Part shown: positions 1 to 58,533 of the stretch, in pieces
Layout: every line of letters starts with the position of its first letter
Position numbering within the stretch: the stretch's first letter is position 1
Origin: Symploca sp. SIO2C1
GTDB lineage: Bacteria > Cyanobacteriota > Cyanobacteriia > Cyanobacteriales > Coleofasciculaceae
Length of the DNA stretch: 58,533 bases
Assembly (NCBI GenBank): GCA_010692635.1
Contig: JAAHGL010000031.1
Location: forward strand, 1 to 58,533
Reading direction: 5' to 3'
Translations under genes and position numbers: made by a program
The notes under the pieces: generated by a model
What the model saw: the letters and a program-made list of their open reading frames with translations, nothing else
Databases searched by the model: none
What the model was told of the DNA's origin: nothing

Positions 1-90
1 GGAATCCTGGATTTTACCCCTAGCGATTCAGTATTTCCCAGTTAAACTCAACAGACGATGTCCTAACAGTACGTTCGGCGTTTTACCTAA

Positions 91-348
91 TCAACTTCTG
101 ATTAGAACCCCATACTCCAAGTAAATCCTAGGAATTATGACTATTTTATCACGGCGCTTAAAAGCGCCGACGCTACATCCCACGGATGAATCACGTGGGC
201 TTTGCTTAAAATTCTGTAAAGCTGGCAAGTTTTCCTTGTAGGGATTTTCAGCCAGTTGTGCTAAAGCATGTTCAAAAGCTGATACTTCTTCCGGTGAGCG
301 CATCAGTTTGTTTGCTTCTAAACTGTGAATCCAACGATCTTCTGTCAT
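91..348 (-). pseudogene. Truncated immunity-protein-like gene
   Basis: Eighty-five codons are open. The first 45 or so (MTEDRWIHSLEANKLM, then an Ala/Leu-rich helix ending in ENLPAL) resemble the start of Imm30-type immunity proteins, recalled from family knowledge and not searched. After about codon 48 the frame runs through two strong DNA hairpins (152-199), so the C-terminal part looks like translated insertion sequence and not native protein. The gene starts 4 bp after the stop of the decayed toxin fragment upstream, the usual toxin-then-immunity order. Probably non-functional. Confidence 0.45.
152..199. repeat. Two adjacent hairpins, possible IS200/IS605-type end remnant
   Basis: CGGCGCTT (152-159) pairs with AAGCGCCG (162-169), and CCCACG (179-184) pairs with CGTGGG (194-199). 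Paired hairpins like these are typical of the ends of IS200/IS605-type elements. No tnpA or tnpB gene is present. They lie exactly where the 85-codon frame loses its protein-like character, so an insertion event at this spot is inferred. Confidence 0.35.
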
Positions 349-351
349 AGC

Positions 352-652
352 CTAGTTCTCTCCCTTAGCAAAAATTTTCGACCAAGAAATCTTATTTAAG
401 TTGATGAGTTGCTGCAAACTCTGCCGAATTTGTGGCGTGTAGAGTTTTTGGCGAAGATAGCGGTGTCAGATTATCGCCTCTGCGTCCGGTTTTGAGCAAG
501 TCGCCATAGCGTCCTACTTTTCCTTCTCCTGGGAGCAGTTTGTTTGTCAGCTTCGTGATTTGAGTTCTCCTTGTCTGATGAAACGTTTTTGATCGTACCA
601 CCGTGAGTACAATCCTCTGCCAATGCCTTTGCTAAAACAGCAGCAGCTTCAA
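352..652 (-). pseudogene. Decayed polymorphic-toxin C-terminal domain
   Basis: Two matching pieces sit in different frames. Upstream is GKVGRYGDLLKTGRRGDNLTP, the start of an HNH-like toxin domain normally followed by a His pair. Directly after it, in another frame, is YLRQKLYTPQIRQSLQQLIN, continuing to NLNKISWSKIFAKGEN and a stop at 352-354. The central part of the domain, including the catalytic His region, is deleted and the halves are out of frame. Codons 5' of it (to about 652) still look coding (AAAVLAKALAED) but are also frameshifted, and they end at the inverted-repeat element at 653. This is a remnant of the C-terminus of a larger toxin gene. Confidence 0.55.
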
Positions 653-756
653 ACTGGAGTTTAGACTAACTCAAAAAATACGCTACATGTAGCGCAGTTA
701 TTCGACTTACAACCATTATATATGGTGTATAAACGGCATTTAGTCTAAACTCCAGT
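653..756. mobile_element. 104-bp element with 17-bp perfect inverted ends
   Basis: ACTGGAGTTTAGACTAA (653-669) is repeated perfectly inverted at 740-756. The interior is AT-rich, has a CGCTACATGTAGCG palindrome (681-694) and encodes nothing. It abuts the 5' limit of the toxin fragment, so it probably interrupted that gene. No clear target duplication was seen. Confidence 0.5.
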
Positions 757-895
757 CAGTAATCTTCAGCCTATTCACAAATTAACAATGGATAATTACC
801 TCTCCTTAAAAAAGGCATTTTAGTATGGTGAAGATTCAGCGATCGCACAATTGTTCACGAACCTAACCGATGAGGCAAGACGCTCGCACTTTTTT

Positions 896-1936
896 TTAAC
901 TTTTGACTCCCTCAATTACACTAACATCAGATACCGTTGGAATTATTCTAGTGAGTTTGAACCCAGCTGCCTTAAACAACTCTTCATACTCAGCCTGAGT
1001 TCTCTCCCGTCCACCGGGGCAAACTACCAACATATTTATATCCAAAAATTTACTAGGGTCAGGCTCATTTCCAGGGGGAATTACCATCTCGATCACTAAC
1101 AGCCGTCCTGGTTCTACCATTGCTTGATAACAGTTCTTAAGAATAGCGATCGCTTGCTCATTGCTCCAGTTATGAAGAATATGTTTCAGCACATAGGCAT
1201 CTCCCCCCACTGGGATAGTTTCAAAGAAATTACCTGTTACTAATTGAAGGCGATCGCTTATTCCTGATTTTTCTACCAAATCGAAGGCTCTTTCAATGAC
1301 ATCGGGCTGATCGAACAATACACCGGTCATCGCAGAGTGAGCTTGAATAAGAGAAGATAGTAATCTACCATTACCACCACCAACATCAACTAACTTATCA
1401 ATAGATGAAAAATCATAAGCAGCCAAGACAGCAATATTTTCAATTACTGAAATATCTGTCATTGCCTGATCAAAAATTTCCCCTGAGGTATGATTTTGCT
1501 TGTAGAACTCAAATATATTAGCGCCATATAAGTTCTCAAAAGCATTTTTACCAGTCTGCATACTATACATCAAATTTCCCCAGGCTTGATAATGTTCCTC
1601 CGCAAACATGATGGACACAGCTTTTAAGGAATGAGGAACATCACTTTGTAAATATGTTGCTAGTGGAGTTAGCTTAAAATAGTAGGGCTGAGTTTGAGCA
1701 AAAATGCCGATACTTGCTAAAGCCCGTAACAAACGATACATGGCATCCTTATTGGTATTGGTTGCACTGGCTAAAGTATCGCTGTGTTGTTCTCCGTTTT
1801 GGAGTAAATCGGCAATCCCGAGTTTTGCAGCAATATAGATACATTGTGAAACCCAGTAACCCATGATCATTTGTAGGAGGTTTGTTTGGGGAGGCATTGA
1901 GTTAGGGTTAACTGAATAATTTGATGAAATCATCAC
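896..1936 (-). CDS. SAM-dependent O-methyltransferase (acetylserotonin/hydroxyindole OMT-like)
   Basis: 346 residues, usual length for the plant-type/CrtF-like O-methyltransferase family. The N-terminal third is the winged-helix dimerisation domain (QMIMGYWVSQCIYIAAKLGI). The SAM-binding glycine loop is LVDVGGGNGRLLSSLI near residue 185. The family signature KHILHNWSNEQAIAIL, whose His is the expected catalytic base, is near 250. LLVIEMVIPPGNEPDP and the GGRERTQAEYEELFKAAGF end are also typical. It acts in the cytosol on an unknown small-molecule hydroxyl, perhaps secondary metabolism. No biosynthetic partner is adjacent. Two ATG codons stand in tandem at the start and either may be used. Confidence 0.8.
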   Translation of the reverse strand: MMISSNYSVNPNSMPPQTNLLQMIMGYWVSQCIYIAAKLGIADLLQNGEQHSDTLASATNTNKDAMYRLLRALASIGIFAQTQPYYFKLTPLATYLQSDVPHSLKAVSIMFAEEHYQAWGNLMYSMQTGKNAFENLYGANIFEFYKQNHTSGEIFDQAMTDISVIENIAVLAAYDFSSIDKLVDVGGGNGRLLSSLIQAHSAMTGVLFDQPDVIERAFDLVEKSGISDRLQLVTGNFFETIPVGGDAYVLKHILHNWSNEQAIAILKNCYQAMVEPGRLLVIEMVIPPGNEPDPSKFLDINMLVVCPGGRERTQAEYEELFKAAGFKLTRIIPTVSDVSVIEGVKS

Positions 1937-2024
1937 TAATTCTTTGAGTATAGGCAGCTATTCAATCACTCATCCTACTAGGGGTGCCAGTCAACGACCA
2001 AGAAGCAGAAGGATTGATGATTAC

Positions 2025-2205
2025 CATTCAACAATTGATAATGAACAATGGATAATGGATAATTACCTCTCCTTGAAAGAAGAGGATTGACAATCAGGAA
2101 AATATTTTCTTTTTATTTTCTTGCATTTTTGAAGAGGTCTTAGACCAAATTAACCAATTATCAATTATCCATTATCAATTATCCATTATCAATTATCCAT
2201 TGATA
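2025..2205. repeat. ATTATCC/ATTATCA heptamer arrays
   Basis: Most of the 335-bp gap between the O-methyltransferase and FecR genes is repeat. One stretch at 2031-2064 (AATTGATAATGAACAATGG and on) is followed by an array of alternating ATTATCA and ATTATCC units at 2155-2204. The left part recurs almost exactly at 58339-58378 and, shortened, near 790-805. No coding potential. Confidence 0.8.
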
Positions 2206-2271
2206 ACATTCACAATTAGGCTGATAAAATCCCTATAAAACCTATCACTTAATACCTAAAACCTCTGGAAC

Positions 2272-3129
2272 TTAAAAAGGTAATCTGGGTATTTGTGGTA
2301 TTATAGGAATATTAGGTAATGGCAATGGTAGTGGAAATGACACACCAGGGAATAACCTCTGAAAGCTGTCCTTGATGTTATCTATCCCTGGTAATTGGGT
2401 GGTAAAATCATTAAACAATTTTCCAGTAAGTAATTGTTCAAATTCCTTTGCTGTAAGTGGTTGAACTTTTCCTACCTCTCCATTAGGACGAATCTTCACC
2501 TTCTCTCCTGCACCCAACCTAACTGTGTGTGACTCTAACTCCTCTTCTTGAGCGATTAGTTCATTCTCAATAGAACTCGAGATCGTTTTTACGGAACTGC
2601 CTTTTTTACCAAGTCCTCGTATCACCTTCTCATCTTCAATCCCTGGGTTTACTCGTTTACGGAGTACCACTTCCCCCTCAAGAACTTGAATTTCCTCGTG
2701 CCCAGTCTCATCCACTGTCAACATATAAGTAGTTCCCCGAACACCAGCCGTGGTTGAATTGGTGCAACCATTAACGGAACCATTCACCAAAAGAGTTCCC
2801 CTCCGTAAGTGGGCGCATTGCCCTACTGTAAGGACAGAATTGTGAGCTAGTCGTCCTACTCCACCTGTATTGAAACTTAACTGTGCCCTAGCATTACGGG
2901 TACTAACTCGCTGTCCTTTCCTGGCTATCGCCTTAATTCGTGCTTGGTTGCCATTAATGTAGACTTGAGAACTATCTAAAATTTCAGTAATTTTGGCTTG
3001 ATTGATGGTTGCACTCTGGACAACTAGAGGATGATGAAGGAAACTCAAGATTAGGCTGAAGCAGAGTCCTGTCAAAAATAACTGCCGATAGCTGTATCTT
3101 AACCAAGGTGGGTTGAATTTAATATTCAT
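2272..3129 (-). CDS. FecR-domain exported protein
   Basis: 285 residues. A basic N-terminus and hydrophobic segment (FLTGLCFSLILSFLHH, residues 18-33) form a signal peptide with possible cleavage after VVQSA. The body is a FecR domain: TEILDSSQVYINGN, RKGQRVSTRNARAQLSF, GVGRLAHNSVLTVGQ and the conserved TTAGVRGTTYMLTV turn. The C-terminus is Pro-rich. In cyanobacteria such periplasmic FecR proteins are often stand-alone and occur beside CHAT or adenylate-cyclase genes. A second FecR protein lies just upstream on the same strand (gap about 100 bp), so the two may be co-expressed. Exact role unknown. Confidence 0.75.
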   Translation of the reverse strand: MNIKFNPPWLRYSYRQLFLTGLCFSLILSFLHHPLVVQSATINQAKITEILDSSQVYINGNQARIKAIARKGQRVSTRNARAQLSFNTGGVGRLAHNSVLTVGQCAHLRRGTLLVNGSVNGCTNSTTAGVRGTTYMLTVDETGHEEIQVLEGEVVLRKRVNPGIEDEKVIRGLGKKGSSVKTISSSIENELIAQEEELESHTVRLGAGEKVKIRPNGEVGKVQPLTAKEFEQLLTGKLFNDFTTQLPGIDNIKDSFQRLFPGVSFPLPLPLPNIPIIPQIPRLPF

Positions 3130-3229
3130 AAAAATAATTATTCCAGTTTTTAGATTTGACTCGCTTGTCTTACTCCCCCAGCACCCTCAGCTCCTCTAGC
3201 GATGGGATGTTTTTTTATTTGGAAGTCCC

Positions 3230-3997
3230 TTAACTTTCCGAGGGAGCGGTATCGTCAATTTTTTGGAGAGTTGGTAGGGGTTTGTCGAACTTATTGAGCA
3301 ACTTGCTCTGACGACGGCGCTTGAGCCACTCTCTAGGAGGGAGTTGTCGAACCTGCTGGCGTACTTGATTAATATCTGTTTGTCCTGGTTTAATTTTGAC
3401 TTGCTCTCCTGCCTTAAACTGGCATTTTCCTGGTTGATTAGGGAACCAGACTTCTACACTTCCTTCCCAAGCAAAAAATTCAATTTCCTTCTTTGGGTCT
3501 TCTGGCATGTTTATATAGATAGTAGTGCCCCTAATTCCTGCGATCGCAACAGGAGTTTCAATTTCCACTGGCACTTTTTTCCCAGGCTCAACCCAAGTAA
3601 TCATCTCACCGGCTTTGAGCTTAAGACGATTGTCCGGCTGCAATGTTAAAACCGAGTTACCGCCAATCCTGAAGGATAGCCCATTTTTAAGTTCCACTTG
3701 TACCAAGGCTTCCTTTTCTGTACGAATTGTCTCACCGACTTGCAAATCCATGTTTTCTTGAGCCGGAACCTCATCTTTGGTATTAAGCCGCTGCACCCAA
3801 ACTGGCTGTTTTTGGATTTCATTAATGGTGGCAAAGGCTTCCTCCAGGGATGTAGATTCAACCGCAGCAGCATCACCGCTAACAGGAGGAGAGGGATTGG
3901 TTGCAGTTGGAGCAGAAGTATGACAGCCTGCTATCAACCCTGCTATCGTCAAACTCACCAGTCCCAAGCACCAGTGACTCAATGGTTTAGTTATCAT
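3230..3997 (-). CDS. FecR-domain lipoprotein
   Basis: 255 residues. The signal ends in a lipobox, LIAGC, with Cys25 as predicted lipid-modified residue, followed by a Pro/Thr/Ala linker. The FecR domain spans about residues 75-200: MDLQVGETIRTEKEALVQV, NGLSFRIGGNSVLTL and AIAGIRGTTIYINMP match the family. The C-terminus is Arg/Lys-rich (REWLKRRRQSKL). It has the same domain type as the downstream gene but no close sequence identity, so this is a pair of paralogues or functional partners. Predicted to sit on the periplasmic face of a membrane. Ligand and function unknown. Confidence 0.75.
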   Translation of the reverse strand: MITKPLSHWCLGLVSLTIAGLIAGCHTSAPTATNPSPPVSGDAAAVESTSLEEAFATINEIQKQPVWVQRLNTKDEVPAQENMDLQVGETIRTEKEALVQVELKNGLSFRIGGNSVLTLQPDNRLKLKAGEMITWVEPGKKVPVEIETPVAIAGIRGTTIYINMPEDPKKEIEFFAWEGSVEVWFPNQPGKCQFKAGEQVKIKPGQTDINQVRQQVRQLPPREWLKRRRQSKLLNKFDKPLPTLQKIDDTAPSES

Positions 3998-4448
3998 TAC
4001 TTAGATGCATTTAAGGGCAATTTAGTCAACAGTTTCTAGTTACCAATTACCAGTTCGCACTGTTGAATGAGAGCACCCCTGTTTTTAGAAGCTAAAGACG
4101 GGTTAATGGTTGCGGATGTTCCACCCACAATTGGTGTCCTTGGGGCAATTAGCTTTGCAGCTGTTGCTCCAGTGATAATCACACCGTTGCTTCTTCAAAA
4201 TCTCGTTAACTGCACCCTGCTACTAATACCTTTATACTCGATCACCTTGACTAGATATAGCGTTTCTCATTTAGATGAGGTACAAAGATCCTGGTTTTTG
4301 GGAATTGGGAATTGGGAATTGGGAATTGGATCTGTACCTCACGGATGCGAGAACTGCTATATCCCTCTTCTGTCACTTTCCGTCCTACTTTCCTCCCTTG
4401 TCTCATCTCCACCGAAATATTCAAAACCTACCCTTGTGAGGTTTGGGG
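3998..4448. other. Gene-free region with GGGAATT array
   Basis: No gene is supported. Four perfect GGGAATT units lie at 4300-4327. At 4050-4200 the minus strand reads as a short protein-like stretch without a start, perhaps a decayed gene, but it is too short to call. A long plus-strand frame here runs on into the antisense of prfB and is not credible. Confidence 0.5.
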
Positions 4449-4556
4449 GGGTGAGCGACATTAGGGAAGGAATTTCTAGCGAAGTATCCTTTCAAATCAT
4501 TAGTTCTCCTTTGTTTCCTTATCTCCCTATCTCCCCACCCTTTTTTTCGCTCACCC
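4449..4556 (+). mobile_element. MITE-like element, GGGTGAGCGA family, copy 1
   Basis: 108 bp. GGGTGAGCGA (4449-4458) is inverted at 4547-4556 (TCGCTCACCC). It is flanked by GTTTGGGG at 4441-4448 and 4557-4564, an 8-bp direct repeat that would be 9 bp if one G was lost from the left G-run. The interior carries GAAGTATCCTT, ATCATTAGTTCTCCTTTG and a C/T-rich tract. A near-identical element lies inverted at 50494-50617. It encodes no protein, so it must depend on a transposase elsewhere. Confidence 0.8.
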
Positions 4557-4603
4557 GTTTGGGGGAGTCCATGCATCCCCCGGAAGACAACACGGGGGAT
4601 GAG

Positions 4604-5711
4604 TTAAGTCAGTTGATTTGCTTGGCGGAGGTAAGCTTCAATGAATTGATCAATGTCGCCGTCAAGAACATCACTAACTGCCGTTGTCTCCACATTAGTG
4701 CGCAAGTCTTTCACCATCTGGTAGGGATGGAAAACATAGTTGCGAATTTGGTTACCCCAAGCCGCTTCCACCATGTCGCCTCGGATTTCGGCAATTTCTT
4801 GGGCTCTTTGTTCCTCTACAACCACTAGCAACTTTGCTTTGAGCAGAGCTAGGGCTTTTTCTTTATTTTGCAGTTGCGATCGCTCTTGGGTACAGCGTAC
4901 AGCAATTCCAGTAGGAAGATGGACAATCCGCACAGCAGTTTCTACCTTATTAACGTTTTGCCCTCCCTTACCACCAGCACGAGAGGTAGTAATTTCTAAG
5001 TCTGTTTCTGGAATATCTAACTCAACAGAGTTATCAATTAGTGGCATCACCTCCACTCCTGCAAAGCTAGTCTGTCGCTTGCCGTTAGCATTAAAAGGAG
5101 AAATCCTCACTAATCGATGGGTTCCTTTCTCTGCTTTCAGATAGCCATAGGCGCGGGAGCCATTAATTTCTAGGGTGGCAGACTTAATACCCGCTTCGTC
5201 TCCTTCTGAAAGTTCAGCTAAATGTACCTTATAACCGCGCTTCTCTCCCCAACGGGTGTACATGCGCAGTAACATCTCGGCCCAGTCTTGGGCATCAGTA
5301 CCACCAGCACCAGCGTTGATCGTGAATACTGCTCCTTTGGCATCATAACTGCCAGATAGCAACTGTTCCAACTCCCAGCGGTCAAGTTCATGATTGAGCT
5401 GAGTGAGATTAGTTTGGGCTTCTGCTAGGAGTCCTTCATCAGTTTCTAGTTCTAGCAACTCTAGGACAGCTTTGGCATCTTCGAGACTGACTTGCCACTG
5501 CTGATACTGTTGCAGATTAGATTTAAGATCGTTGAGTTCTTGAAGGATTTGCTGAGCAGAGTTTTGATCTTCCCAAAAATCTGGTTGAGCAGCCTGCTGT
5601 TCCAAATCCTGAATTTTGGCATTAACAGCTGCAACGTCAAAGATAGTCCTGGGTTTTACCCAGGCGCTCTGACAAAGTGTCTACTTCTCGTTTAATTTCT
5701 AATATTTCCAT
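4604..5711 (-). CDS. prfB: Peptide chain release factor 2 with programmed +1 frameshift
   Basis: RF2 terminates translation at UGA and UAA. The SPF anticodon tripeptide ([10 protein letters not shown]) and the peptidyl-hydrolysis motif GGQ ([13 protein letters not shown]) are present. The gene starts at ATG 5709-5711, 8-9 bp after a GGAGG, and reads 24 codons ([24 protein letters not shown]) to an in-frame TGA at 5637-5639. Reading resumes in +1 at the canonical CTT TGA C site (5636-5642), giving L-D-V-A-A. An AGGA lies 6 bp upstream as the likely stimulating Shine-Dalgarno-like sequence. The long frame alone, starting at 5605, lacks the true N-terminus. Low RF2 raises frameshifting, so the gene is autoregulated. 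Confidence 0.95.
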
Positions 5712-5774
5712 GATCATTTCCCTCCTTTGCTACCGCTTAAGGGTTGCACTCCTGATTGTAACGAAAAGTTTATA

Positions 5775-5972
5775 CTCTTGAGAAACACGCTCAAAGCTAA
5801 TGGCTAATGGCTAATAGCTAATGGCTAATGGCTAATAGTTAATGGCTAATGGCTAATGGCTAATGGCTAATGGCTAATAGCTAATAGCTAATAGCTAATG
5901 GCTAATGGAACAGAATTGTTTCTCCCATTCAATTTGGGGCGCGCCGCCAGTGGGGCTGCTCTTGAGAAACAC
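5775..5972 (-). repeat. Composite repeat with TTAGCCA heptamer array, copy 1
   Basis: About 16 units of TGGCTAA/TAGCTAA (5796-5908) lie between conserved flanks. CTCTTGAGAAACAC occurs at both edges (5775-5788 and 5959-5972), and 5914-5937 is the reverse complement of the CCAATTGAATGGGAGAAACA block. The same order occurs in opposite orientation at 45385-45584, and one side of it at 18972-19312. It occupies most of the 364 bp between prfB and the Bax-inhibitor gene, so prfB's promoter is either inside it or squeezed between it and the start. Confidence 0.75.
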
Positions 5973-6075
5973 ACTCAGCCGTAAGGGGGTTGGGCGAAGT
6001 GCTCCTGGGGAGCTCTTGAAAAAGTAGGGGCACATCGAACTGTACCCCTACTCTGCTAAGTACATATCACGTTAA

Positions 6076-6810
6076 TTAGTCTCGACCACCACCACTAAGA
6101 AGGATCAGCAGCCGTAGGATAAAGATGAACAGGTTGATGTAGGTTAGGTACATCGACAATGCAGCGGGTAGATATTGCTCATCCCTATAGGTACGGGGCA
6201 GGATGTAGAAATCGACTACAGCCGCACCCGCAAACAAAAAGACACCAATGCCGGAGATGCCAATATCTAGCCAAGTTGGTGTGTAGATACCAAACAGGGA
6301 AAACAGCAGTTGACCAACCATAACCACCACCAAAGCAATAATGCCTAGGTAGATTGTCTTAGTCAATGCCTTGCCATCTTGATCCGAAAGATTGGAGCCA
6401 ATTTGACGGGCTGCAACAAAGGTGACACCACAGCCAAGGGCAGCAATGCCAATGCCTTGCAAACCAACGCCCTGGGTACTTAGGGCAAGAGCAATTATGC
6501 CGCTGAGAGTGTAACCGGATAGCAGACTATAGGTTGCTAAAAGGGGCAGCGCGATGCTGTTGTTTCCTTTTTCCGCAATGCCACGGGCAACGAAGAAAAG
6601 AACTAACTCGGCAATCAGGGCAACCCAGAAGGTTGTCATGAAGATCTCTGGACGAGTATTCATGACTCCCAAACCACCGTAGGTACCCACAGCAGTTAAA
6701 ACTAATCCCCCACCTACAAAGGGAAGAGCATTGGCAATGACGTTAGGGCCAATCAGTGCTTGACCTTTAGCTTCAGTCATTGCTTGACGAAAGTTACTGG
6801 TATTGCTCAT
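6076..6810 (-). CDS. Bax inhibitor-1/YccA family membrane protein
   Basis: 244 residues with seven likely membrane segments, for example LPFVGGGLVLTAVGTYGGLG, FWVALIAELVLFFVARGIA, ALPLLATYSLLSGYTLSGII, ATQ-free GIAALGCGVTFVAA, TIYLGIIALVVVMVGQLLF, GISGIGVFLFAGAAVVDFYI and LYINLF-type C-terminal helix (SMYLTYINLFIFILRLLIL). The segments IEKGNNSIALP and YRDEQYLP-AALSMYL agree with the cyanobacterial BI-1 group. The family forms pH-sensitive calcium leak channels or modulates membrane-protein quality control. The exact role in cyanobacteria is not known. It stands alone between repeats. Confidence 0.85.
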   Translation of the reverse strand: MSNTSNFRQAMTEAKGQALIGPNVIANALPFVGGGLVLTAVGTYGGLGVMNTRPEIFMTTFWVALIAELVLFFVARGIAEKGNNSIALPLLATYSLLSGYTLSGIIALALSTQGVGLQGIGIAALGCGVTFVAARQIGSNLSDQDGKALTKTIYLGIIALVVVMVGQLLFSLFGIYTPTWLDIGISGIGVFLFAGAAVVDFYILPRTYRDEQYLPAALSMYLTYINLFIFILRLLILLSGGGRD

Positions 6811-6931
6811 GAGACTTTTTGGATAACCCTACCAATAATTTATTTGCTAACTAGGTATATACTAGCGAAATGTCCAACAGCAAAACTGGTATTGAAGTCA
6901 GAACTTAATACTATAGTACAAATAAACTATA

Positions 6932-7138
6932 TTATCGTCCTGGAAGTGAACGATCTTGACGGGTTTCTCGCTGCCAAGCAACTGGATCGACATCCGTTAG
7001 TGGTTGATAAACACTAAGTTTTTCTAAGATTTCAGCCATCTTACGCCCGCGTGATTTTGTATCTAAGTTGGGTTCATTCATTCTCCAGAACTGTAACGTG
7101 GACTTGGATAAGTCGATTTCCAAACTCAGGTATCTCAT
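6932..7138 (-). CDS. Small antitoxin-like hypothetical protein
   Basis: 68 residues; an alternative start at 7081 (MNEPNLDTKS) would give about 49. The C-terminal half, KMAEILEKLSVYQPLTDVDP followed by VAWQRETRQDRSLPGR, resembles short cyanobacterial antitoxin-like proteins that usually precede a PIN-domain gene (family memory, not searched). No PIN gene follows here; the next gene is the BI-1 protein. It may be an orphan antitoxin or a relic. Confidence 0.35.
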   Translation of the reverse strand: MRYLSLEIDLSKSTLQFWRMNEPNLDTKSRGRKMAEILEKLSVYQPLTDVDPVAWQRETRQDRSLPGR

Positions 7139-7265
7139 CCATCCACTCTAGACAGCTTCCCTTCAACCAAGCCTTGAATGTTCTTAGCATTGTTAGCTCG
7201 AAATTGTTTTTTTGACTAACTTCATTTCCTCGAGCGATCGCATTTTTGGCTTCTCACCGATTATT

Positions 7266-8225
7266 TCAACGCTGACAATCCCCACTAGTTGATAATTTGC
7301 GCTTGAACATTTCCTTAGTAGCTAAAGCACCAAAAGCCAATATTCCTAAGGCAAAAGTTGGTTCAGGGACACTAGCAGGAGAATTAGGTTGCAGTGTGTT
7401 GAAGGCTAATTCTCCAATGAACTGATGAGCTACTGTTGTTGGATGAATTGTATCCCAGAACAAATACTCATCTGGATTAGTACATCCAACTAATAAGCAA
7501 CCCTCGGTAACATTTGTGAAGCCGAAATTGGCTGGGTTATTGATGGCATCACTCACCAAAGAGTTTAAATCCAGAGGTATAAAGTTGACGTTAGGGGTTA
7601 AGTTTTGGCTCAAATTGTTAAGAGTTTGAGTTAAGCCATCATTATGGAACCCTGTTAGGGTATTGAGAGCAGCAGAATTAGGGGTATTGACAGTAACTGG
7701 GAGATTTCCCAAATCTGGCAAGTTAACCACCATAATATTTTGAGCACCAACTCCAGCCAGTGCAGTCAAGGCATTCGCCAAATTGGTAAGTGGTTCTGAA
7801 GGATTAGTGATACCACCACCGAGGTAATCATTAGAACCAGCCCACACAATGTAGAGTCCATCAGGATCTGCAACAGGATTGGCAGCAGTAAAGCCATTGA
7901 TTTGCTGTTCCAATCCTGGTAAAGCAGGAACTATAGTGTTATTAGTCCCTGTGGTAGAACCACCAAAAGCGAAATTGGTACTTTGGTTTGGGGTTAATCC
8001 TAACTCTTGGGCAAGGTATTCTACCCAAATTTGACCGTTGGAAAAACGTCCATTTCCGTCAGGATAAGGAGGAGCTGCTCCTCCAGTAGCATTGAAAGCA
8101 TTACCTGTATCTGAGAGACTATCTCCAAAAATATACAGCTCACTAAAAAGACTGGCAGCTCTTGCTTTCAGGGGCAGAAGGAACGAGCAAATAACAATTA
8201 CCGTTGTTAAAAATTGCTTTTTCAT
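7266..8225 (-). CDS. SGNH/GDSL esterase with PEP-CTERM anchor
   Basis: 319 residues. The signal peptide is at 1-23 (FLTTVIVICSFLLPLKARA). Block I is FGDSLSDTG with nucleophile Ser36, an AGSND block III Asn is near 130, and block V WDTIHPT supplies the Asp/His pair near 257-262. The end, SVPEPTFALGILAFGALATK followed by basic residues, is a PEP-CTERM sorting signal for exosortase processing. The protein is thus predicted to be exported and then cleaved by an exosortase, with esterase or lipase activity on an unknown ester. The 267-bp AT-rich gap to the divergent methylase gene holds both promoters; no motif was identified in it. Confidence 0.85.
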   Translation of the reverse strand: MKKQFLTTVIVICSFLLPLKARAASLFSELYIFGDSLSDTGNAFNATGGAAPPYPDGNGRFSNGQIWVEYLAQELGLTPNQSTNFAFGGSTTGTNNTIVPALPGLEQQINGFTAANPVADPDGLYIVWAGSNDYLGGGITNPSEPLTNLANALTALAGVGAQNIMVVNLPDLGNLPVTVNTPNSAALNTLTGFHNDGLTQTLNNLSQNLTPNVNFIPLDLNSLVSDAINNPANFGFTNVTEGCLLVGCTNPDEYLFWDTIHPTTVAHQFIGELAFNTLQPNSPASVPEPTFALGILAFGALATKEMFKRKLSTSGDCQR

Positions 8226-8492
8226 AGTAGTGACTCCTGTTATTTTTTGCCCAATTGTTTACTGTACTTAATAATTAATATTGGTAGTTTATTGAATATA
8301 TAACTTATTCAGTGGCATGAATATTGTTATTTATATTTTAAAATTAAGAAGATAGAATTTATTCCAGTTATAATGCAGAATGTTTGTACTTTGTAATATA
8401 ATTTAATTAATGTTTATCCTTGCTGATTTAATCTGAAACCATTTTGTAGTACAAATTAACTATAAAGCTTCTACATAACAGTATCTAAAAAA

Positions 8493-9407
8493 ATGTACAA
8501 AGGTATTGTCCAGCAATCTAAAATGTCTGGAAAGAAAAGAGCGCACAGTCGTAATGTTCTTGCCCAACCATTTCTTAAGTGGGCAGGAGGGAAAAGACAA
8601 CTTATATCGATTATTCAAGATTTTGTACCAAAAAAATATACAGAATACTATGAACCTTTTGTGGGTGCTGGAGCTGTTTTGTTTTCCATTCAACCGACAC
8701 AAGCCGTAATTAACGATACTAATAGTGAACTGATAAATTGCTATCGGGTGATCAGAGACAAACCAGAAGAGTTACTTACACTTTGTCAACACTACAAAGA
8801 TAATCATTCTAAGGAACATTACTATAAATTACGTGCACAGGATAGAAATGATGATTTTAAATATCTTTCACCTGTTCAAAAAGCTGCTAGAATAATCTAC
8901 CTGAACAAGACTTGTTTTAACGGTTTGTTTAGAGTTAATAGTAGTGGTCAATTTAATGTACCATACGGTAACTATTCCAACCCCTCTATAGCTCAATACT
9001 CGGTAATCAAAGCGGTTAGTGCATACTTAAATCAAGCTGATGTAAGAATTCTTGAAGGAGATTTTGAGCAAGCAGTGGCAACAGCAAAAAAGGGAGATTT
9101 TATCTACTTTGATCCACCATACCATCCCATATCTGATACTTCATTCTTTACGGGTTATAGTGTTAATGGTTTTGGTGAAAAAGAACAAACTAGGCTTAGA
9201 GATACCTGCGACAGGTTATCTGACAGAGGCTGTCAGATTTTACTAAGCAACTCAGCAGCTCCTTTGATAAAATCATTATACAACGATTCAAGATATGAGA
9301 TTGTAGAAGTCAAAGCCAGCAGAGCAATCAATGCCGTAAGTTCAAAGCGCGGAAAAATTAGCGAACTTCTAATTTATAATAAGTATGAGTGCTTAATTGA
9401 TAATTGA
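8493..9407 (+). CDS. Dam-type N6-adenine DNA methyltransferase (D12 class)
   Basis: 304 residues, somewhat longer than E. coli Dam. Motif X/SAM entry is PFLKWAGGKRQLISII near residue 26, motif I is YYEPFVGAGAVLFSI, and the catalytic motif IV is DPPYHP near 205. The D12 class usually recognises GATC; here this would include the core of the abundant GCGATCGC octamers, but specificity is inferred. A later start at MSGKKR (8523) is possible. No restriction endonuclease is adjacent, so this is a solitary methylase. The last four codons (LIDN) and the TGA stop lie inside an AATTGAT tandem array, so the native C-terminus has been replaced or extended by repeat. Confidence 0.85.
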   Translation: MYKGIVQQSKMSGKKRAHSRNVLAQPFLKWAGGKRQLISIIQDFVPKKYTEYYEPFVGAGAVLFSIQPTQAVINDTNSELINCYRVIRDKPEELLTLCQHYKDNHSKEHYYKLRAQDRNDDFKYLSPVQKAARIIYLNKTCFNGLFRVNSSGQFNVPYGNYSNPSIAQYSVIKAVSAYLNQADVRILEGDFEQAVATAKKGDFIYFDPPYHPISDTSFFTGYSVNGFGEKEQTRLRDTCDRLSDRGCQILLSNSAAPLIKSLYNDSRYEIVEVKASRAINAVSSKRGKISELLIYNKYECLIDN

Positions 9408-9443
9408 TAATTGATAATTGATAATTGATAATTGATAATTGAT
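9395..9443. repeat. AATTGAT heptamer array (7 copies) containing the dam stop codon
   Basis: Seven perfect AATTGAT units. The methylase stop TGA (9405-9407) is in the second unit. The word contains TGA and, across unit joints, TAA, so it closes any reading frame that enters it. Confidence 0.95.
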
Positions 9444-9542
9444 ATGCTGAACAATTTTTTTGTCATGCACAACCAGCTTTGCCTGGTTGGAAGATGGAAG
9501 TAGAGCAGTTGTTTCCAGCAATTTGGTAATCGGTTGAATTCT

Positions 9543-12500
9543 TCATTGAATTTGTTGGATTAAATCAACAACTTTGTCAAAACGATAATCATGAGACCAA
9601 TCTACCAAAGTCTGACGCAGAAGGGTAAAACTTTCTGGTATTTCTGCAATTAACTGGAAAATCTGGTTATCCAATCCTAGAATTGCTGCTTCTTGGAGGT
9701 TAATTACCCACTCAGGAGGCATTTGGGATAAATAAAAATCTAAAGATTGAGCAGTATCAGTTGGTGCTTGTGAAATCTCCTTTATGGCAACTACAGATTC
9801 TTCATACAGATAGCGTACCCCTAAATGTTTAGCGATCGCCTCCAGTAGAACTTCCTCCTGAAATGGCTTGGGAACTAACTCATCACAACCTGCTGCTAAA
9901 ATATTTGCCCGCTGTTCTTCAAAAGCATTGGCAGTCAAGGCAATAATGATGGTATTTGGGAATTGGGAATTGGGAATTGGGAATTGGGAATTGGGAATTG
10001 GGAATTGGGAATTGGGAATTTTCTCCGCGTCTCCCTCAGCTCCCTCAGCTCCCCCAGCTCCCCCAGCTACCAATCCCCTCATCTCCCTCTCTCTAGCTTT
10101 GATAATTTTAGTAGCTTCATAACCGTCCATTACTGGCATCCGCATATCCATCAAAATTAGGTGTGGCTGCCAATTTTCCCACAGTTCAATTGCCTCTTGA
10201 CCATTTTCGGCTTCTTGTACCTCGAAACCGATGGTTGTCAGTAAGCTCACTATTAATTGGCGATTAGTCAACTTATCTTCTACTACTAGTAGACGATATT
10301 CAGGTTGGTCAGCTGCTAAACTAATTATTTGCCGAATTGGCTGGTAATGCTTGTTGCCTTCATCAGATTCAGCTGGAGTAATTTGGATGTAAAAGGTGAA
10401 TATAGAACCCTGCTCTAACTTACTACTGAGGGTGATATCTCCTCCCATCAGTTGTACAAATTTTCGGCTAATCGGTAAACCTAAACCAGTTCCTTCTTGA
10501 GAACTTCGACCTGCGGCAGTTTGAGTAAAGGCTTCAAATAACTTGCCTACTTCCTCTGCAGCAATACCAGTTCCAGTATCCTCAACTTCAAAAATGATTG
10601 TTGTTTGGGAATTGGGAATTGGGAATTGGGAATTGGGAATTGAGAATTGTCCCCGTGTCTCCGCGTCTCCGTGTCTCCGCGTCTCCCCAGCTTCCCCAGC
10701 TCCCCATCTTCCCATTTCCCCATCTCCCTCCCTCCCAGTCCCTAATCTTACCCGTAGTGTTACACTGCCTTCATGAGTAAATTTGACAGCATTACCTAAT
10801 AAATTAATCAACACCTGACGTAATTTACTCTCGTCAGTTTTTACATATTGGGGAATCTCAGACGTGCGCTCAAAGATAAGTTGTAGACCTTTAGCATTAG
10901 CTTTGAGGCGTAGCATATCTTCTAGGGTATTCAGCAAGCGATAGAGATCAAAACTAGTTTCATTAAATGTAGTCCTACCTGCTTCAATTTTGGACATTTC
11001 TAGCACATCATTAATCAATTCCAGTAAATGTTCACCAGAGCGATTAATAATATCCAGGTGGCTCTTTTGCTCACTACTGAGGGAGGAATTGCGATTCATC
11101 AATTGGGTAAAGCCAAGGATAGCGTTGAGAGGAGTACGCAGTTCATGACTCATATTCGCCAGAAATTCACTTTTGGCTTTGTTTGCTGCTTCTGCTGCTT
11201 CCTTTGCTCCTTTCAGAACAATTGCTGCTTCCTTGCGCTCAGTGATGTCCTTCATAAAGCAGTAATGGCCAATAAAATTATGGTGGCTATCGAAGGTTTG
11301 GATCATGACTATTTGCTTATGAAACAGAGAACCATCTTGCCGTATGCCTCTGGCTTCCGTTTCTACCTTGCCGACTTCGAGCATTTCTTCGTAGGCAGCT
11401 ATCATTTTTTCCATATCTTCGGGATGTACCGTGTGATGCCATTCCATACCAATCATCTCGTGAGTTTGATAACCACAGGTACTGGCATAAGATTTGTTAA
11501 CTGTTATGTAACGTCCCTGAGTGTCTAGTCGGGATATTCCTTCTACAGCATGTTCGAGGGCGGCGCTCAGTTTGCGTATCTTCTCTTCTGCTTGCTGGCG
11601 TTGCGCAGCTTGCCGATAGGCATCACTGATATCTCTGTGGGTACCAGTCATCCGCAGTGGCTTCCCAGCTGAATCCCGTTCGCAAATCTTACCGTGAGAC
11701 AGAATCCACTGCCACCTCCCTGACTTGGAGCGCATCCGAAACTCTAGATTGTAAACAGGGAGACAACCTTCCACGTAATCTTGCAATGCTTTTATCACCC
11801 TCGGTGCATCCTCTGGATGTAAGAGAGCCATCCAAGCTTGGTGAGTTGTTTCAATCTCCCCTACTTCGTATCCCAACATTGTTTGCCACTGGGAGTCAAA
11901 ATAAGTATCTCCTGTAGTAATATTCCAATCCCACAACCCTAAATCACTACCTTCTAGAGCTAGCTGCAACCGTTCTTCGCTCTGGTGCAATGCTGCTTGC
12001 GCTTGCTGCCGCTCAATCGCAATTTTGGCAAGGTATATAGTTTTATCAATCAATTCTTGGTCTAGCTTAGAGGGAGCATGAGCTCCTTGATAGTAACCAG
12101 CAAAGGTTCCTAATACTTTTCCCTCTGTAGACAAAATTGGTTTAGAGTAGCAGGCTTTAAGTTGGTAAGTTAAAGCTAAATCTCGATAATCTGCCCACAG
12201 AGGATCATTGGCAATATCAGTTACAGTCACTGTTTGGCGACAATAGGCGGCTGTGCCGCAAGAACCAGCATTGGAACCAATGGATATACCATCGATCGCT
12301 TGGTTATAACGATCTGGTAAACTGGGAGCCGCTCCTAAACGCAACCTATCCTCTTGATCAAGTAAGAGGAAGGAACACAACATCTGTCCAGATTGGCTTT
12401 CCACTAACTGAATAAGAGCTTCAAGGACTTCTTTGAGTGGTACACCCGAAGCAATCATTTCCAGGATCTGATTTTGTCCAGCTAGCAATGTCTCAGCTCG

Positions 12501-15245
12501 CTTGAGATCAGTAATATCACTAGCTGTGCCTGTTAATCCTACTACACTACCTTCTTCGTCCCGCAGCGCGATCGCATTTAACAATAGCTCAACTGGTCTA
12601 CCATCTTTAGTAAGCTGGGTAGTCTTATATTGAGAAATCGACATTCCGATCAAAAGACGTTGGAAAAGTCCCCTATATTTAGCAACTTCTTCCGATGGCA
12701 CAAAATCAGTAAACAGACGACCAACCATTTCTTCTGGTTGATAGCCATATATCTGTTTAACTGCCTGATTGACAAAAGTATAACGCCCGTGGAGATTGAT
12801 AGACCAGATGATGTCCTGGGAAGTTTCTACAAGGTGGCGATATTGCTGCTCGCTCTCACTAAGAGCTGCATCTGCTTGTTGCCGTTCTAGTTCTGCTGCG
12901 GCACGAGCTGCGAAAATTTGTAAAATTGATTCTCTATCAGGAGATGAAGCCATTGGTTTGGTATCTAGCACTGCCAAATGACCCAAAACCTGACCATCGG
13001 AGTCAATTAATGGCATACTCAAGTAACTTTGGGCGTTTAATTTAACTAAATATGGGTCATTAGGAAATAAGGCTTGCAGGTTTTGAGGATAAAAGCAACT
13101 TTTCCCTTGTAAAATATTTTCACAGGGAGAACCTGGTAAGTCATACTCGAAGTTTTCGCTCCAAGTTTCACCATTCCAAAATGCTAAAGTACGAACTCTG
13201 GTTAAAGCTTCATTTGCGACTTCAGTAATCAAAGCATAGCGAACTTGCAGAGCCTCTGCCAAGTAACGGACACAGGAACTCAGGAAATTATCATCAGTAG
13301 CAGAAGCTGTCCCCTCAACTATTAAGTGCAGTGCCTCTTCCCGCTGCTTGCGATTGGTAATATCGCTAGTTGTGCCGGTTGCTCCTACTACCTTGCCTTG
13401 CTCATCCGTCAGTGCGATCGCATTACACAGGAGCGCAAGAGGTCTATTATCTTTAGCTAGGGTGACAGTTTCGTATTGAAAAACTGACCCTCCCTGCAAA
13501 AGTTCTTGGAAATCTGACGAAGCTTGGGGGATTTTTTCCAGTGGCATAAAATCAAAGAAGGAACGACCGAGCATTTCTTCCGGTTCGTAACCATAAACTT
13601 GCTTGACTGCCTGATTGAGGAATGTATATCGCCCTTGGAGATCAATAGACCAAATAATATCCTGGGAAGTTTCCACAAGGCGGCGATATTTCTGCTCACT
13701 CTCCTGCAAGAGATTAGTTTGCCTTTGATATTCTTCTAGAGTTTCTTGAAGTTGTCTCTGGATTTGCTCCCGTTCAGCAATTTCTTGAACCAGTTGTTGA
13801 TTAGCATCGGCTAATGCTGCTGTGCGTTCTGCAACTTGGATTTCTAAGGTATGATTGTATTCTTCTAAGAGTTTCTCAGACAATTTGCGTTGTGCAATAT
13901 TCTGAAATGCCGCGATCGCATAACTAATTTGACCCAATTCATTATAGATAGGCGTTGTCCAAACTTCTAAGGGAACAACTTTGTTATCTTGGTGAATTTC
14001 GAGATCATCAGCATGAGCAGTTTCACCAGCTAAAGAACGCACAATCGGCATATTTTCTGGGGGATATAACTGTTTGGTTCCAGCCAGATAAACTTGATAA
14101 GCCTCTGCCAAATACTCAGTGGTAGCTTCTGGTAGAGTGTTGATGTCCAATAATTGTTTAGCCTTGCGATTAGCATAGGTTATTTTGCCAGTAGGATCAT
14201 GAACAGATACCCCCACTGGCACTGCTTCCAGGAATTGAGTCAGTTGACTTTGAGCATGGCGTAATTTGGTATAAGCCTCTATCAGTTCTGTTTTTACGAT
14301 CTCCCATTCATCAACAACCGCAGACAAAATCAGGGAGGTAACAGCAAAAACACTAAGAAAAGATGGCATTGACAAGAGGGATTCTGGGGATGAGGTTCGG
14401 ACAAAAGTCCCCAAACCTTTTTCTGTGGCGATAATAGCAGTCACTGAAACTAAGACCACTAGTAAAGTTGTGCAGCGCTTCCCTAAGCGGAAAACTGACC
14501 ACAGCAACAGAGGTAATAAGATACAGGCTAAAACATAGCCACTGCCCAAAGTCATCCAACTCGCCAACCAAAATAACACGAGTAACAGAGCAGCTTCAAC
14601 TTTTCGAGTCTGAAGGAGTTGATTCTCCCAACTAGCAGCTTTTTGGTTCCAAGCGAACAGTACAGGGGTAAAGATAAGATAACTCAGAGTACTAGCTAGC
14701 CACCAAGTAAACCAAGCCAAGCCATACTCAGCTAAAGAGAACCGCTCAGTAAAATATAGGGAACTTGTACCCAAAGTCGCTCCTACCATTGAACCAATTC
14801 CTGCTAGCGGTACAAACAGGAACACATTTTTAACCCGACTCAGAATTATTTCTGGCTTGATCAATCCTTTCAGCAGGAGAGCCACTATCAATGGTTGTAA
14901 AGTATGAGCAGCTGTATAGCTCAAGGCAATGATCGCTACGCTAATCGCAGAAGGTATCCCAAGCAAAGTCCCTGGAATAAGCAGCGGTGTTATCCCTGTA
15001 AGAGACAAAGTTCCTACCAGGAAAGCACCCAGAGCAATTCCAGGCAAAACCCAATAGCCTAATAAAAGAACAGCTCCTAAGGAAATTCCTGATGGTATCC
15101 ACACCATCGTTATATTCCCTGGTAGGGTAGTCAACAGTAGTCCTAATTGAGCTGTACCTACATAAATTGTTGCCAGAGTTAGGCAAACTAAAAGTTTTGT
15201 GATGATTGTCTGTTTTCCCTTTTGCTGGAGTTGCTCCATAATCAC
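9543..15245 (-). CDS. MASE1-PAS/GAF hybrid sensor histidine kinase with receiver
   Basis: 1900 residues. In order: MASE1-type membrane sensor (about 15-320, many helices), PAS (340-450), coiled coil (455-520), PAS (525-640), GAF (645-790), PAS (805-925), GAF (930-1080), two PAS (1095-1345), HisKA with [18 protein letters not shown] near 1367, HATPase ([43 protein letters not shown]), and a receiver ([16 protein letters not shown], Asp about 1698). The last 130 residues form a helical tail. Two GGGAATT-type modules are inserted in frame, one in the HATPase (residues about 1500-1546) and one in the receiver (about 1718-1762), both between secondary-structure elements. The cognate signal and response target are unknown. 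It is monocistronic. Confidence 0.9.
9958..10090. repeat. In-frame GGGAATT array plus C/T tract inside the receiver domain
   Basis: Nine perfect GGGAATT units (9958-10020) are followed by a C/T-rich tract built of CTCCCTCAG/CTCCCCCAG words (10021-10090). Read on the gene's strand the array gives repeated IPNSQFP heptapeptides and the tract gives a Gly/Ala/Glu-rich stretch. It splits the receiver between KAREREM and [11 protein letters not shown]. Confidence 0.9.
10607..10745. repeat. In-frame GGGAATT array plus C/T tract inside the HATPase domain
   Basis: Five perfect and one degenerate GGGAATT units (10607-10648) precede a C/T-rich tract of GTGTCTCCGC, CAGCTTCCC and CATCTCCCT words. The tract is related to those at 10021 and 55522 and to the interiors of the GGGTGAGCGA elements. 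It lies between SVTLRVRLG and [10 protein letters not shown] of the ATPase domain. Confidence 0.9.
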
Positions 15246-15398
15246 TCCCTTTACTAATTGACCGACTTTGCCTGTGGGAGGTTAAGATAAATTTCTTACC
15301 TTTGACAGATAACTTAGTTTGGTTGTGTAAGATTTTAACCGTTTCTTCCCCAAACCGGGGCAATCCTAAGGGGGGTTGTGATTCAATGGGATTGAGGA

Positions 15399-15483
15399 CT
15401 AGTAACGCTGTGCGGAATTAAGAATTAATAATTAATAATCCTTACTCTATAAGAATTCTATTGATCTCAAATTGGTCGGTTAT
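15399..15483. repeat. AAGAATTA element, partial copy
   Basis: CTAGTAACGCTGTGCGG, then AATTAAG/AATTAAT units, then CTTACTCTATAAGAATTC, match in order the element at 18205-18315. The right end seen there (GCACTAG) is missing here. It sits upstream of the histidine kinase in the 626-bp gene-free gap at 15246-15871. Confidence 0.55.
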
Positions 15484-15658
15484 TTTTTTTTAAATATTAT
15501 AAATCTTGAGCTGCTGTTTATTCAGTTTTAATCGATACTGGTAACTCGTTCGTATTGGAGTTTTTGTTGTTAGATCTATTTTTAGACTAACATATATATA
15601 TAGTCTTAGATTGATTCATTGCACAAAAAAAACTCTCCGCAATTTATCTCAACACAGA

Positions 15659-15834
15659 TTCAAAGAATCTGAATTTTCACGGCATCTTTTTAGTCGAGCT
15701 TCGGAGTCAGGAGTCAGGAGTCAGAAGAATAATGCCGTTTGAGGATAATCCATACTCATTACTCATTACTCATTACTCATTACTTCTTCCTGACTAGATT
15801 TTAGGACTTCCCGTGAAAAGTCAGATTCCAAGAA
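15659..15834. repeat. 176-bp inverted-repeat-bounded segment with heptamer arrays
   Basis: The ends (15659-15682 and 15811-15834) are 24-bp imperfect inverted repeats that share GAATCTGA and TTTTCACGG, with about 20 of 24 positions matching. Inside are GGAGTCA units (15702-15725) and TTACTCA units (15753-15782). It ends 37 bp before the DUF711 start. No flanking duplication was seen. Confidence 0.5.
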
Positions 15835-15871
15835 TACGGTGTGAGCCTTCTTACGGTTCAAGGTAAAATCG

Positions 15872-17020
15872 ATGAAAATTAGAGCCATCACCACTGGTTT
15901 ATTGCTCCAATCTGCAAACCAGTCAGAAAAAATTCAACAGATAGCTAGATTTAACCAACAAGCTAAGGATTTTTTTGAACAACAAGGCTATGAAGTTCAA
16001 ACAACCCGCATTGCTAGCAACTCTTGGGGAGAATATGTAGCTGGTTCAACTGCTCAAGAAATTGTTAAAAAAATTAACAATCTAGAACAACTTTGCCATA
16101 ACCTGAATGTTAACTTTTTCAGTATCGGTCATGTCAGCGAGGCGGAGAACATTGCCCTGATACCAGAAATTAACAAAAATACATCAATTATCTACTGCTC
16201 CAGCAACATAGGTGACACCGAAAGTGGTATCAATTTTGCCAATGCTAGGGAATCTGCCATAGTAATTAAGCGGATTTCTGAGGAAACAACCAATGGTTAT
16301 GGTAACTTTCGTTTTTGTGCTTGGGCAAATTGTCCCCCAGGAATTCCCTTTTTCCCTGGTTCATACCATCAAGGCAACACCTCTTTTACCCTTGCTTTGG
16401 AGTTTCCTGACTTGGTAATGAAAGCATTTGCCAACTCTGAGAATTTGAGAGAAGCGGAAAATAATCTCCACTCAATCTTAGAAGCAGAGTTAACTAAAAT
16501 CGAAACTTTAGCAGAAAAAATCTCCCAAGTATTCGAGATAGAATATCAGGGAATTGACTCTTCCCTAGCTCCGGCATTGGAGAGAGATGCCAGTATTGCC
16601 TTAGCTTATGAAAACCTAGGATTAACTAAATTTGGGTATCAAGGCACTCTCGCTATCTCTGCAATCATTACTCGCGTGTTGAAAAATTTATCAGTAAAAT
16701 TGTGTGGTTACTCTGGTTTGATGTTACCAGTTTGTGAAGATGTAGGACTAGCTCAAAGAGCCAATGAGCAAACCTATAATCTTACTAATCTCCTTTTATA
16801 TTCAGCAGTTTGTGGTTGTGGACTTGATACCGTTCCTCTTCCAGGAGATATAACTATTGAACAGCTAGAAGCGATCTTAATTGATTTAGCATCTTTGGCG
16901 ATTAAGCTTAATAAACCCCTCTCCGCCAGATTATTCCCCATGCCTGGAAAACAAGCTGGGGAAATGACAGCATTCAATTCCCCATACCTTGTAGACTGTA
17001 GGATATTTAGAGTTGATTAA
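15872..17020 (+). CDS. DUF711 (UPF0210-type) family protein
   Basis: 382 residues, close to the family length in cyanobacteria. The N-terminus MKIRAITTGLLLQSANQSEK, the central PPGIPFFPGSYHQGNTSFTL and the C-terminal CGCGLDTVPLPGD with ARLFPMPGKQAGEMT are conserved landmarks of DUF711. Structures of the family resemble glycyl-radical-enzyme folds, but no enzymatic activity is established, and none is claimed. It has no operon partner. Its promoter region contains the inverted-repeat segment ending at 15834. The 3' end overlaps by 4 bp the end of a convergent small frame. Confidence 0.75.
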   Translation: MKIRAITTGLLLQSANQSEKIQQIARFNQQAKDFFEQQGYEVQTTRIASNSWGEYVAGSTAQEIVKKINNLEQLCHNLNVNFFSIGHVSEAENIALIPEINKNTSIIYCSSNIGDTESGINFANARESAIVIKRISEETTNGYGNFRFCAWANCPPGIPFFPGSYHQGNTSFTLALEFPDLVMKAFANSENLREAENNLHSILEAELTKIETLAEKISQVFEIEYQGIDSSLAPALERDASIALAYENLGLTKFGYQGTLAISAIITRVLKNLSVKLCGYSGLMLPVCEDVGLAQRANEQTYNLTNLLLYSAVCGCGLDTVPLPGDITIEQLEAILIDLASLAIKLNKPLSARLFPMPGKQAGEMTAFNSPYLVDCRIFRVD

Positions 17021-17235
17021 TGTTTGTGGCTAACTCCTGAAGAATTAGACTTCGCATGATCAACTGTATCCCAAACCCTGTTGCTCGTTAAACTTCGGCT
17101 TTTAAATCGCTTACGAAGATTGCTAGTGCTAATTCTTCTAGTGAATTTTTGGCCCACAACATCGGGTCTACTTTCAGCAATAGCGGCAACAAGACCGAAA
17201 ACAGCGAGACTTAGACAACCTAAGATGAGTTCCAT
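17017..17235 (-). CDS. Small single-pass membrane protein, hypothetical
   Basis: 72 residues. An N-terminal hydrophobic helix, MELILGCLSLAVFGLVAAIA, is followed by a basic tail rich in Arg, Lys and Ser. AGAGG lies about 8 bp before the ATG, a reasonable ribosome-binding site. It converges with the DUF711 gene, with a 4-bp overlap at their stops. Family not recognised. It could be a real small membrane protein; the codon pattern alone does not decide. Confidence 0.4.
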   Translation of the reverse strand: MELILGCLSLAVFGLVAAIAESRPDVVGQKFTRRISTSNLRKRFKSRSLTSNRVWDTVDHAKSNSSGVSHKH

Positions 17236-17530
17236 TTTTTTGACCTCTGATTAATTTCTACATTTGCTTATACTGAATATTTCAATTGTAGAAATTAATT
17301 TTCAGTTTGAATGTAACAATATGCAACAATTGAGCTTAAGCAAGCCGCAATCTTTTTTTCAAAATTGATATTACAGTTTAAACGCTGAACGGCTTATCAA
17401 TGATGCGTTTGTCCTGCTGTCAAACAAGGTGGAAACTTCATCCTGATACTTTTGTAGCCTTTGCCAATGTTCTATTTCTTGCTGTTATCGAAATTTTTCT
17501 TTTCAAAAGATTTGCCCCAATTGGTATAGC

Positions 17531-18133
17531 ATGATCTTTATTAGGACTTGTGAACTCAACTGTCCTGCTGAAGTGATAGTGAAGGATCTCAGCCGTTTGG
17601 AGTCCCTTTGCTACTGCTTTAACAAATCAAGTTTTACATTAACGGCTGCCGCAGAATCAGTCACCATCAATGAAGCTTTAGCTTTGCAAAGTGTCGGCGG
17701 TGGTATTTTCATAGGAACTGATCATAATGTATTTGCTAATACAGCGAATCAAGTTCTAACAAACTTTGGCTTTGATAGTCTTTTTTCTGGTATATTTAAT
17801 ATCACCGATGATGGTTCTTTTGTGGGCGATTTATTGCTGGAACCTGAATCAGTTGGTGGAGATTTTTTCACTAACAACTTGGAAGGGGTTTCAACTTCTC
17901 AAGTACCTGTTGGTGAACATACATTAAATGCAAATGGAGCTAATCGTAATATTGAAATATTTGAAAACTTGTTTTCCTTAAGTCCAGGTAAAGTGTCGCA
18001 TATTGGTGCAAGTTTTGAAACAGGAAGTGGGACAACCCCAATAGAGCCAAAATCAGTCCCAGAACCAGCAACAGGCATTGGTATCCTTTGTCTCAGTATT
18101 TTGATGTGGTTTCGCAAAATAACTTCTGCTTGA
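17531..18133 (+). CDS. PEP-CTERM sorted protein with abnormal N-terminus
   Basis: 200 residues. The C-terminus SVPEPATGIGILCLSILMWF plus RKITSA is a textbook PEP-CTERM signal: the PEP motif, one helix and a basic tail. The middle (SVGGGIFIGTDHNVFANTAN, NGANRNIEIFENLFSLSPG) looks like a secreted beta-rich protein. Exosortase substrates need an N-terminal signal peptide, but the residues at this start (MIFIRTCELNCPAEVIVKDL) are not one, so the 5' end may be frameshifted, truncated or mis-started. It is the second PEP-CTERM protein in the window. No exosortase gene is seen. Confidence 0.6.
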   Translation: MIFIRTCELNCPAEVIVKDLSRLESLCYCFNKSSFTLTAAAESVTINEALALQSVGGGIFIGTDHNVFANTANQVLTNFGFDSLFSGIFNITDDGSFVGDLLLEPESVGGDFFTNNLEGVSTSQVPVGEHTLNANGANRNIEIFENLFSLSPGKVSHIGASFETGSGTTPIEPKSVPEPATGIGILCLSILMWFRKITSA

Positions 18134-18139
18134 AATAGT

Positions 18140-18174
18140 GAAACCCAACACAGATACTTCTGCTGTTGGGTTTC
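18140..18174 (+). terminator. Strong hairpin after the PEP-CTERM gene, part of a GTTGGGTT repeat family
   Basis: GAAACCCAACA (18140-18150) pairs perfectly with TGTTGGGTTTC (18164-18174), 7 bp after the PEP-CTERM stop. No T-run follows, so intrinsic termination is uncertain. The same GTTGGGT/ACCCAAC palindrome occurs at 22550-22577 and 30712-30742. Confidence 0.5.
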
Positions 18175-18204
18175 GACGATGCTACAAATCTACTTTGATG
18201 CATA

Positions 18205-18315
18205 CTAGTGCCGCTGCGCGGAATTAAGAATTAAGAATTAAGAATTCAGAATGCTTATAGAGTAAGAATTCTATCACTCTCAAACTGGCCAGTTACTTCT
18301 GCCGCACTGCACTAG
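18205..18315. repeat. AAGAATT-array element with CTAGTGC inverted ends
   Basis: CTAGTGC (18205-18211) is inverted at 18309-18315. The interior has GCGCGG, GAATTAA units (18221-18246) and TAAGAATTCTATCACTCTCA, matching the partial copy at 15399-15483. The right end contains the TAG stop codon (18312-18314) of the neighbouring hypothetical gene. Confidence 0.55.
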
Positions 18316-18782
18316 CTTAATTCGATCTTAAAGAAACTATCAGCAGGTTTTTGGGCGATGGTAGTATCCCAGGAGATTTCTTGTAAAAAAGATTTGCTTG
18401 AGGTGGTTTCAACCACATCTACACCCCAGTTTCCTGGTTGAAGAGCATCTGGAGAGTCACTTGTGGCAGGAGTTGTTTTGATTCCCCCTAATACCAGAAT
18501 ATTCGGGAGAGCAGTTTCTCCAGAATGTTGGGTTTGACGCTTGTCTCGCATGGCTTGAGCACAAAGTTCCCCAACTTGCTGTGGCAAAAGTTCGGAAGTT
18601 GAGAACAAAATTTCCATAATCCAATGAGGATGACTCACCAGCCTACATTGGCAGGATGGGTGAGCACTCAATCCTAAGCGAAACACTTCTACAAATTCCT
18701 CTTTACTCAGAGGGGGTACAACGTCAGGGGAAACATTAAAATTGTGGGATAGTAGCATCCGCCCTGGAGCTATATTAGTCAA
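18312..18782 (-). CDS. Hypothetical protein
   Basis: 156 residues; a start at MLLSHNFNVSPDV (codon 9) is as plausible as the first ATG. It has no signal peptide or membrane segment. It contains CQCRLVSHPHWIMEILF and a Gln-rich central helix (ELLPQQVGELCAQAMRDKRQ). Family not recognised. Its stop codon lies in the end of the AAGAATT element, so the natural 3' end may have been altered by that insertion. There is no operon partner. Confidence 0.5.
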   Translation of the reverse strand: MTNIAPGRMLLSHNFNVSPDVVPPLSKEEFVEVFRLGLSAHPSCQCRLVSHPHWIMEILFSTSELLPQQVGELCAQAMRDKRQTQHSGETALPNILVLGGIKTTPATSDSPDALQPGNWGVDVVETTSSKSFLQEISWDTTIAQKPADSFFKIELS

Positions 18783-18971
18783 AATCGTTAATTATTTTCA
18801 AAAAAGTCAACCTTTTTAATTGTAGGGCACTATTCACGCATAAGTAATGAGCGCCTAACGGCGAATTAAGAATTAAGAATTAAGAATTAAGAATTCATTG
18901 ATTTAATCGCCGAAAAAAAGGTTATAAACTAATCATATCAAGGTTTTCAGACCTAAATCAGTATTTTTTAG
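18783..18971. repeat. Gene-free stretch with GAATTAA array
   Basis: GAATTAA units run from 18863 to 18895, preceded by GCGCCTAACGGC. Nothing else was recognised before the composite TTAGCCA repeat begins. Confidence 0.6.
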
Positions 18972-19312
18972 TTTCTGAAGAGTACCCAAGGAGCGCTTCG
19001 TGCGCCCAATTGAATGGGAGAAACAATTCTCTTCGATTAACTATTAGCCATTAGCTATTAGCCATTAGCCATTAGCTATTAGCCATTAGCCATTAGCTAT
19101 TAGCCATTAGCCATTAGCCATTAGCCATTAGCCATTAGCTATTAGCCATTAGCCATTAGCTATTAGCCATTAGCCATTAGCCATTAGCCATTAGCCATTA
19201 GCCATTAGCCATTAGCCATTAGCCATTAGCTATTAGCCATTAGCTATTAGCCATTAGCCATTAGCCATTAGCCATTAGCCATTAGCCATTAGCCATTAGC
19301 CATTAGCCATTA
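18972..19312 (+). repeat. Composite TTAGCCA array fused to the recQ stop codon
   Basis: The left flank GTTTCTGAAGAG...GGAGCGCTTCG...CCAATTGAATGGGAGAAACA (18971-19028) matches the composites at 5.9 and 45.4 kb. About 40 units of TTAGCCA/TTAGCTA follow without a break to 19312. The right flank found in the other copies is missing; in its place the recQ gene ends, its TAA coming from the last repeat unit. Confidence 0.85.
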
Positions 19313-21436
19313 ATCTTGCCGCCGCCACCAGGCGCGTACTAGTTGAATTTCTGGGTAATTGTAACTTCCTCCTAGGTGTTCGCGAATAGTTTTGAGGGAT
19401 TCATCGCCAACAGTTTGGATAGCTTTAAGTATCGGCTGTTGCTGCTCTGGGGAAACCAGCCTATTTAAATCTACTGGCTGCTTCATTTCAATTAGTTCAC
19501 TCAGATGATTGATGATAGTTCTGGGGGAGAAACCTCTTCTTTCGGCGATTTCTTCTACACTCAAATCTTGCTGGTAAAGTTGCAGAGTCTTGATATGAGT
19601 ATCAGAAGGAAGAGGTACTGGCAGTTTTTGTTCCTGGCAAAAGGCGCGGATTTCTGAAACAAATTGCTCCCCGTATTGGGTGACTTTGTAATCAGTGACC
19701 CCAGAGATTGTAGCAAATCCTTCTATCGTTTTGGGTTTGTTCCGCGCCATCAGCTTGAGGCTAGAATCAGCAAAGATAACGTAAGGGGGAACTGATTGAA
19801 TGTCCGCTAGTTGCTTGCGTAACTTGTAGAGTCTCTCAAATAAAAGTTCTGCTTCTGCTTTTCTGGGGCTAATATCTGTTAAAGTCTTAGCCGTTGGTGT
19901 TGGGGTGACAGCAATCTGAACCTGACGTTGCTTGCGCAGTATTTCCCAACTACGTTTGTTGAGCTTCAGTACCCGGTAACCATCGGTAGTTTCGTCCATT
20001 AAACCTTGGTGCAAAAGCGATCGCGCGAGCATTTTCCAAGCATCTGCTGTTCTATCTTTGCCGATACCATAGGTAGAGAGTAGGTGATGCCCATACTGCT
20101 CCACTTTCTTCTTCCTTGAACCCCGCAGCACATCAATAATGTGAGTCATGCCAAACCTTTCCCGGCAACGTGCCACACAGGAAAGGAACTTTTGGGCTTC
20201 AATTGTCCAGTCTTCTACTGGTTTAGGATTACGACAGTTGTCACAGTTATCACAATTACCTGGAAATCGCTCACCAAAGTAGCGCAGTACAATTGTCCTG
20301 CGACAGTCTGTGCCTTCGGCATAGTCAATTACCTGGCGCAGCTGTTGACGAGCAACTCGTTGCTCTTTAGGGTCGGGTTTTTGGTCGATGATATAGTCAA
20401 TTCTAGGGATATCAGCGGTGCTGAAGAAAAGGGTACAATGAGCTACTTCTCCATCTCGTCCGGCTCGTCCTGATTCTTGATAGTAACTCTCTAGGTTACG
20501 AGGTAAGTCGTGATGGATGACAAAGCGTACATCTGGTTTATTGATACCCATACCAAAGGCGATAGTGGCTACCATAATTTGCACGTCATCCCGGATAAAG
20601 CGAGTTTGATTAGTTGATCTAGCTTCGTCACTCATCCCAGCATGGTAAGGTAAGGCAGAAATGCCATCATTCTGTAGCCGGAAAGCAATTTCATCTACCT
20701 GGCGACGACTGAGACAGTAGATGATACCTGAACCTTGATGGGAGCGGATTTTTTGTAATAGCTGGTTGTAGCTTTGGCGCTGTTTCGGTTGAACATCATA
20801 GTAGAGGTTAGGACGATCAAAGCTAGCAATATGTATTCCTGGTTGGCGCAGGGTCAACTGTTGGATAATGTCTTGTTGTACTCTTCCTGTAGCTGTGGCA
20901 GTCAGAGCCAGCATCGGGATATCTGGATAACGCTGGCGCAGATGTCTCATCTGCCGGTATTCTGGACGGAAGTCATGTCCCCACGCAGAAACGCAATGAG
21001 CTTCATCAATAGCAAAGGCAGAAATACCAATTTGTGATTGCACGCTGTCTAGAAATGGCAGAAATTTCTCTGCTAACAACCTTTCTGGAGCCACGTAGAG
21101 GAGCTTAATCTTACTTTTGAGGATCGCTTGTTCCCGCGATCGCACTTCTGCTAAGCTCAGGCTACTATTAAGAAATGTTGCACCAATACCATTATCTCGC
21201 AGGGAATCCACCTGGTCTTGCATCAGGGAAATGAGGGGAGATACTACTACTGTTAAGCCCGGTTTTAGTAGTGCTGGCAGTTGGAAACATAAGGATTTAC
21301 CACCCCCAGTAGGCATAATCACCAGTAAATCCCTATCTTGCAGTGCTTCTTCAACGATTTGTCGTTGTCCTGGACGAAAGGTATCGTAACCAAAGAAATG
21401 TTTGAGTGCTTCCTCCAAAGATTGCGACTGGTACAT
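19310..21436 (-). CDS. recQ: ATP-dependent DNA helicase RecQ
   Basis: 708 residues. The helicase core has motif 0/I (GYDTFRPGQRQIVEEAL, MPTGGGKSLCFQLP), II DEAHCVSAWGHDFRPEY, III LTATAT and VI QESGRAGRDG. The RQC zinc cysteines are C-x2-C-x2-C-type (NCDNCDNCRNP) near 385. An HRDC domain follows (LFERLYKLRKQLAD, IEGFATISGVTDYKVTQYG). A C-terminal helix-turn-helix extension (LSVEEIAERRGFSPRTIINH) is common in cyanobacterial and Gram-positive RecQ. It unwinds 3'-5' and acts in recombination and repair. The coding sequence ends RAWWRRQD, with the TAA inside the TTAGCCA array. It is transcribed divergently from the integrase gene. Confidence 0.95.
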   Translation of the reverse strand: MYQSQSLEEALKHFFGYDTFRPGQRQIVEEALQDRDLLVIMPTGGGKSLCFQLPALLKPGLTVVVSPLISLMQDQVDSLRDNGIGATFLNSSLSLAEVRSREQAILKSKIKLLYVAPERLLAEKFLPFLDSVQSQIGISAFAIDEAHCVSAWGHDFRPEYRQMRHLRQRYPDIPMLALTATATGRVQQDIIQQLTLRQPGIHIASFDRPNLYYDVQPKQRQSYNQLLQKIRSHQGSGIIYCLSRRQVDEIAFRLQNDGISALPYHAGMSDEARSTNQTRFIRDDVQIMVATIAFGMGINKPDVRFVIHHDLPRNLESYYQESGRAGRDGEVAHCTLFFSTADIPRIDYIIDQKPDPKEQRVARQQLRQVIDYAEGTDCRRTIVLRYFGERFPGNCDNCDNCRNPKPVEDWTIEAQKFLSCVARCRERFGMTHIIDVLRGSRKKKVEQYGHHLLSTYGIGKDRTADAWKMLARSLLHQGLMDETTDGYRVLKLNKRSWEILRKQRQVQIAVTPTPTAKTLTDISPRKAEAELLFERLYKLRKQLADIQSVPPYVIFADSSLKLMARNKPKTIEGFATISGVTDYKVTQYGEQFVSEIRAFCQEQKLPVPLPSDTHIKTLQLYQQDLSVEEIAERRGFSPRTIINHLSELIEMKQPVDLNRLVSPEQQQPILKAIQTVGDESLKTIREHLGGSYNYPEIQLVRAWWRRQD

Positions 21437-21559
21437 GGTGGATGATATTAGCGCTGATGATGGAATTATTCTACCAAGGGCAGAAGTCTAAAATAGCAGT
21501 CAAGCCTTTATATTAGAATGAGCCAAATTAGTCTTTAGAAGGCTACTTCTCAAGAGTAA

Positions 21560-22513
21560 ATGCTGAAAATTCCCTACCAAAACAAGAGTGAGCTGAGGCT
21601 CAAAGCTCCGATACCACTGACTCAGCACCCTGCTGCTGTCTATCTTGATAGTCTGTCCTCAGGTTCAGTTTCTACTATGAGGCAAGCATTGGATGCGATC
21701 GCATCGATACTGACTAATGGTGAGTGCGATGCTATGACCTTGGATTGGTCTCAACTAAGATATCAGCACACCATGTCAGTGCGTACAACTCTCAAACAGC
21801 AGTTTGCTCCGGCAACAGCTTCCAAAATGCTCTGTGCTTTGAGAAGGGTGTTATTGGAAGCCTTAAGGTTTGATTTAATCGATCCCCTCGACTATGCTAA
21901 GGCTGTGGACTTACCAAGTATCAGACCAAGTGGTAAACTCAGAGGTCGTGCTCTGAGTCAAGATGAGATTAGTTCTCTGCTCAGTGTTTGCCAGAATTCC
22001 CGAGGAGCGATTGGACTGCGAGATTTGGCTCTGCTTGGCATTCTACGCGGCGGTGGCATTCGTCGAGCTGAGGTGGTGAAGCTAGAATTGAGGGACTTTA
22101 ACCCTGAGACTGGTGCTCTGGAAATTCGCGAGGGGAAAGGTGGTAAGGATAGGACAGTTTACCTGCCAGAGGGAGCTATTCCTCTGGTATTAGATTGGCT
22201 GGAAGTTAGGGGTAGCGAACCGGGGCCCCTACTCTGTCCAGTTAGGAAAGGTGGTAGGGTAGAGTACAGGCACATGAGTCCAGATGCTGTGCTTAAGATT
22301 GTTAGGAGACGGGCGAAAGAGGCTGGGGTAGAGTCGTTTAGTCCTCATGATTTTAGGAGGACTTTTTGCTCAGATTTGCTGGATGCTGGCATTGATATTG
22401 TAACGGTGCAAAAGTTAGCAGGTCATGCCTCTCCTGTTACTACTGCTAAATATGATAGGAGAGGTGAGGAAACGAAGCGGAGAGCGGTGCAGAAGTTGGA
22501 ATTTAGAATTTAG
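21560..22513 (+). CDS. Tyrosine recombinase/integrase
   Basis: 317 residues. The N-terminal SAM-like DNA-binding domain covers about 1-115. The catalytic domain holds Arg168 (GGGIRRAE), Lys196 (GKGGKDR), His263 and Arg266 (PHDFRRT), His289 (LAGHAS) and Tyr298 (TTAKYDRR), so all catalytic residues are present. It is solitary: no excisionase, relaxase or phage gene is nearby, so it is either a degenerate genomic island relic or a stand-alone recombinase. The final residues (EFRI) and the TAG stop are encoded by a GAATTTA tandem array. The 123-bp gap to divergent recQ must hold both promoters. Confidence 0.9.
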   Translation: MLKIPYQNKSELRLKAPIPLTQHPAAVYLDSLSSGSVSTMRQALDAIASILTNGECDAMTLDWSQLRYQHTMSVRTTLKQQFAPATASKMLCALRRVLLEALRFDLIDPLDYAKAVDLPSIRPSGKLRGRALSQDEISSLLSVCQNSRGAIGLRDLALLGILRGGGIRRAEVVKLELRDFNPETGALEIREGKGGKDRTVYLPEGAIPLVLDWLEVRGSEPGPLLCPVRKGGRVEYRHMSPDAVLKIVRRRAKEAGVESFSPHDFRRTFCSDLLDAGIDIVTVQKLAGHASPVTTAKYDRRGEETKRRAVQKLEFRI

Positions 22514-22538
22514 AATTTAGAATTTAGAATTTAGAATT
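22499..22538. repeat. GAATTTA heptamer array containing the integrase stop codon
   Basis: Five and a half perfect GAATTTA units. The integrase TAG stop (22511-22513) is in the second unit. Confidence 0.95.
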
Positions 22539-22943
22539 GAGATAGGTAGGTTGGGTGGAGCGATAACGTAACCCAACGCCAGTAACACTTGGTTACGAAT
22601 GGCGTAGTACAGCGAATAAAGAGTGTGAAGTAAGATAAATCATAGGCTATCCAATTGTGCTCTCGGATGGTTGATTTTTCTCCCTATTTAAAGTTTATTT
22701 TTACTAATCCTCCTTACCGAGACACATTATCCCGGTACACAGCTACAGATGCGATTGATTTGGTGTTGGAAGCGCATTGGCAAGCGACTCTATGAAATTT
22801 TCCGTCAGCGAAAGCAACTGTCCGGTAAGCGATCGCAACCGTAATTTTAGGTGTTAGGTTTTTAATAAATTCAGTTTCGGGTAAAACCGATGACCTTAAG
22901 TTCTGGGTGGGTGTGGAAGCTAACGGTATAAGTGGATTTGGTA
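22539..22943. other. Gene-free region with GTTGGGT hairpin and a 42-codon frame
   Basis: GTTGGGT (22550-22556) pairs with ACCCAAC (22571-22577), a member of the palindrome family also at 18140 and 30689. A short plus-strand frame at 22667-22795 (starting MVDFSPYLKF, containing TNPPYRD) has no ribosome-binding site and no recognised family; it may be a gene fragment. Nothing else was seen. Confidence 0.4.
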
Positions 22944-23369
22944 TTACCTATTTTGCCCACTAATCCTGATAAGAATCTCTGGAATCGACAACACAGGTAC
23001 AGATGAACTAAAAAATCCTTGCTTGTCACGTGTCACAATTGCATCTACCCCTTGGGAAACAGCACAAGCGATTTGAATAGCATCCTCAAAGTCAGCCAAA
23101 ACGGAATCAAATGCTGATTCCAAAACTGCTCGGTTCACAGAACAAATTTCCATAGCTGTCAGTGTCAAAGATACTGCCTGCCGTGCTTGTTCAATGCTTT
23201 GAGCATGTCTTCGGGCAATATAAAAAATATCCGTGAGTGTGGTGGCTGTGGCATATCCAACAATTCTACCGGAATTGATCGCTTGGAACAAAAGTTCTGC
23301 GTCTTGGAAAAATGGTTCTCGTTGCAACAAAAAATCTAGGATAATATTAGTATCGAGCAAAACTCTCAC
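22944..23369 (-). CDS. PIN-domain ribonuclease toxin (VapC-like)
   Basis: 141 residues, typical PIN length. The acidic residues expected for metal binding are present: Asp6 in MRVLLDTNIILDFLL, Glu/Asp in the central helices, DFEDAIQIACA near 91, and the last Asp in AIVTRDKQGF near 112. It is predicted to cleave RNA, often tRNA, when freed from its antitoxin. It overlaps the upstream antitoxin gene by 4 bp, a hallmark of translational coupling in type II systems. Nothing suggests inactivation. Confidence 0.85.
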   Translation of the reverse strand: MRVLLDTNIILDFLLQREPFFQDAELLFQAINSGRIVGYATATTLTDIFYIARRHAQSIEQARQAVSLTLTAMEICSVNRAVLESAFDSVLADFEDAIQIACAVSQGVDAIVTRDKQGFFSSSVPVLSIPEILIRISGQNR

Positions 23370-23596
23370 TGAAGATATCTCTCCACCCGCCGCTCTTCCA
23401 ACATGGCAACCACTTCTTTATCCGTTGGTGCTAGCTGCTCTGTTTTTAACAAGCCTCGCATCCGTCGAATGGCAGCAGAACGTTCAGTCTGGGAATTTGA
23501 GGTATTCTGCAATGATTCAATAATAGCACTCACCAGTGCAAGGCGATCGCTAGGTGATAGCTTAAAAGCTTCCTCCTTAAGCTCTTGCAATAACAT
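23366..23596 (-). CDS. Antitoxin of the PIN-domain pair
   Basis: 76 residues. The N-terminal half (LLQELKEEAFKLSPSDRLAL, VSAIIESLQ) resembles short cyanobacterial antitoxins; the C-terminal half (MRGLLKTEQLAPTDKEVVAM followed by LEERRVERYLQ) is the likely toxin-binding part. The gene precedes the PIN gene with a 4-bp overlap, so the antitoxin is made first. It probably also represses the operon promoter. The exact antitoxin family was not assigned. Confidence 0.75.
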   Translation of the reverse strand: MLLQELKEEAFKLSPSDRLALVSAIIESLQNTSNSQTERSAAIRRMRGLLKTEQLAPTDKEVVAMLEERRVERYLQ

Positions 23597-24145
23597 AAAC
23601 TGCTCCTGTAGTTAGGTGTTAGGTATCTGAGGATGATTTTAGCAACGGGTAAGATGCCAGGGCGATCGCCTCAGTGTTCATGACCCAGATGGAAACGCTA
23701 TATTCTGAACTCCTGACTCCACTTGATATTACTAGCAGGATGCTAGTTCCGCGACACGAAGTCTGATCGCGCCCTCATTTCAATAATCAGACAATAAACA
23801 AAATGTCAACAGTCGCAATTTAGCTGTGCTAATTTTTTAGTCATCGAACCCCTTTCCCTGAATTACTCTTCCCTCAACATTTTCCCACTTTTACCACGAG
23901 ATTATTAGGGTTGAAGCCATTAAATTGACTGTTTCAGAGAAAAAAAGTTATAGAGGTACTATTATACTAAGTTTATATCATTTTTTGTTTTTTAGTTCAA
24001 GCGCTGAAACCACGTAATCTCGTAAAAATTCAGCGCCAACATTATCAAAAATTTCTTTAACTTGAAGCCAGAATGATTGAAATTACTTAATGCAAGCGTC
24101 ATTGGTCATTAGTACAAAGGACAAATTGCCACAAACCCGATGTAG
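23597..24145. other. Gene-free region
   Basis: No gene is supported. A CTAGCAGGATGCTAGTTCC palindromic segment (about 23732-23750) resembles the GGCATCNTGCC repeat family near 33070 and 50475. TCATTAGTACAAAGGAC (24105-24121) recurs at 26003-26019. Confidence 0.4.
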
Positions 24146-24211
24146 GGGCGAAGCATTTGGGCAACAATTTAAGTAGATAGTCCAAAGTATACCTCACCAA
24201 ATGCTTCGCCC
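24146..24211. repeat. 66-bp palindromic element, copy 1
   Basis: GGGCGAAGCATTTGG (24146-24160) is perfectly inverted at 24197-24211. The interior begins GCAACAATTTAAG. A second 66-bp copy at 31386-31451 has T in place of C in the left arm and the matching G-to-A change in the right arm. Confidence 0.75.
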
Positions 24212-24292
24212 AGCCCGTATCTGTTTTGATAGGTATTAGATTCTTAAAGAAGGAATAAGATGGTAAGTGCTTTATCTTAGGCGGATTTGTAT

Positions 24293-24320
24293 AAAACCTA
24301 AAACCTAAAACCTAAAACCT
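24293..24320. repeat. AAACCTA heptamer array beside ndhJ
   Basis: Four units of AAACCTA end 4 bp from the ndhJ stop codon, a further example of an array abutting a gene's 3' end. Confidence 0.85.
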
Positions 24321-24324
24321 TCCC

Positions 24325-24855
24325 TCAATAAGCATCCTGCAACTCATAAAAGTCCGGCGAGATGTAATCCTTGCGCAAAGGCCAACCTACCCAATCTTCC
24401 GGCATCAAAATCCGCTTGAGGTTGGGATGACCCTCAAAAATGATGCCGTACATATCGTAGGTTTCCCGCTCTTGCCAATCAGCACCTTTCCAAATCCAAT
24501 ATAAGGAAGGGACCTGAGGATTATCTCGAGGTAAGAATACCTTCACCCTAACTTCTTCAGGTTTGTCAGCATCATCACTAACCTTAATTAAATGATAAAA
24601 GCTGACCAAATCATCACCAGGTCCAGCATCATAGGCCCCTTGGCATTGCAGGTAGTTAAACCCATAGGCATAGAGAGCTGTAGCCACTGGCACCAAAACA
24701 GCTGAGTCAACTTTAAGCACCTCAACTCCCAGGTGATCCGGCTCCAGTGACTCATGCTGAAAACCGTTTTGCTGCAGCCAGCTGGAAATTTTCCCCGTTT
24801 CTACCAACTGGGAAGCTTCAGCTTGTTCCTCTGTAGGTTTTGCTTCTTCAGCCAC
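24325..24855 (-). CDS. ndhJ: NAD(P)H-quinone oxidoreductase subunit J
   Basis: 176 residues, NuoC/30-kDa-subunit family. The signature region [16 protein letters not shown] is represented by [20 protein letters not shown], followed by [20 protein letters not shown]. The C-terminus [15 protein letters not shown] is typical of cyanobacterial NdhJ. It is a peripheral-arm subunit of thylakoid NDH-1, which takes electrons from ferredoxin and serves cyclic electron flow, respiration and CO2 uptake. It is last in the ndhC-ndhK-ndhJ operon and overlaps ndhK by 8 bp. Confidence 0.95.
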
Positions 24856-25582
24856 GTTCTACCTCCTGCTTTTGAGTAGACTTCAGAGCTGGCGGTACTG
24901 GCATGCCCATAGCTTCAGTCAACTCCTTCGGTGGATTATTACGCTCCTGAGAGTCCAGGTACTTCCCAGTCAAAATCTCCGGTACAACTTTCATGTTGTG
25001 AGTTGTGCTGTAGTACCGATGGGTTTGTTTAATTTGAGATCGTTCTTGGATGGATTCGTTAGCAACCTTCTTACGTAACTTGACGATCGCATCCATAATT
25101 GCTTCTGGACGAGGAGGGCAACCAGGAATGTAGACATCTACAGGAATTAACTTATCCACCCCTCGCACTGCTGTAGGAGAATCCACACTGAACATACCAC
25201 CAGTAATGGTGCAGGCTCCCATAGCAATTACATATTTTGGTTCTGGCATTTGCTCATAGAGACGCACTAAGGCTGGTGCCATTTTCATCGTTATCGTACC
25301 TGCAGTGACGATTAAGTCTGCTTGCCTAGGACTACAACGGGGTACTAGTCCAAATCGGTCAAAGTCAAACCGGGAACCAATCATCGCCGCAAATTCAATG
25401 AAGCAGCAGGCAGTGCCATACATCATCGGCCACAGGCTAGAAAGCCGTGCCCAGTTGTGCAGATCATCTACTGTAGTCAAAATGACATTCTCCGAGAGGT
25501 CTTGAGTAACTGATGGTTGCTCAATCGGGTTGAGAATGCGTTCTTTTTGTTGCTGTTGGGTAATAGTTGGGTTCATGACCAT
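24848..25582 (-). CDS. ndhK: NAD(P)H-quinone oxidoreductase subunit K
   Basis: 244 residues, NuoB family. It binds the N2 [4Fe-4S] cluster next to the quinone site. The ligands are visible: adjacent Cys59/Cys60 in [10 protein letters not shown], Cys124 in MGACTITGG and Cys155 in [10 protein letters not shown]. The C-terminal extension after residue 180 is usual for cyanobacteria. A start two codons later (MNPTITQQ) is possible. It overlaps ndhC by 10 bp and ndhJ by 8 bp, a tightly coupled operon in the universal cyanobacterial order. Confidence 0.95.
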
Positions 25583-25935
25583 TCAAGGGCTCCTTTTCGC
25601 CACGCATAAACAAGAGCAACGACCAGAATAGCAATAAAGATTAAGGCTTCAATGAAAGCCAGTACTCCCAAGCGATGGAAAGCAACTGCCCAGGGATAGA
25701 GGAAGACTGTTTCAACATCAAAAATCACGAATACTAGGGCAAACATGTAGTAACGGATGTTGAACTGAATCCAAGCTCCTCCTACTGGTTCCATACCAGA
25801 TTCATAGGTGGTAAGCTGTTCTGGACCGCGATTGCTAGGTCGCAGTAGCTTAGATGCTGACAGTGCCAGCAAGGGAACTAAACTCGAAGCTAACAAAAAG
25901 CCTAAGAGATACTCGTAGCCGCTAAGAACAAACAC
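25573..25935 (-). CDS. ndhC: NAD(P)H-quinone oxidoreductase subunit 3
   Basis: 120 residues with three membrane helices ([39 protein letters not shown] and [16 protein letters not shown]). The conserved loop [20 protein letters not shown] and the charged [12 protein letters not shown] match NdhC/NuoA. It is the first gene of ndhCKJ. Its 266-bp upstream gap is shared with divergent rubA and holds a heptamer array and a hairpin. Confidence 0.95.
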
Positions 25936-26017
25936 AGTAGTTATCTACCAAAAACTGGCGTTATCACTTCTTTACATTCTTCTACATATTATAGAGTCAT
26001 TGATCATTAGTACAAAG

Positions 26018-26041
26018 GACCAATGACCAATGACCAATGAC
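26018..26041. repeat. GACCAAT heptamer array
   Basis: Three and a half GACCAAT units between the divergent ndhC and rubA genes, preceded by TCATTAGTACAAAGGAC, which also occurs at 24105. Confidence 0.8.
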
Positions 26042-26100
26042 AAAGCGGCGGGGGGACATTTCCTCCAACTCCTTTAATGAGTAGGCTTCCCCGTCGCTTT
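26042..26100. promoter_or_regulatory. Long hairpin between divergent ndhC and rubA
   Basis: AAAGCGGCGGGG (26042-26053) pairs with CCCCGTCGCTTT (26089-26100), 12 bp with one G-T mismatch-type pair. A T-run follows on the plus strand. It could be a mobile-element end hairpin or a terminator-like structure; it lies 100 bp upstream of rubA. Function unknown. Confidence 0.35.
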
Positions 26101-26201
26101 TGCAAAAAATACTACTTAGCTTAAGAAAGCGCTACATTTATGCGATAATTTTTAACATACGTTAGCATTTGCAGATTTAATTTCTAATCTTTCTGCGATC
26201 A

Positions 26202-26549
26202 ATGAGCGAGCAAGCCAAAGAGCAAACCCTGGCTGAACAAGCGCCAGACAATTATGAGTGTCGCGTCTGCGGCTATGTGTATGAACCAGGCAAGGGAGAT
26301 AATAATGGCAATGTTTCCCCGGGAACATTGTTTACAGATTTATCCAACGACTGGCGCTGTCCTATTTGCGGTGCTAGAAAGACTCAGTTTGACAATGTTG
26401 GTGCGAGTGATGCCCCTTCTGGGTTTCAGGAGAACCTACAATTTGGTCTTGGGGTCAATACTTTAACTCCAAGGCAAAAGAATGTCCTAATCTTTGGTTG
26501 CCTAGCCTTGGGCTTTTTATTCTTTTTGAGCCTTTACGGTTTGCAATAA
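26202..26549 (+). CDS. rubA: Membrane-anchored rubredoxin
   Basis: 115 residues. The iron ligands are Cys20/Cys23 (YECRVCGYVYEP) and Cys53/Cys56 (DWRCPICGARKTQF). A C-terminal helix (NVLIFGCLALGFLFFLSLYG) anchors it in the thylakoid, as in other phototroph RubA proteins. RubA is needed for photosystem II reaction-centre assembly. It is first in the conserved rubA-ycf48-psbEFLJ cluster, 27 bp before ycf48. Confidence 0.95.
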   Translation: MSEQAKEQTLAEQAPDNYECRVCGYVYEPGKGDNNGNVSPGTLFTDLSNDWRCPICGARKTQFDNVGASDAPSGFQENLQFGLGVNTLTPRQKNVLIFGCLALGFLFFLSLYGLQ

Positions 26550-26576
26550 AGTTAGCTTTTACTAGTTCTGCAATTT

Positions 26577-27581
26577 ATGAGCTATTTGATGAGAACGCTG
26601 AAACAAGTTGTAATACTTTTAGCGATCGCTTTGTTTTGTGTCAGTTGTAGTAAGGTTCCCTCCCTGAGCTACAATCCCTGGCAACTTGTTCCTTTGCCAA
26701 CAGAATCTACCTTACAGGACATTGGTTTTACCAGTGACCCCAATCATGGTTGGATTGTGGGCAGTAATTCCACGATTTTAGAGACTGGGGATGGGGGTAA
26801 AACCTGGCAGGAACTCGAACTCGAACTAGGAGAGCAGAACTACCGCTTAAACTCTATCAGTTTTGCCGGTGAGGAAGGCTGGATTGCTGGCCAACCAGGA
26901 ATTATGTTGCATACAACTAATGGCGGCAAATCTTGGTCTCGTATTCCCTTAAGTGAAAGACTACCAGGGGAGCCAAACACGATTTTGGCTCTGGGTCCTC
27001 AATCAGCGGAGATGAGCACCACTGTTGGAGCAATTTACCAGACTCAAGACGCTGGTAAAAGTTGGCAAGCCATGGTTCAAGAAGCAGTAGGAGTAGTCCG
27101 CAATATTTCCCGTTCCGAGAATGGTAAATATGTTGCTGTTTCTGCTAGAGGTAACTTCTACTCAACTTGGGAACCTGGTGAGACAGCTTGGGTACAACAC
27201 AATCGTAACAATTCCAAGCGTCTTCAGAATATGGGATTTACCCAAGATGGGCGCATTTGGCTCCTAGCGAGGGGTGGTCAAGTACAATTTACTAGTGCTG
27301 AAGACCCGGAAGCTTGGGAAGAAGCTAAATATCCTGAGATGTCATCAGGTTGGGGTTTACTGGACTTAGCTTACCGCACAACTGAAGAAATTTGGTTAGT
27401 AGGTGGTAGTGGTAATTTACTTTGTAGTTTTGATGGTGGTCAAACTTGGCAAAAAGACCAAGAAATTGAAAACGTCCCCTCAAACTTATACAAAGTGGTC
27501 TTTGTAACACCAGAACAGGGATTTATCATTGGCAATAACGGTGTTTTGCTTAAGTATGAGGAATCGGCACAAGCAGCTTGA
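26577..27581 (+). CDS. ycf48: Photosystem II assembly factor Ycf48 (HCF136 homologue)
   Basis: 334 residues. A signal and lipobox (LFCVSC, Cys near 24) predict a lumenal lipoprotein. The body is a seven-bladed propeller of BNR-type repeats: WIVGSNSTILETGDGGKTWQ, WIAGQPGIMLHTTNGGKSW, TVGAIYQTQDAGKSWQ and WLVGGSGNLLCSFDGGQTW. Ycf48 binds the D1 precursor and the early reaction-centre complex, fitting its place between rubA and the cytochrome b559 genes. Length and features are normal for the family. Confidence 0.95.
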   Translation: MSYLMRTLKQVVILLAIALFCVSCSKVPSLSYNPWQLVPLPTESTLQDIGFTSDPNHGWIVGSNSTILETGDGGKTWQELELELGEQNYRLNSISFAGEEGWIAGQPGIMLHTTNGGKSWSRIPLSERLPGEPNTILALGPQSAEMSTTVGAIYQTQDAGKSWQAMVQEAVGVVRNISRSENGKYVAVSARGNFYSTWEPGETAWVQHNRNNSKRLQNMGFTQDGRIWLLARGGQVQFTSAEDPEAWEEAKYPEMSSGWGLLDLAYRTTEEIWLVGGSGNLLCSFDGGQTWQKDQEIENVPSNLYKVVFVTPEQGFIIGNNGVLLKYEESAQAA

Positions 27582-27669
27582 AATAAGCGAAATTCCTTGT
27601 ATCATAGCAAACCGTTTTTGTATGATGGTTATTGAATTTTAAATTGTCCTTATTGAGGAGAAATCACTA

Positions 27670-27915
27670 ATGTCAGGAACAACTGGAGAGCGCCCTTTTG
27701 GGGATATTGTTACCAGTATTCGTTACTGGGTAATTCATTCGGCTACCATCCCAGCTTTATTTATTGCAGGATGGCTATTTGTGAGCACAGGTCTTGCCTA
27801 TGATATTTTTGGTACACCCCGTCCTAACGAGTACTTTACTCCAGCACGGCAAGAAGTACCCCTTGTGGACAACCGATATGAAGCTAAACAGCAAATAGAA
27901 CAGTTTATTAAGTAA
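27670..27915 (+). CDS. psbE: Cytochrome b559 alpha subunit
   Basis: 81 residues. The single membrane helix carries the haem-ligand His in [20 protein letters not shown], and the lumenal sequence [20 protein letters not shown] is invariant in the family. GAGGAG lies about 9 bp upstream of the ATG. First gene of the psbEFLJ operon. Confidence 0.98.
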
Positions 27916-27938
27916 GTTGTTGTCAAAGAGGATAATAA

Positions 27939-28076
<138 letters not shown>

Positions 28077-28088
28077 GAGAAAAGATAT

Positions 28089-28211
28089 ATGCGCGAACGG
28101 ACTCCCAATCCTAATAGACAGCCGGTTGAACTCAATCGGACTTCCCTTTTCTTAGGTCTATTATTGATTTTTGTTCTCGGTGTTTTGTTTTCCAGTTATT
28201 TCTTTAATTAA
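28089..28211 (+). CDS. psbL: Photosystem II protein L
   Basis: 40 residues, starting [20 protein letters not shown] and ending in a single helix ([20 protein letters not shown]). It is required for QA function and PSII dimer stability. GGAGAAA precedes the ATG. It lies 12 bp after psbF. Confidence 0.97.
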
Positions 28212-28259
28212 CTGGAACTAAGTAAAATTATTTTTGCATTGAATTAGGAGGTAAGAACA

Positions 28260-28379
28260 GTGACAGAAGGTGGTAAGATTCCTTTATGGGTAGTGGCAAC
28301 TATTGCTGGTACAGGTGCAATTGTAGTCCTCAGTCTTTTCTTTTATGGTGCCTATGTAGGAGTTGGTTCTTCTATGTAG
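28260..28379 (+). CDS. psbJ: Photosystem II protein J
   Basis: 39 residues with a GTG start at 28260, 10 bp after AGGAGG. It begins with Thr-Glu-Gly-Gly-Lys-Ile-Pro-Leu-Trp and ends [13 protein letters not shown], both family-typical. The GTG is required: no in-frame ATG would give the conserved N-terminus. PsbJ affects electron flow at QA/QB and PSII assembly. Confidence 0.96.
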
Positions 28380-28445
28380 GAATCATCAACAAATTGAGTT
28401 TAACAAGTAATTAATTTAATGCTTGTTGATAGCTAAATATTGATT

Positions 28446-28478
28446 AAAAAACCGCTGTTTTTTGAATAGCGGTTTTTT
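28446..28478 (+). terminator. Intrinsic terminator of the psbEFLJ operon
   Basis: AAAAAACCGCT (28446-28456) pairs with AGCGGTTTTTT (28468-28478), giving a GC-core stem with a T-run, 67 bp after psbJ. Confidence 0.9.
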
Positions 28479-28570
28479 AGTATGAATGAACCACAAAGAC
28501 ACAAAGGACACAAAGGAAGAAAAGAAGAAGAGTCATCTTTTGCCGCTCACCCTACGGGTATACCTTTTTT

Positions 28571-28604
28571 TTCTAAATTCTAAATTCTAAATTCTAAATT
28601 CTAA
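28571..28604. repeat. TTCTAAA heptamer array
   Basis: About five TTCTAAA units between the psb terminator and the J-domain gene. Just upstream are ACACAAAGGACACAAAGG and a GCCGCTCACCC segment that resembles one end of the GGGTGAGCGA element but has no partner end. Confidence 0.85.
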
Positions 28605-28666
28605 TTCCCCAATTCTCAGTTGGATATGACAGGCTGGAAGAAGAGCTACTCCTCGGTATAACTTCT

Positions 28667-29962
28667 ATGCAGGATTCCCGCAATTACTACAAAATTCTAC
28701 AAGTATCAACGGAAGCCACCACTGAGAATATCAAACAAGCTTACCGTCGCCTTGCTCGTCAGTATCACCCCGATTTGCATCCAGAGAATCCAGAAGCGGC
28801 AGAGAGATTTAAAGAAATTTGCGAAGCTTACGAAGTTCTTTCTGACTCAGTGCAGCGTACTCAGTACGATCAAGGGTTTGACTACAATAGGAGTAGGGCG
28901 AAAAAAGCTGGCATGAGTCATCAAGACTTCTATGTTCGAGCAGTTGCCAAAGCTCTGGAGATAGATTATCGAGGAGCAGTTGAAGATTATAGCCAAGCTA
29001 TTGAACTCAATCCCAACTTTGTTGAAGCTTACCTCAAGCGGGGAGAGATATTCTACAAACTCGGAGATGCACGAGGAACCCTCAGGGATTGTAATCAAGC
29101 ACTTAGCCTGAATCCCAATTTAGTTCAAGCTCACTACTACAAGGGAAGAGCACGTTATCGATTAGGATATACTCAAGCAGCAATCGAAGCTTATACCCAA
29201 GCAATTAGTCAGGAGCCTGATCATGCTGGAGCTTACTATCATCGGGGTATAGCTTACAACGACTTGGAAGAACGCTCCCATGCTCTTCAGGATTTGCAAC
29301 AAGCAACAACTCTTTTTAGTGAGCAAGGGGATGGTACTGGCTACCAGTTGGCACAGGAAACTCTTAAAATCTTCAACAGAACTTCAAGGAAACTTCCCAT
29401 AGTTGCAGTGAAGACTGTGGTTGGTGATGCACTGAGGACTTTCCAGTTGTTTGCCATTAATCCCGTTGGTGGACTTTTAGCAGCTTTTGTGAGACTTGAT
29501 CAACAACAGATAGCATCAGTGGGAATAGTCTTTGCCTTAGTATTCGACGGCTGCTTTGTCTGTGGGATTGACTTGGGATGGCAAGATTTACTCCCTCAGG
29601 TTTCCCGATTCAAGCTGATGGCGGTGGGTATCGTACCATTTGTTAGCTTGGCAGTTGTAGGTAGAATAGCTCGTTTAATCTGCCGCTGTCGGGGAAGTTG
29701 GGCTGGTGATATGTTCGTGGCTGGTGCTACTCTTCTGCCAGGAGGGTTTCTGGCTTTAGCAAGCGGTGTTTCTAATAGTTTAGGTGTCCAAGCAATGATT
29801 GCGATCGCAGTATTTGCCAGTTGTTATATTATTCTTACCCTTTACAGTGGCTGTACTCAAATTTCTAATCTTTCAGAACAAGTCGGAACACTGTTGGTTC
29901 CGTTGATGTTGTTGGTGAGTGGATGGTGCTTTTATTTTGCTTTTCAGGTAATGGTAATGTGA
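28667..29962 (+). CDS. J-domain/TPR membrane protein
   Basis: 431 residues. The N-terminal J domain (NYYKILQVSTEATTENIKQA) has the HPD motif at residues 34-36 and continues to YDQGFDYNR. Three or four TPR units cover about 95-230 (AVEDYSQAIELNPNFVEAYL, LRDCNQALSLNPNLVQAHYY, AIEAYTQAISQEPDHAGAYY). The last 190 residues hold several membrane helices with Cys residues. J domains recruit DnaK/Hsp70, so this may localise DnaK to a membrane; client unknown. It is monocistronic after the psb terminator. Confidence 0.85.
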   Translation: MQDSRNYYKILQVSTEATTENIKQAYRRLARQYHPDLHPENPEAAERFKEICEAYEVLSDSVQRTQYDQGFDYNRSRAKKAGMSHQDFYVRAVAKALEIDYRGAVEDYSQAIELNPNFVEAYLKRGEIFYKLGDARGTLRDCNQALSLNPNLVQAHYYKGRARYRLGYTQAAIEAYTQAISQEPDHAGAYYHRGIAYNDLEERSHALQDLQQATTLFSEQGDGTGYQLAQETLKIFNRTSRKLPIVAVKTVVGDALRTFQLFAINPVGGLLAAFVRLDQQQIASVGIVFALVFDGCFVCGIDLGWQDLLPQVSRFKLMAVGIVPFVSLAVVGRIARLICRCRGSWAGDMFVAGATLLPGGFLALASGVSNSLGVQAMIAIAVFASCYIILTLYSGCTQISNLSEQVGTLLVPLMLLVSGWCFYFAFQVMVM

Positions 29963-29972
29963 GTCAACCAAT

Positions 29973-30566
29973 TTAGACAAAGCTGCTCAAGATCCCTAAA
30001 ATATTTGGTAAATTTTCAACGGAGTATTCCTGTAAATCTAATACTACCACTTCACCTTCTAACTCTAAAAATTGCCAAATAGTTCCAGTAGTAATAGCCC
30101 CATAAATTTTGGAAATATCGTTACCTTGACGTTGGTTGAAAATTTGAGCAGCAACCATTTCTGCTATGCATTGAGCCAAACCAGATTTGAGATTGTCATT
30201 TTTAGCTTCTACTAAGGCAATAACGGGTGATTCGATAAAAAATTGTTGTGTGGAATTACTAATGATAAAATCGCAAAAACCATTCAATCCAAGTTCTAGA
30301 TCTACATTAAATTCAATACCAGAAAATAAGCTTATTTGTTGATTTAAATGTTTTTTAATTGCCACTAGAATAGGGGCTACTATTAATTCAGATCTAGCTT
30401 TTTCTGAACCAATAGCCACTGCTAAAGGCAAATATTCTTCTAAGGATTCAATAAGAAATTGACTTGGGTAAACTTCTGGTAAATTGTTGAATTTTCCTTT
30501 AATTCCTGTCAGAGTTATGTTAAATTTTTGTTTGAGTTCATTTAAGGTAAATTTACTGTAAGGCAT
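29973..30566 (-). CDS. PD-(D/E)XK nuclease-like hypothetical protein
   Basis: 197 residues. It contains the ordered motif NGFCDFIIS...VIALVEAKNDN, with Asp then Glu-x-Lys spacing like the PD-(D/E)XK core, followed by the helix GLAQCIAEMVAAQIFNQ. Such small proteins are frequent in cyanobacterial genomes and their role is unproven; they are compatible with restriction-type or mobile-element nuclease folds without a known partner. It ends 10 bp from the convergent J-domain gene. No methylase is adjacent. Confidence 0.65.
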   Translation of the reverse strand: MPYSKFTLNELKQKFNITLTGIKGKFNNLPEVYPSQFLIESLEEYLPLAVAIGSEKARSELIVAPILVAIKKHLNQQISLFSGIEFNVDLELGLNGFCDFIISNSTQQFFIESPVIALVEAKNDNLKSGLAQCIAEMVAAQIFNQRQGNDISKIYGAITTGTIWQFLELEGEVVVLDLQEYSVENLPNILGILSSFV

Positions 30567-30688
30567 GGATTGATACTATGCAAAATACTAGGGTTGATTT
30601 TATGCTAAATCTGGGTTAGGTGATTTGTGGAAATAAAAATATCAGTGAACGGTGCGTTAGCTAAGACTACCGTGGCAGGTCTAAAACT

Positions 30689-30766
30689 GTAGGTTGGGTG
30701 TAACGAAGTGAAACCCAACGGAATATGCTCCGATGTTGGGTTACGCTATCGCGACCTCCAACCTAC
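30689..30766. repeat. 78-bp nested palindrome (GTAGGTTGG family)
   Basis: GTAGGTTGG (30689-30697) is inverted at 30758-30766 (CCAACCTAC), and inside it AACCCAAC (30712-30719) pairs with GTTGGGTT (30735-30742). It is related to the palindromes at 18140 and 22550. Confidence 0.7.
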
Positions 30767-30779
30767 TTATTCCACTATT

Positions 30780-31046
30780 TTAGTCGTGCCATTGATCAAG
30801 TCTATCGTTAGCATCTTTTGACAGCTTGAGACAATAACCAATCGATGCCAGACCCCCAGTCGCGGTGATAGTCCCCTCATTAACTTTGCCTAGAAAGACA
30901 AGACCAACTCCGGCAAAACTGATCAGAATACAGGTTGTGGTTGTGACCAGAGCCAGGTTGAAACTCTGACGAGCTTGGCGTAATCTTTCTTGGGCAATAA
31001 TCTGTTCGACTGTAGAGTCAGAGTTGGAGGTTAGTTTATCATTCAT
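30780..31046 (-). CDS. Small two-helix membrane protein, TRADD-N-associated type
   Basis: 88 residues. An N-terminal amphipathic segment (QIIAQERLRQARQSFNLAL) leads into two hydrophobic helices (VTTTTCILISFAGVGLVFLG and TITATGGLASIGYCL) and ends KLSKDANDRLDQWHD. This matches my memory of the cyanobacterial TRADD-N-associated transmembrane domain (CyanoTRADDas), which is linked to proposed immunity and cell-death systems. Here it stands alone, with no effector gene beside it. A database comparison would be needed for certainty. Confidence 0.55.
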   Translation of the reverse strand: MNDKLTSNSDSTVEQIIAQERLRQARQSFNLALVTTTTCILISFAGVGLVFLGKVNEGTITATGGLASIGYCLKLSKDANDRLDQWHD

Positions 31047-31385
31047 CGGTTTTGTTGTGTCTAAACTTTATACTTCCAATGTGGCTCGAAATCTCTGAAA
31101 TCCAGACTACACAATGATTGAATTGCCAATTACTTGTGATTTTTTTATGATTGTCTTATGTCTCAGTTGTGATCGAGCAAGCGATCGCTTTCCAAGATGC
31201 CTTAGACAATGACGGACAATAGCCGTAGAAAAAAAAGAAGATAATGAAACTTGACTTGAAACGACGCGGAGCTATCTTTGAGGACTCTCCAGGCGATCGC
31301 TCTAAAGTTTTAAGCCCTCGCTGATTTAAGATTTTGGGAGAGTTGCTCAGTGTTCTCGAAGAGTAGCACTTGAGCAGTAATGTAG
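31047..31385. other. Gene-free region with a possible gene end
   Basis: No complete gene was seen. Plus-strand codons around 31172-31220 read EQAIAFQDALDNDGQ and a stop, which looks like the C-terminus of a lost gene. No start or upstream domain remains. Confidence 0.3.
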
Positions 31386-31451
31386 GGGTGAAGCATTTGG
31401 GCAACAATTTAAGAGCAAACAGGAAATGTATTCTATCCAAATGCTTCACCC
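31386..31451. repeat. 66-bp palindromic element, copy 2
   Basis: GGGTGAAGCATTTGG (31386-31400) is perfectly inverted at 31437-31451. It has the same length and the same GCAACAATTTAAG interior start as the copy at 24146-24211. Confidence 0.75.
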
Positions 31452-31972
31452 TAATGTGAACCCATTATCCAAGTGCTTTACCCCAAAGTACCGAACGCGC
31501 CGAGGGTGAAGCATTCCGATACCAAGATCCAAGACAACCTCCGAGAGATTCTTCCTCGAATGCTTCACCCCTACAAGCTCATAATTTATCTAGAATTGCA
31601 CCAAATGCGATCGCATTCAATGTTGGGGCTTTCCTATTTAGGAGGCAATTTAAGAGCAAACACGAAATGTATTCTATCCAAATGCTTCACCCTAATGTGA
31701 ACCCATTATCCAAGTGCTTTACCCCAAAGTACCGAACGCGCCGAGGGTGAAGCATTCCGATACCAAGATTCAAGCAACCTCCGAGAGATTCTTCCTCGAA
31801 TGCTTCACCCTAATGTGAACCCATTATCCGAGTGCTTTACCCCAAAGTACCGAACGCGCCGAGGGTGAAGCATTCCGATACTAAGATCCAAGACAACCTC
31901 CGAGAAATTCTTCCTCGAATGCTTCACCCCTACAAGGTCATAATTTATCTAGAATTGCACCAAATGCGATCG
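31405..31972. repeat. Cluster of direct repeats built on the GAAGCATT palindromes
   Basis: A unit of about 200 bp (31405-31613) recurs at 31646-31810 and, shortened, at 31797-31972. Each unit contains GGGTGAAGCATTC inverted to GAATGCTTCACCC (31504/31558, 31745/31798, 31863/31917) around a 41-bp loop, followed by TATCTAGAATTGCACCAAA in units 1 and 3. No protein is encoded. From 31973 to 32126 nothing was recognised. Confidence 0.8.
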
Positions 31973-32126
31973 CTCTCAATTGATAATGCCGATTTGGTAT
32001 CAGATACCTTTTAGGAGCTGCCGTAGTTCCCGCATGGCAAATCCTGTAACCTGCTCAGCCGCCTGTTGAACAACACGATTTTTGACTGTACTTTATTAAT
32101 TATTCATTGCTAATCAGATTTCTTTT

Positions 32127-33008
32127 TTAAATAGCATTGCCAGATATCCTTTGAGCTTCAATATAAAGATCATGATCAGACCATAATATTTCATTACGTT
32201 TTCTAACCTTCTCTAGGAGATCATGCTTTAGGCTGTCTTTGTTGTCTGGATAGCTTGCCACCCCAATAAATCGTTTTCCTTTATTACTTAGACCATTGAT
32301 ACCCCATTCCGTGAGAATGTGTTCATGGCTCAGCTCAAGTTGACTAAGATGATCAATAAGCTCCTCAATATCGTATCTATAAGTCGTAAACTTAACTTCA
32401 AAATCTGTTTGCCCTGAATCGTTATACCTCCATTGAAGAATGTCCTTTTTGCCTTCTATCGATTTCTTCCATTGATAGCCATCAATAACAATCGATTCTG
32501 GTAACCAGTCGATTACTAGTGAGTTTTTGGCATCAATCCAATCGGTAGATCTAGAACTATACAAAAAAGCTGTATGATCAAGAACAATAAACCCTCCTTT
32601 ATTTAAATGATCTTTGGCATTTTTTAAAGCTTTAAGTCTCTCGATATCACTACTTAAGTGCTTTAATACAGACAAAGAGAAAACTACTAAATCATATTTT
32701 TTATTGTTTTTAAATGAACACATATCTGTATTGACAAACTCAATAATGGTGTCATCAAACTTATGCTCTGCATAATATTTTCTCCCTTGAGCTATCATTT
32801 CATCACTCAAATCAATACCAGTAATCTCTTTCGCTTCTGTCATAAATATGGGAAATAATCGACCCATTCCGCAACCTAGTTCTAAGATAGATTTTGGCTT
32901 CAATATTTCAATTAAATCCTCATAGAGAGAAAAATCCATCTTGAATGCATTCATGATCTCATCATAGAAATAGGTGGATTTATTATATTCTGATTGGCTT
33001 AAACTCAT
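32127..33008 (-). CDS. Class I SAM-dependent methyltransferase, NRPS-linked
   Basis: 293 residues. The SAM motif I is SILELGCGMGRLFPIF near 47, followed by ITGIDLSDEMIAQGRKYY and the post-I acidic DLVVFSLSVLKHLSSD. C-terminal residues past 190 are not of a known pattern to me. It follows the NRPS gene on the same strand after 175 bp with an array between, so it may tailor the peptide product, for example by O- or N-methylation. Its DNA is visibly more AT-rich than the NRPS gene, hinting at a separate origin. Confidence 0.75.
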   Translation of the reverse strand: MSLSQSEYNKSTYFYDEIMNAFKMDFSLYEDLIEILKPKSILELGCGMGRLFPIFMTEAKEITGIDLSDEMIAQGRKYYAEHKFDDTIIEFVNTDMCSFKNNKKYDLVVFSLSVLKHLSSDIERLKALKNAKDHLNKGGFIVLDHTAFLYSSRSTDWIDAKNSLVIDWLPESIVIDGYQWKKSIEGKKDILQWRYNDSGQTDFEVKFTTYRYDIEELIDHLSQLELSHEHILTEWGINGLSNKGKRFIGVASYPDNKDSLKHDLLEKVRKRNEILWSDHDLYIEAQRISGNAI

Positions 33009-33141
33009 GTCATTTATTGTTTAACTAGTAATGAGGGAATTATACCAAATTTCGGTTTCTTAAAAGCCACTGGCAAGATGCCAGTTCCACAATCGACACC
33101 CCACACCATCACTTCCAATCTAGGTAGGGCTTGCTGAATAA

Positions 33142-33172
33142 ATAACAAGTAACAAGTAACAAGTAACAAGTA
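33142..33172. repeat. ACAAGTA heptamer array after the NRPS gene
   Basis: Four tandem ACAAGTA units end about 11 bp from the NRPS stop codon. Just downstream, 33065-33095 carries a GGCAAGATGCCAGTTCCAC segment of a widespread GGCATCTTGCC repeat family. Confidence 0.85.
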
Positions 33173-33183
33173 ATTTGATTTTA

Positions 33184-36100
33184 TCAATTTTTTCCTACCT
33201 CCTGCCTCGAAGCCTTGTTTCTTTCGAGGCAAGCTTCTAGCTTTTGAGCGAGAACTTGGATGTGGGATGAGCGCATCATGGTATAGTGATCGCCAGAAAT
33301 CTCATAGGTTGCCAATTCCTCTGTGGTTAAAGAATTCCAGCCTCGGTCTTCGGCGGTCGAACTGGCACAAAACAGGACTACCTTACCAGAATAAGGCTGA
33401 GGTTGATAATTAGCGATCGCAATTCGGTTGGCTTTGAATACCTCGAATAAGTGACGCATTTGCTCCATACCTATTTCTGGTGGCAGGAGATTGAGGCGTT
33501 TGGCTACGGTGAAGATATGCTGTAATTGCTCTTCGGGCTGGAGTTGTGCGAGGTTGAGTTGTGTTAGGGGTAATTCTGTGCCAAATAAACCGCTTAAATC
33601 TGCTGCTAGAGAATTGGCTAAAGAGGCTTCATCGGGTTCTAGTTCAAACAGGTTGCTGGGTGCATAGCTATCAATTAAAGCCAGCAGTGCCACTTCTTCC
33701 TCAGATGCTTGCAATTGTTGTGCCATTTCCCAAGCAACAACACCACCCATAGACCAACCACCAATATAATAGGGGCCATTAGGCTGAATTCCTTGTAAGG
33801 CTTTAATGTAGATAGTCGCCATGTCTTCAATTTTGGTTAAGGGTTTTTCTTGACCATATAAACCTTGAGATTGCAAGCCATAGAATGGTCGATTTTTGCC
33901 TAAATGACGGGCTAATTCGGCATAACACAGAACGTTGCCACCAACAGGATGTACGCAGAACAAGGGTGGTAATTCTCCTGAACTTTGAATAAGAACTAAG
34001 GAAGAATCTGCATCAACATCACTCTTAGAGTTGAGCAGAGTCGCTTGGCTTTCGATTGTGGGTTCAGTAAATAACGTTGTTAAAGGTAAATGAATGCCCA
34101 ACTGCTGTTCAATGCGAGCCATTAAGCGCACTGCTAGCAGCGAATGACCCCCGATATCAAAGAAATTGTCTCGTACTCCTAGGGTAGGGATATTGAGAAC
34201 CTCCAACCAAATTTGGGACAGTTTTAGTTCTACTGGGTTACGAGGAGGAATAAAGCTAGTATCTTGGGAGAAATGATCCGCATCTGGTATGGGTAGGGCG
34301 CGACGCTCAACCTTACCATTGGGAGTCAGAGGTATTGTATCTAACAAGACAAAAGCAGCAGGAACCATGTAGTCGGGTAGCTTGGTTTTGAGGAAACTGC
34401 GCAACTGTGTGAGTTCTACTTCTCCTTGAGTAACAAGATAGGCAACAAGGCGCTTTTCTCCGGTCGAGTCTTCTCTAGCAATAACCACGACTTCTTGCAC
34501 TTCTGGATGTTGAGCTAGGATGGCTTCAATCTCTCCGAGTTCGATACGGAAGCCTCGAATTTTGACTTGGTTGTCGATGCGTCCGATAAATTCGATGTTT
34601 CCATCCTTCAGGTAGCGTGCCTTATCTCCGGTTTTGTAAAGGCGAGAACCTGGTTCGTTACTAAAGAGGTTAGGGATAAACTTGGCTTGAGTTAGTTGAG
34701 GATGGTTGAGATAACCTCGTGCTAACCCTGCACCTCCAATGTGGAGTTCTCCTGGCACACCGATGGGGACAGCTTGGAGGTGATGATCTAAAATGTGAAT
34801 TTGGGTATTAGCGATCGCTTTCCCAATTAATACAGAGGCATTTTCGCTGCTCTCTATCTGTTCCGAAGTACTGACTGGGTAAATAGTTGACCAAACCGTT
34901 GTTTCTGTTGGACCATATAGGTTCCATACACAAGAGCCTTTTTCTCGTAACTGAGTAGCCAGTTGTACTGATAAAGCTTCGCCACCACAGATAATTTTCA
35001 ATTGCGGATTACCCTGCCAACCGACAGCTAGCAGCATCTGCCAAGTTGCTGGGGTGGCTTGCATCACTGTCGCACCAGAACGTTCCAATTCTAATGACAG
35101 CTGTTTCCCATCAGCAGCTATGTCTCGACTAGCAACAACAGTTTTAGCTCCGACTATTAGTGGCAAGTAAATCTCTAGGGTGGCAATATCAAAACAGATC
35201 GTGGTAACAGCCAAGATTACGTCAGTATCGGTTAACCCTGGTTTTACTGCCATTGAACAGAGAAAGTTAACCACAGATTGATGGCAGATTTCTACTCCTT
35301 TGGGTTTTCCTGTAGAGCCGGAGGTGTAAATGACATAGGCTAGGTTATCAGGTTTTACATTAGCTTGGAGATTACCTCTGTTGTAGGTAGAGAGGAATTC
35401 CCTGTCATTATCTAAACAGATCAGGTGCTGTGGTAAAGATGGTAATCCAGTGGCTAATTGATGAGTGGTTACTAGAACCGTTGCTTGTGAGTTATGAAGG
35501 ATATAGGCTAGGCGCTCTGATGGATAATCTGGATCTAAGGGTACATAAGCTGCACCAGCTTTGAGAATCCCTAACAGTCCGATGATCATTTCGATAGAGC
35601 GTTCAATATAGATACCGACTAGTACCTCTGATTCAACACCCAAGCTTTGCAAATGCCGCGCCAATTGATTTGCCTGCTCATTTAATTGCCGATAGGTTAA
35701 TTGTTCATCCTCACAAACTACTGCCATAGCATCGGGAGTCCGCTCCACCTGTTCTTCAAACAATTGATGGATGCATTTATTCTGGAGATACTCTGCTTTG
35801 GTATCGTTCCACTCTACTAACAACTGATGGCGTTCTGAGGTCGTTAGTAACGGGAGTTCATCAACTCGCTCTTGGGGATTAGTAGCGATCGCTTCGAGCA
35901 ATATCTTAAAATGCCCTATGGCTCGATGGATGGTTGCTGGCTCAAACAAATCCCGATTGTATTCCCAAAATCCACTTAACCCTGATTCTGTCTCCTCAAG
36001 GGACAGGAACCAATCGAACTTGGCAATTTCGCTTGCAAGGGGCAACCAATTAAAAGTTATCCCCGGTAACTCCAAAGGTTCCATTGGTGCATTTTGTAGA

Positions 36101-39100
36101 GCAAACATCACCTGAAATATGGGTGTGTGGCTAAGACTGCGTTGTGGTTGTAGTGCTTCTACCAACTGCTCGAAGGACAAATCTTGATGAGCGTAAGCAT
36201 CCAAAGAAACTTGCCGTACTTGTTCCAACACTTCGGCAAATTTCTGATTCCCTGCCAGCTGAGTACGTAGTACCAGGGTATTGATAAAAAAGCCAATTAG
36301 TGGCTCCATTTCACTACGATTCCGGTTAGCGATGGGAGTTCCAACTACAATATCTGCTTGGTCACTATAGCGATATAGTAAGGTACTAAATGCGGCGAAC
36401 AGAGTCATAAATAAGGTTGTTCCCGAATCTTGACTGAGAGCTTTTAGCTGTTGAGTTAGTTCGACTCCAAGCCCAAAAAATTCTTTGCCACCTCTGGATG
36501 TTTGCACCTGGGGACGCGGGTAGTCTGTTGGTAGTTTTAACAGCGGTGGTACCCCTGCTAATTGTTGCTGCCAGTAATCTACTTGTGGCGCTAGCGTTTG
36601 GGCAGTTAAACATTGTCTTTGCCAACAAGCAAAGTCAGCATATTGGATGGACAGTTCTGGTAATGGTGAGGGTTGCCCTAACACATAAGCTCGATAGAGA
36701 ACTTCCAGCTCGTGGTAAAATACCCCCATCGACCAACCATCGGTAAGGATGTGGTGCATGGTCAGCAATAATACATAATCATCTACTGCCAACTGCAATA
36801 GAGTAACTCTCACTAAGGGATCTTTGACTAGGTCAAAAGGTTGTCGAACTTCTGCTAAACCCAAACGCTGCACTTGGGAGAGTTGTTCCTCTGTTGGCAA
36901 ATGCTGTAAATCAATGATGGGTAGATTCAAAGTTCGTTCTGAGGCAATAACCCGAATGGGAGAGCCATCTACCGTCTGATAATTAGTCCGCAAGCTTTCG
37001 TGACGACGGACTATTTCTTGTACCGCCTTTTGCAAAGCTTCTACTTGCAGTAAACCAGATAGGCGCACACCTTCCAACTCGTTATAGGTTAAACTACCCT
37101 CTTGTAATTGGTCGAGAAACCACAATCGTTGTTCCGCAAAGGACAAAGGTAGTTCTCTATCCCGCTTAATCGGTTGTATTAGGGGCAATTGTAGTGAAGG
37201 TTGATTGACACTGGAGCTTAATATTTCCTCGCTGAATTCTGCCACTGTAGGAGATTCAAACAACCGATGCAAGGATAGTTCGATTTTAAAAGTATCCCGT
37301 ACTCGTGAAATCAGTTTAGTCGCTTGGATGGAGTCGCCGCCTAAGAGAAAGAAGTTGTCTAATACCCCAACCTCGCTTTCTCCCAAAACTTCAGTCCAAA
37401 TACTCAGGAGAATTTCTTCAGTGGGGGTTCGCGGTGCCACCAGTTCCACATCCAATAGTGTGCGAGACTGATTGGGTTCAGGTAAGGCGCGTCGATCCGC
37501 TTTGCCATTGGCTGTCAGGGGCAGTTCGTCCAAAAGGACAAATGCGGAGGGAATCATGTAGTTTGGTAGTTTTTCTTGGAGAAACTGACGCAATTGAGGT
37601 GCTAATTGATGATTTTTGGCTCCGGTATAGGGTTCATTGGCATAAGCACTCCAAGGTTTAAATCCGTTTTCTTGATGGGAAATCGTTGCACTATCAACAA
37701 TTATGTTTGTACCGTGCCGGACAAATACCACATCATAGTAACCATCAGCACCGTCCCCTAACCAAGTTGTCCGCACATCATAAGGAATTTCAGACTCCAA
37801 CTCATACCAATCTTCCGGTTCTATCCCTCCGGGGGAAATGCTAGAACAGAGTTCCTCCACAGTAGGAGGACAATCAGGACTAGTTAACTGTTCTATTGTC
37901 TTGATATCTGCCCAAATCTTAGCATTAGGAACACGAGTAACAATCAGCATTTCTGGTGCGGTATCAAGCAGTTGCTGTTGTACCATTGCTATGCTCAAAC
38001 TCTCCTGTTCCCAGTTGAGAGATACCGGATGCGCTGCTGTCTGAGCCTCCTCTTTATTGATATGGAGAACTACATCGTAACGGAAGCGGGTTAATTCATT
38101 TTGGTAGCGCCCAGGTTTTAGTTGCATTTCCACATGGCTAATTTGGGGTAAATGCTGCTTCAGTGCCATGAAGAATGTAGGATCAATATTGATTTTCTTG
38201 TCTTTAGTAACCCTATCTTTAATACGGTGTCTTAATTCCACTGTAGAGAGGGAATTGGGAGCTTGATACAACTGCACTGAGGTATGGAAAGCTTCCAGCA
38301 ATGGTAGACTCAGAGAATCCCCTATCCAGATCGCGCCTCCGGGTTCCACTCGATTCACTAGATTTTCTAACACCCGAACCAGGTAATCCATGCTGGGAAA
38401 CATGGAGATCACTGAGTTGATGATGATGGTGTCAAAAGTACCATCTATCCCTTCTAAGTCGTCTGCTGGCGTTGGGCGAAGGGTCACCACAGACTCTAAG
38501 TTACTGCCACTAACTTGTTGCTCAATATAACGCACTCCCTCCGCCGCAATATCTGTGCCATAGTAATGCTGACAGTGGGGAGCAATGCGAAACAACATCA
38601 TCCCTGAGCCACAACCGATTTCTAGCACTCGTTTTGGCTGCAAAGCAAGAATGCGTTTAACAGTCTCTTCAACCCACTCTTGTACTTGGATGGCGGGAAT
38701 AGTCTTGCCTGTGTAACTATCATTCCAGCCGCCAATATGGAGAGCCGAATCCCACTCCTGGGCTGGCTTTTTGTAGGATTCATCCCAAAGGTTGCCCCAT
38801 TTTTTAACATGCTCCTGTTCATCTATGGAAGTGGATGCGTCAGACTCGCTCGCTTTCTCCGGCACAACATAGGCAACTAAGCGTTTGTGATTAATTCTAT
38901 CTTCCCTGGCGATCGCTACAGCTTGAGCTACTTTGGGATGTTGATTTAGTACAGACTCAATTTCTCCGAGTTCGATGCGGAAGCCACGAATTTTTACCTG
39001 GTTGTCGATACGTCCGATAAATTCGATATTGCCATCTGGTAAATAGCGAGCTAAGTCCCCTGTTTTGTAAAGGCGATCGCCCGATTTTTGGGAAAAGGGG

Positions 39101-40275
39101 TGGGGAATAAATTTTTCGTCAGTGAGTTCCGGTTGGTTCAGATAACCTCGTGCTAAACCAGCACCGCCGATATGTAGCTCCCCTGGAACTCCAACCTGAA
39201 CAGGTTGGAGATTTTCGTCGAGCAAATAAACTTGAGTATTACCGATGGGACGCCCAATAGGGATCGACTGTACGGAGTCTTTGAGATTTTGAGGAATCGG
39301 ATAACAACAAGTAAAAGTTGTGCCTTCTGTGGGACCATAACCATTAATGATTTGCACCGATGGCAATGCTGACTGGGCTTTGAGGATGTGCCTGACAGAA
39401 AGAGCTTCGCCACCCACCAGTAGTTGTCTAATGCCTAATAATGCCTCTGGGCGCTCATCAATTATCGAGTTAAATAATGCGGCTGTGAGCCATAAAGTTG
39501 TAATCCTATGTTTTTGAATCGCATCGCTCAAATCTTTAGTTGTTGGAGTTTGTGCTGGAAACAGAACGCACTGAGCACCATGTAATAAAGCTCCCCAAAT
39601 TTCAAAAGTAGAGGCATCAAAAGAAATTGGAGCTGCCTGGAGCAATTTTTCTTCTGCACTCAGACTAACGTAGTTAACTCCAAATAAAAGACGGATAACG
39701 CCTCGGTGAACAACTGCAACTCCTTTGGGAGTACCTGTGGAACCTGAAGTGTAGTTAATGTAGGCTAAGTTATCTGGAGTGACAATTGCCGACAAATTTT
39801 CAGCATTCTCCGCTGTGATCGCTCCCCAATCCCGATCCAAACAAACTATTTTTGCCGTACTCGCTGGCAGCTTCTCAATTAGTTTTTCCTGCGTCAACAG
39901 CACTGAGACAGCTGCATCTTCAAACATAAATGCTAGCCGTTCTTTGGGATAGTTAGGATCTAAGGGTACATAAGCACCACCTGCTTTGAGAATACCGAGA
40001 AGAGCGATAACCATCTCTAAGGAACGCTCAAGGCAAAGCCCCACTAAGACTTCTGGCTCCACTCCCAATTCTTGCAAGTAGTGAGCTAGTTGGTTGGCGC
40101 GATCGTTCAATTCCTGATAGGTTAATTGATGCCCCTCGAATACCACAGCCACTGCATCCGGAGTCCGTTCCACTTGAGCTTCAAACAACTGATGGATACA
40201 CTGAGAATCTGGATACTCTGTAGCGGTGGAGTTCCAATCTACTAACAGCTGATGGTATTCTTGTTGGGTAGTCAT
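33184..40275 (-). CDS. Two-module NRPS: A-NMT-PCP-C-A-PCP-TE
   Basis: 2363 residues. After a short linker: A1 (about 25-480), an N-methyltransferase inserted between A8 and A10 (SAM motif LEIGCGSGMMLF near 553; A1 resumes and ends NGKADRRALP near 921), PCP1 (LLGGDSIQATK, Ser near 981), C (HHILTDGWSMG near 1175), A2 (about 1470-1990), PCP2 (DIGGHSLLAVR near 2043) and thioesterase (GGWSMGG near 2173; final His in SGDHYTMM). There is no initial C domain, so this is a starter module. Binding-pocket residues read by alignment to GrsA give DAFWLGGTFK for A1, a valine code, and DILQIGLVWK for A2, near glycine codes. The predicted product is N-methyl-Val-Gly(-like), released or cyclised by the TE. 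A tailoring methyltransferase gene follows. Confidence 0.92.
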   Translation of the reverse strand: MTTQQEYHQLLVDWNSTATEYPDSQCIHQLFEAQVERTPDAVAVVFEGHQLTYQELNDRANQLAHYLQELGVEPEVLVGLCLERSLEMVIALLGILKAGGAYVPLDPNYPKERLAFMFEDAAVSVLLTQEKLIEKLPASTAKIVCLDRDWGAITAENAENLSAIVTPDNLAYINYTSGSTGTPKGVAVVHRGVIRLLFGVNYVSLSAEEKLLQAAPISFDASTFEIWGALLHGAQCVLFPAQTPTTKDLSDAIQKHRITTLWLTAALFNSIIDERPEALLGIRQLLVGGEALSVRHILKAQSALPSVQIINGYGPTEGTTFTCCYPIPQNLKDSVQSIPIGRPIGNTQVYLLDENLQPVQVGVPGELHIGGAGLARGYLNQPELTDEKFIPHPFSQKSGDRLYKTGDLARYLPDGNIEFIGRIDNQVKIRGFRIELGEIESVLNQHPKVAQAVAIAREDRINHKRLVAYVVPEKASESDASTSIDEQEHVKKWGNLWDESYKKPAQEWDSALHIGGWNDSYTGKTIPAIQVQEWVEETVKRILALQPKRVLEIGCGSGMMLFRIAPHCQHYYGTDIAAEGVRYIEQQVSGSNLESVVTLRPTPADDLEGIDGTFDTIIINSVISMFPSMDYLVRVLENLVNRVEPGGAIWIGDSLSLPLLEAFHTSVQLYQAPNSLSTVELRHRIKDRVTKDKKINIDPTFFMALKQHLPQISHVEMQLKPGRYQNELTRFRYDVVLHINKEEAQTAAHPVSLNWEQESLSIAMVQQQLLDTAPEMLIVTRVPNAKIWADIKTIEQLTSPDCPPTVEELCSSISPGGIEPEDWYELESEIPYDVRTTWLGDGADGYYDVVFVRHGTNIIVDSATISHQENGFKPWSAYANEPYTGAKNHQLAPQLRQFLQEKLPNYMIPSAFVLLDELPLTANGKADRRALPEPNQSRTLLDVELVAPRTPTEEILLSIWTEVLGESEVGVLDNFFLLGGDSIQATKLISRVRDTFKIELSLHRLFESPTVAEFSEEILSSSVNQPSLQLPLIQPIKRDRELPLSFAEQRLWFLDQLQEGSLTYNELEGVRLSGLLQVEALQKAVQEIVRRHESLRTNYQTVDGSPIRVIASERTLNLPIIDLQHLPTEEQLSQVQRLGLAEVRQPFDLVKDPLVRVTLLQLAVDDYVLLLTMHHILTDGWSMGVFYHELEVLYRAYVLGQPSPLPELSIQYADFACWQRQCLTAQTLAPQVDYWQQQLAGVPPLLKLPTDYPRPQVQTSRGGKEFFGLGVELTQQLKALSQDSGTTLFMTLFAAFSTLLYRYSDQADIVVGTPIANRNRSEMEPLIGFFINTLVLRTQLAGNQKFAEVLEQVRQVSLDAYAHQDLSFEQLVEALQPQRSLSHTPIFQVMFALQNAPMEPLELPGITFNWLPLASEIAKFDWFLSLEETESGLSGFWEYNRDLFEPATIHRAIGHFKILLEAIATNPQERVDELPLLTTSERHQLLVEWNDTKAEYLQNKCIHQLFEEQVERTPDAMAVVCEDEQLTYRQLNEQANQLARHLQSLGVESEVLVGIYIERSIEMIIGLLGILKAGAAYVPLDPDYPSERLAYILHNSQATVLVTTHQLATGLPSLPQHLICLDNDREFLSTYNRGNLQANVKPDNLAYVIYTSGSTGKPKGVEICHQSVVNFLCSMAVKPGLTDTDVILAVTTICFDIATLEIYLPLIVGAKTVVASRDIAADGKQLSLELERSGATVMQATPATWQMLLAVGWQGNPQLKIICGGEALSVQLATQLREKGSCVWNLYGPTETTVWSTIYPVSTSEQIESSENASVLIGKAIANTQIHILDHHLQAVPIGVPGELHIGGAGLARGYLNHPQLTQAKFIPNLFSNEPGSRLYKTGDKARYLKDGNIEFIGRIDNQVKIRGFRIELGEIEAILAQHPEVQEVVVIAREDSTGEKRLVAYLVTQGEVELTQLRSFLKTKLPDYMVPAAFVLLDTIPLTPNGKVERRALPIPDADHFSQDTSFIPPRNPVELKLSQIWLEVLNIPTLGVRDNFFDIGGHSLLAVRLMARIEQQLGIHLPLTTLFTEPTIESQATLLNSKSDVDADSSLVLIQSSGELPPLFCVHPVGGNVLCYAELARHLGKNRPFYGLQSQGLYGQEKPLTKIEDMATIYIKALQGIQPNGPYYIGGWSMGGVVAWEMAQQLQASEEEVALLALIDSYAPSNLFELEPDEASLANSLAADLSGLFGTELPLTQLNLAQLQPEEQLQHIFTVAKRLNLLPPEIGMEQMRHLFEVFKANRIAIANYQPQPYSGKVVLFCASSTAEDRGWNSLTTEELATYEISGDHYTMMRSSHIQVLAQKLEACLERNKASRQEVGKN

Positions 40276-40380
40276 TGACTTTTATGCTTTTATGTTATAA
40301 AAGGGGTTGGATTGCCCCTCTCAATCCCTGACGAGAATATGTTAGGTTAGCGCGAGGAGGAGCACAAGTCTTGGCAATGA

Positions 40381-40920
40381 CTATAATTCCAGAATGAAAC
40401 TATCTCGCTGATGAAAGTCTGCCTGAGAACCAGGATGAACTAACGCCCAGTAACTCACCTTACCTTCTCTGGGTTTGACTACAGCACTGATAGCAACTTC
40501 CAAAGCTTGATTGGCACTAATCAGCTGCTCCAAATTGACTTCTAAAGTAAGCAACAAAAGATCTGGTTGCTTTTGAATTTTAAACGGGAGTGAGCTAAAA
40601 GCCATTTCCTCTTGCATTCCCTGCCGATAAGCTGCAAAGCGATAGACATTCCAATCTTCTGTTGGAGATAGGTTGAATTCCCAGTACTGGGGAGAATCTT
40701 TTATCCCAAAAAAGAACTCGAAACAGGTTGTTTTCCACAGCTCATCCTTGCGAGTTGGTTCACTTGCTGAAGTAGGAATTGCGAGTTCCGCAAGCTGGCA
40801 GCGGAGTTCATAGGAGATAGCAAGGGTATGATTGTAGCGAGTTATGTTACCGACGATCGCGCAATTGGTCAAAGGACTATTTGAGTCAAAGGGCTGTAGG
40901 GAAAAGCTCTGATCTTTCAT
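40381..40920 (-). CDS. DOMON-like domain protein
   Basis: 179 residues. Features of the cyanobacterial DOMON-like family are visible: LWKTTCFEFFFGIKDSPQYW, then EFNLSPTEDWNVYRFAAYRQ and the C-terminal SYWALVHPGSQADFHQRDSF. The fold is related to carbohydrate-binding beta-sandwiches; ligand unknown. It overlaps the upstream kinase-like gene by 4 bp, so the two are co-translated. Whether the pair belongs with the NRPS gene 105 bp further on, or only precedes it, cannot be decided from sequence. Confidence 0.75.
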   Translation of the reverse strand: MKDQSFSLQPFDSNSPLTNCAIVGNITRYNHTLAISYELRCQLAELAIPTSASEPTRKDELWKTTCFEFFFGIKDSPQYWEFNLSPTEDWNVYRFAAYRQGMQEEMAFSSLPFKIQKQPDLLLLTLEVNLEQLISANQALEVAISAVVKPREGKVSYWALVHPGSQADFHQRDSFILEL

Positions 40921-42014
40921 TGCAAGTCCTCAATCATAGTACGAAGGGCAGTTTCTTGGGATTCAATACTTTCGCTGAGCTTGAATTGAACGAGTGCTCT
41001 GGCAAGATTTTGTGACGGCTGCTTGACTTTAAAGTAGACATTACCTGCCAAATAGTCGGTAAAGAATCTTAGTCCTAACTCGAAAGCAATCAGGCGGATG
41101 GCATCGTACAGATAGTTATAGTCGTTATCAGTCAGGAAATCCTTTGCTACAGCAAAATAACCTTCCAGGATGACTTGACAAATGTCGGGCTCGAAACGAA
41201 CTACTTCCCACTGTTGGGTTTCTTCTCCTAGGGGATTACAACCTGAACGAAGGCAATCGCCAATATCATAGTGAACCAAACCTGGTTTGACAGTGTCTAG
41301 GTCAACGATACTAACTGCCTGCCCAGTGGTAGAGTCGATCATGATATTGTTAATCTTAGGATCGCCGTGAATCGGACGAAGAGTTAGTTTACCTTCCTCT
41401 TTAGCATTTTCTAGGACATTGACCCAGGATTTGCGATCGCTAACAAATTGCAAGCAATATTCTAGTTCAGGGGATTTATTAACGGTGCTTTTTGCTAACA
41501 CCTGCTCATAATGCTGAAGGTAACGTGGTGTAATGTGAAACCCTTCTAGGGTATCGGCTAGTCTTTCCGTGGGCAGATCGTTGATGAGATTATGGAACAT
41601 ACCAAGGGCATAGCCTATTTCCCTAGCGTGTTTAGTATCTTGGATGGTGTCAAAAGATTGTGCAGCATCAATAAAGCTGAGGGCACGCCAAAATCCCCCA
41701 CTAGGTTCAATCCAGTAGTCTTGAGCATCTTGAGTTAGCAGCACACTGGGCATTTTCCAACGGCGATCTGCACTGAGAAGGGTATGCTGTAGTCGGTGGT
41801 GAATATGCTCTGTTACAATTCGCATATTCCCCATGACTAATTCTGGTTGACGAAACACCTCTGTATTAATGCGTTGCAGAATAAATTGCTTTTCTGCTTC
41901 GGCATCCAAAGTTACTAGGAAAGTACTATTAATATTGCCATTCCCATATTCCTGAATATCTATAACTTTGCCCTGGGGTTTAAATTGATTCGCTATAGCA
42001 GCAAGATTATCCAA
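40917..42014 (-). CDS. Aminoglycoside phosphotransferase-fold kinase (NahK-like)
   Basis: 365 residues. The catalytic loop is PIHGDPKINNIMI (Asp as catalytic base) and the metal-binding Asp is in VSIVDLDTVKPGLVHYDIGD. The N-terminal INSTFLVTLDAEAEKQFIL, with Lys for ATP binding, and QRINTEVFRQPELVMGNM are typical of N-acetylhexosamine 1-kinase-like proteins. It is predicted to phosphorylate a sugar or another small molecule; the substrate is not known. It is coupled by a 4-bp overlap to the DOMON-like gene, which might supply sugar binding. Confidence 0.75.
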   Translation of the reverse strand: MDNLAAIANQFKPQGKVIDIQEYGNGNINSTFLVTLDAEAEKQFILQRINTEVFRQPELVMGNMRIVTEHIHHRLQHTLLSADRRWKMPSVLLTQDAQDYWIEPSGGFWRALSFIDAAQSFDTIQDTKHAREIGYALGMFHNLINDLPTERLADTLEGFHITPRYLQHYEQVLAKSTVNKSPELEYCLQFVSDRKSWVNVLENAKEEGKLTLRPIHGDPKINNIMIDSTTGQAVSIVDLDTVKPGLVHYDIGDCLRSGCNPLGEETQQWEVVRFEPDICQVILEGYFAVAKDFLTDNDYNYLYDAIRLIAFELGLRFFTDYLAGNVYFKVKQPSQNLARALVQFKLSESIESQETALRTMIEDLQ

Positions 42015-42326
42015 TTTTGTGTGATGTTTGTTGTCTTCAAATCGTTGAAGAATTATATCACTTAGTCTGCCATTGCAGAATTTAGTGACTCAAAAAAACT
42101 AAGTCTTTTTTGCCTAAATGTCTTTTGCTTTATTTTGAACCAAAGGATACAGAGTAAATCTAAAATCTAAAATCTAAAATATCAACATTTACTATAGGTG
42201 AACCCACAGCAAGTCACTCCCTTGATTGATGCCTTATTGACGGTGAAGACTTGCTTAGGGGTTCAGTTAGTCCAAAAATGCGAACGCTAAACATAACTTG
42301 TCTGCTCCTTGCTGACTCATCAAGTT
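42015..42326. repeat. Gene-free region with AATCTAA array
   Basis: Three units of AATCTAA (42155-42180) lie between the kinase-like and DUF2949 genes. No other structure was recognised. Confidence 0.6.
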
Positions 42327-42530
42327 TCAAACTGTTTCGAGCCAATCATAAAGCTGATCTAATTGCTTAAGCGTGATCAAACCGTATTGCCAAAGGATCA
42401 TTGGCAAAGGACCTGGATCTTGCTCTCGATGCCGTTGTGCAACCGCAATGGAATCTCTAGGAATTGCTAATTCTTCTTGAAGAAATCTCAATAATTGGGA
42501 ATTAGTTACAGGGTTCATAATCACTCTCAC
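42327..42530 (-). CDS. DUF2949 family protein
   Basis: 67 residues. LLRFLQEELAIPRDSIAVAQ and RHREQDPGPLPMILWQYGLI, then the LDQLYDWLE end, match the cyanobacteria-specific DUF2949. An alternative start at MNPVTNSQ (codon 5) is likely because of the preceding AGGAGG-like GAGGTGAGAG. Function is unknown; small and cytosolic. Confidence 0.8.
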   Translation of the reverse strand: MRVIMNPVTNSQLLRFLQEELAIPRDSIAVAQRHREQDPGPLPMILWQYGLITLKQLDQLYDWLETV

Positions 42531-43246
42531 CTCCTCTTGTAGGCTCTATTTTGGACTAGTGCTCTGCGTCTTCGAGTTACTAGTGGTCAGTATTCAATCT
42601 GTCCACTGTTCAGCAGTGCCTTTATATATATTGAAGGTTGAAACTGTTGCAACCTGTGTCGCAAATCACTTTAAACCTGAGATTTATATCAATCAAGTCT
42701 GCCTTAGGGGTTTTAACAGCGCAGGTTTTTTGCTCACTCTAAGCGTTGTAACTAAACTGTCTCCATTGAGTGAGGCAGTTTAGTTAACTTTCCTTAACTA
42801 GTTCATGAAACCTTAACTTTCAGGTTTCAGTCAACTTTGCTCCAGATATTTTTCTACAGTGGGACTTTTAATAGCAGATCTTGGCTTAAGTGAAAAATTC
42901 ACTCCCAATTGTCTGCTGTTAGTTTCACCAACCTCACACCATAACCTAGCCCTGTAGTCCCAAAGCTAAGTGGGGTAGTACCCCTACTTTTTTCTGTCGG
43001 TGTTTATACTCAAGCACAAACAAGCACTTAAAAATCAAGATTTTTTTAACTTTTATTCTTTTTAATCCAACTTCAGATTAGTCTACCTTATTTTTGCTGG
43101 CGAATTAAAAAACTTTTAGTATAATTTCCTATAGTTTTCATAAGATAAAAAAACTAGGTGGGGATTGGGGAAACGGTTGGGGTTCGCGTTATGCAATAGG
43201 TGTATGCAATAGGCATATACAATGGGCGTATGCAATACGGCCCGAC
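42531..43246. other. 716-bp gene-free region with hairpin
   Basis: A perfect 10-bp stem, AACTAAACTG (42750-42759) with CAGTTTAGTT (42776-42785), encloses a 16-nt loop; it is terminator-like but no gene ends nearby on the plus strand. Near 43190-43235 are three imperfect repeats of TGCAATAGG/TGCAATACGG. The rest is AT-rich and could hold a small RNA or the DUF2949 promoter; nothing else was recognised. Confidence 0.45.
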
Positions 43247-43942
43247 TTAAGACTCACGTAAGACGTAACCTATACCCCGCACTGTCTGGATCAATCGCTT
43301 GTTGCCCTCATCTTCTACTTTGAGACGTAAATAGCGAATATAGACCTCAATGACATTCGACTCTCCCATAAAGTCGTAACCCCAAACATTTTCTAGAATT
43401 TGTTCACGGCTTAATACTTCGCGAGGATGACTCATCAAATACTTGAGTAGCTCAAACTCTTTCATCGTCAAATCAATCACTCGTCCATTGCGTCTAGCTG
43501 TGCGAGTTACCAAATCTAAAATCAGTTCCCCAAACTTTAACTGTTCAGCTGCCTCTTTTTCCGGTTCCAAATAAAAACGCACCATCTGCAAAAATGTTTC
43601 TGTGCGGTAGGGTTTGACAAAATAATCATCTGCTCCAGCTTCCAGACAGGCGACTCGATCATTAACTGTCTCACGAGACATTAACAGAATTAGGGGTATG
43701 CGAGAGCCGGAACTCCTAAACTGGTTACACAGTTTTAATCCGGATTCTCCTGAGAGAGCTCTATCCACAACTACCACTGCGGGTTGTAGTTCACAAGCTT
43801 GACGCCAACCGCTAGTAGCATCATGAGCAACAACAGTATAGTAGCCTGCTTCTGTTAAATCTAAGCTCATTCGTTGAGCTAAAGATTCATCTGCTTCTAC
43901 TAATAAAACACAGGGATTAGGATCAAAAGTAAGGTCATGCAT
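43247..43942 (-). CDS. nblR: OmpR-family response regulator, NblR-like
   Basis: 231 residues from the ATG at 43942; a TTG at 43951 could add three codons. The receiver has VVVVDRALSGESG with the phospho-acceptor Asp near 60 and KPYRTETFLQM. The winged helix (MKEFELLKYLMSHPREVLSR, ENVWGYDFMGESNVIEVYIR, TVRGIGYVLRES) and overall sequence agree with NblR, the regulator of phycobilisome breakdown and stress survival. The mobile element at 43959-44134 ends 16 bp before the ATG, so its leader and promoter are inside or beyond that element. No clear Shine-Dalgarno is seen. Confidence 0.75.
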   Translation of the reverse strand: MHDLTFDPNPCVLLVEADESLAQRMSLDLTEAGYYTVVAHDATSGWRQACELQPAVVVVDRALSGESGLKLCNQFRSSGSRIPLILLMSRETVNDRVACLEAGADDYFVKPYRTETFLQMVRFYLEPEKEAAEQLKFGELILDLVTRTARRNGRVIDLTMKEFELLKYLMSHPREVLSREQILENVWGYDFMGESNVIEVYIRYLRLKVEDEGNKRLIQTVRGIGYVLRES

Positions 43943-43958
43943 AGATAGCAATCGTATC

Positions 43959-44134
43959 GGGTGAGGTGAAAAAAGGTGTGGGAGAGCTTTTTTGAGTAAT
44001 GAGTAATGAGTAATGAGTAATGAGTAATGAGTAATGAGTAATGAGTGAAGAAACTTTTGTCAAATCCTCTTCCCTTGGAGCCCTGGAGCCTTCTGGCTTA
44101 TTTCTTGAAAGCCACTGTAAATTTCACCTCACCC
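43959..44134 (+). mobile_element. MITE-like element, GGGTGAGGTGAAA family, copy 1
   Basis: 176 bp. The 13-bp end GGGTGAGGTGAAA (43959-43971) is perfectly inverted at 44122-44134. It is flanked by the 9-bp duplication AATCGTATC (43950-43958 and 44135-44143). Inside are GAGAGCTTTTTTGAG, about seven GAGTAAT units (43994-44046), GAAGAAACTTTTGTCAAATC and TTCTTGAAAGCCACT. No protein is encoded. It lies in the nblR leader. Confidence 0.9.
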
Positions 44135-44165
44135 AATCGTATCTGAAATGTCGGGAGAGGGATCA

Positions 44166-45218
44166 CTATTGCTGAGGATAGATCAAGATTTTATAGGTAT
44201 CTGGGGTTGGCTCAATCGCTTGGGCAACAGCAGCAGCTAAATTTTGCAGAGGGTAGTGATCGCTAATTAAGGAATCTACATCAATTCGCTGATTAAATAC
44301 AATTTCATTAGCTAGAGACTGAAGTCTATAAGAGGAACTGTAACTGCCCATCAGCTCAATTTCCCGACGGTAGAGAATATTGGGATTAATCGGTATTTCT
44401 GCCTGCTCTGGGAATTCTGCAAAAAATAGAATCTTCCCTCCCTTGCGGGTACAGTCGAGAGCTTGGGAAAAAGCTTTTTCACTAGGAACTGCTAGTAGGG
44501 TTGTGTCAACTCCCATACCGTCAGTCAGGGAGAGGATTTTACTGGGTAAATCTGGATCTGTTGCATCAAAGGCAGCTTCAGCGCCGACAGCTTGAGCTTT
44601 TTCAATGCGAGAAGGGAGAAGATCAGTTGCGATCGCTCTACCACCAAAGTACTTTACTAGCATAATAAACATGAGCCCAATCGGACCAGCCCCCGTTACT
44701 AAGATAGTTTGACCAGGGGCAACTTGGACTTTTTTAACAGCCTTCAGACAACAATTAGTGGGTTCTACAAAACTGGCTTGTTCAAAACTCACATGATCTG
44801 GAATGGAAATCAACCCTCCGTTGCGTACAATATGACCAGGAACCTTCACATACTCAGCAAAACCACCGCCGCTAGGGGTAAAACCAGCGGTTGTGGTGAT
44901 GTTTTTATAAACCTCGCACATGGAGAAGTTGTCATTCAGGCAGTAGCTACAGCGCATACAGGGAATATGATGCATCACCACTATCCGTTGTCCTACCTGC
45001 CAACCAGTAACCTTTTCTCCCACTGCTGCGATCGTACCAGCTGTTTCATGTCCGTAAATGCGGGGTGGTTCGTAGAGGGGATAGCAAATTTTTTTGATAT
45101 CTGACTGACACAATCCCACAACTCGCACTTGTACCAACACCTCATCAGTTCCCAGTTCTGGTAGTGGTATTTCTTCATAACTGAGCTGATTAACCCCTCT
45201 GAATACCTGTGCTTTCAT
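44166..45218 (-). CDS. Zinc-dependent medium-chain alcohol/polyol dehydrogenase
   Basis: 350 residues from ATG 45218, which follows GGAGAG. The frame extends 43 codons further upstream, but that part (SLITHYSLLITQ) is translated repeat and not protein. The catalytic zinc ligands are Cys in VGLCQSD and His-Glu in YGHETAG. The structural zinc is held by four Cys in PCMRCSYCLNDNFSMC. The NAD(P) Rossmann loop is VTGAGPIGLMFIML. Sorbitol- or threonine-dehydrogenase-like; substrate unknown. It sits between two direct copies of the GGGTGAGGTGAAA element, each with its own target duplication. Confidence 0.88.
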   Translation of the reverse strand: MKAQVFRGVNQLSYEEIPLPELGTDEVLVQVRVVGLCQSDIKKICYPLYEPPRIYGHETAGTIAAVGEKVTGWQVGQRIVVMHHIPCMRCSYCLNDNFSMCEVYKNITTTAGFTPSGGGFAEYVKVPGHIVRNGGLISIPDHVSFEQASFVEPTNCCLKAVKKVQVAPGQTILVTGAGPIGLMFIMLVKYFGGRAIATDLLPSRIEKAQAVGAEAAFDATDPDLPSKILSLTDGMGVDTTLLAVPSEKAFSQALDCTRKGGKILFFAEFPEQAEIPINPNILYRREIELMGSYSSSYRLQSLANEIVFNQRIDVDSLISDHYPLQNLAAAVAQAIEPTPDTYKILIYPQQ

Positions 45219-45263
45219 TGTTACTTTCGGCTCTCCTTGGTTCAATAAACAGGACTTACAAAC

Positions 45264-45606
45264 GAGTGAGGTGAAAAAAGCTGTGGGAGAGCTTTTTTGA
45301 GTAATGAGTAATGAGTAATGAGTAATGAGTGAAGAAACTTTTGTCAAATCTCTTGACTCGGTGACTCGGTGACTCGGTAACTCGGTGTTTCTTCAGAGCT
45401 CCTGAGGAGCGCTTCGCGCCCCCAATTGAATGGGAGAAACAATTATCTTCCATTAGCTATTAGCCATTAGCCATTAGCTATTAGCCATTAGCCATTAGCC
45501 ATTAGCCATTAGCCATTAGCTATTAGCCATTAGCCATTAGCCATTAGCCATTAGCCATTAGCTTTGAGCGTGTTTCTTCAGAGCCACTATAAATTTCACC
45601 TCACCC
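45264..45606 (+). mobile_element. MITE-like element, GGGTGAGGTGAAA family, copy 2 with nested arrays
   Basis: 343 bp. Ends are GAGTGAGGTGAAA (45264-45276, one mismatch) and TTTCACCTCACCC (45594-45606). The flanking duplication is CTTACAAAC (45255-45263) versus CTTACAGAC (45607-45615). It shares GAGAGCTTTTTTGAG, the TAATGAG array (45299-45330), GAAGAAACTTTTGTCAAATC and the right end with copy 1. It also holds four TGACTCGG octamers (45354-45385) and a whole TTAGCCA composite (45385-45584, array 45451-45563). Confidence 0.88.
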
Positions 45607-45653
45607 CTTACAGACTCTTCGAGGTGTTTGAGAAGCCTACACTATACCTGTAA

Positions 45654-47123
45654 TTAGGTCAGTGTAGGAGCATCACATGTAGGAATTCTGCTTAATATAG
45701 CAGTATTGTCTGAAGGCATTGATGTCGTACTAGGGATAGCACGAGGTTGGTTGAAATATTCATAGGTTACACTCGAAATCTGGCGAATCAGCTCTCGGGC
45801 GCTATTATCATTGTGAGGACGCTTAACCATCGCTACGACAATGTAACGTTTGCCATTGGGCATATCCACTAAACCAACATCAGCTAGCAATGAGCCGATA
45901 GTGCCGGTTTTATGGGCAATGGTGGCTCCAGCTCCTAATCCTTGGGGTAGCATGGTGTTAGTCCGAGTTTGTTGCATAATGTCCAGTAGGCGATCCCGCG
46001 ATCGCAGGGACATCAGTTTTCCTTGATTGACAAGTGACATTAAATTCGCTAAATCTCTCGGGCTAGTAGTATTCGTACCTTCCACATCCGGTAGAGGATT
46101 GCGAATTACTGTTGCTTTCAAATCCCAAGAAGCAAAGCGTTGATTAAGAGCATTAGAGCCACCAAGTCGAGCAATGATCATGTTAGTAGCTGTATTATCA
46201 CTAATTGTGATCATCTTGGTTGCTACTTCTAAAGCTGTGTATTCGGTTCCTGGTTTTTGATATCGCAAGGTTCCAGAACCACCAGCTATCAGATCCTCTT
46301 GCAGGATTAGAGGCTCATCCAAACGAATTTTGCCAGCATCAACATCTTGAAAGAAAGCCACTAGAATTGGTACTTTGATTGTACTAGCTGCAGGAAAAAT
46401 AGAATTCCCTTGCCAGTCAAGGTAGGCTCCCGTATCAAGATCAATAATGAAAACTCCTGGTTGTAAGTTAGGGTTTCGCGCGACAAGGGCCTGCATTTCG
46501 GTTTTCAAAGTTGGGATTTCTTGCTGCAACTGAGGTGTTGGAGCAGTGCTCACCGGGGTAGAGTTTTCTTGAACTTCAGTTTGGGCAGCATCATTAGCTT
46601 TCTCTGGAGTATTATTAGAGGGATTCAAGGTAGACAATAATGTTCCTGCGATCGCACCAATGCCAATCCCCACAATCACCATGCGGATAATATAAACTAA
46701 TGAACTTACAGGACGTTTGGCTGGACGCCTAGGTTTTTGATTTCTCTGACGTTGAAGAGATAGGGGGTAAGATTGTCCCTTGCTTGCTCTAGCACTGGTT
46801 GTTCCCCTGGAAGTTGAGTCAACAGCTTCCACTGTAGTAATTCTTAATCTATTGTATTCTCGACGCCGTTTGCGAAGATCACCTGAAGACTTGACTTCAG
46901 GTGAGCGCTCTATCTGTCGGTTGCTCTTTGGTCTTACAATTGATTTGGGAAGGGAAAGTTGTTCAGGGGGTTGTGACAGCCTGCGCCTTGCCTCCAGCTT
47001 TGGAGGCTGTTTGATTAGAGCTCTAGGTTGTTGGGGACGCCTTTTGCCCCAACGTTCCTGCTGCTCCCTTCGATTATTCTCAAGCTGACGCCTGTTATTC
47101 ATCGACGTTGCCACTGGGGACAC
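45654..47123 (-). CDS. Class A beta-lactamase-fold serine hydrolase, membrane-anchored
   Basis: 489 residues. A long basic, Arg-rich cytoplasmic N-terminus (1-140) precedes one membrane helix (VYIIRMVIVGIGIGAIAGTL) and an extracytoplasmic domain from about 200. The active-site motifs are all there: SxxK in PAASTIKVPI (Ser near 246), SDN in TISDNTATN, and KTG in AHKTGTIGS. It could be a beta-lactamase or a D,D-peptidase-related housekeeping enzyme; cyanobacterial members are often of the latter, uncharacterised type. The basic N-terminus of over 100 residues is longer than in standard enzymes. It is monocistronic; the mobile element begins 48 bp past its stop. Confidence 0.85.
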   Translation of the reverse strand: MSPVATSMNNRRQLENNRREQQERWGKRRPQQPRALIKQPPKLEARRRLSQPPEQLSLPKSIVRPKSNRQIERSPEVKSSGDLRKRRREYNRLRITTVEAVDSTSRGTTSARASKGQSYPLSLQRQRNQKPRRPAKRPVSSLVYIIRMVIVGIGIGAIAGTLLSTLNPSNNTPEKANDAAQTEVQENSTPVSTAPTPQLQQEIPTLKTEMQALVARNPNLQPGVFIIDLDTGAYLDWQGNSIFPAASTIKVPILVAFFQDVDAGKIRLDEPLILQEDLIAGGSGTLRYQKPGTEYTALEVATKMITISDNTATNMIIARLGGSNALNQRFASWDLKATVIRNPLPDVEGTNTTSPRDLANLMSLVNQGKLMSLRSRDRLLDIMQQTRTNTMLPQGLGAGATIAHKTGTIGSLLADVGLVDMPNGKRYIVVAMVKRPHNDNSARELIRQISSVTYEYFNQPRAIPSTTSMPSDNTAILSRIPTCDAPTLT

Positions 47124-47203
47124 CTCCGCTCCAATTAACTTGGTTGTAGATTATCAATCTACCCTTAGTGTGAAAATTCTGTTGACACAAGCCTATTCTA
47201 GAC

Positions 47204-47992
47204 CTACTTCTGTTCTGAGACATCATCAACAATAGGTTTTGGCAAAAATTTTAGCGCCCATTTCATCTGATGGAGAATTCCTCTGAGCATGGCAACTTCT
47301 GCTGTAGTTGGATGAGCTCGGTTGAACAGACGTCGAAGTTTTTCTAGGCGTGCTGGGGCAGTATGGGGGTAAAGATAACCTATTTCTAGTAATAAAGTTT
47401 CTAGATGTTGATAGTAACCTTCTAACATTTCCAAAGGTGCAGCATCAATAGACTGAGGAGTAGGAGCCGGAGGATGGGAAACTGAATCTTGAAGCTTTGA
47501 TAATTTTTGCTGAGCAATTTGATAAAGTTCGTAACAGCAAACAGCTACTGCCTGAGCCAAGTTTAAAGCCGGATATTCTGGATTGGAGGGAATACAAACA
47601 AACCGCTGGGCATAATTAAGTTCCACATTGCTCAAGCCTCGGGATTCAGGGCCAAAAATCAGAGCCGAGTTTACCGATTCTTCTAGTAACCAGGGTAATC
47701 CTAAACGGGGAGGTTCTAAGGAAGTGGGAAGAGCACGACTACGAGCAGTTGTAGCAATTGCCCGCTGGCATCCTGTTAGGGCATCGGGTATAGTTGCTAC
47801 CTGTTGAGCTGTTTCTAAGATATCTATCCCATGTACCGCCATATGCTGCGCTTCTGTTGCCAAAGGCTCACATTGAGGATTTACCAGTACCAACTGAGAT
47901 AGTCCCATATTTTTCATTACACGAGCAACAGACCCTACATTTAAAGGACCCGCTGGCTCGACTAAAATAATTTTGACTTGGGTTAGTTTCAA
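47204..47992 (-). CDS. SpoU-family RNA 2'-O-methyltransferase (TrmJ/TrmH group)
   Basis: 262 residues. The knotted SPOUT fold is shown by IILVEPAGPLNVGSVARVMK (motif 1, catalytic Arg), LIFGPESRGLSNVEL (motif 2) and IPSNPEYPALNLAQAVAVCC (motif 3). The C-terminal helical extension (EMLEGYYQHLETLLLEIGYL, HPTTAEVAMLRGILHQMKWA) is characteristic of the TrmJ-type group that 2'-O-methylates tRNA position 32, though the target RNA is not proven here. It stands 80 bp upstream of the hydrolase gene on the same strand. Confidence 0.88.
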   Translation of the reverse strand: MKLTQVKIILVEPAGPLNVGSVARVMKNMGLSQLVLVNPQCEPLATEAQHMAVHGIDILETAQQVATIPDALTGCQRAIATTARSRALPTSLEPPRLGLPWLLEESVNSALIFGPESRGLSNVELNYAQRFVCIPSNPEYPALNLAQAVAVCCYELYQIAQQKLSKLQDSVSHPPAPTPQSIDAAPLEMLEGYYQHLETLLLEIGYLYPHTAPARLEKLRRLFNRAHPTTAEVAMLRGILHQMKWALKFLPKPIVDDVSEQK

Positions 47993-48242
47993 ACAAAAAT
48001 TCTATTATTTTGATACTTCTACTTTATTCTTCCTCTCAAACCTCAAACATTTAAGTTTTGTAACAGATGGTATAAGACAAGGAAAATGAGACTGATGAGC
48101 TAGTGAAAACTTCTGGGTGATTTTGATCAACGAGCAACTCACACAGTTAGTAATAGCAGTCTCAGCGAATGGGAGAACTAGCACAAATGCACGGCAGCGA
48201 TACCTAGAAGCTTGAGGTCTTCCCCATCGTGCCGCCAATGGT

Positions 48243-48395
48243 GAGGAATGGTTAACTGAGGAAGAAAGACAAGAATATTTTACCTTAGCACGACAAATTT
48301 TTGACCAAGAATCAATTGCCAATTATCTACAAAAACATGGTACTTGGCAAGAGAGTTTAGCAGCAATGAAACAAGCAATGAACTCAGCTAAATAA
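48243..48395 (+). pseudogene. Fragment of a lost gene
   Basis: Fifty codons read EEWLTEEERQEYFTLARQIF, then DQESIANYLQKHGTWQESLA and a TAA at 48393-48395. The stretch looks protein-like but has no start codon, and upstream codons are frameshifted (HRAAN in another frame). Family not recognised. Low confidence that it ever encoded more than a small protein. Confidence 0.3.
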
Positions 48396-48449
48396 TAAAC
48401 TTGATCGCTTTTTAAGGGAAAATAATACAAAAATGAGATCGGCATTCAT

Positions 48450-48514
48450 TGTCATTTTGAGTACGAAAAATATCGAGAGATTCTTCACTTCACTACGTTC
48501 CGTTCAGAATGACA
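48450..48514. repeat. Inverted-repeat segment TGTCATTTTGA
   Basis: TGTCATTTTGA (48450-48460) is inverted with one mismatch at 48504-48514 (TCAGAATGACA). Similar GTCATTCTGA palindromes are widespread repeats in bacteria. The rest of the 663-bp gap at 47993-48655 shows no gene besides the fragment at 48243. Confidence 0.6.
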
Positions 48515-48655
48515 TTGGGAGTGTTATTTGTGTGCTCAGTGTAAGTTGGTGCTGTAGGTGAGCGCTTTTTGGGGGGAAATATACCAAAATGAGATCGCCT
48601 TAGAGCTGTAATAATTCTTTACAATACAAATAGATAATCTATCACTAACCTAAAT

Positions 48656-48844
48656 ATGGCGCGTCAACGTTCCAAATCTGACCTACCCAACAAAATCTGT
48701 CCTGTGTGTGGGCGTCCCTTCTCTTGGCGCAAAAAATGGTCAGATTGTTGGGAGGAAGTCAAGTATTGCTCACAACGCTGCCGCCGACGCAAATCTCAAG
48801 CAGATATGATTACTTATGTCCTAGAACCAAAAAATCTCTCCTGA
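48656..48844 (+). CDS. DUF2256 zinc-ribbon-like small protein
   Basis: 62 residues. [20 protein letters not shown] and [12 protein letters not shown] give a C-x2-C...C-x3-C arrangement typical of DUF2256, presumably zinc-binding and basic. Function unknown; often beside unrelated housekeeping genes. It lies 10 bp upstream of the isoaspartyl peptidase gene on the same strand, so it is probably co-transcribed with it. Confidence 0.85.
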
Positions 48845-48854
48845 ACGTATAGAA

Positions 48855-49817
48855 TTGATGTCAGCAAATCAACAACAACCCAAACTTATTATCCACGGTG
48901 GTGCTGGTAGTTCCCTTAAAGGCAAAGGGGGAATTGATGCAGTGCGTCAGTCACTGCACAAAATTGTTGAAGAAGTTTATGCCTTGTTATTAGCAGGAGG
49001 CAAAGCGAGTGAAGCTGTGGTAAAAGGCTGCCAACTCTTGGAGGATGAACCCCGCTTCAATGCTGGTACAGGTTCAGTACTGCAATCAGATGGACAAATC
49101 CGTATGAGTGCTGCCTTGATGGATGGTGAGTCTCAGCGATTCAGCGGTGTGATAAATGTCTCCCGCCTGAAAAATCCCATTAATTTGGCTAAGGAGCTGC
49201 AAAAGTCCGATGATCGTGTACTGTCTGATTATGGGGCAGCAGAACTGCTAAGAGAACTGAATACCCCAGTTTACAACCCTCTAACTGACCTGCGGTTGCA
49301 GGAGTGGATGGAAGAGAGGAAGGGAAATTTCCAGAAGGATATGGCAGGAGTCATCGCTGAGGGGGAACTAATTGAGGAATCCAGCAGTGGACGGGGCACA
49401 ATTGGTGTAGTTGCCTTGGATAGTCAAGGATGCTTAGCAGCAGCAACCTCTACTGGAGGAAAAGGCTTTGAAAAAATTGGTCGTGTTAGTGATTCAGCAA
49501 TGCCAGCAGGAAACTATGCTACCAGTAAAGCAGCAGTTAGCTGTACTGGTATCGGAGAAGACATTATTGATGAGTGTCTAGCAGCGAGAATTGTCGTAAG
49601 GGTGACAGATGGTTTATCCCTAGCTGAGGCAACAGAGCGTTCGTTTATAGAAGCTAAGGAAAATCAGCGGGATTTCGGTGCGATCGCAATTAATGCGACA
49701 GGTGCGATCGTTTGGGGAAAAACCTGTGAGCTCTTGATAGCAGCTTATCACAATGGTAAGCAGGTGGGAGATACACTGGACTGGACTGGAGAAGAGCTCA
49801 CAGATTTTACTCAGTAG
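48855..49817 (+). CDS. iaaA: Isoaspartyl peptidase/L-asparaginase (Ntn-hydrolase)
   Basis: 320 residues, plant-type asparaginase family. The precursor self-cleaves before the catalytic Thr182 in SSGRGTIGVVA. N-terminal IIHGGAGSS and FNAGTGSVLQSDG, and the substrate region STGGKGFEKIGRVSDS, are conserved. The mature alpha/beta heterodimer hydrolyses L-asparagine and beta-aspartyl dipeptides, which in cyanobacteria include products of cyanophycin breakdown. The start may be one codon later (MSANQQ). Confidence 0.93.
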   Translation: MMSANQQQPKLIIHGGAGSSLKGKGGIDAVRQSLHKIVEEVYALLLAGGKASEAVVKGCQLLEDEPRFNAGTGSVLQSDGQIRMSAALMDGESQRFSGVINVSRLKNPINLAKELQKSDDRVLSDYGAAELLRELNTPVYNPLTDLRLQEWMEERKGNFQKDMAGVIAEGELIEESSSGRGTIGVVALDSQGCLAAATSTGGKGFEKIGRVSDSAMPAGNYATSKAAVSCTGIGEDIIDECLAARIVVRVTDGLSLAEATERSFIEAKENQRDFGAIAINATGAIVWGKTCELLIAAYHNGKQVGDTLDWTGEELTDFTQ

Positions 49818-49951
49818 ACATCTTTAATCATTAGTCTAAAACCCTTACAAAACCTTAGTTAAAATTGAATTTTCTGGCAAAATTTCCAGAAAATTCAATT
49901 GCAAAATCTGCCCCGATAATTGCCGATTCTTGATTCAGAGGAAACATAACC

Positions 49952-50431
49952 ATGGAACGTCGTAAATTTTTAGGATGGGTTGGAGTTGGTGTGTTGGCAA
50001 GTTCCCTGCCAGTAGCAATTGCAGCCTGTAGTTCTGGTACAGATGAGTCAGTGGCTGATGAGCCACCAACCGATGGACAAGCAACTGATGAATCAAGTTC
50101 CGCTGTTGCTCAATCCCCCGTGCGAGAAGATGGCTTTCAATCTTTTGGTACAACGGAAGAATTAGATAAAAAAGTCACAATTCTGGATAAGAAAGCTGGC
50201 GTTTTGTTAGTGCGTAATCCAGAAAATAAGCAAATCTCTGCGGTCAATCCCAAGTGTCCCCACCAAGGTTGTATCGTTGAGTGGGATGCAGAGGAGAAAT
50301 ATTTAAATTGTCCTTGTCATAGTTCTAAGTTTGATGCCACTGGTGACTTACTAGAAGGACCTGCCACTGAATCTTTGCCAACTTACGAAACTAAAGAAGA
50401 AGGTGATTTAATTTTGGTGAAATTGAGCTAA
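49952..50431 (+). CDS. Rieske [2Fe-2S] protein with Tat-type signal
   Basis: 159 residues. The N-terminus MERRKFLGWVG is a twin-arginine signal, and IAAC places a possible lipid Cys at 26. A Ser/Thr/Asp-rich linker follows. Rieske ligands are Cys102-x-His104 (KCPHQGC) and Cys120-x2-His123 (NCPCHSS), with Cys107/Cys122 for the disulphide. It is shorter than PetC of the b6f complex and lacks its full membrane helix pattern, so it is probably a distinct periplasmic or cell-envelope Rieske protein with an unknown electron partner. Confidence 0.85.
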   Translation: MERRKFLGWVGVGVLASSLPVAIAACSSGTDESVADEPPTDGQATDESSSAVAQSPVREDGFQSFGTTEELDKKVTILDKKAGVLLVRNPENKQISAVNPKCPHQGCIVEWDAEEKYLNCPCHSSKFDATGDLLEGPATESLPTYETKEEGDLILVKLS

Positions 50432-50493
50432 AACCTATCTAAATTTACCTAAAAAATCATCAGTTTCTTGTGGGATGGGCATCCTGCCCGTCC

Positions 50494-50617
50494 GGGTGAG
50501 CGAAAAAAAGGGTGGGGAGATAGGGAGATGGGGACATGGGGAAATGAAGAAACAAAGGAGAACTAATGATTTTCAAGGATACTTCGGTAGAAATGACAAC
50601 CAAAATTTCGCTCACCC
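50494..50617 (-). mobile_element. MITE-like element, GGGTGAGCGA family, copy 2
   Basis: 124 bp, inverted relative to copy 1. GGGTGAGCGA (50494-50503) is perfectly inverted at 50608-50617, and TGCCCGTCC flanks both sides as a 9-bp duplication (50485-50493 and 50618-50626). It has inserted into a GGGCATCCTGCCCGTCC segment, itself a member of a dispersed repeat family (compare 33065-33095). The interior matches copy 1 over most of its length. Confidence 0.9.
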
Positions 50618-50699
50618 TGCCCGTCCAAAATATGCCCAAAATTTCTCCATCCGGAGCTAGGTGATTTGCGAGAGCTGCAGGAGATAAGAAGACCTTTTC

Positions 50700-50723
50700 A
50701 ATTAGCAATTAGCAATTAGCAAT
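50700..50723. repeat. TTAGCAA heptamer array before the ChaN-like gene
   Basis: Three TTAGCAA units end 5 bp before the ATG of the ChaN-like gene, where the ribosome-binding site would normally be. Confidence 0.8.
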
Positions 50724-50728
50724 CCCCA

Positions 50729-51610
50729 ATGAAAACACGACAAATTACCAAACTCTTCGCCTTTTCTTTAGGTATCTTCTGTTTGTGCTCTACCCCAGCT
50801 TGTGCCCAAACTGCTCCAACTATTACGCAGAATGAACAGCAACAGCTGAACAAACAAGGGATATTGGAGGAACTCGCCAAAGCAGATGTGGTCTATTTGG
50901 GAGAAACTCACAACAGTACTCTAGATCATAAAGCCCAACTGGAAATTCTGGAAGCACTTTACCAACAGAATCCGAAAATTGCAGTGGCAATGGAGATGTT
51001 TCAGCGACCCTTTCAAGAGATTATTGATCAGTACCTAGCAGGGAAAATCACTGAAGCTGAGTTAATCGAGCAAACTGAGTATGAGCAGCGCTGGGGTTTT
51101 CCTTGGGAATACTATGCTCCCCTACTCGGCTTTGCGAAAGCTCATCAACTACCAGTTTTGGCTTTGAATACTCCCACTGAAATAACTCGCAAAGTAGCTC
51201 GTCAAGGTTTAGAAAGCCTCACTGCTGCTGAGCGTCAATATATTCCACCTGTGTCAGAAATTCACACAGATAATGTCAGCTACCGTCAAATGATTCAGGA
51301 AGTCTACGAAGCTCATGCTCAAGCAGGGCATGTTAACAGTGATGGCTTTGAGCGATTTTTCACTACACAGGTGTTGTGGGATGAAACTATGGCTCAGAAG
51401 ATTGCCGAATTTTACCAAGTTAACTCAGATTACCAAGTAGTAGTAGTTGCTGGTAAGGGTCATATTGTTTATGGCTATGGCATACCTAGCCGAGTAGAAA
51501 GACGGCTTGAGAATAATCAGTTAGTACAGCGTTCAGTTTTGTTTGGAGTTTCGGCTGATGAGCCTTCTAATAGAGGAGAGGGAATTGCAGATTACTTTTG
51601 GCAACACTAA
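50729..51610 (+). CDS. ChaN-family (haem-binding-like) secreted protein
   Basis: 293 residues. The signal peptide (LFAFSLGIFCLCSTPACAQ) could be cleaved after AQ or at a Cys. ChaN family features are DVVYLGETHNSTLDHKAQLE, then VAMEMFQRPFQEIIDQYL, WGFPWEYYAPLLGFAKAHQL and VVVVAGKGHIVYGYGIP. Campylobacter ChaN binds haem dimers, but the role in cyanobacteria is unknown. The usual spacer for a ribosome-binding site is replaced by the TTAGCAA array. Confidence 0.85.
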   Translation: MKTRQITKLFAFSLGIFCLCSTPACAQTAPTITQNEQQQLNKQGILEELAKADVVYLGETHNSTLDHKAQLEILEALYQQNPKIAVAMEMFQRPFQEIIDQYLAGKITEAELIEQTEYEQRWGFPWEYYAPLLGFAKAHQLPVLALNTPTEITRKVARQGLESLTAAERQYIPPVSEIHTDNVSYRQMIQEVYEAHAQAGHVNSDGFERFFTTQVLWDETMAQKIAEFYQVNSDYQVVVVAGKGHIVYGYGIPSRVERRLENNQLVQRSVLFGVSADEPSNRGEGIADYFWQH

Positions 51611-51718
51611 TAAGCGCCTGACAAAACAGGAAGCAGGGAGCGGGGTAAAACACTGTGTTGAAAAAGAAGATAAGAAGCCAGTCAGCATTCCTTGCAGCCT
51701 TCTGCCTCCTGCCTTCTC

Positions 51719-52507
51719 TTAATTAGTATCGCAGCAATCAATTATCGGTGCTTGAGCAATATCATCAAGCTTGACATACTTCGATCGCAACAGTTGTCTC
51801 CAAGCAGTGACTAGGTTTGAATCATTCGGCTGAGAGATTTGTAATTCCGCCATAGTCTTGACCGTATCGTACCAAATACCAGCTTTTCCATACAAAGCTG
51901 CACGCTGGAGAGGTGTGGCAGAACCTAGTTGAGTAACCAGAGTGGGGGTTGCTTCTGTACGCTGAATCAGTCCTTGTGCCACAATATCTTCAGTTCGTTG
52001 TTGCTGATTGCAAATCATTGCAACAGACCATTGATAACTCTTGCCTACTTCCAAGGGTGCTGCTTCTGCTGGTAGTTGGAATTTGAACACACCACCTTTG
52101 CTATCCAGGGAAAAACTTGTCTGGTAACCATATTCCTCATCTTGAGAAATCAGAGTAAACTCTGCTTTTTGAGCAGAAGTTTCAGGAACATAGAAAAAGA
52201 AGGTTGGACGCTCAGCCATTGTTAACCCTTCTTGAGCAGCTGGTGTTAATAGAGTTAGAGGTTTTTTGGTATCCTGTTGTTGTAGGCTACATTGTCCACG
52301 AGTTCCCCCTCCTACAGTTTGAGTAGGTATCCCTTTTTCCGGAGGAGGCTCAAATTGGATAGTTAATGCCTCTTCAAAAGTTCCTCTTGTTGCTGTTTGT
52401 ATTCTAGCCTGTGTCTGGGCTTTTACCTGATAAGGCATCACTGCCAAGGAAACACAGAGAGCAACTGAGATATTTGTCAGATGTGAGTACAATTTGTTTT
52501 TAACCAT
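51719..52507 (-). CDS. DUF928 domain protein
   Basis: 262 residues. The signal peptide ends near MPYQVKAQ. Family landmarks are RGQCSLQQQDTKKPLTLLTP, then RPTFFFYVPETSAQKAEFTL and LEVGKSYQWSVAMIC. The fold is predicted as periplasmic Ig-like beta-sandwich. DUF928 genes in cyanobacteria are usually next to CHAT/TPR genes, as here (CHAT gene 441 bp upstream, same strand), suggesting a joint extracytoplasmic function. Molecular role not known. Confidence 0.85.
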   Translation of the reverse strand: MVKNKLYSHLTNISVALCVSLAVMPYQVKAQTQARIQTATRGTFEEALTIQFEPPPEKGIPTQTVGGGTRGQCSLQQQDTKKPLTLLTPAAQEGLTMAERPTFFFYVPETSAQKAEFTLISQDEEYGYQTSFSLDSKGGVFKFQLPAEAAPLEVGKSYQWSVAMICNQQQRTEDIVAQGLIQRTEATPTLVTQLGSATPLQRAALYGKAGIWYDTVKTMAELQISQPNDSNLVTAWRQLLRSKYVKLDDIAQAPIIDCCDTN

Positions 52508-52733
52508 GAGCGGGAAATCTCCTGCAAAAATTTTTAAGTAGGTAGATAGTTATAAATCTGCTTAGTGAACTCAACAAATGTCAGTTAATTAACTCAACTG
52601 TGCAACTTAGTGCGTGAAAATTTTACAATGTACGATAGTTGATATGACCCGGTAGAATTACGTAGCAAATTAATAACTTATTCGCAACGAAAAAGAGTGT
52701 ACCCTTAAAAATAACAAAGAATAATAATATCAC
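52508..52733. other. Gene-free AT-rich region
   Basis: The first half of the 441-bp gap between the DUF928 and CHAT genes. It should contain the DUF928 promoter. No motif was recognised. Confidence 0.4.
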
Positions 52734-52764
52734 AAAAAATGATAATAATTGTTTATCATTTTTT
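52734..52764 (-). terminator. A/T-rich hairpin, likely terminator for the CHAT gene
   Basis: AAAAAATGATAA (52734-52745) pairs perfectly with TTATCATTTTTT (52753-52764) around a 7-nt loop, with T-runs on both strands. It lies about 190 bp past the CHAT stop. The stem is weak in GC, so efficiency is uncertain. Confidence 0.55.
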
Positions 52765-52948
52765 GATCCTGGTAGTATTTTCTCTTTTAGGTTTGGCAAC
52801 TTAAGTTTACCCTAACATCTGTCTAGAGTTATACTTTTTTCGCAGTAAAAGCTTAAGTTTTTTTCTACTTTTAGAGTTATAAACTATACTCCCTGATACT
52901 GAGGAAATTACTTAGTTAAGTGTTACTGAGTATAATACATTAATCAAC

Positions 52949-55852
52949 TTAAAGCCAATTCCCGACCAAAACAAAGGGAGCCCAATAAAAAGGATGCTGG
53001 TACTGGGGCTGCTTCAATAGAGCTAGTTGAGCGCGACGGAGAGCTTCTGCTCTAGTAAATTTCCCTTGAAGGAGCTCTTGGTAAAACTGTACCATTAGAT
53101 TAGCGGTGGATTGATCTTGTACTGACCACAGGGTAGCAAGAGTACTGCGTGCTCCAGAACGGACAGCTACTCCAGCTAATCCCAAAGCTGCTCGTTGATC
53201 ACCACTAGCGGTTTGACAGGCACTGAGAATGAGCAATTCAATCGGTTCAGATAACTCTGATTCACGAGAGCGCAATAAATCTCTCAAACCCTCGATCTTG
53301 ATTTTGCGGTTCCAAGTAAGGATGAATGTCTCCTCCAAATTGGAACTAAACTGACCATGGGTGGCTAAGTGAACCACAGGGAAACTGGTTCGGGCAATCT
53401 CAGCTTGGAGGCTGTCGCTGGTAAATTCTTGATTCAGAAGTAGTTGAGAGGGGACTTTAGCTGCAATTTGCTCCAATTCTGACTTGACTCCCGGTAAGGG
53501 CAAAAAGTCTGGTTGATTAGATTCGCTTAGTCCTCCCAATAAAGCCTTGAATTCCTCTGGCTCGAGCGATCGCGCTTCTAGCAATTGTAAACCTGAAGTC
53601 AAGGCTATGCTGTACTTTTCTACTAGATACTGTTCACCATCATGGAGGGCAGCCATCGGTAAATTCCGCAAAGAACCATCAAGGACGAATACCAGGGTTT
53701 TAACACCACTACTGATTAATTGCTCTTCTGCTGGTTTGACTAGCCAATCATAGATTTGTTGGGCAAGGGGCAAACGCTCCTGTTTCAGGGATGTCCGTCT
53801 CAGGGATTGGCGCATCTTGTTGATGGTGCTTTCTACCTCTGGTTCGGGAAGAAAAGTGCTGTAGTGGTGTAAGGGTTGTCCCGGTAAGGAGAGGATGACC
53901 GCTAAGCGTTCAGGCAAAATAATGGGATAGATGACTGCTGCTGTGGGATCAATCTGATCAATTAACTGGGGTTTAGCTTCCAGACAGGCTGCCCGAAAGA
54001 AGTTTTCTAGTTGTGCTAATTGGAGGGATTCAATTAGCTCACGAGCTTGTTTGAGGTTGTTTTGACTCGGGGTTGGGGATTGGGAATTATTCTCCTGCTG
54101 CTCGTCTGTGGCATCCGGTTGTAAAAGCAATGCCACTAACTCTCGATAGATGGGTTCTACTGACTCCCGAAAGGAAAATTGAACTTCAGGATTGATGGCT
54201 ACTAAATCACTGCGGATAGAAGCAAGGGTTTTGACTGCTTCAGTATAGGCAGTAATTGCACTGAGAAAATTTTCTGTATTTGTAGTACATAACTCCGTAT
54301 TTATACATAGAATTCGCCCTAACTGCCACTGCCACTGATACATAATATCCTGGGCACTAATTCCCTGTGCGATCGCTAGAGCTTGCCTAGTCAGATTTTC
54401 AGCTTGGGACCATTGTTGGGTTTGTTCATATAATCCACCAAGACTACCAAGGGCGTAGGATTGAGCTCGTGGATCTCCTAAAGTTTCCGCTTGTTGAACA
54501 GCGGTGGCTAAAAGTTGGCCAGACGAGGAAAATCCTCCTGGAAGCTGCATTAAACTCTCAGCAAGGTTAATTCGACCATAAACTGCCATCTGAGTTGGAG
54601 GCAAGTTAGCCAGCTGAGTTTTAATTTGGGGTAATAATGCTTGAGCAACTGACCATTGCTCTGTTTCGACTAGTAAACTAAGTTGATTAAGCTGAGCTTG
54701 TAGTTTGCTTAGACAAACTGCTTGAGCTGTTCCAGGATTAAGCTGAATTTGCTCCCTCTCATCTTCACCCTTACAAACAGCAGCAGCTTGCTGATAGAAC
54801 TCCAGAGCCGCTGCTGGATTTTTTTGAGCGCGGGTGATGTTACCTAAACTTAATAGTGCGGCTTGGATATCTGGAGGAGATTGGGAAGCTCTAGCTACTG
54901 CTAAACTTTGCTCTAAAACTTGCTGAGAATTGGCTAAATCCCCCACTAAACGTAAGGTATTACCAAGATTAAGTAATCCTGCTGCTTTGAGGGGAGAGTC
55001 AGATTGATTTGCCAGGGTTTGCTCTACTGTTTCTAAGATAGTTTTGGCACGACGATACAAACCCAAGGCTTGTAGAGCTTTTGCTTGATTGAGCTGAGTG
55101 CCAATTATTCCCACCTGATCCCCAGCTTCTTCGTAGGTGGCTTCAGCTTTTTGCCAAGTTCTCAGAGCTTGTTCTGCCAGATTTTGAGCTAGTTGTAGAT
55201 TGCCTTGATTGTTCAGGACTTGAGCCAGGATAAATTGGTGGTTAGTTGTTAGTTTTTGGTTATCGTTGAGTAAACTGAGACTTTGGCTAATGGCAGCTTC
55301 TGCCTCCTCCCACTGTCCTAATTGCTGATATGCCAAACACAGATGGCTCAAAACTAGAGCTTGGTTGATGATATCTCCTTGTTCAGCAAAGGTTGCAGCA
55401 GTTTCTGACCAAACTTTGGCAGCTTCCAAGAATCGACCATTGTGGTAGAGTTGTTGAGCAAATTTGTTATTTGTTGTTGGTTGTTTGGGAATTGGGAATT
55501 GGGAATTGGGAATTGGGAATTTCTCTGTTGTCTTGCCTAGCTTCTCCAGCTCACCCAACTCCCTGTCTCTGCGTCTCCCTGTCTCGGCGTCTCCCTGTCT
55601 CCTCATCCCTCCATTAAGTTCTACCCTTGGGTGCTGAAGAGATTCAACTGATGGCAAGGCATGGACACCGAAAGCAGTTATTGTACCTAATAAGGCAAAA
55701 AGGATGAGGGTGAGGGATACTTTTTTAGTTAGATTTTGCACTAATGCTCTTATCCGCCCAGAAATTAATAATTTGAATCCCAGGCAGGTGGTGTTGTAAG
55801 ATTTTAGTTTGGAGAAAAAGCTTAGCGATCGCTTCAATAAGAGCTTTCTCAT
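52949..55852 (-). CDS. CHAT-domain protease-like protein with TPR repeats
   Basis: 967 residues. A basic start and one membrane helix (LTLILFALLGTITAFGVHAL) are followed by an inserted low-complexity segment (about 79-122) from a GGGAATT module, then TPR helices (about 130-560; for example FLEAAKVWSETAATFAEQGD, LALSHLCLAYQQLGQWEEAE in variant form). The C-terminal CHAT domain has the His of VVHLATHGQFS (near 830) and the Cys of LILSACQTASG (near 877), so it should be an active caspase-like cysteine peptidase. The final GARSTLATLWSVQDQ and FYWAPFVLVG are classic. Paired with DUF928 downstream. Confidence 0.92.
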   Translation of the reverse strand: MRKLLLKRSLSFFSKLKSYNTTCLGFKLLISGRIRALVQNLTKKVSLTLILFALLGTITAFGVHALPSVESLQHPRVELNGGMRRQGDAETGRRRDRELGELEKLGKTTEKFPIPNSQFPIPKQPTTNNKFAQQLYHNGRFLEAAKVWSETAATFAEQGDIINQALVLSHLCLAYQQLGQWEEAEAAISQSLSLLNDNQKLTTNHQFILAQVLNNQGNLQLAQNLAEQALRTWQKAEATYEEAGDQVGIIGTQLNQAKALQALGLYRRAKTILETVEQTLANQSDSPLKAAGLLNLGNTLRLVGDLANSQQVLEQSLAVARASQSPPDIQAALLSLGNITRAQKNPAAALEFYQQAAAVCKGEDEREQIQLNPGTAQAVCLSKLQAQLNQLSLLVETEQWSVAQALLPQIKTQLANLPPTQMAVYGRINLAESLMQLPGGFSSSGQLLATAVQQAETLGDPRAQSYALGSLGGLYEQTQQWSQAENLTRQALAIAQGISAQDIMYQWQWQLGRILCINTELCTTNTENFLSAITAYTEAVKTLASIRSDLVAINPEVQFSFRESVEPIYRELVALLLQPDATDEQQENNSQSPTPSQNNLKQARELIESLQLAQLENFFRAACLEAKPQLIDQIDPTAAVIYPIILPERLAVILSLPGQPLHHYSTFLPEPEVESTINKMRQSLRRTSLKQERLPLAQQIYDWLVKPAEEQLISSGVKTLVFVLDGSLRNLPMAALHDGEQYLVEKYSIALTSGLQLLEARSLEPEEFKALLGGLSESNQPDFLPLPGVKSELEQIAAKVPSQLLLNQEFTSDSLQAEIARTSFPVVHLATHGQFSSNLEETFILTWNRKIKIEGLRDLLRSRESELSEPIELLILSACQTASGDQRAALGLAGVAVRSGARSTLATLWSVQDQSTANLMVQFYQELLQGKFTRAEALRRAQLALLKQPQYQHPFYWAPFVLVGNWL
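55487..55615. repeat. In-frame GGGAATT array plus C/T tract inside the CHAT gene
   Basis: Five perfect GGGAATT units (55487-55521) are followed by a tract of CTCCCTGTCTCC-type words. It shares the same leader (TTGTTT) and order as the 10607 copy in the histidine kinase gene. On the gene's strand it encodes [11 protein letters not shown] and a Gly/Arg/Glu-rich stretch. Confidence 0.9.
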
Positions 55853-55901
55853 TTTCTTAGTGCATTACATTTAATTGAAATAGAGGTGCGATCGCAAGGA
55901 A

Positions 55902-56699
55902 TTAGCCAATCTGTTCAGGATCAATACCCATTTGTTGGAGGCGATTTCGTAACTCTTCTAAAGCAGATTCAGCTTGTTCGGCTCGTTGACGCTCCTGTTC
56001 GGCTCGTTGACACTCCTGTTCAGCTCGTTGACGCTCCTGTTCGGCTAACTCTTGACCTAACAAGATTAAATTACCGTTGCGATCGTAAAAGCGCAACCAA
56101 CTGGCTTTCTCCTTAGTGAGTGTTCCTTCCCAAATTCCTAGCCACAATCCCAAGCTCTCGCACCATAACCATCCCCTCTCATCAGGTGCAATTGCTTCAT
56201 AGCGTAAATTTCTTCCTAAATGCCAACCTCGCAATGATTTCTTATCAAAGGGATCATAGATAAAATAATCCCTGGTTCTGAAGGTTTGCTCATAAAGGTC
56301 TTTTTTCTTGCCCTTATCTTGAGAAGCTGTTGAAGGTGACATCAACTCCACAATCACATCAGGATAACGTCCTGCTTCTTCCCAAACTACCCAACCTTGA
56401 CGCTCTGTTGTCCCATCTACATTTAAAGCTACGAAGAAATCTGGTCCCTTAAACTCCCGATTTCTTACTTGTTGGCTACTGTAATAAACGAACATATTAC
56501 CACCAGCAAAATAATCGTCTCGTCCTTGATAAGCTTGATGAACAGCTTCAATCAAAACATTCATGGCGATGCGGTGTCGATTACTTTCCAAAGGTTCTCC
56601 GTCGTCAAAAATTAAATCCGTCGGGGGCAGTGGGGGAGTCCATTCTTTCTCGATATTTAGCGTTTGAGGTGATGATGCGCGAGTCAGTTTAGCAGACAT
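55902..56699 (-). CDS. Uma2-family (DUF820) endonuclease-like protein
   Basis: 265 residues. The PD-(D/E)XK core is visible: FKGPDFFVAL, GRYPDVIVELMSPSTASQDK with the Glu, and GKKKDLYEQT with basic residues. The C-terminus is a coiled coil of QRAEQERQRAEQ-type repeats. This is a very large cyanobacterial family of DUF820/Uma2 proteins; nuclease activity is inferred from fold. The gene stands alone. The repeated Glu-Gln coiled-coil words could be expanding by slippage. Confidence 0.8.
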   Translation of the reverse strand: MSAKLTRASSPQTLNIEKEWTPPLPPTDLIFDDGEPLESNRHRIAMNVLIEAVHQAYQGRDDYFAGGNMFVYYSSQQVRNREFKGPDFFVALNVDGTTERQGWVVWEEAGRYPDVIVELMSPSTASQDKGKKKDLYEQTFRTRDYFIYDPFDKKSLRGWHLGRNLRYEAIAPDERGWLWCESLGLWLGIWEGTLTKEKASWLRFYDRNGNLILLGQELAEQERQRAEQECQRAEQERQRAEQAESALEELRNRLQQMGIDPEQIG

Positions 56700-56870
56700 A
56701 GTGATCTTCGGTCAATTTTTCAGACCAGTCTAGCTTAGAAGTAGGGAATGTCGAGTATTATTTTGGTGGTTGTTCTCTCCAAAGATAGCTAACGGGACTT
56801 AAACAAATATCTTTTACTCTTCCCTACTCTATATTATCTGCTCCCTTGTTCCTCGATAGAATAAATTACA

Positions 56871-58310
56871 TTGTCTGAACAAAAACGCCGTATCTTTCGT
56901 CAAAAAGCACTCGAACGCTTATCTTCCCCAGAACGGCTAGATAAGTTAATGCAAGTGGTTAGTCCCTTCGATTGGTTGCCATTGGGTGCATTGGCTATTT
57001 TTGGCATTTTAGGGGTAGTTTGGAGCATCTTTGGTAATCTTCCCATCACCGTTACTGGTAAAGGAATCCTGATTAATCCTCATCGAGTGGTACAGTTTCA
57101 ATCCCCTATATCTGGACAATTACAATCCTTAAATATTCGCAGCGGTACCTGCGTCAACAAGGACGACATCCTGGGGATAATCGATCCCTCGGAGCAAAAA
57201 CAGCAGTTGGAACAACAACGGCAGAAACTAGCCCAGTTGAACCAACAAGTTGCCCAAACTACTTTAGTGCGACAACAACGGACGTTAGTTGAAACAGAAA
57301 CTATTACTGCTCAACGCAGTAGTTTACAACAACGGTTACAAAATACGCAAAAACTGACACCTAGTCTCCAACAGGAAGGATTAAATAGTATTTCTAAGCA
57401 GCGTCGCCATCTCCAACAACGCCTAGTAGATGCTGAGGAATTAACTGTAATCCTGCAACAGCGACTAACTAAGCAACAGGAATTGCAACAACAAGGCGCC
57501 ATTTCCCAAGAACGGGTATTACAAGCAGAACAAGAATATCGGCAAATCCGTCAGGATATTTCGGGAATTCAAGCAGAGTTGCAACAGTTGCAGGTAAGGG
57601 AAATGGAACTCGAACAGCAATATTTGGACAACCTCAATAATGTTACCCAAATTAAGGCTGAGTTGGAACAATTGGACAGCCGTAGTAAACAGCTAGAACA
57701 GGAGCATTTAGAAGCAAGTAATAACGAGAAAAATCAAATTCAGGAAGTAAAGCAAGCGATCGCACGGTTGGAAAAAGAGGTTGCTGATAACAGTACCATT
57801 AAAAGTTCCCACACCGGATGTCTTTTGGAAATAACTGCCACTGTAGGACAATATCTCAATCCGGGAACCAGTTTAGGAACGCTGCAAATAGGAGGAAAAG
57901 TTGGGGAAATGATGAGCATTACCTATTTTGCTGTGGAAGATGGTAAGAAGATTCAACCAGGAATGCAGGTTTTAGTTACACCAGATACGGTAAAACGGGC
58001 TAGGTTTGGGGGTATTGTTGGAGAAATTACTGAAGTTTCTCCCCTTCCCATCACTTCCTTAGGTGCAACTTCTGTAGTCGGAAACCCGGAAGTAGTGCAA
58101 GGATTAATGGGTGAGGGAGGAGGTAAAATAGAAGCGGTCGCTCAGTTACAGCTTAATTCCGAAACCTTCAGTGGCTACAAATGGTCATCCTCCCAAGGAC
58201 CAGAGCTAGAAATTTCCCCAGGAACTACCACAACAGTAAGGGTAACAGTAGAAGAGCGATCTCCAATTACTTTTGTGTTGCCTATTTTAAGGGAATGGAG
58301 TGGGATTTAG
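56871..58310 (+). CDS. HlyD-type secretion protein, NHLM bacteriocin-system-like
   Basis: 479 residues from a TTG start. The N-terminus (QKALERLSSPERLDKLMQVV and SPFDWLPLGALAIFG) matches NHLM (nitrile-hydratase-leader microcin) export HlyD proteins in my memory. One membrane helix is at about 37-57, then a lipoyl half (FQSPISGQLQSLNIRSGTCV), a Gln-rich coiled coil (100-300) and the second lipoyl half (SSHTGCLLEITATVGQYLNP). It bridges an inner-membrane ABC transporter to the outside. The peptidase-ABC transporters and precursor peptides that normally accompany it are not within the window. No Shine-Dalgarno precedes the TTG, so expression may be coupled or low. Confidence 0.75.
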   Translation: MSEQKRRIFRQKALERLSSPERLDKLMQVVSPFDWLPLGALAIFGILGVVWSIFGNLPITVTGKGILINPHRVVQFQSPISGQLQSLNIRSGTCVNKDDILGIIDPSEQKQQLEQQRQKLAQLNQQVAQTTLVRQQRTLVETETITAQRSSLQQRLQNTQKLTPSLQQEGLNSISKQRRHLQQRLVDAEELTVILQQRLTKQQELQQQGAISQERVLQAEQEYRQIRQDISGIQAELQQLQVREMELEQQYLDNLNNVTQIKAELEQLDSRSKQLEQEHLEASNNEKNQIQEVKQAIARLEKEVADNSTIKSSHTGCLLEITATVGQYLNPGTSLGTLQIGGKVGEMMSITYFAVEDGKKIQPGMQVLVTPDTVKRARFGGIVGEITEVSPLPITSLGATSVVGNPEVVQGLMGEGGGKIEAVAQLQLNSETFSGYKWSSSQGPELEISPGTTTTVRVTVEERSPITFVLPILREWSGI

Positions 58311-58338
58311 GTAGTAGGTGGTAGGGGAGAATAATCGT

Positions 58339-58533
58339 GTTCAACAATTGATAATGAACAATGGATAATGGATAATTAGGGCTTGCTGCAAGAGTCTGAA
58401 AGCGCTGTCTGGTATAGCTTTCAAGCTTTTATTTTCCTTGAAAAGTGCAAGAAAATTGAGCTCATCAATGCAATTTCCTTGCATCTTCTTAACCCATAAT
58501 CCCCTTTAAAGACTATTCTAAACTCCTAAACTC
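58339..58533. repeat. Copy of the TTCAACAATTGATAATG repeat at the window end
   Basis: 58339-58378 repeats almost exactly the stretch near 2027-2064, including the ATAATGG words. Further to the end no gene begins. TTTCCTTGAAAAGTGCAAG (58432 onward) loosely recalls the ATTTTCTTGCATTTTTGAAG at 2114. Confidence 0.6.

Follow-up and report, generated by a model that had tools for sequence, protein, structure and literature searches.

A family of MITEs with a built-in GAGTAAT heptamer array and ISKra4-like ends in a cyanobacterial genome

Two short inverted-repeat elements in the window (by which we mean the whole stretch of DNA analysed, 58,533 nucleotides) are very probably copies of one MITE family, type A, that is moved by an ISKra4-family transposase and has captured and spread a GAGTAAT heptamer array, without constituting a general mechanism for the dispersal of heptamer arrays. 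The two elements are made up as follows:

43950..43958, + strand: left target duplication of element 1, AATCGTATC
43959..44134, + strand: element 1, a type A MITE of 176 bp, recognized by its tips, duplication and family
43959..43993, + strand: left arm of element 1, similar by eye to the ends of ISKra4-family IS in relatives
43994..44042, + strand: (GAGTAAT)7 array of element 1, a built-in part of the family
44043..44071, + strand: middle module of element 1, GAGTGAAGAAACTTTTGTCAAATCCTCTT
44072..44100, + strand: second variable zone of element 1, where other copies have short C/T-rich repeats
44101..44134, + strand: right arm of element 1
44135..44143, + strand: right target duplication of element 1
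45255..45263, + strand: left target duplication of element 2, CTTACAAAC
45264..45606, + strand: element 2, a type A MITE of 343 bp whose second zone holds additional repeats
45299..45326, + strand: (GAGTAAT)4 array of element 2
45354..45387, + strand: octamer array of element 2, TGACTCGG
45385..45584, + strand: TTAGCCA composite of element 2, a high-copy repeat with a 15-bp direct repeat at both borders
45607..45615, + strand: right target duplication of element 2, CTTACAGAC

The coordinates originally predicted for both inverted-repeat elements proved exact. Element 1 ends in the expected 13-bp tips, GGGTGAGGTGAAA/TTTCACCTCACCC, which form a perfect inverted repeat (16 bp at 94%), and it lies within a perfect 9-bp duplication, AATCGTATC. 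The left tip of element 2, GAGTGAGGTGAAA, is one base off the 13-bp tip that had been claimed for it, and its duplication, CTTACAAAC/CTTACAGAC, has one mismatch; a private flanking duplication, as predicted, is nonetheless present for each element. With 13-bp tips and 16-nt arms matching at 94% and 88%, the two have the terminal inverted repeats of a MITE. An 11-bp core, GTGAGGTGAAA, is exact at all four element ends and has no other match in the window at up to one mismatch; the chance mean at this tolerance is 1.26, and four matches were reached in 2 of 100 shuffles. The GAGTAAT arrays predicted in both elements were recovered with 7 and 4 units, as were the TGACTCGG octamers and the TTAGCCA array of the larger one, element 2. 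Neither element contains a transposase gene: element 1 has no ORF of 100 aa or more, and the sole listed ORF of this size in element 2 is the start of the neighbouring dehydrogenase ORF. The window also holds 38 HIP1 sites (GCGATCGC), a number compatible with a cyanobacterium.

A search of the organism's own draft genome (8,166,785 bases in 470 contigs) with the 13-bp tip, as had been proposed along with the original prediction, returned 135 occurrences versus none for the reversed pattern, and 71 right ends (...GAAATTT) and 60 left ends (...GAAAAA) were counted there. The 26-base junction of arm and array has 107 matches in this genome, 11 and 2 in two congeners, and none in the remaining 385 of the 388 genomes drawn from the order, which confines it to the genus among these. 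When 9-bp duplications were tabulated in the fetched loci, 35 of 46 tip pairs were flanked by one with at most one mismatch (25 perfect), comprising 33 pairs of the GAGTAAT type, i.e. type A, and two of a sister type (L081, 162 bp; L125, 108 bp). Copies devoid of flanking duplications had been named as grounds for refutation, and 11 of the 46 pairs are of this kind; two of these are mispaired over 750 and 1314 bp, L102 and L129, both among the 11, show a duplication once paired to another tip, and other such pairs may be decayed or rearranged. A scan with 6-bp tips found the duplication in 8 of 110 GGGTGA/TCACCC pairs of a 768-kb sample versus 0 at each of four shifted control positions. Copies of type A are mostly 130–360 bp in size, with the tips GGGTGAGGTGAAA and a 9-bp target duplication, and the family displays the target duplication of constant length, the many dispersed copies and the lack of a transposase gene that characterize MITEs. 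The view that both window elements are separately inserted, non-autonomous transposons is thus supported.

Beyond this genome, a search of a plasmid collection, from which records near the own genome were possibly left out, gave no match, and a 17-base scan of the genome collection drew in at least 77 stretches from many phyla, which look like chance hits; at one of these, in Oculatella, no MITE was apparent by eye. A 3.1-kb tip pair (L037, on C24) enclosing a 928-aa ORF was considered as an autonomous element and rejected, having no duplication and ends like two half-MITEs. An insertion bias toward gene starts, known from some ISKra4 members, is unsupported at the 19 sites with enough flank, as judged from crude ORF calls: two lie inside a called ORF, and at the remaining sites the left-arm side meets 9 starts and 7 ends and the right-arm side 7 starts and 6 ends.

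Type A is typified by a constant order of parts, namely the left arm GGGTGAGGTGAAAAAAGGTGTGGGAGAGCTTTTTT, (GAGTAAT)n, the middle module GAGTGAAGAAACTTTTGTCAAATCCTCTT, a variable C/T-rich zone and the right arm ...CACTGTAAATTTCACCTCACCC. The array occupies the same internal place in all 31 examined copies with exact left-arm and middle modules, in 21 of which the array is pure and numbers between 1 and 11 units, most commonly 4, with the other 10 showing point changes or inserted modules. It is therefore fixed between a leader and a tail and variable in unit number, in a BrickBuilt-like manner (see below), and the designation of GAGTAAT as cargo in the original prediction is wrong, since the array is built in. 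One short copy of 91 bp (L041) has the tips without the middle module and the array. Together with the separate duplications, the 107 arm/array junctions indicate that the family spreads one heptamer array. Matches of the GAGTAAT type, which mainly cover the array portion of the query, were found in 27 of 57 genomes, the genus included, and extend to other genera and families where the arm/array junction was not found. Given that such arrays exist in genomes without junction matches, the array type does not depend on the type A MITE, and it is most likely that the MITE captured the array. In the course of events that we envisage, the array would have been taken in before amplification, an ISKra4-family transposase would act in trans on the MITEs, each transposition would copy the array along, and unit number would shift through slippage or unequal exchange, while extra modules such as the TTAGCCA composite would have joined a few copies. 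Amplification of type A would in this way spread one heptamer unit, and other heptamer arrays would not generally be dispersed by this route.

As is expected of a MITE, uninterrupted relatives were found for target sites, five in all, four of them in the own genome and one in a congener. The type A copy L002 lies within a type B element (see below) and has an uninterrupted relative in the own genome according to the hit table; L033 and L043 both lie in a hairpin-like dispersed repeat with uninterrupted relatives in the own genome; L032 lies in a TTAGCAA array with an uninterrupted relative in the own genome, a weaker case given the repetitive site; and the site of L031 is uninterrupted at two places in the congener G002, at 83–84% identity. 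In L102, a type A copy is nested in a type B element and both duplications are perfect. These relatives come from a search of the examined own-genome sequences with 35 joined sites, 7 of which gave spanning hits; three were set aside (E22 as its own locus, E13 as gapped at 73%, E33 as repeat-like), the alignments of E15, E16 and the start of E23 were inspected, and E2 was accepted by the hit table alone. The genus search used 13 of the 35 joined sites, with 40 candidates scored of the 97 and 168 in the two congeners; at least one of the 13 matched well across the junction, at the two places in G002, and the others showed one side, few bases across or no match in the scored congener candidates. 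Furthermore, 20 congener loci fetched through flank matches, for which orthology is unproven, are free of the left and middle modules of type A and of its whole right one; the 16-base right tip led to a type-B-like element in L358, close to the corresponding place, and L364 has an 18-base weak match only. At the sites corresponding to those of the window, both congeners have no MITE modules beyond 11- and 12-base matches at chance level: different repeats fill the space beside the response-regulator gene, and the sequence upstream of the dehydrogenase is diverged. The proposed comparison with empty sites in sister strains provided no clean empty allele for the window sites.

We infer that type A is moved in trans by a transposase of the ISKra4 family, a member of the prokaryotic Mutator-like DDE group, from the similar ends and 9-bp duplications of ISKra4-family elements in relatives and from mixed-tip elements with duplications, which link both tip variants. 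The relative G015 has a 1932-bp element (L144) with 24-bp perfect inverted ends, GGGTGAGCGAAAAAAAGCGTGGGG, and a 9-bp duplication, GTTATTGGG; its 429-aa ORF scores 281.7 bits versus the ISKra4 cut-off of 205, and stays below the ISLre2 cut-off (120.4 versus 200 bits), and a second ORF of 138 aa has no NCBIfam match. L144-type ends without a matching duplication are seen in L143 (G042) and L146 (G014), and a 1377-bp element in G202 (L242), whose protein is 45% identical, has similar ends and a 10-bp duplication. The L144 protein has matches at an E-value of 1e-40 or better in 7 of 388 genomes of the class, G202 among them. The tips of the MITE are similar, but not identical, to those of the ISKra4-family IS; the proposed search for a full-length IS with the same ends revealed none with exactly GGGTGAGGTGAAA at both, and instead the similar-ended L144 in a relative. 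GGTGAAA and CGAAA-type tips occur on single elements with a perfect duplication (L102, L133, L105, L011, L119, L116 and L358), L081 has mixed tips and a duplication with one mismatch, and a type A copy in the congener G001 (L052) has an IS-like left tip, GGGTGAACGAAA, and a duplication with one mismatch. Judged from their sequences, such mixed-tip elements suggest that both tip variants work together.

The Mutator-like group, including ISKra4, is characterized by duplications of 8 or 9 bp and inverted repeats of 18–39 bp (PMC3942029, in excerpt). The 9-bp duplication of the MITE fits this range, whereas its inverted repeat (13 bp perfect) falls below the range, that of L144 being 24 bp. Given that it has no ISKra4 transposase gene, the MITE is not itself an ISKra4 IS, and is only a candidate for movement in trans. 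An alternative is that a different class of transposase, such as ISLre2, IS256 or that of a lost IS, is responsible for their movement. Duplications of 8 or 9 bp are common to related Mutator-like families (PMC3942029, in excerpt), and a search of the 470 contigs of the own draft genome with the ISKra4 model yielded three partial matches, none over the cut-off, and no intact gene, both of which would suit such a class. However, the ISKra4-family elements of relatives resemble the MITE in their ends and in duplication length, and the L144 protein lies over the ISKra4 cut-off and under that of ISLre2, which makes this alternative improbable. One of the partial matches in the own genome (L139) is internally deleted and without a duplication, and its ends, GGGTGAGCGAAAAAATGGTTGGGG, have the related tips; its protein has matches at an E-value of 1e-10 or better in 7 of 97 genomes, the own genome and relatives included.

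The tip group has a further branch, type B, with two representatives in the window:

50494..50617, + strand: type B MITE of 124 bp, the third element of the tip group, with GGGGAGAT-like octamers and a perfect duplication, TGCCCGTCC
4472..4556, - strand: partial type B copy with left arm, octamers and part of the right arm

The right arms of type B and related elements are homologous: in pairwise comparisons of seven arms, each of the 21 scores exceeded the highest from 100 shuffles. Of these elements, 8 of the 20 rows in the table of type B-related elements have duplications of at most one mismatch. Immediately inward of the GTGGGGAG arm, at one and the same position, these sister elements differ in their 8- or 9-bp arrays. 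The units there include the 8-bp GGGGAGAT, GAGCAGAG (in a congener) and GGAGACGC (in a shorter relative) and the 9-bp GAAGCTGGG and GGGAGCTGA-like sequences, all of which share a G-rich heart with the arm. The arrays may have been either exchanged or born in place. It is conceivable, if unlikely, that the arms of ISKra4-type MITEs are a birthplace of short tandem arrays, with transposition multiplying them and free arrays remaining after decay of the arms. At L297 a free GAGTAAT array is still attached to the middle module; the contig ends there, and the left arm may be unassembled.

The TTAGCCA composite of element 2 is bounded by two copies of a 15-bp direct repeat, GTGTTTCTTCAGAGC (45385-45399 and 45570-45584), and is therefore probably a nested addition. 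It is a separate high-copy repeat with at least 81 matches, 40 of 376 first-look candidates having been scored. Of 30 fetched loci, 28 were printed and 2 were unresolved; the composite lies inside type A at 2 of the 28, in the window and in C7, and at L257 it adjoins a type A fragment. Since the left end of the C7 copy is decayed and there is no duplication, movement of the composite with the MITE is not proven by C7 alone.

Cyanobacterial heptamer arrays go by the name of short tandemly repeated repetitive (STRR) sequences, and the original prediction held that they spread by riding in non-autonomous transposons. To gauge this we counted heptamer arrays of at least 21 bp in the first 20 kb of every eighth contig, together with C470 and one C449 stretch (60 regions, 709,237 bases), with the window counted apart. 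Type A contains 10 of the 238 arrays in this sample (15 of 268 with the window), with a sharp difference between units: 7 of 14 GAGTAAT arrays lie within it (9 of 17 with the window) versus 3 of 224 arrays of other heptamer units (Fisher p about 5e-8). A stricter caller, with the window included, placed 11 of 254 period-7 arrays (GAGTAAT 7 of 17) and 4 of 17 period-8 arrays in two-armed elements of the tested types. Overall, 768 kb contain 254 arrays of period 7 versus 6 of period 6, 17 of period 8 and 8 of period 9. At least one repeated flank was seen for 169 of 243 arrays in the sample versus 41 of 250 random positions, and both flanks recur together elsewhere for 47 of 243 versus 7 of 250; heptamer arrays are thus often located within or next to dispersed repeats of various types.

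By both counts, most heptamer arrays in the sample lie outside elements of these types, and the prediction holds for half of the GAGTAAT arrays but is not supported as a general explanation. Dispersal of STRR arrays as a class in non-autonomous transposons would agree with the half of GAGTAAT arrays that lie in type A and, in a wider sense, with the excess of repeated flanks. It is, however, at odds with the near absence of other units from type A, with the low share of period-7 arrays in two-armed elements, with the TTAGCCA composites, most of which lie outside the MITE at the loci examined, and with the GAGTAAT-type arrays of genomes without MITE junction matches, and we regard it as quite improbable.

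The two window elements share an orientation and lie on either side of a zinc-dehydrogenase gene, with 1.1 kb between them, which could suggest a single duplicated block or opposite ends of a larger transposon. Each has its own duplication, though, the outer flanks AATCGTATC and CTTACAGAC differ, and the family sits at many other places; the separate duplications already contradict this possibility, which is very improbable, and argue for two insertions instead of one composite transposon, as had been predicted. That the heptamer arrays were there first, as targets of MITEs that only seem to carry them, is scarcely credible: a TTAGCAA array was indeed the insertion site of one copy (C112:29713), with the duplication ATTAGCAAT, and TA microsatellites are insertion sites of pineapple MITEs (PMC8449440, in excerpt), but in the 31 copies with exact modules GAGTAAT lies between the arms, inside the target duplication, none of the 35 listed duplications equals the GAGTAAT unit, and the anatomy already contradicts the notion for GAGTAAT.

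If type A is, as we favor, a MITE family that captured the GAGTAAT array and multiplied it, one heptamer unit can now be assigned a vehicle, characterized by its tips, 9-bp duplications and uninterrupted sites and linked to a candidate family of transposases. In the sample, this vehicle holds roughly half of the GAGTAAT arrays and about 1% of arrays of other units, and a general guess on the scattering of heptamers can thereby be tested separately for each unit. Furthermore, the differing arrays on related MITE scaffolds offer a natural series for studying the onset and change of arrays.

Among known systems, the p-MULT 4 IS of the ISKra4 group resemble the window elements in similar tips, subterminal sequence and a 9-bp duplication, whereas the window elements have no transposase, are shorter than 350 bp and have a shorter inverted repeat (PMC3942029, in excerpt). 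The unit length of 7 is shared with cyanobacterial STRR arrays, but unlike these in general, GAGTAAT is often bound into a transposon, other units being so only rarely. Heptamers are over-represented in Nostoc (PMC4692102, in excerpt), and for TAACTGA repeats horizontal movement has been thought possible, with the mechanism not evident (PMC4679880, in excerpt). The cyanobacterial MITEs Nezha (PMC10969869) and those of Anabaena sp. 90 (PMC3542288) are likewise short, non-autonomous and present in many copies, but, unlike for type A, the available excerpts of these reports mention no internal tandem array; in Anabaena sp. 90, none of the IS in the genome was described as having inverted repeats similar to those of the MITEs (PMC3542288, in excerpt). 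In the literature on heptamers, STRR, MITEs and ISKra4, with subscription papers poorly covered, no title dealt with cyanobacterial MITEs that incorporate heptamer arrays.

Built-in tandem arrays are, however, already known from MITEs of Porphyromonas gingivalis, as far as the available excerpts of PMC4596501 describe it. The BrickBuilt and 464/PgRS MITEs of this bacterium, like type A, have a leader and a tail around a variable tandem array and many intergenic copies; their units are 23 nt (BrickBuilt) and 41 nt (464/PgRS), with 19 copies in the described strain, and for BrickBuilt the authors report no full-length leader or tail without the repeat. Type A differs from these in its 7-bp units, which are of a kind frequently seen as free arrays too, in its 107 junction matches, in its 9-bp duplications and uninterrupted sites, and in its partner class within the ISKra4 family. 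As far as the searched literature goes, the new aspects are the 7-bp unit that free arrays share, the high copy number, the duplications together with uninterrupted sites, the link to the ISKra4 family and the differing arrays on related scaffolds.

Besides element 2, the type A MITE (left arm, GAGTAAT array, middle module and right arm, with a 9-bp duplication) at 45264-45606, the window holds the following features.

4472-4556, minus strand: partial copy of the type B MITE, a sister type (type B and related elements have right arms homologous to one another and hold differing 8- or 9-bp arrays)
31440-31929: tandem repeat of 118 bp, about 4 copies, 71% matches
44166-45347, minus strand: zinc-dehydrogenase ORF, as listed
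50494-50617: type B element of 124 bp with octamers, the third of the same tip group, with the perfect duplication TGCCCGTCC

The listed start of the zinc-dehydrogenase ORF falls within element 2, and the matches in the congeners stop near 45218-45236. The MITE may supply additional upstream start codons or a leader.

At L037 (501-3619, contig C24 of the own draft genome) a 928-aa ORF has half of a type A MITE on either side, a right-arm half on one and a left-arm half on the other; the two halves share one orientation, and there is no target duplication. Next to a coding flank shared by congener G001 and the own genome, a type-B-like element in the former (L358) and a type A element in the latter (L019) lie at closely corresponding positions, and their duplications differ. 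Two type A copies about 15 kb apart on contig C190 of the own genome (L042 and L099) have the flank GCAGCGAAGAAG in common on one side, and a duplication, GCGAAGAAG, is seen only in L099; this combination hints at a rearrangement between the two copies. Separately, on a short contig of the own genome (L111, first bases of C275), the left arm and middle module of a type A element lie at the contig end and are soon followed by markedly G+C-rich DNA, which is possibly chimeric or foreign.

A second leader, resembling ATTGATTCGGGTTTTGAAGTAAT, is common to four GAGTAAT arrays outside type A MITEs (L281, L288, L306 and L310), which places GAGTAAT in one or more additional dispersed repeats. Two of these loci carry a further MITE-like family of 296 bp, with tips resembling GGGCTTGCTGAATAAG and 6-bp flanking repeats.

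L288, 8135-8430: MITE-like copy
L306, 14518-14813: MITE-like copy

The TTAGCCA composites (L249-L278) are modular high-copy repeats with similar GTTTCT..AGAG seams at either side, and a GAGTAAT unit often adjoins them.
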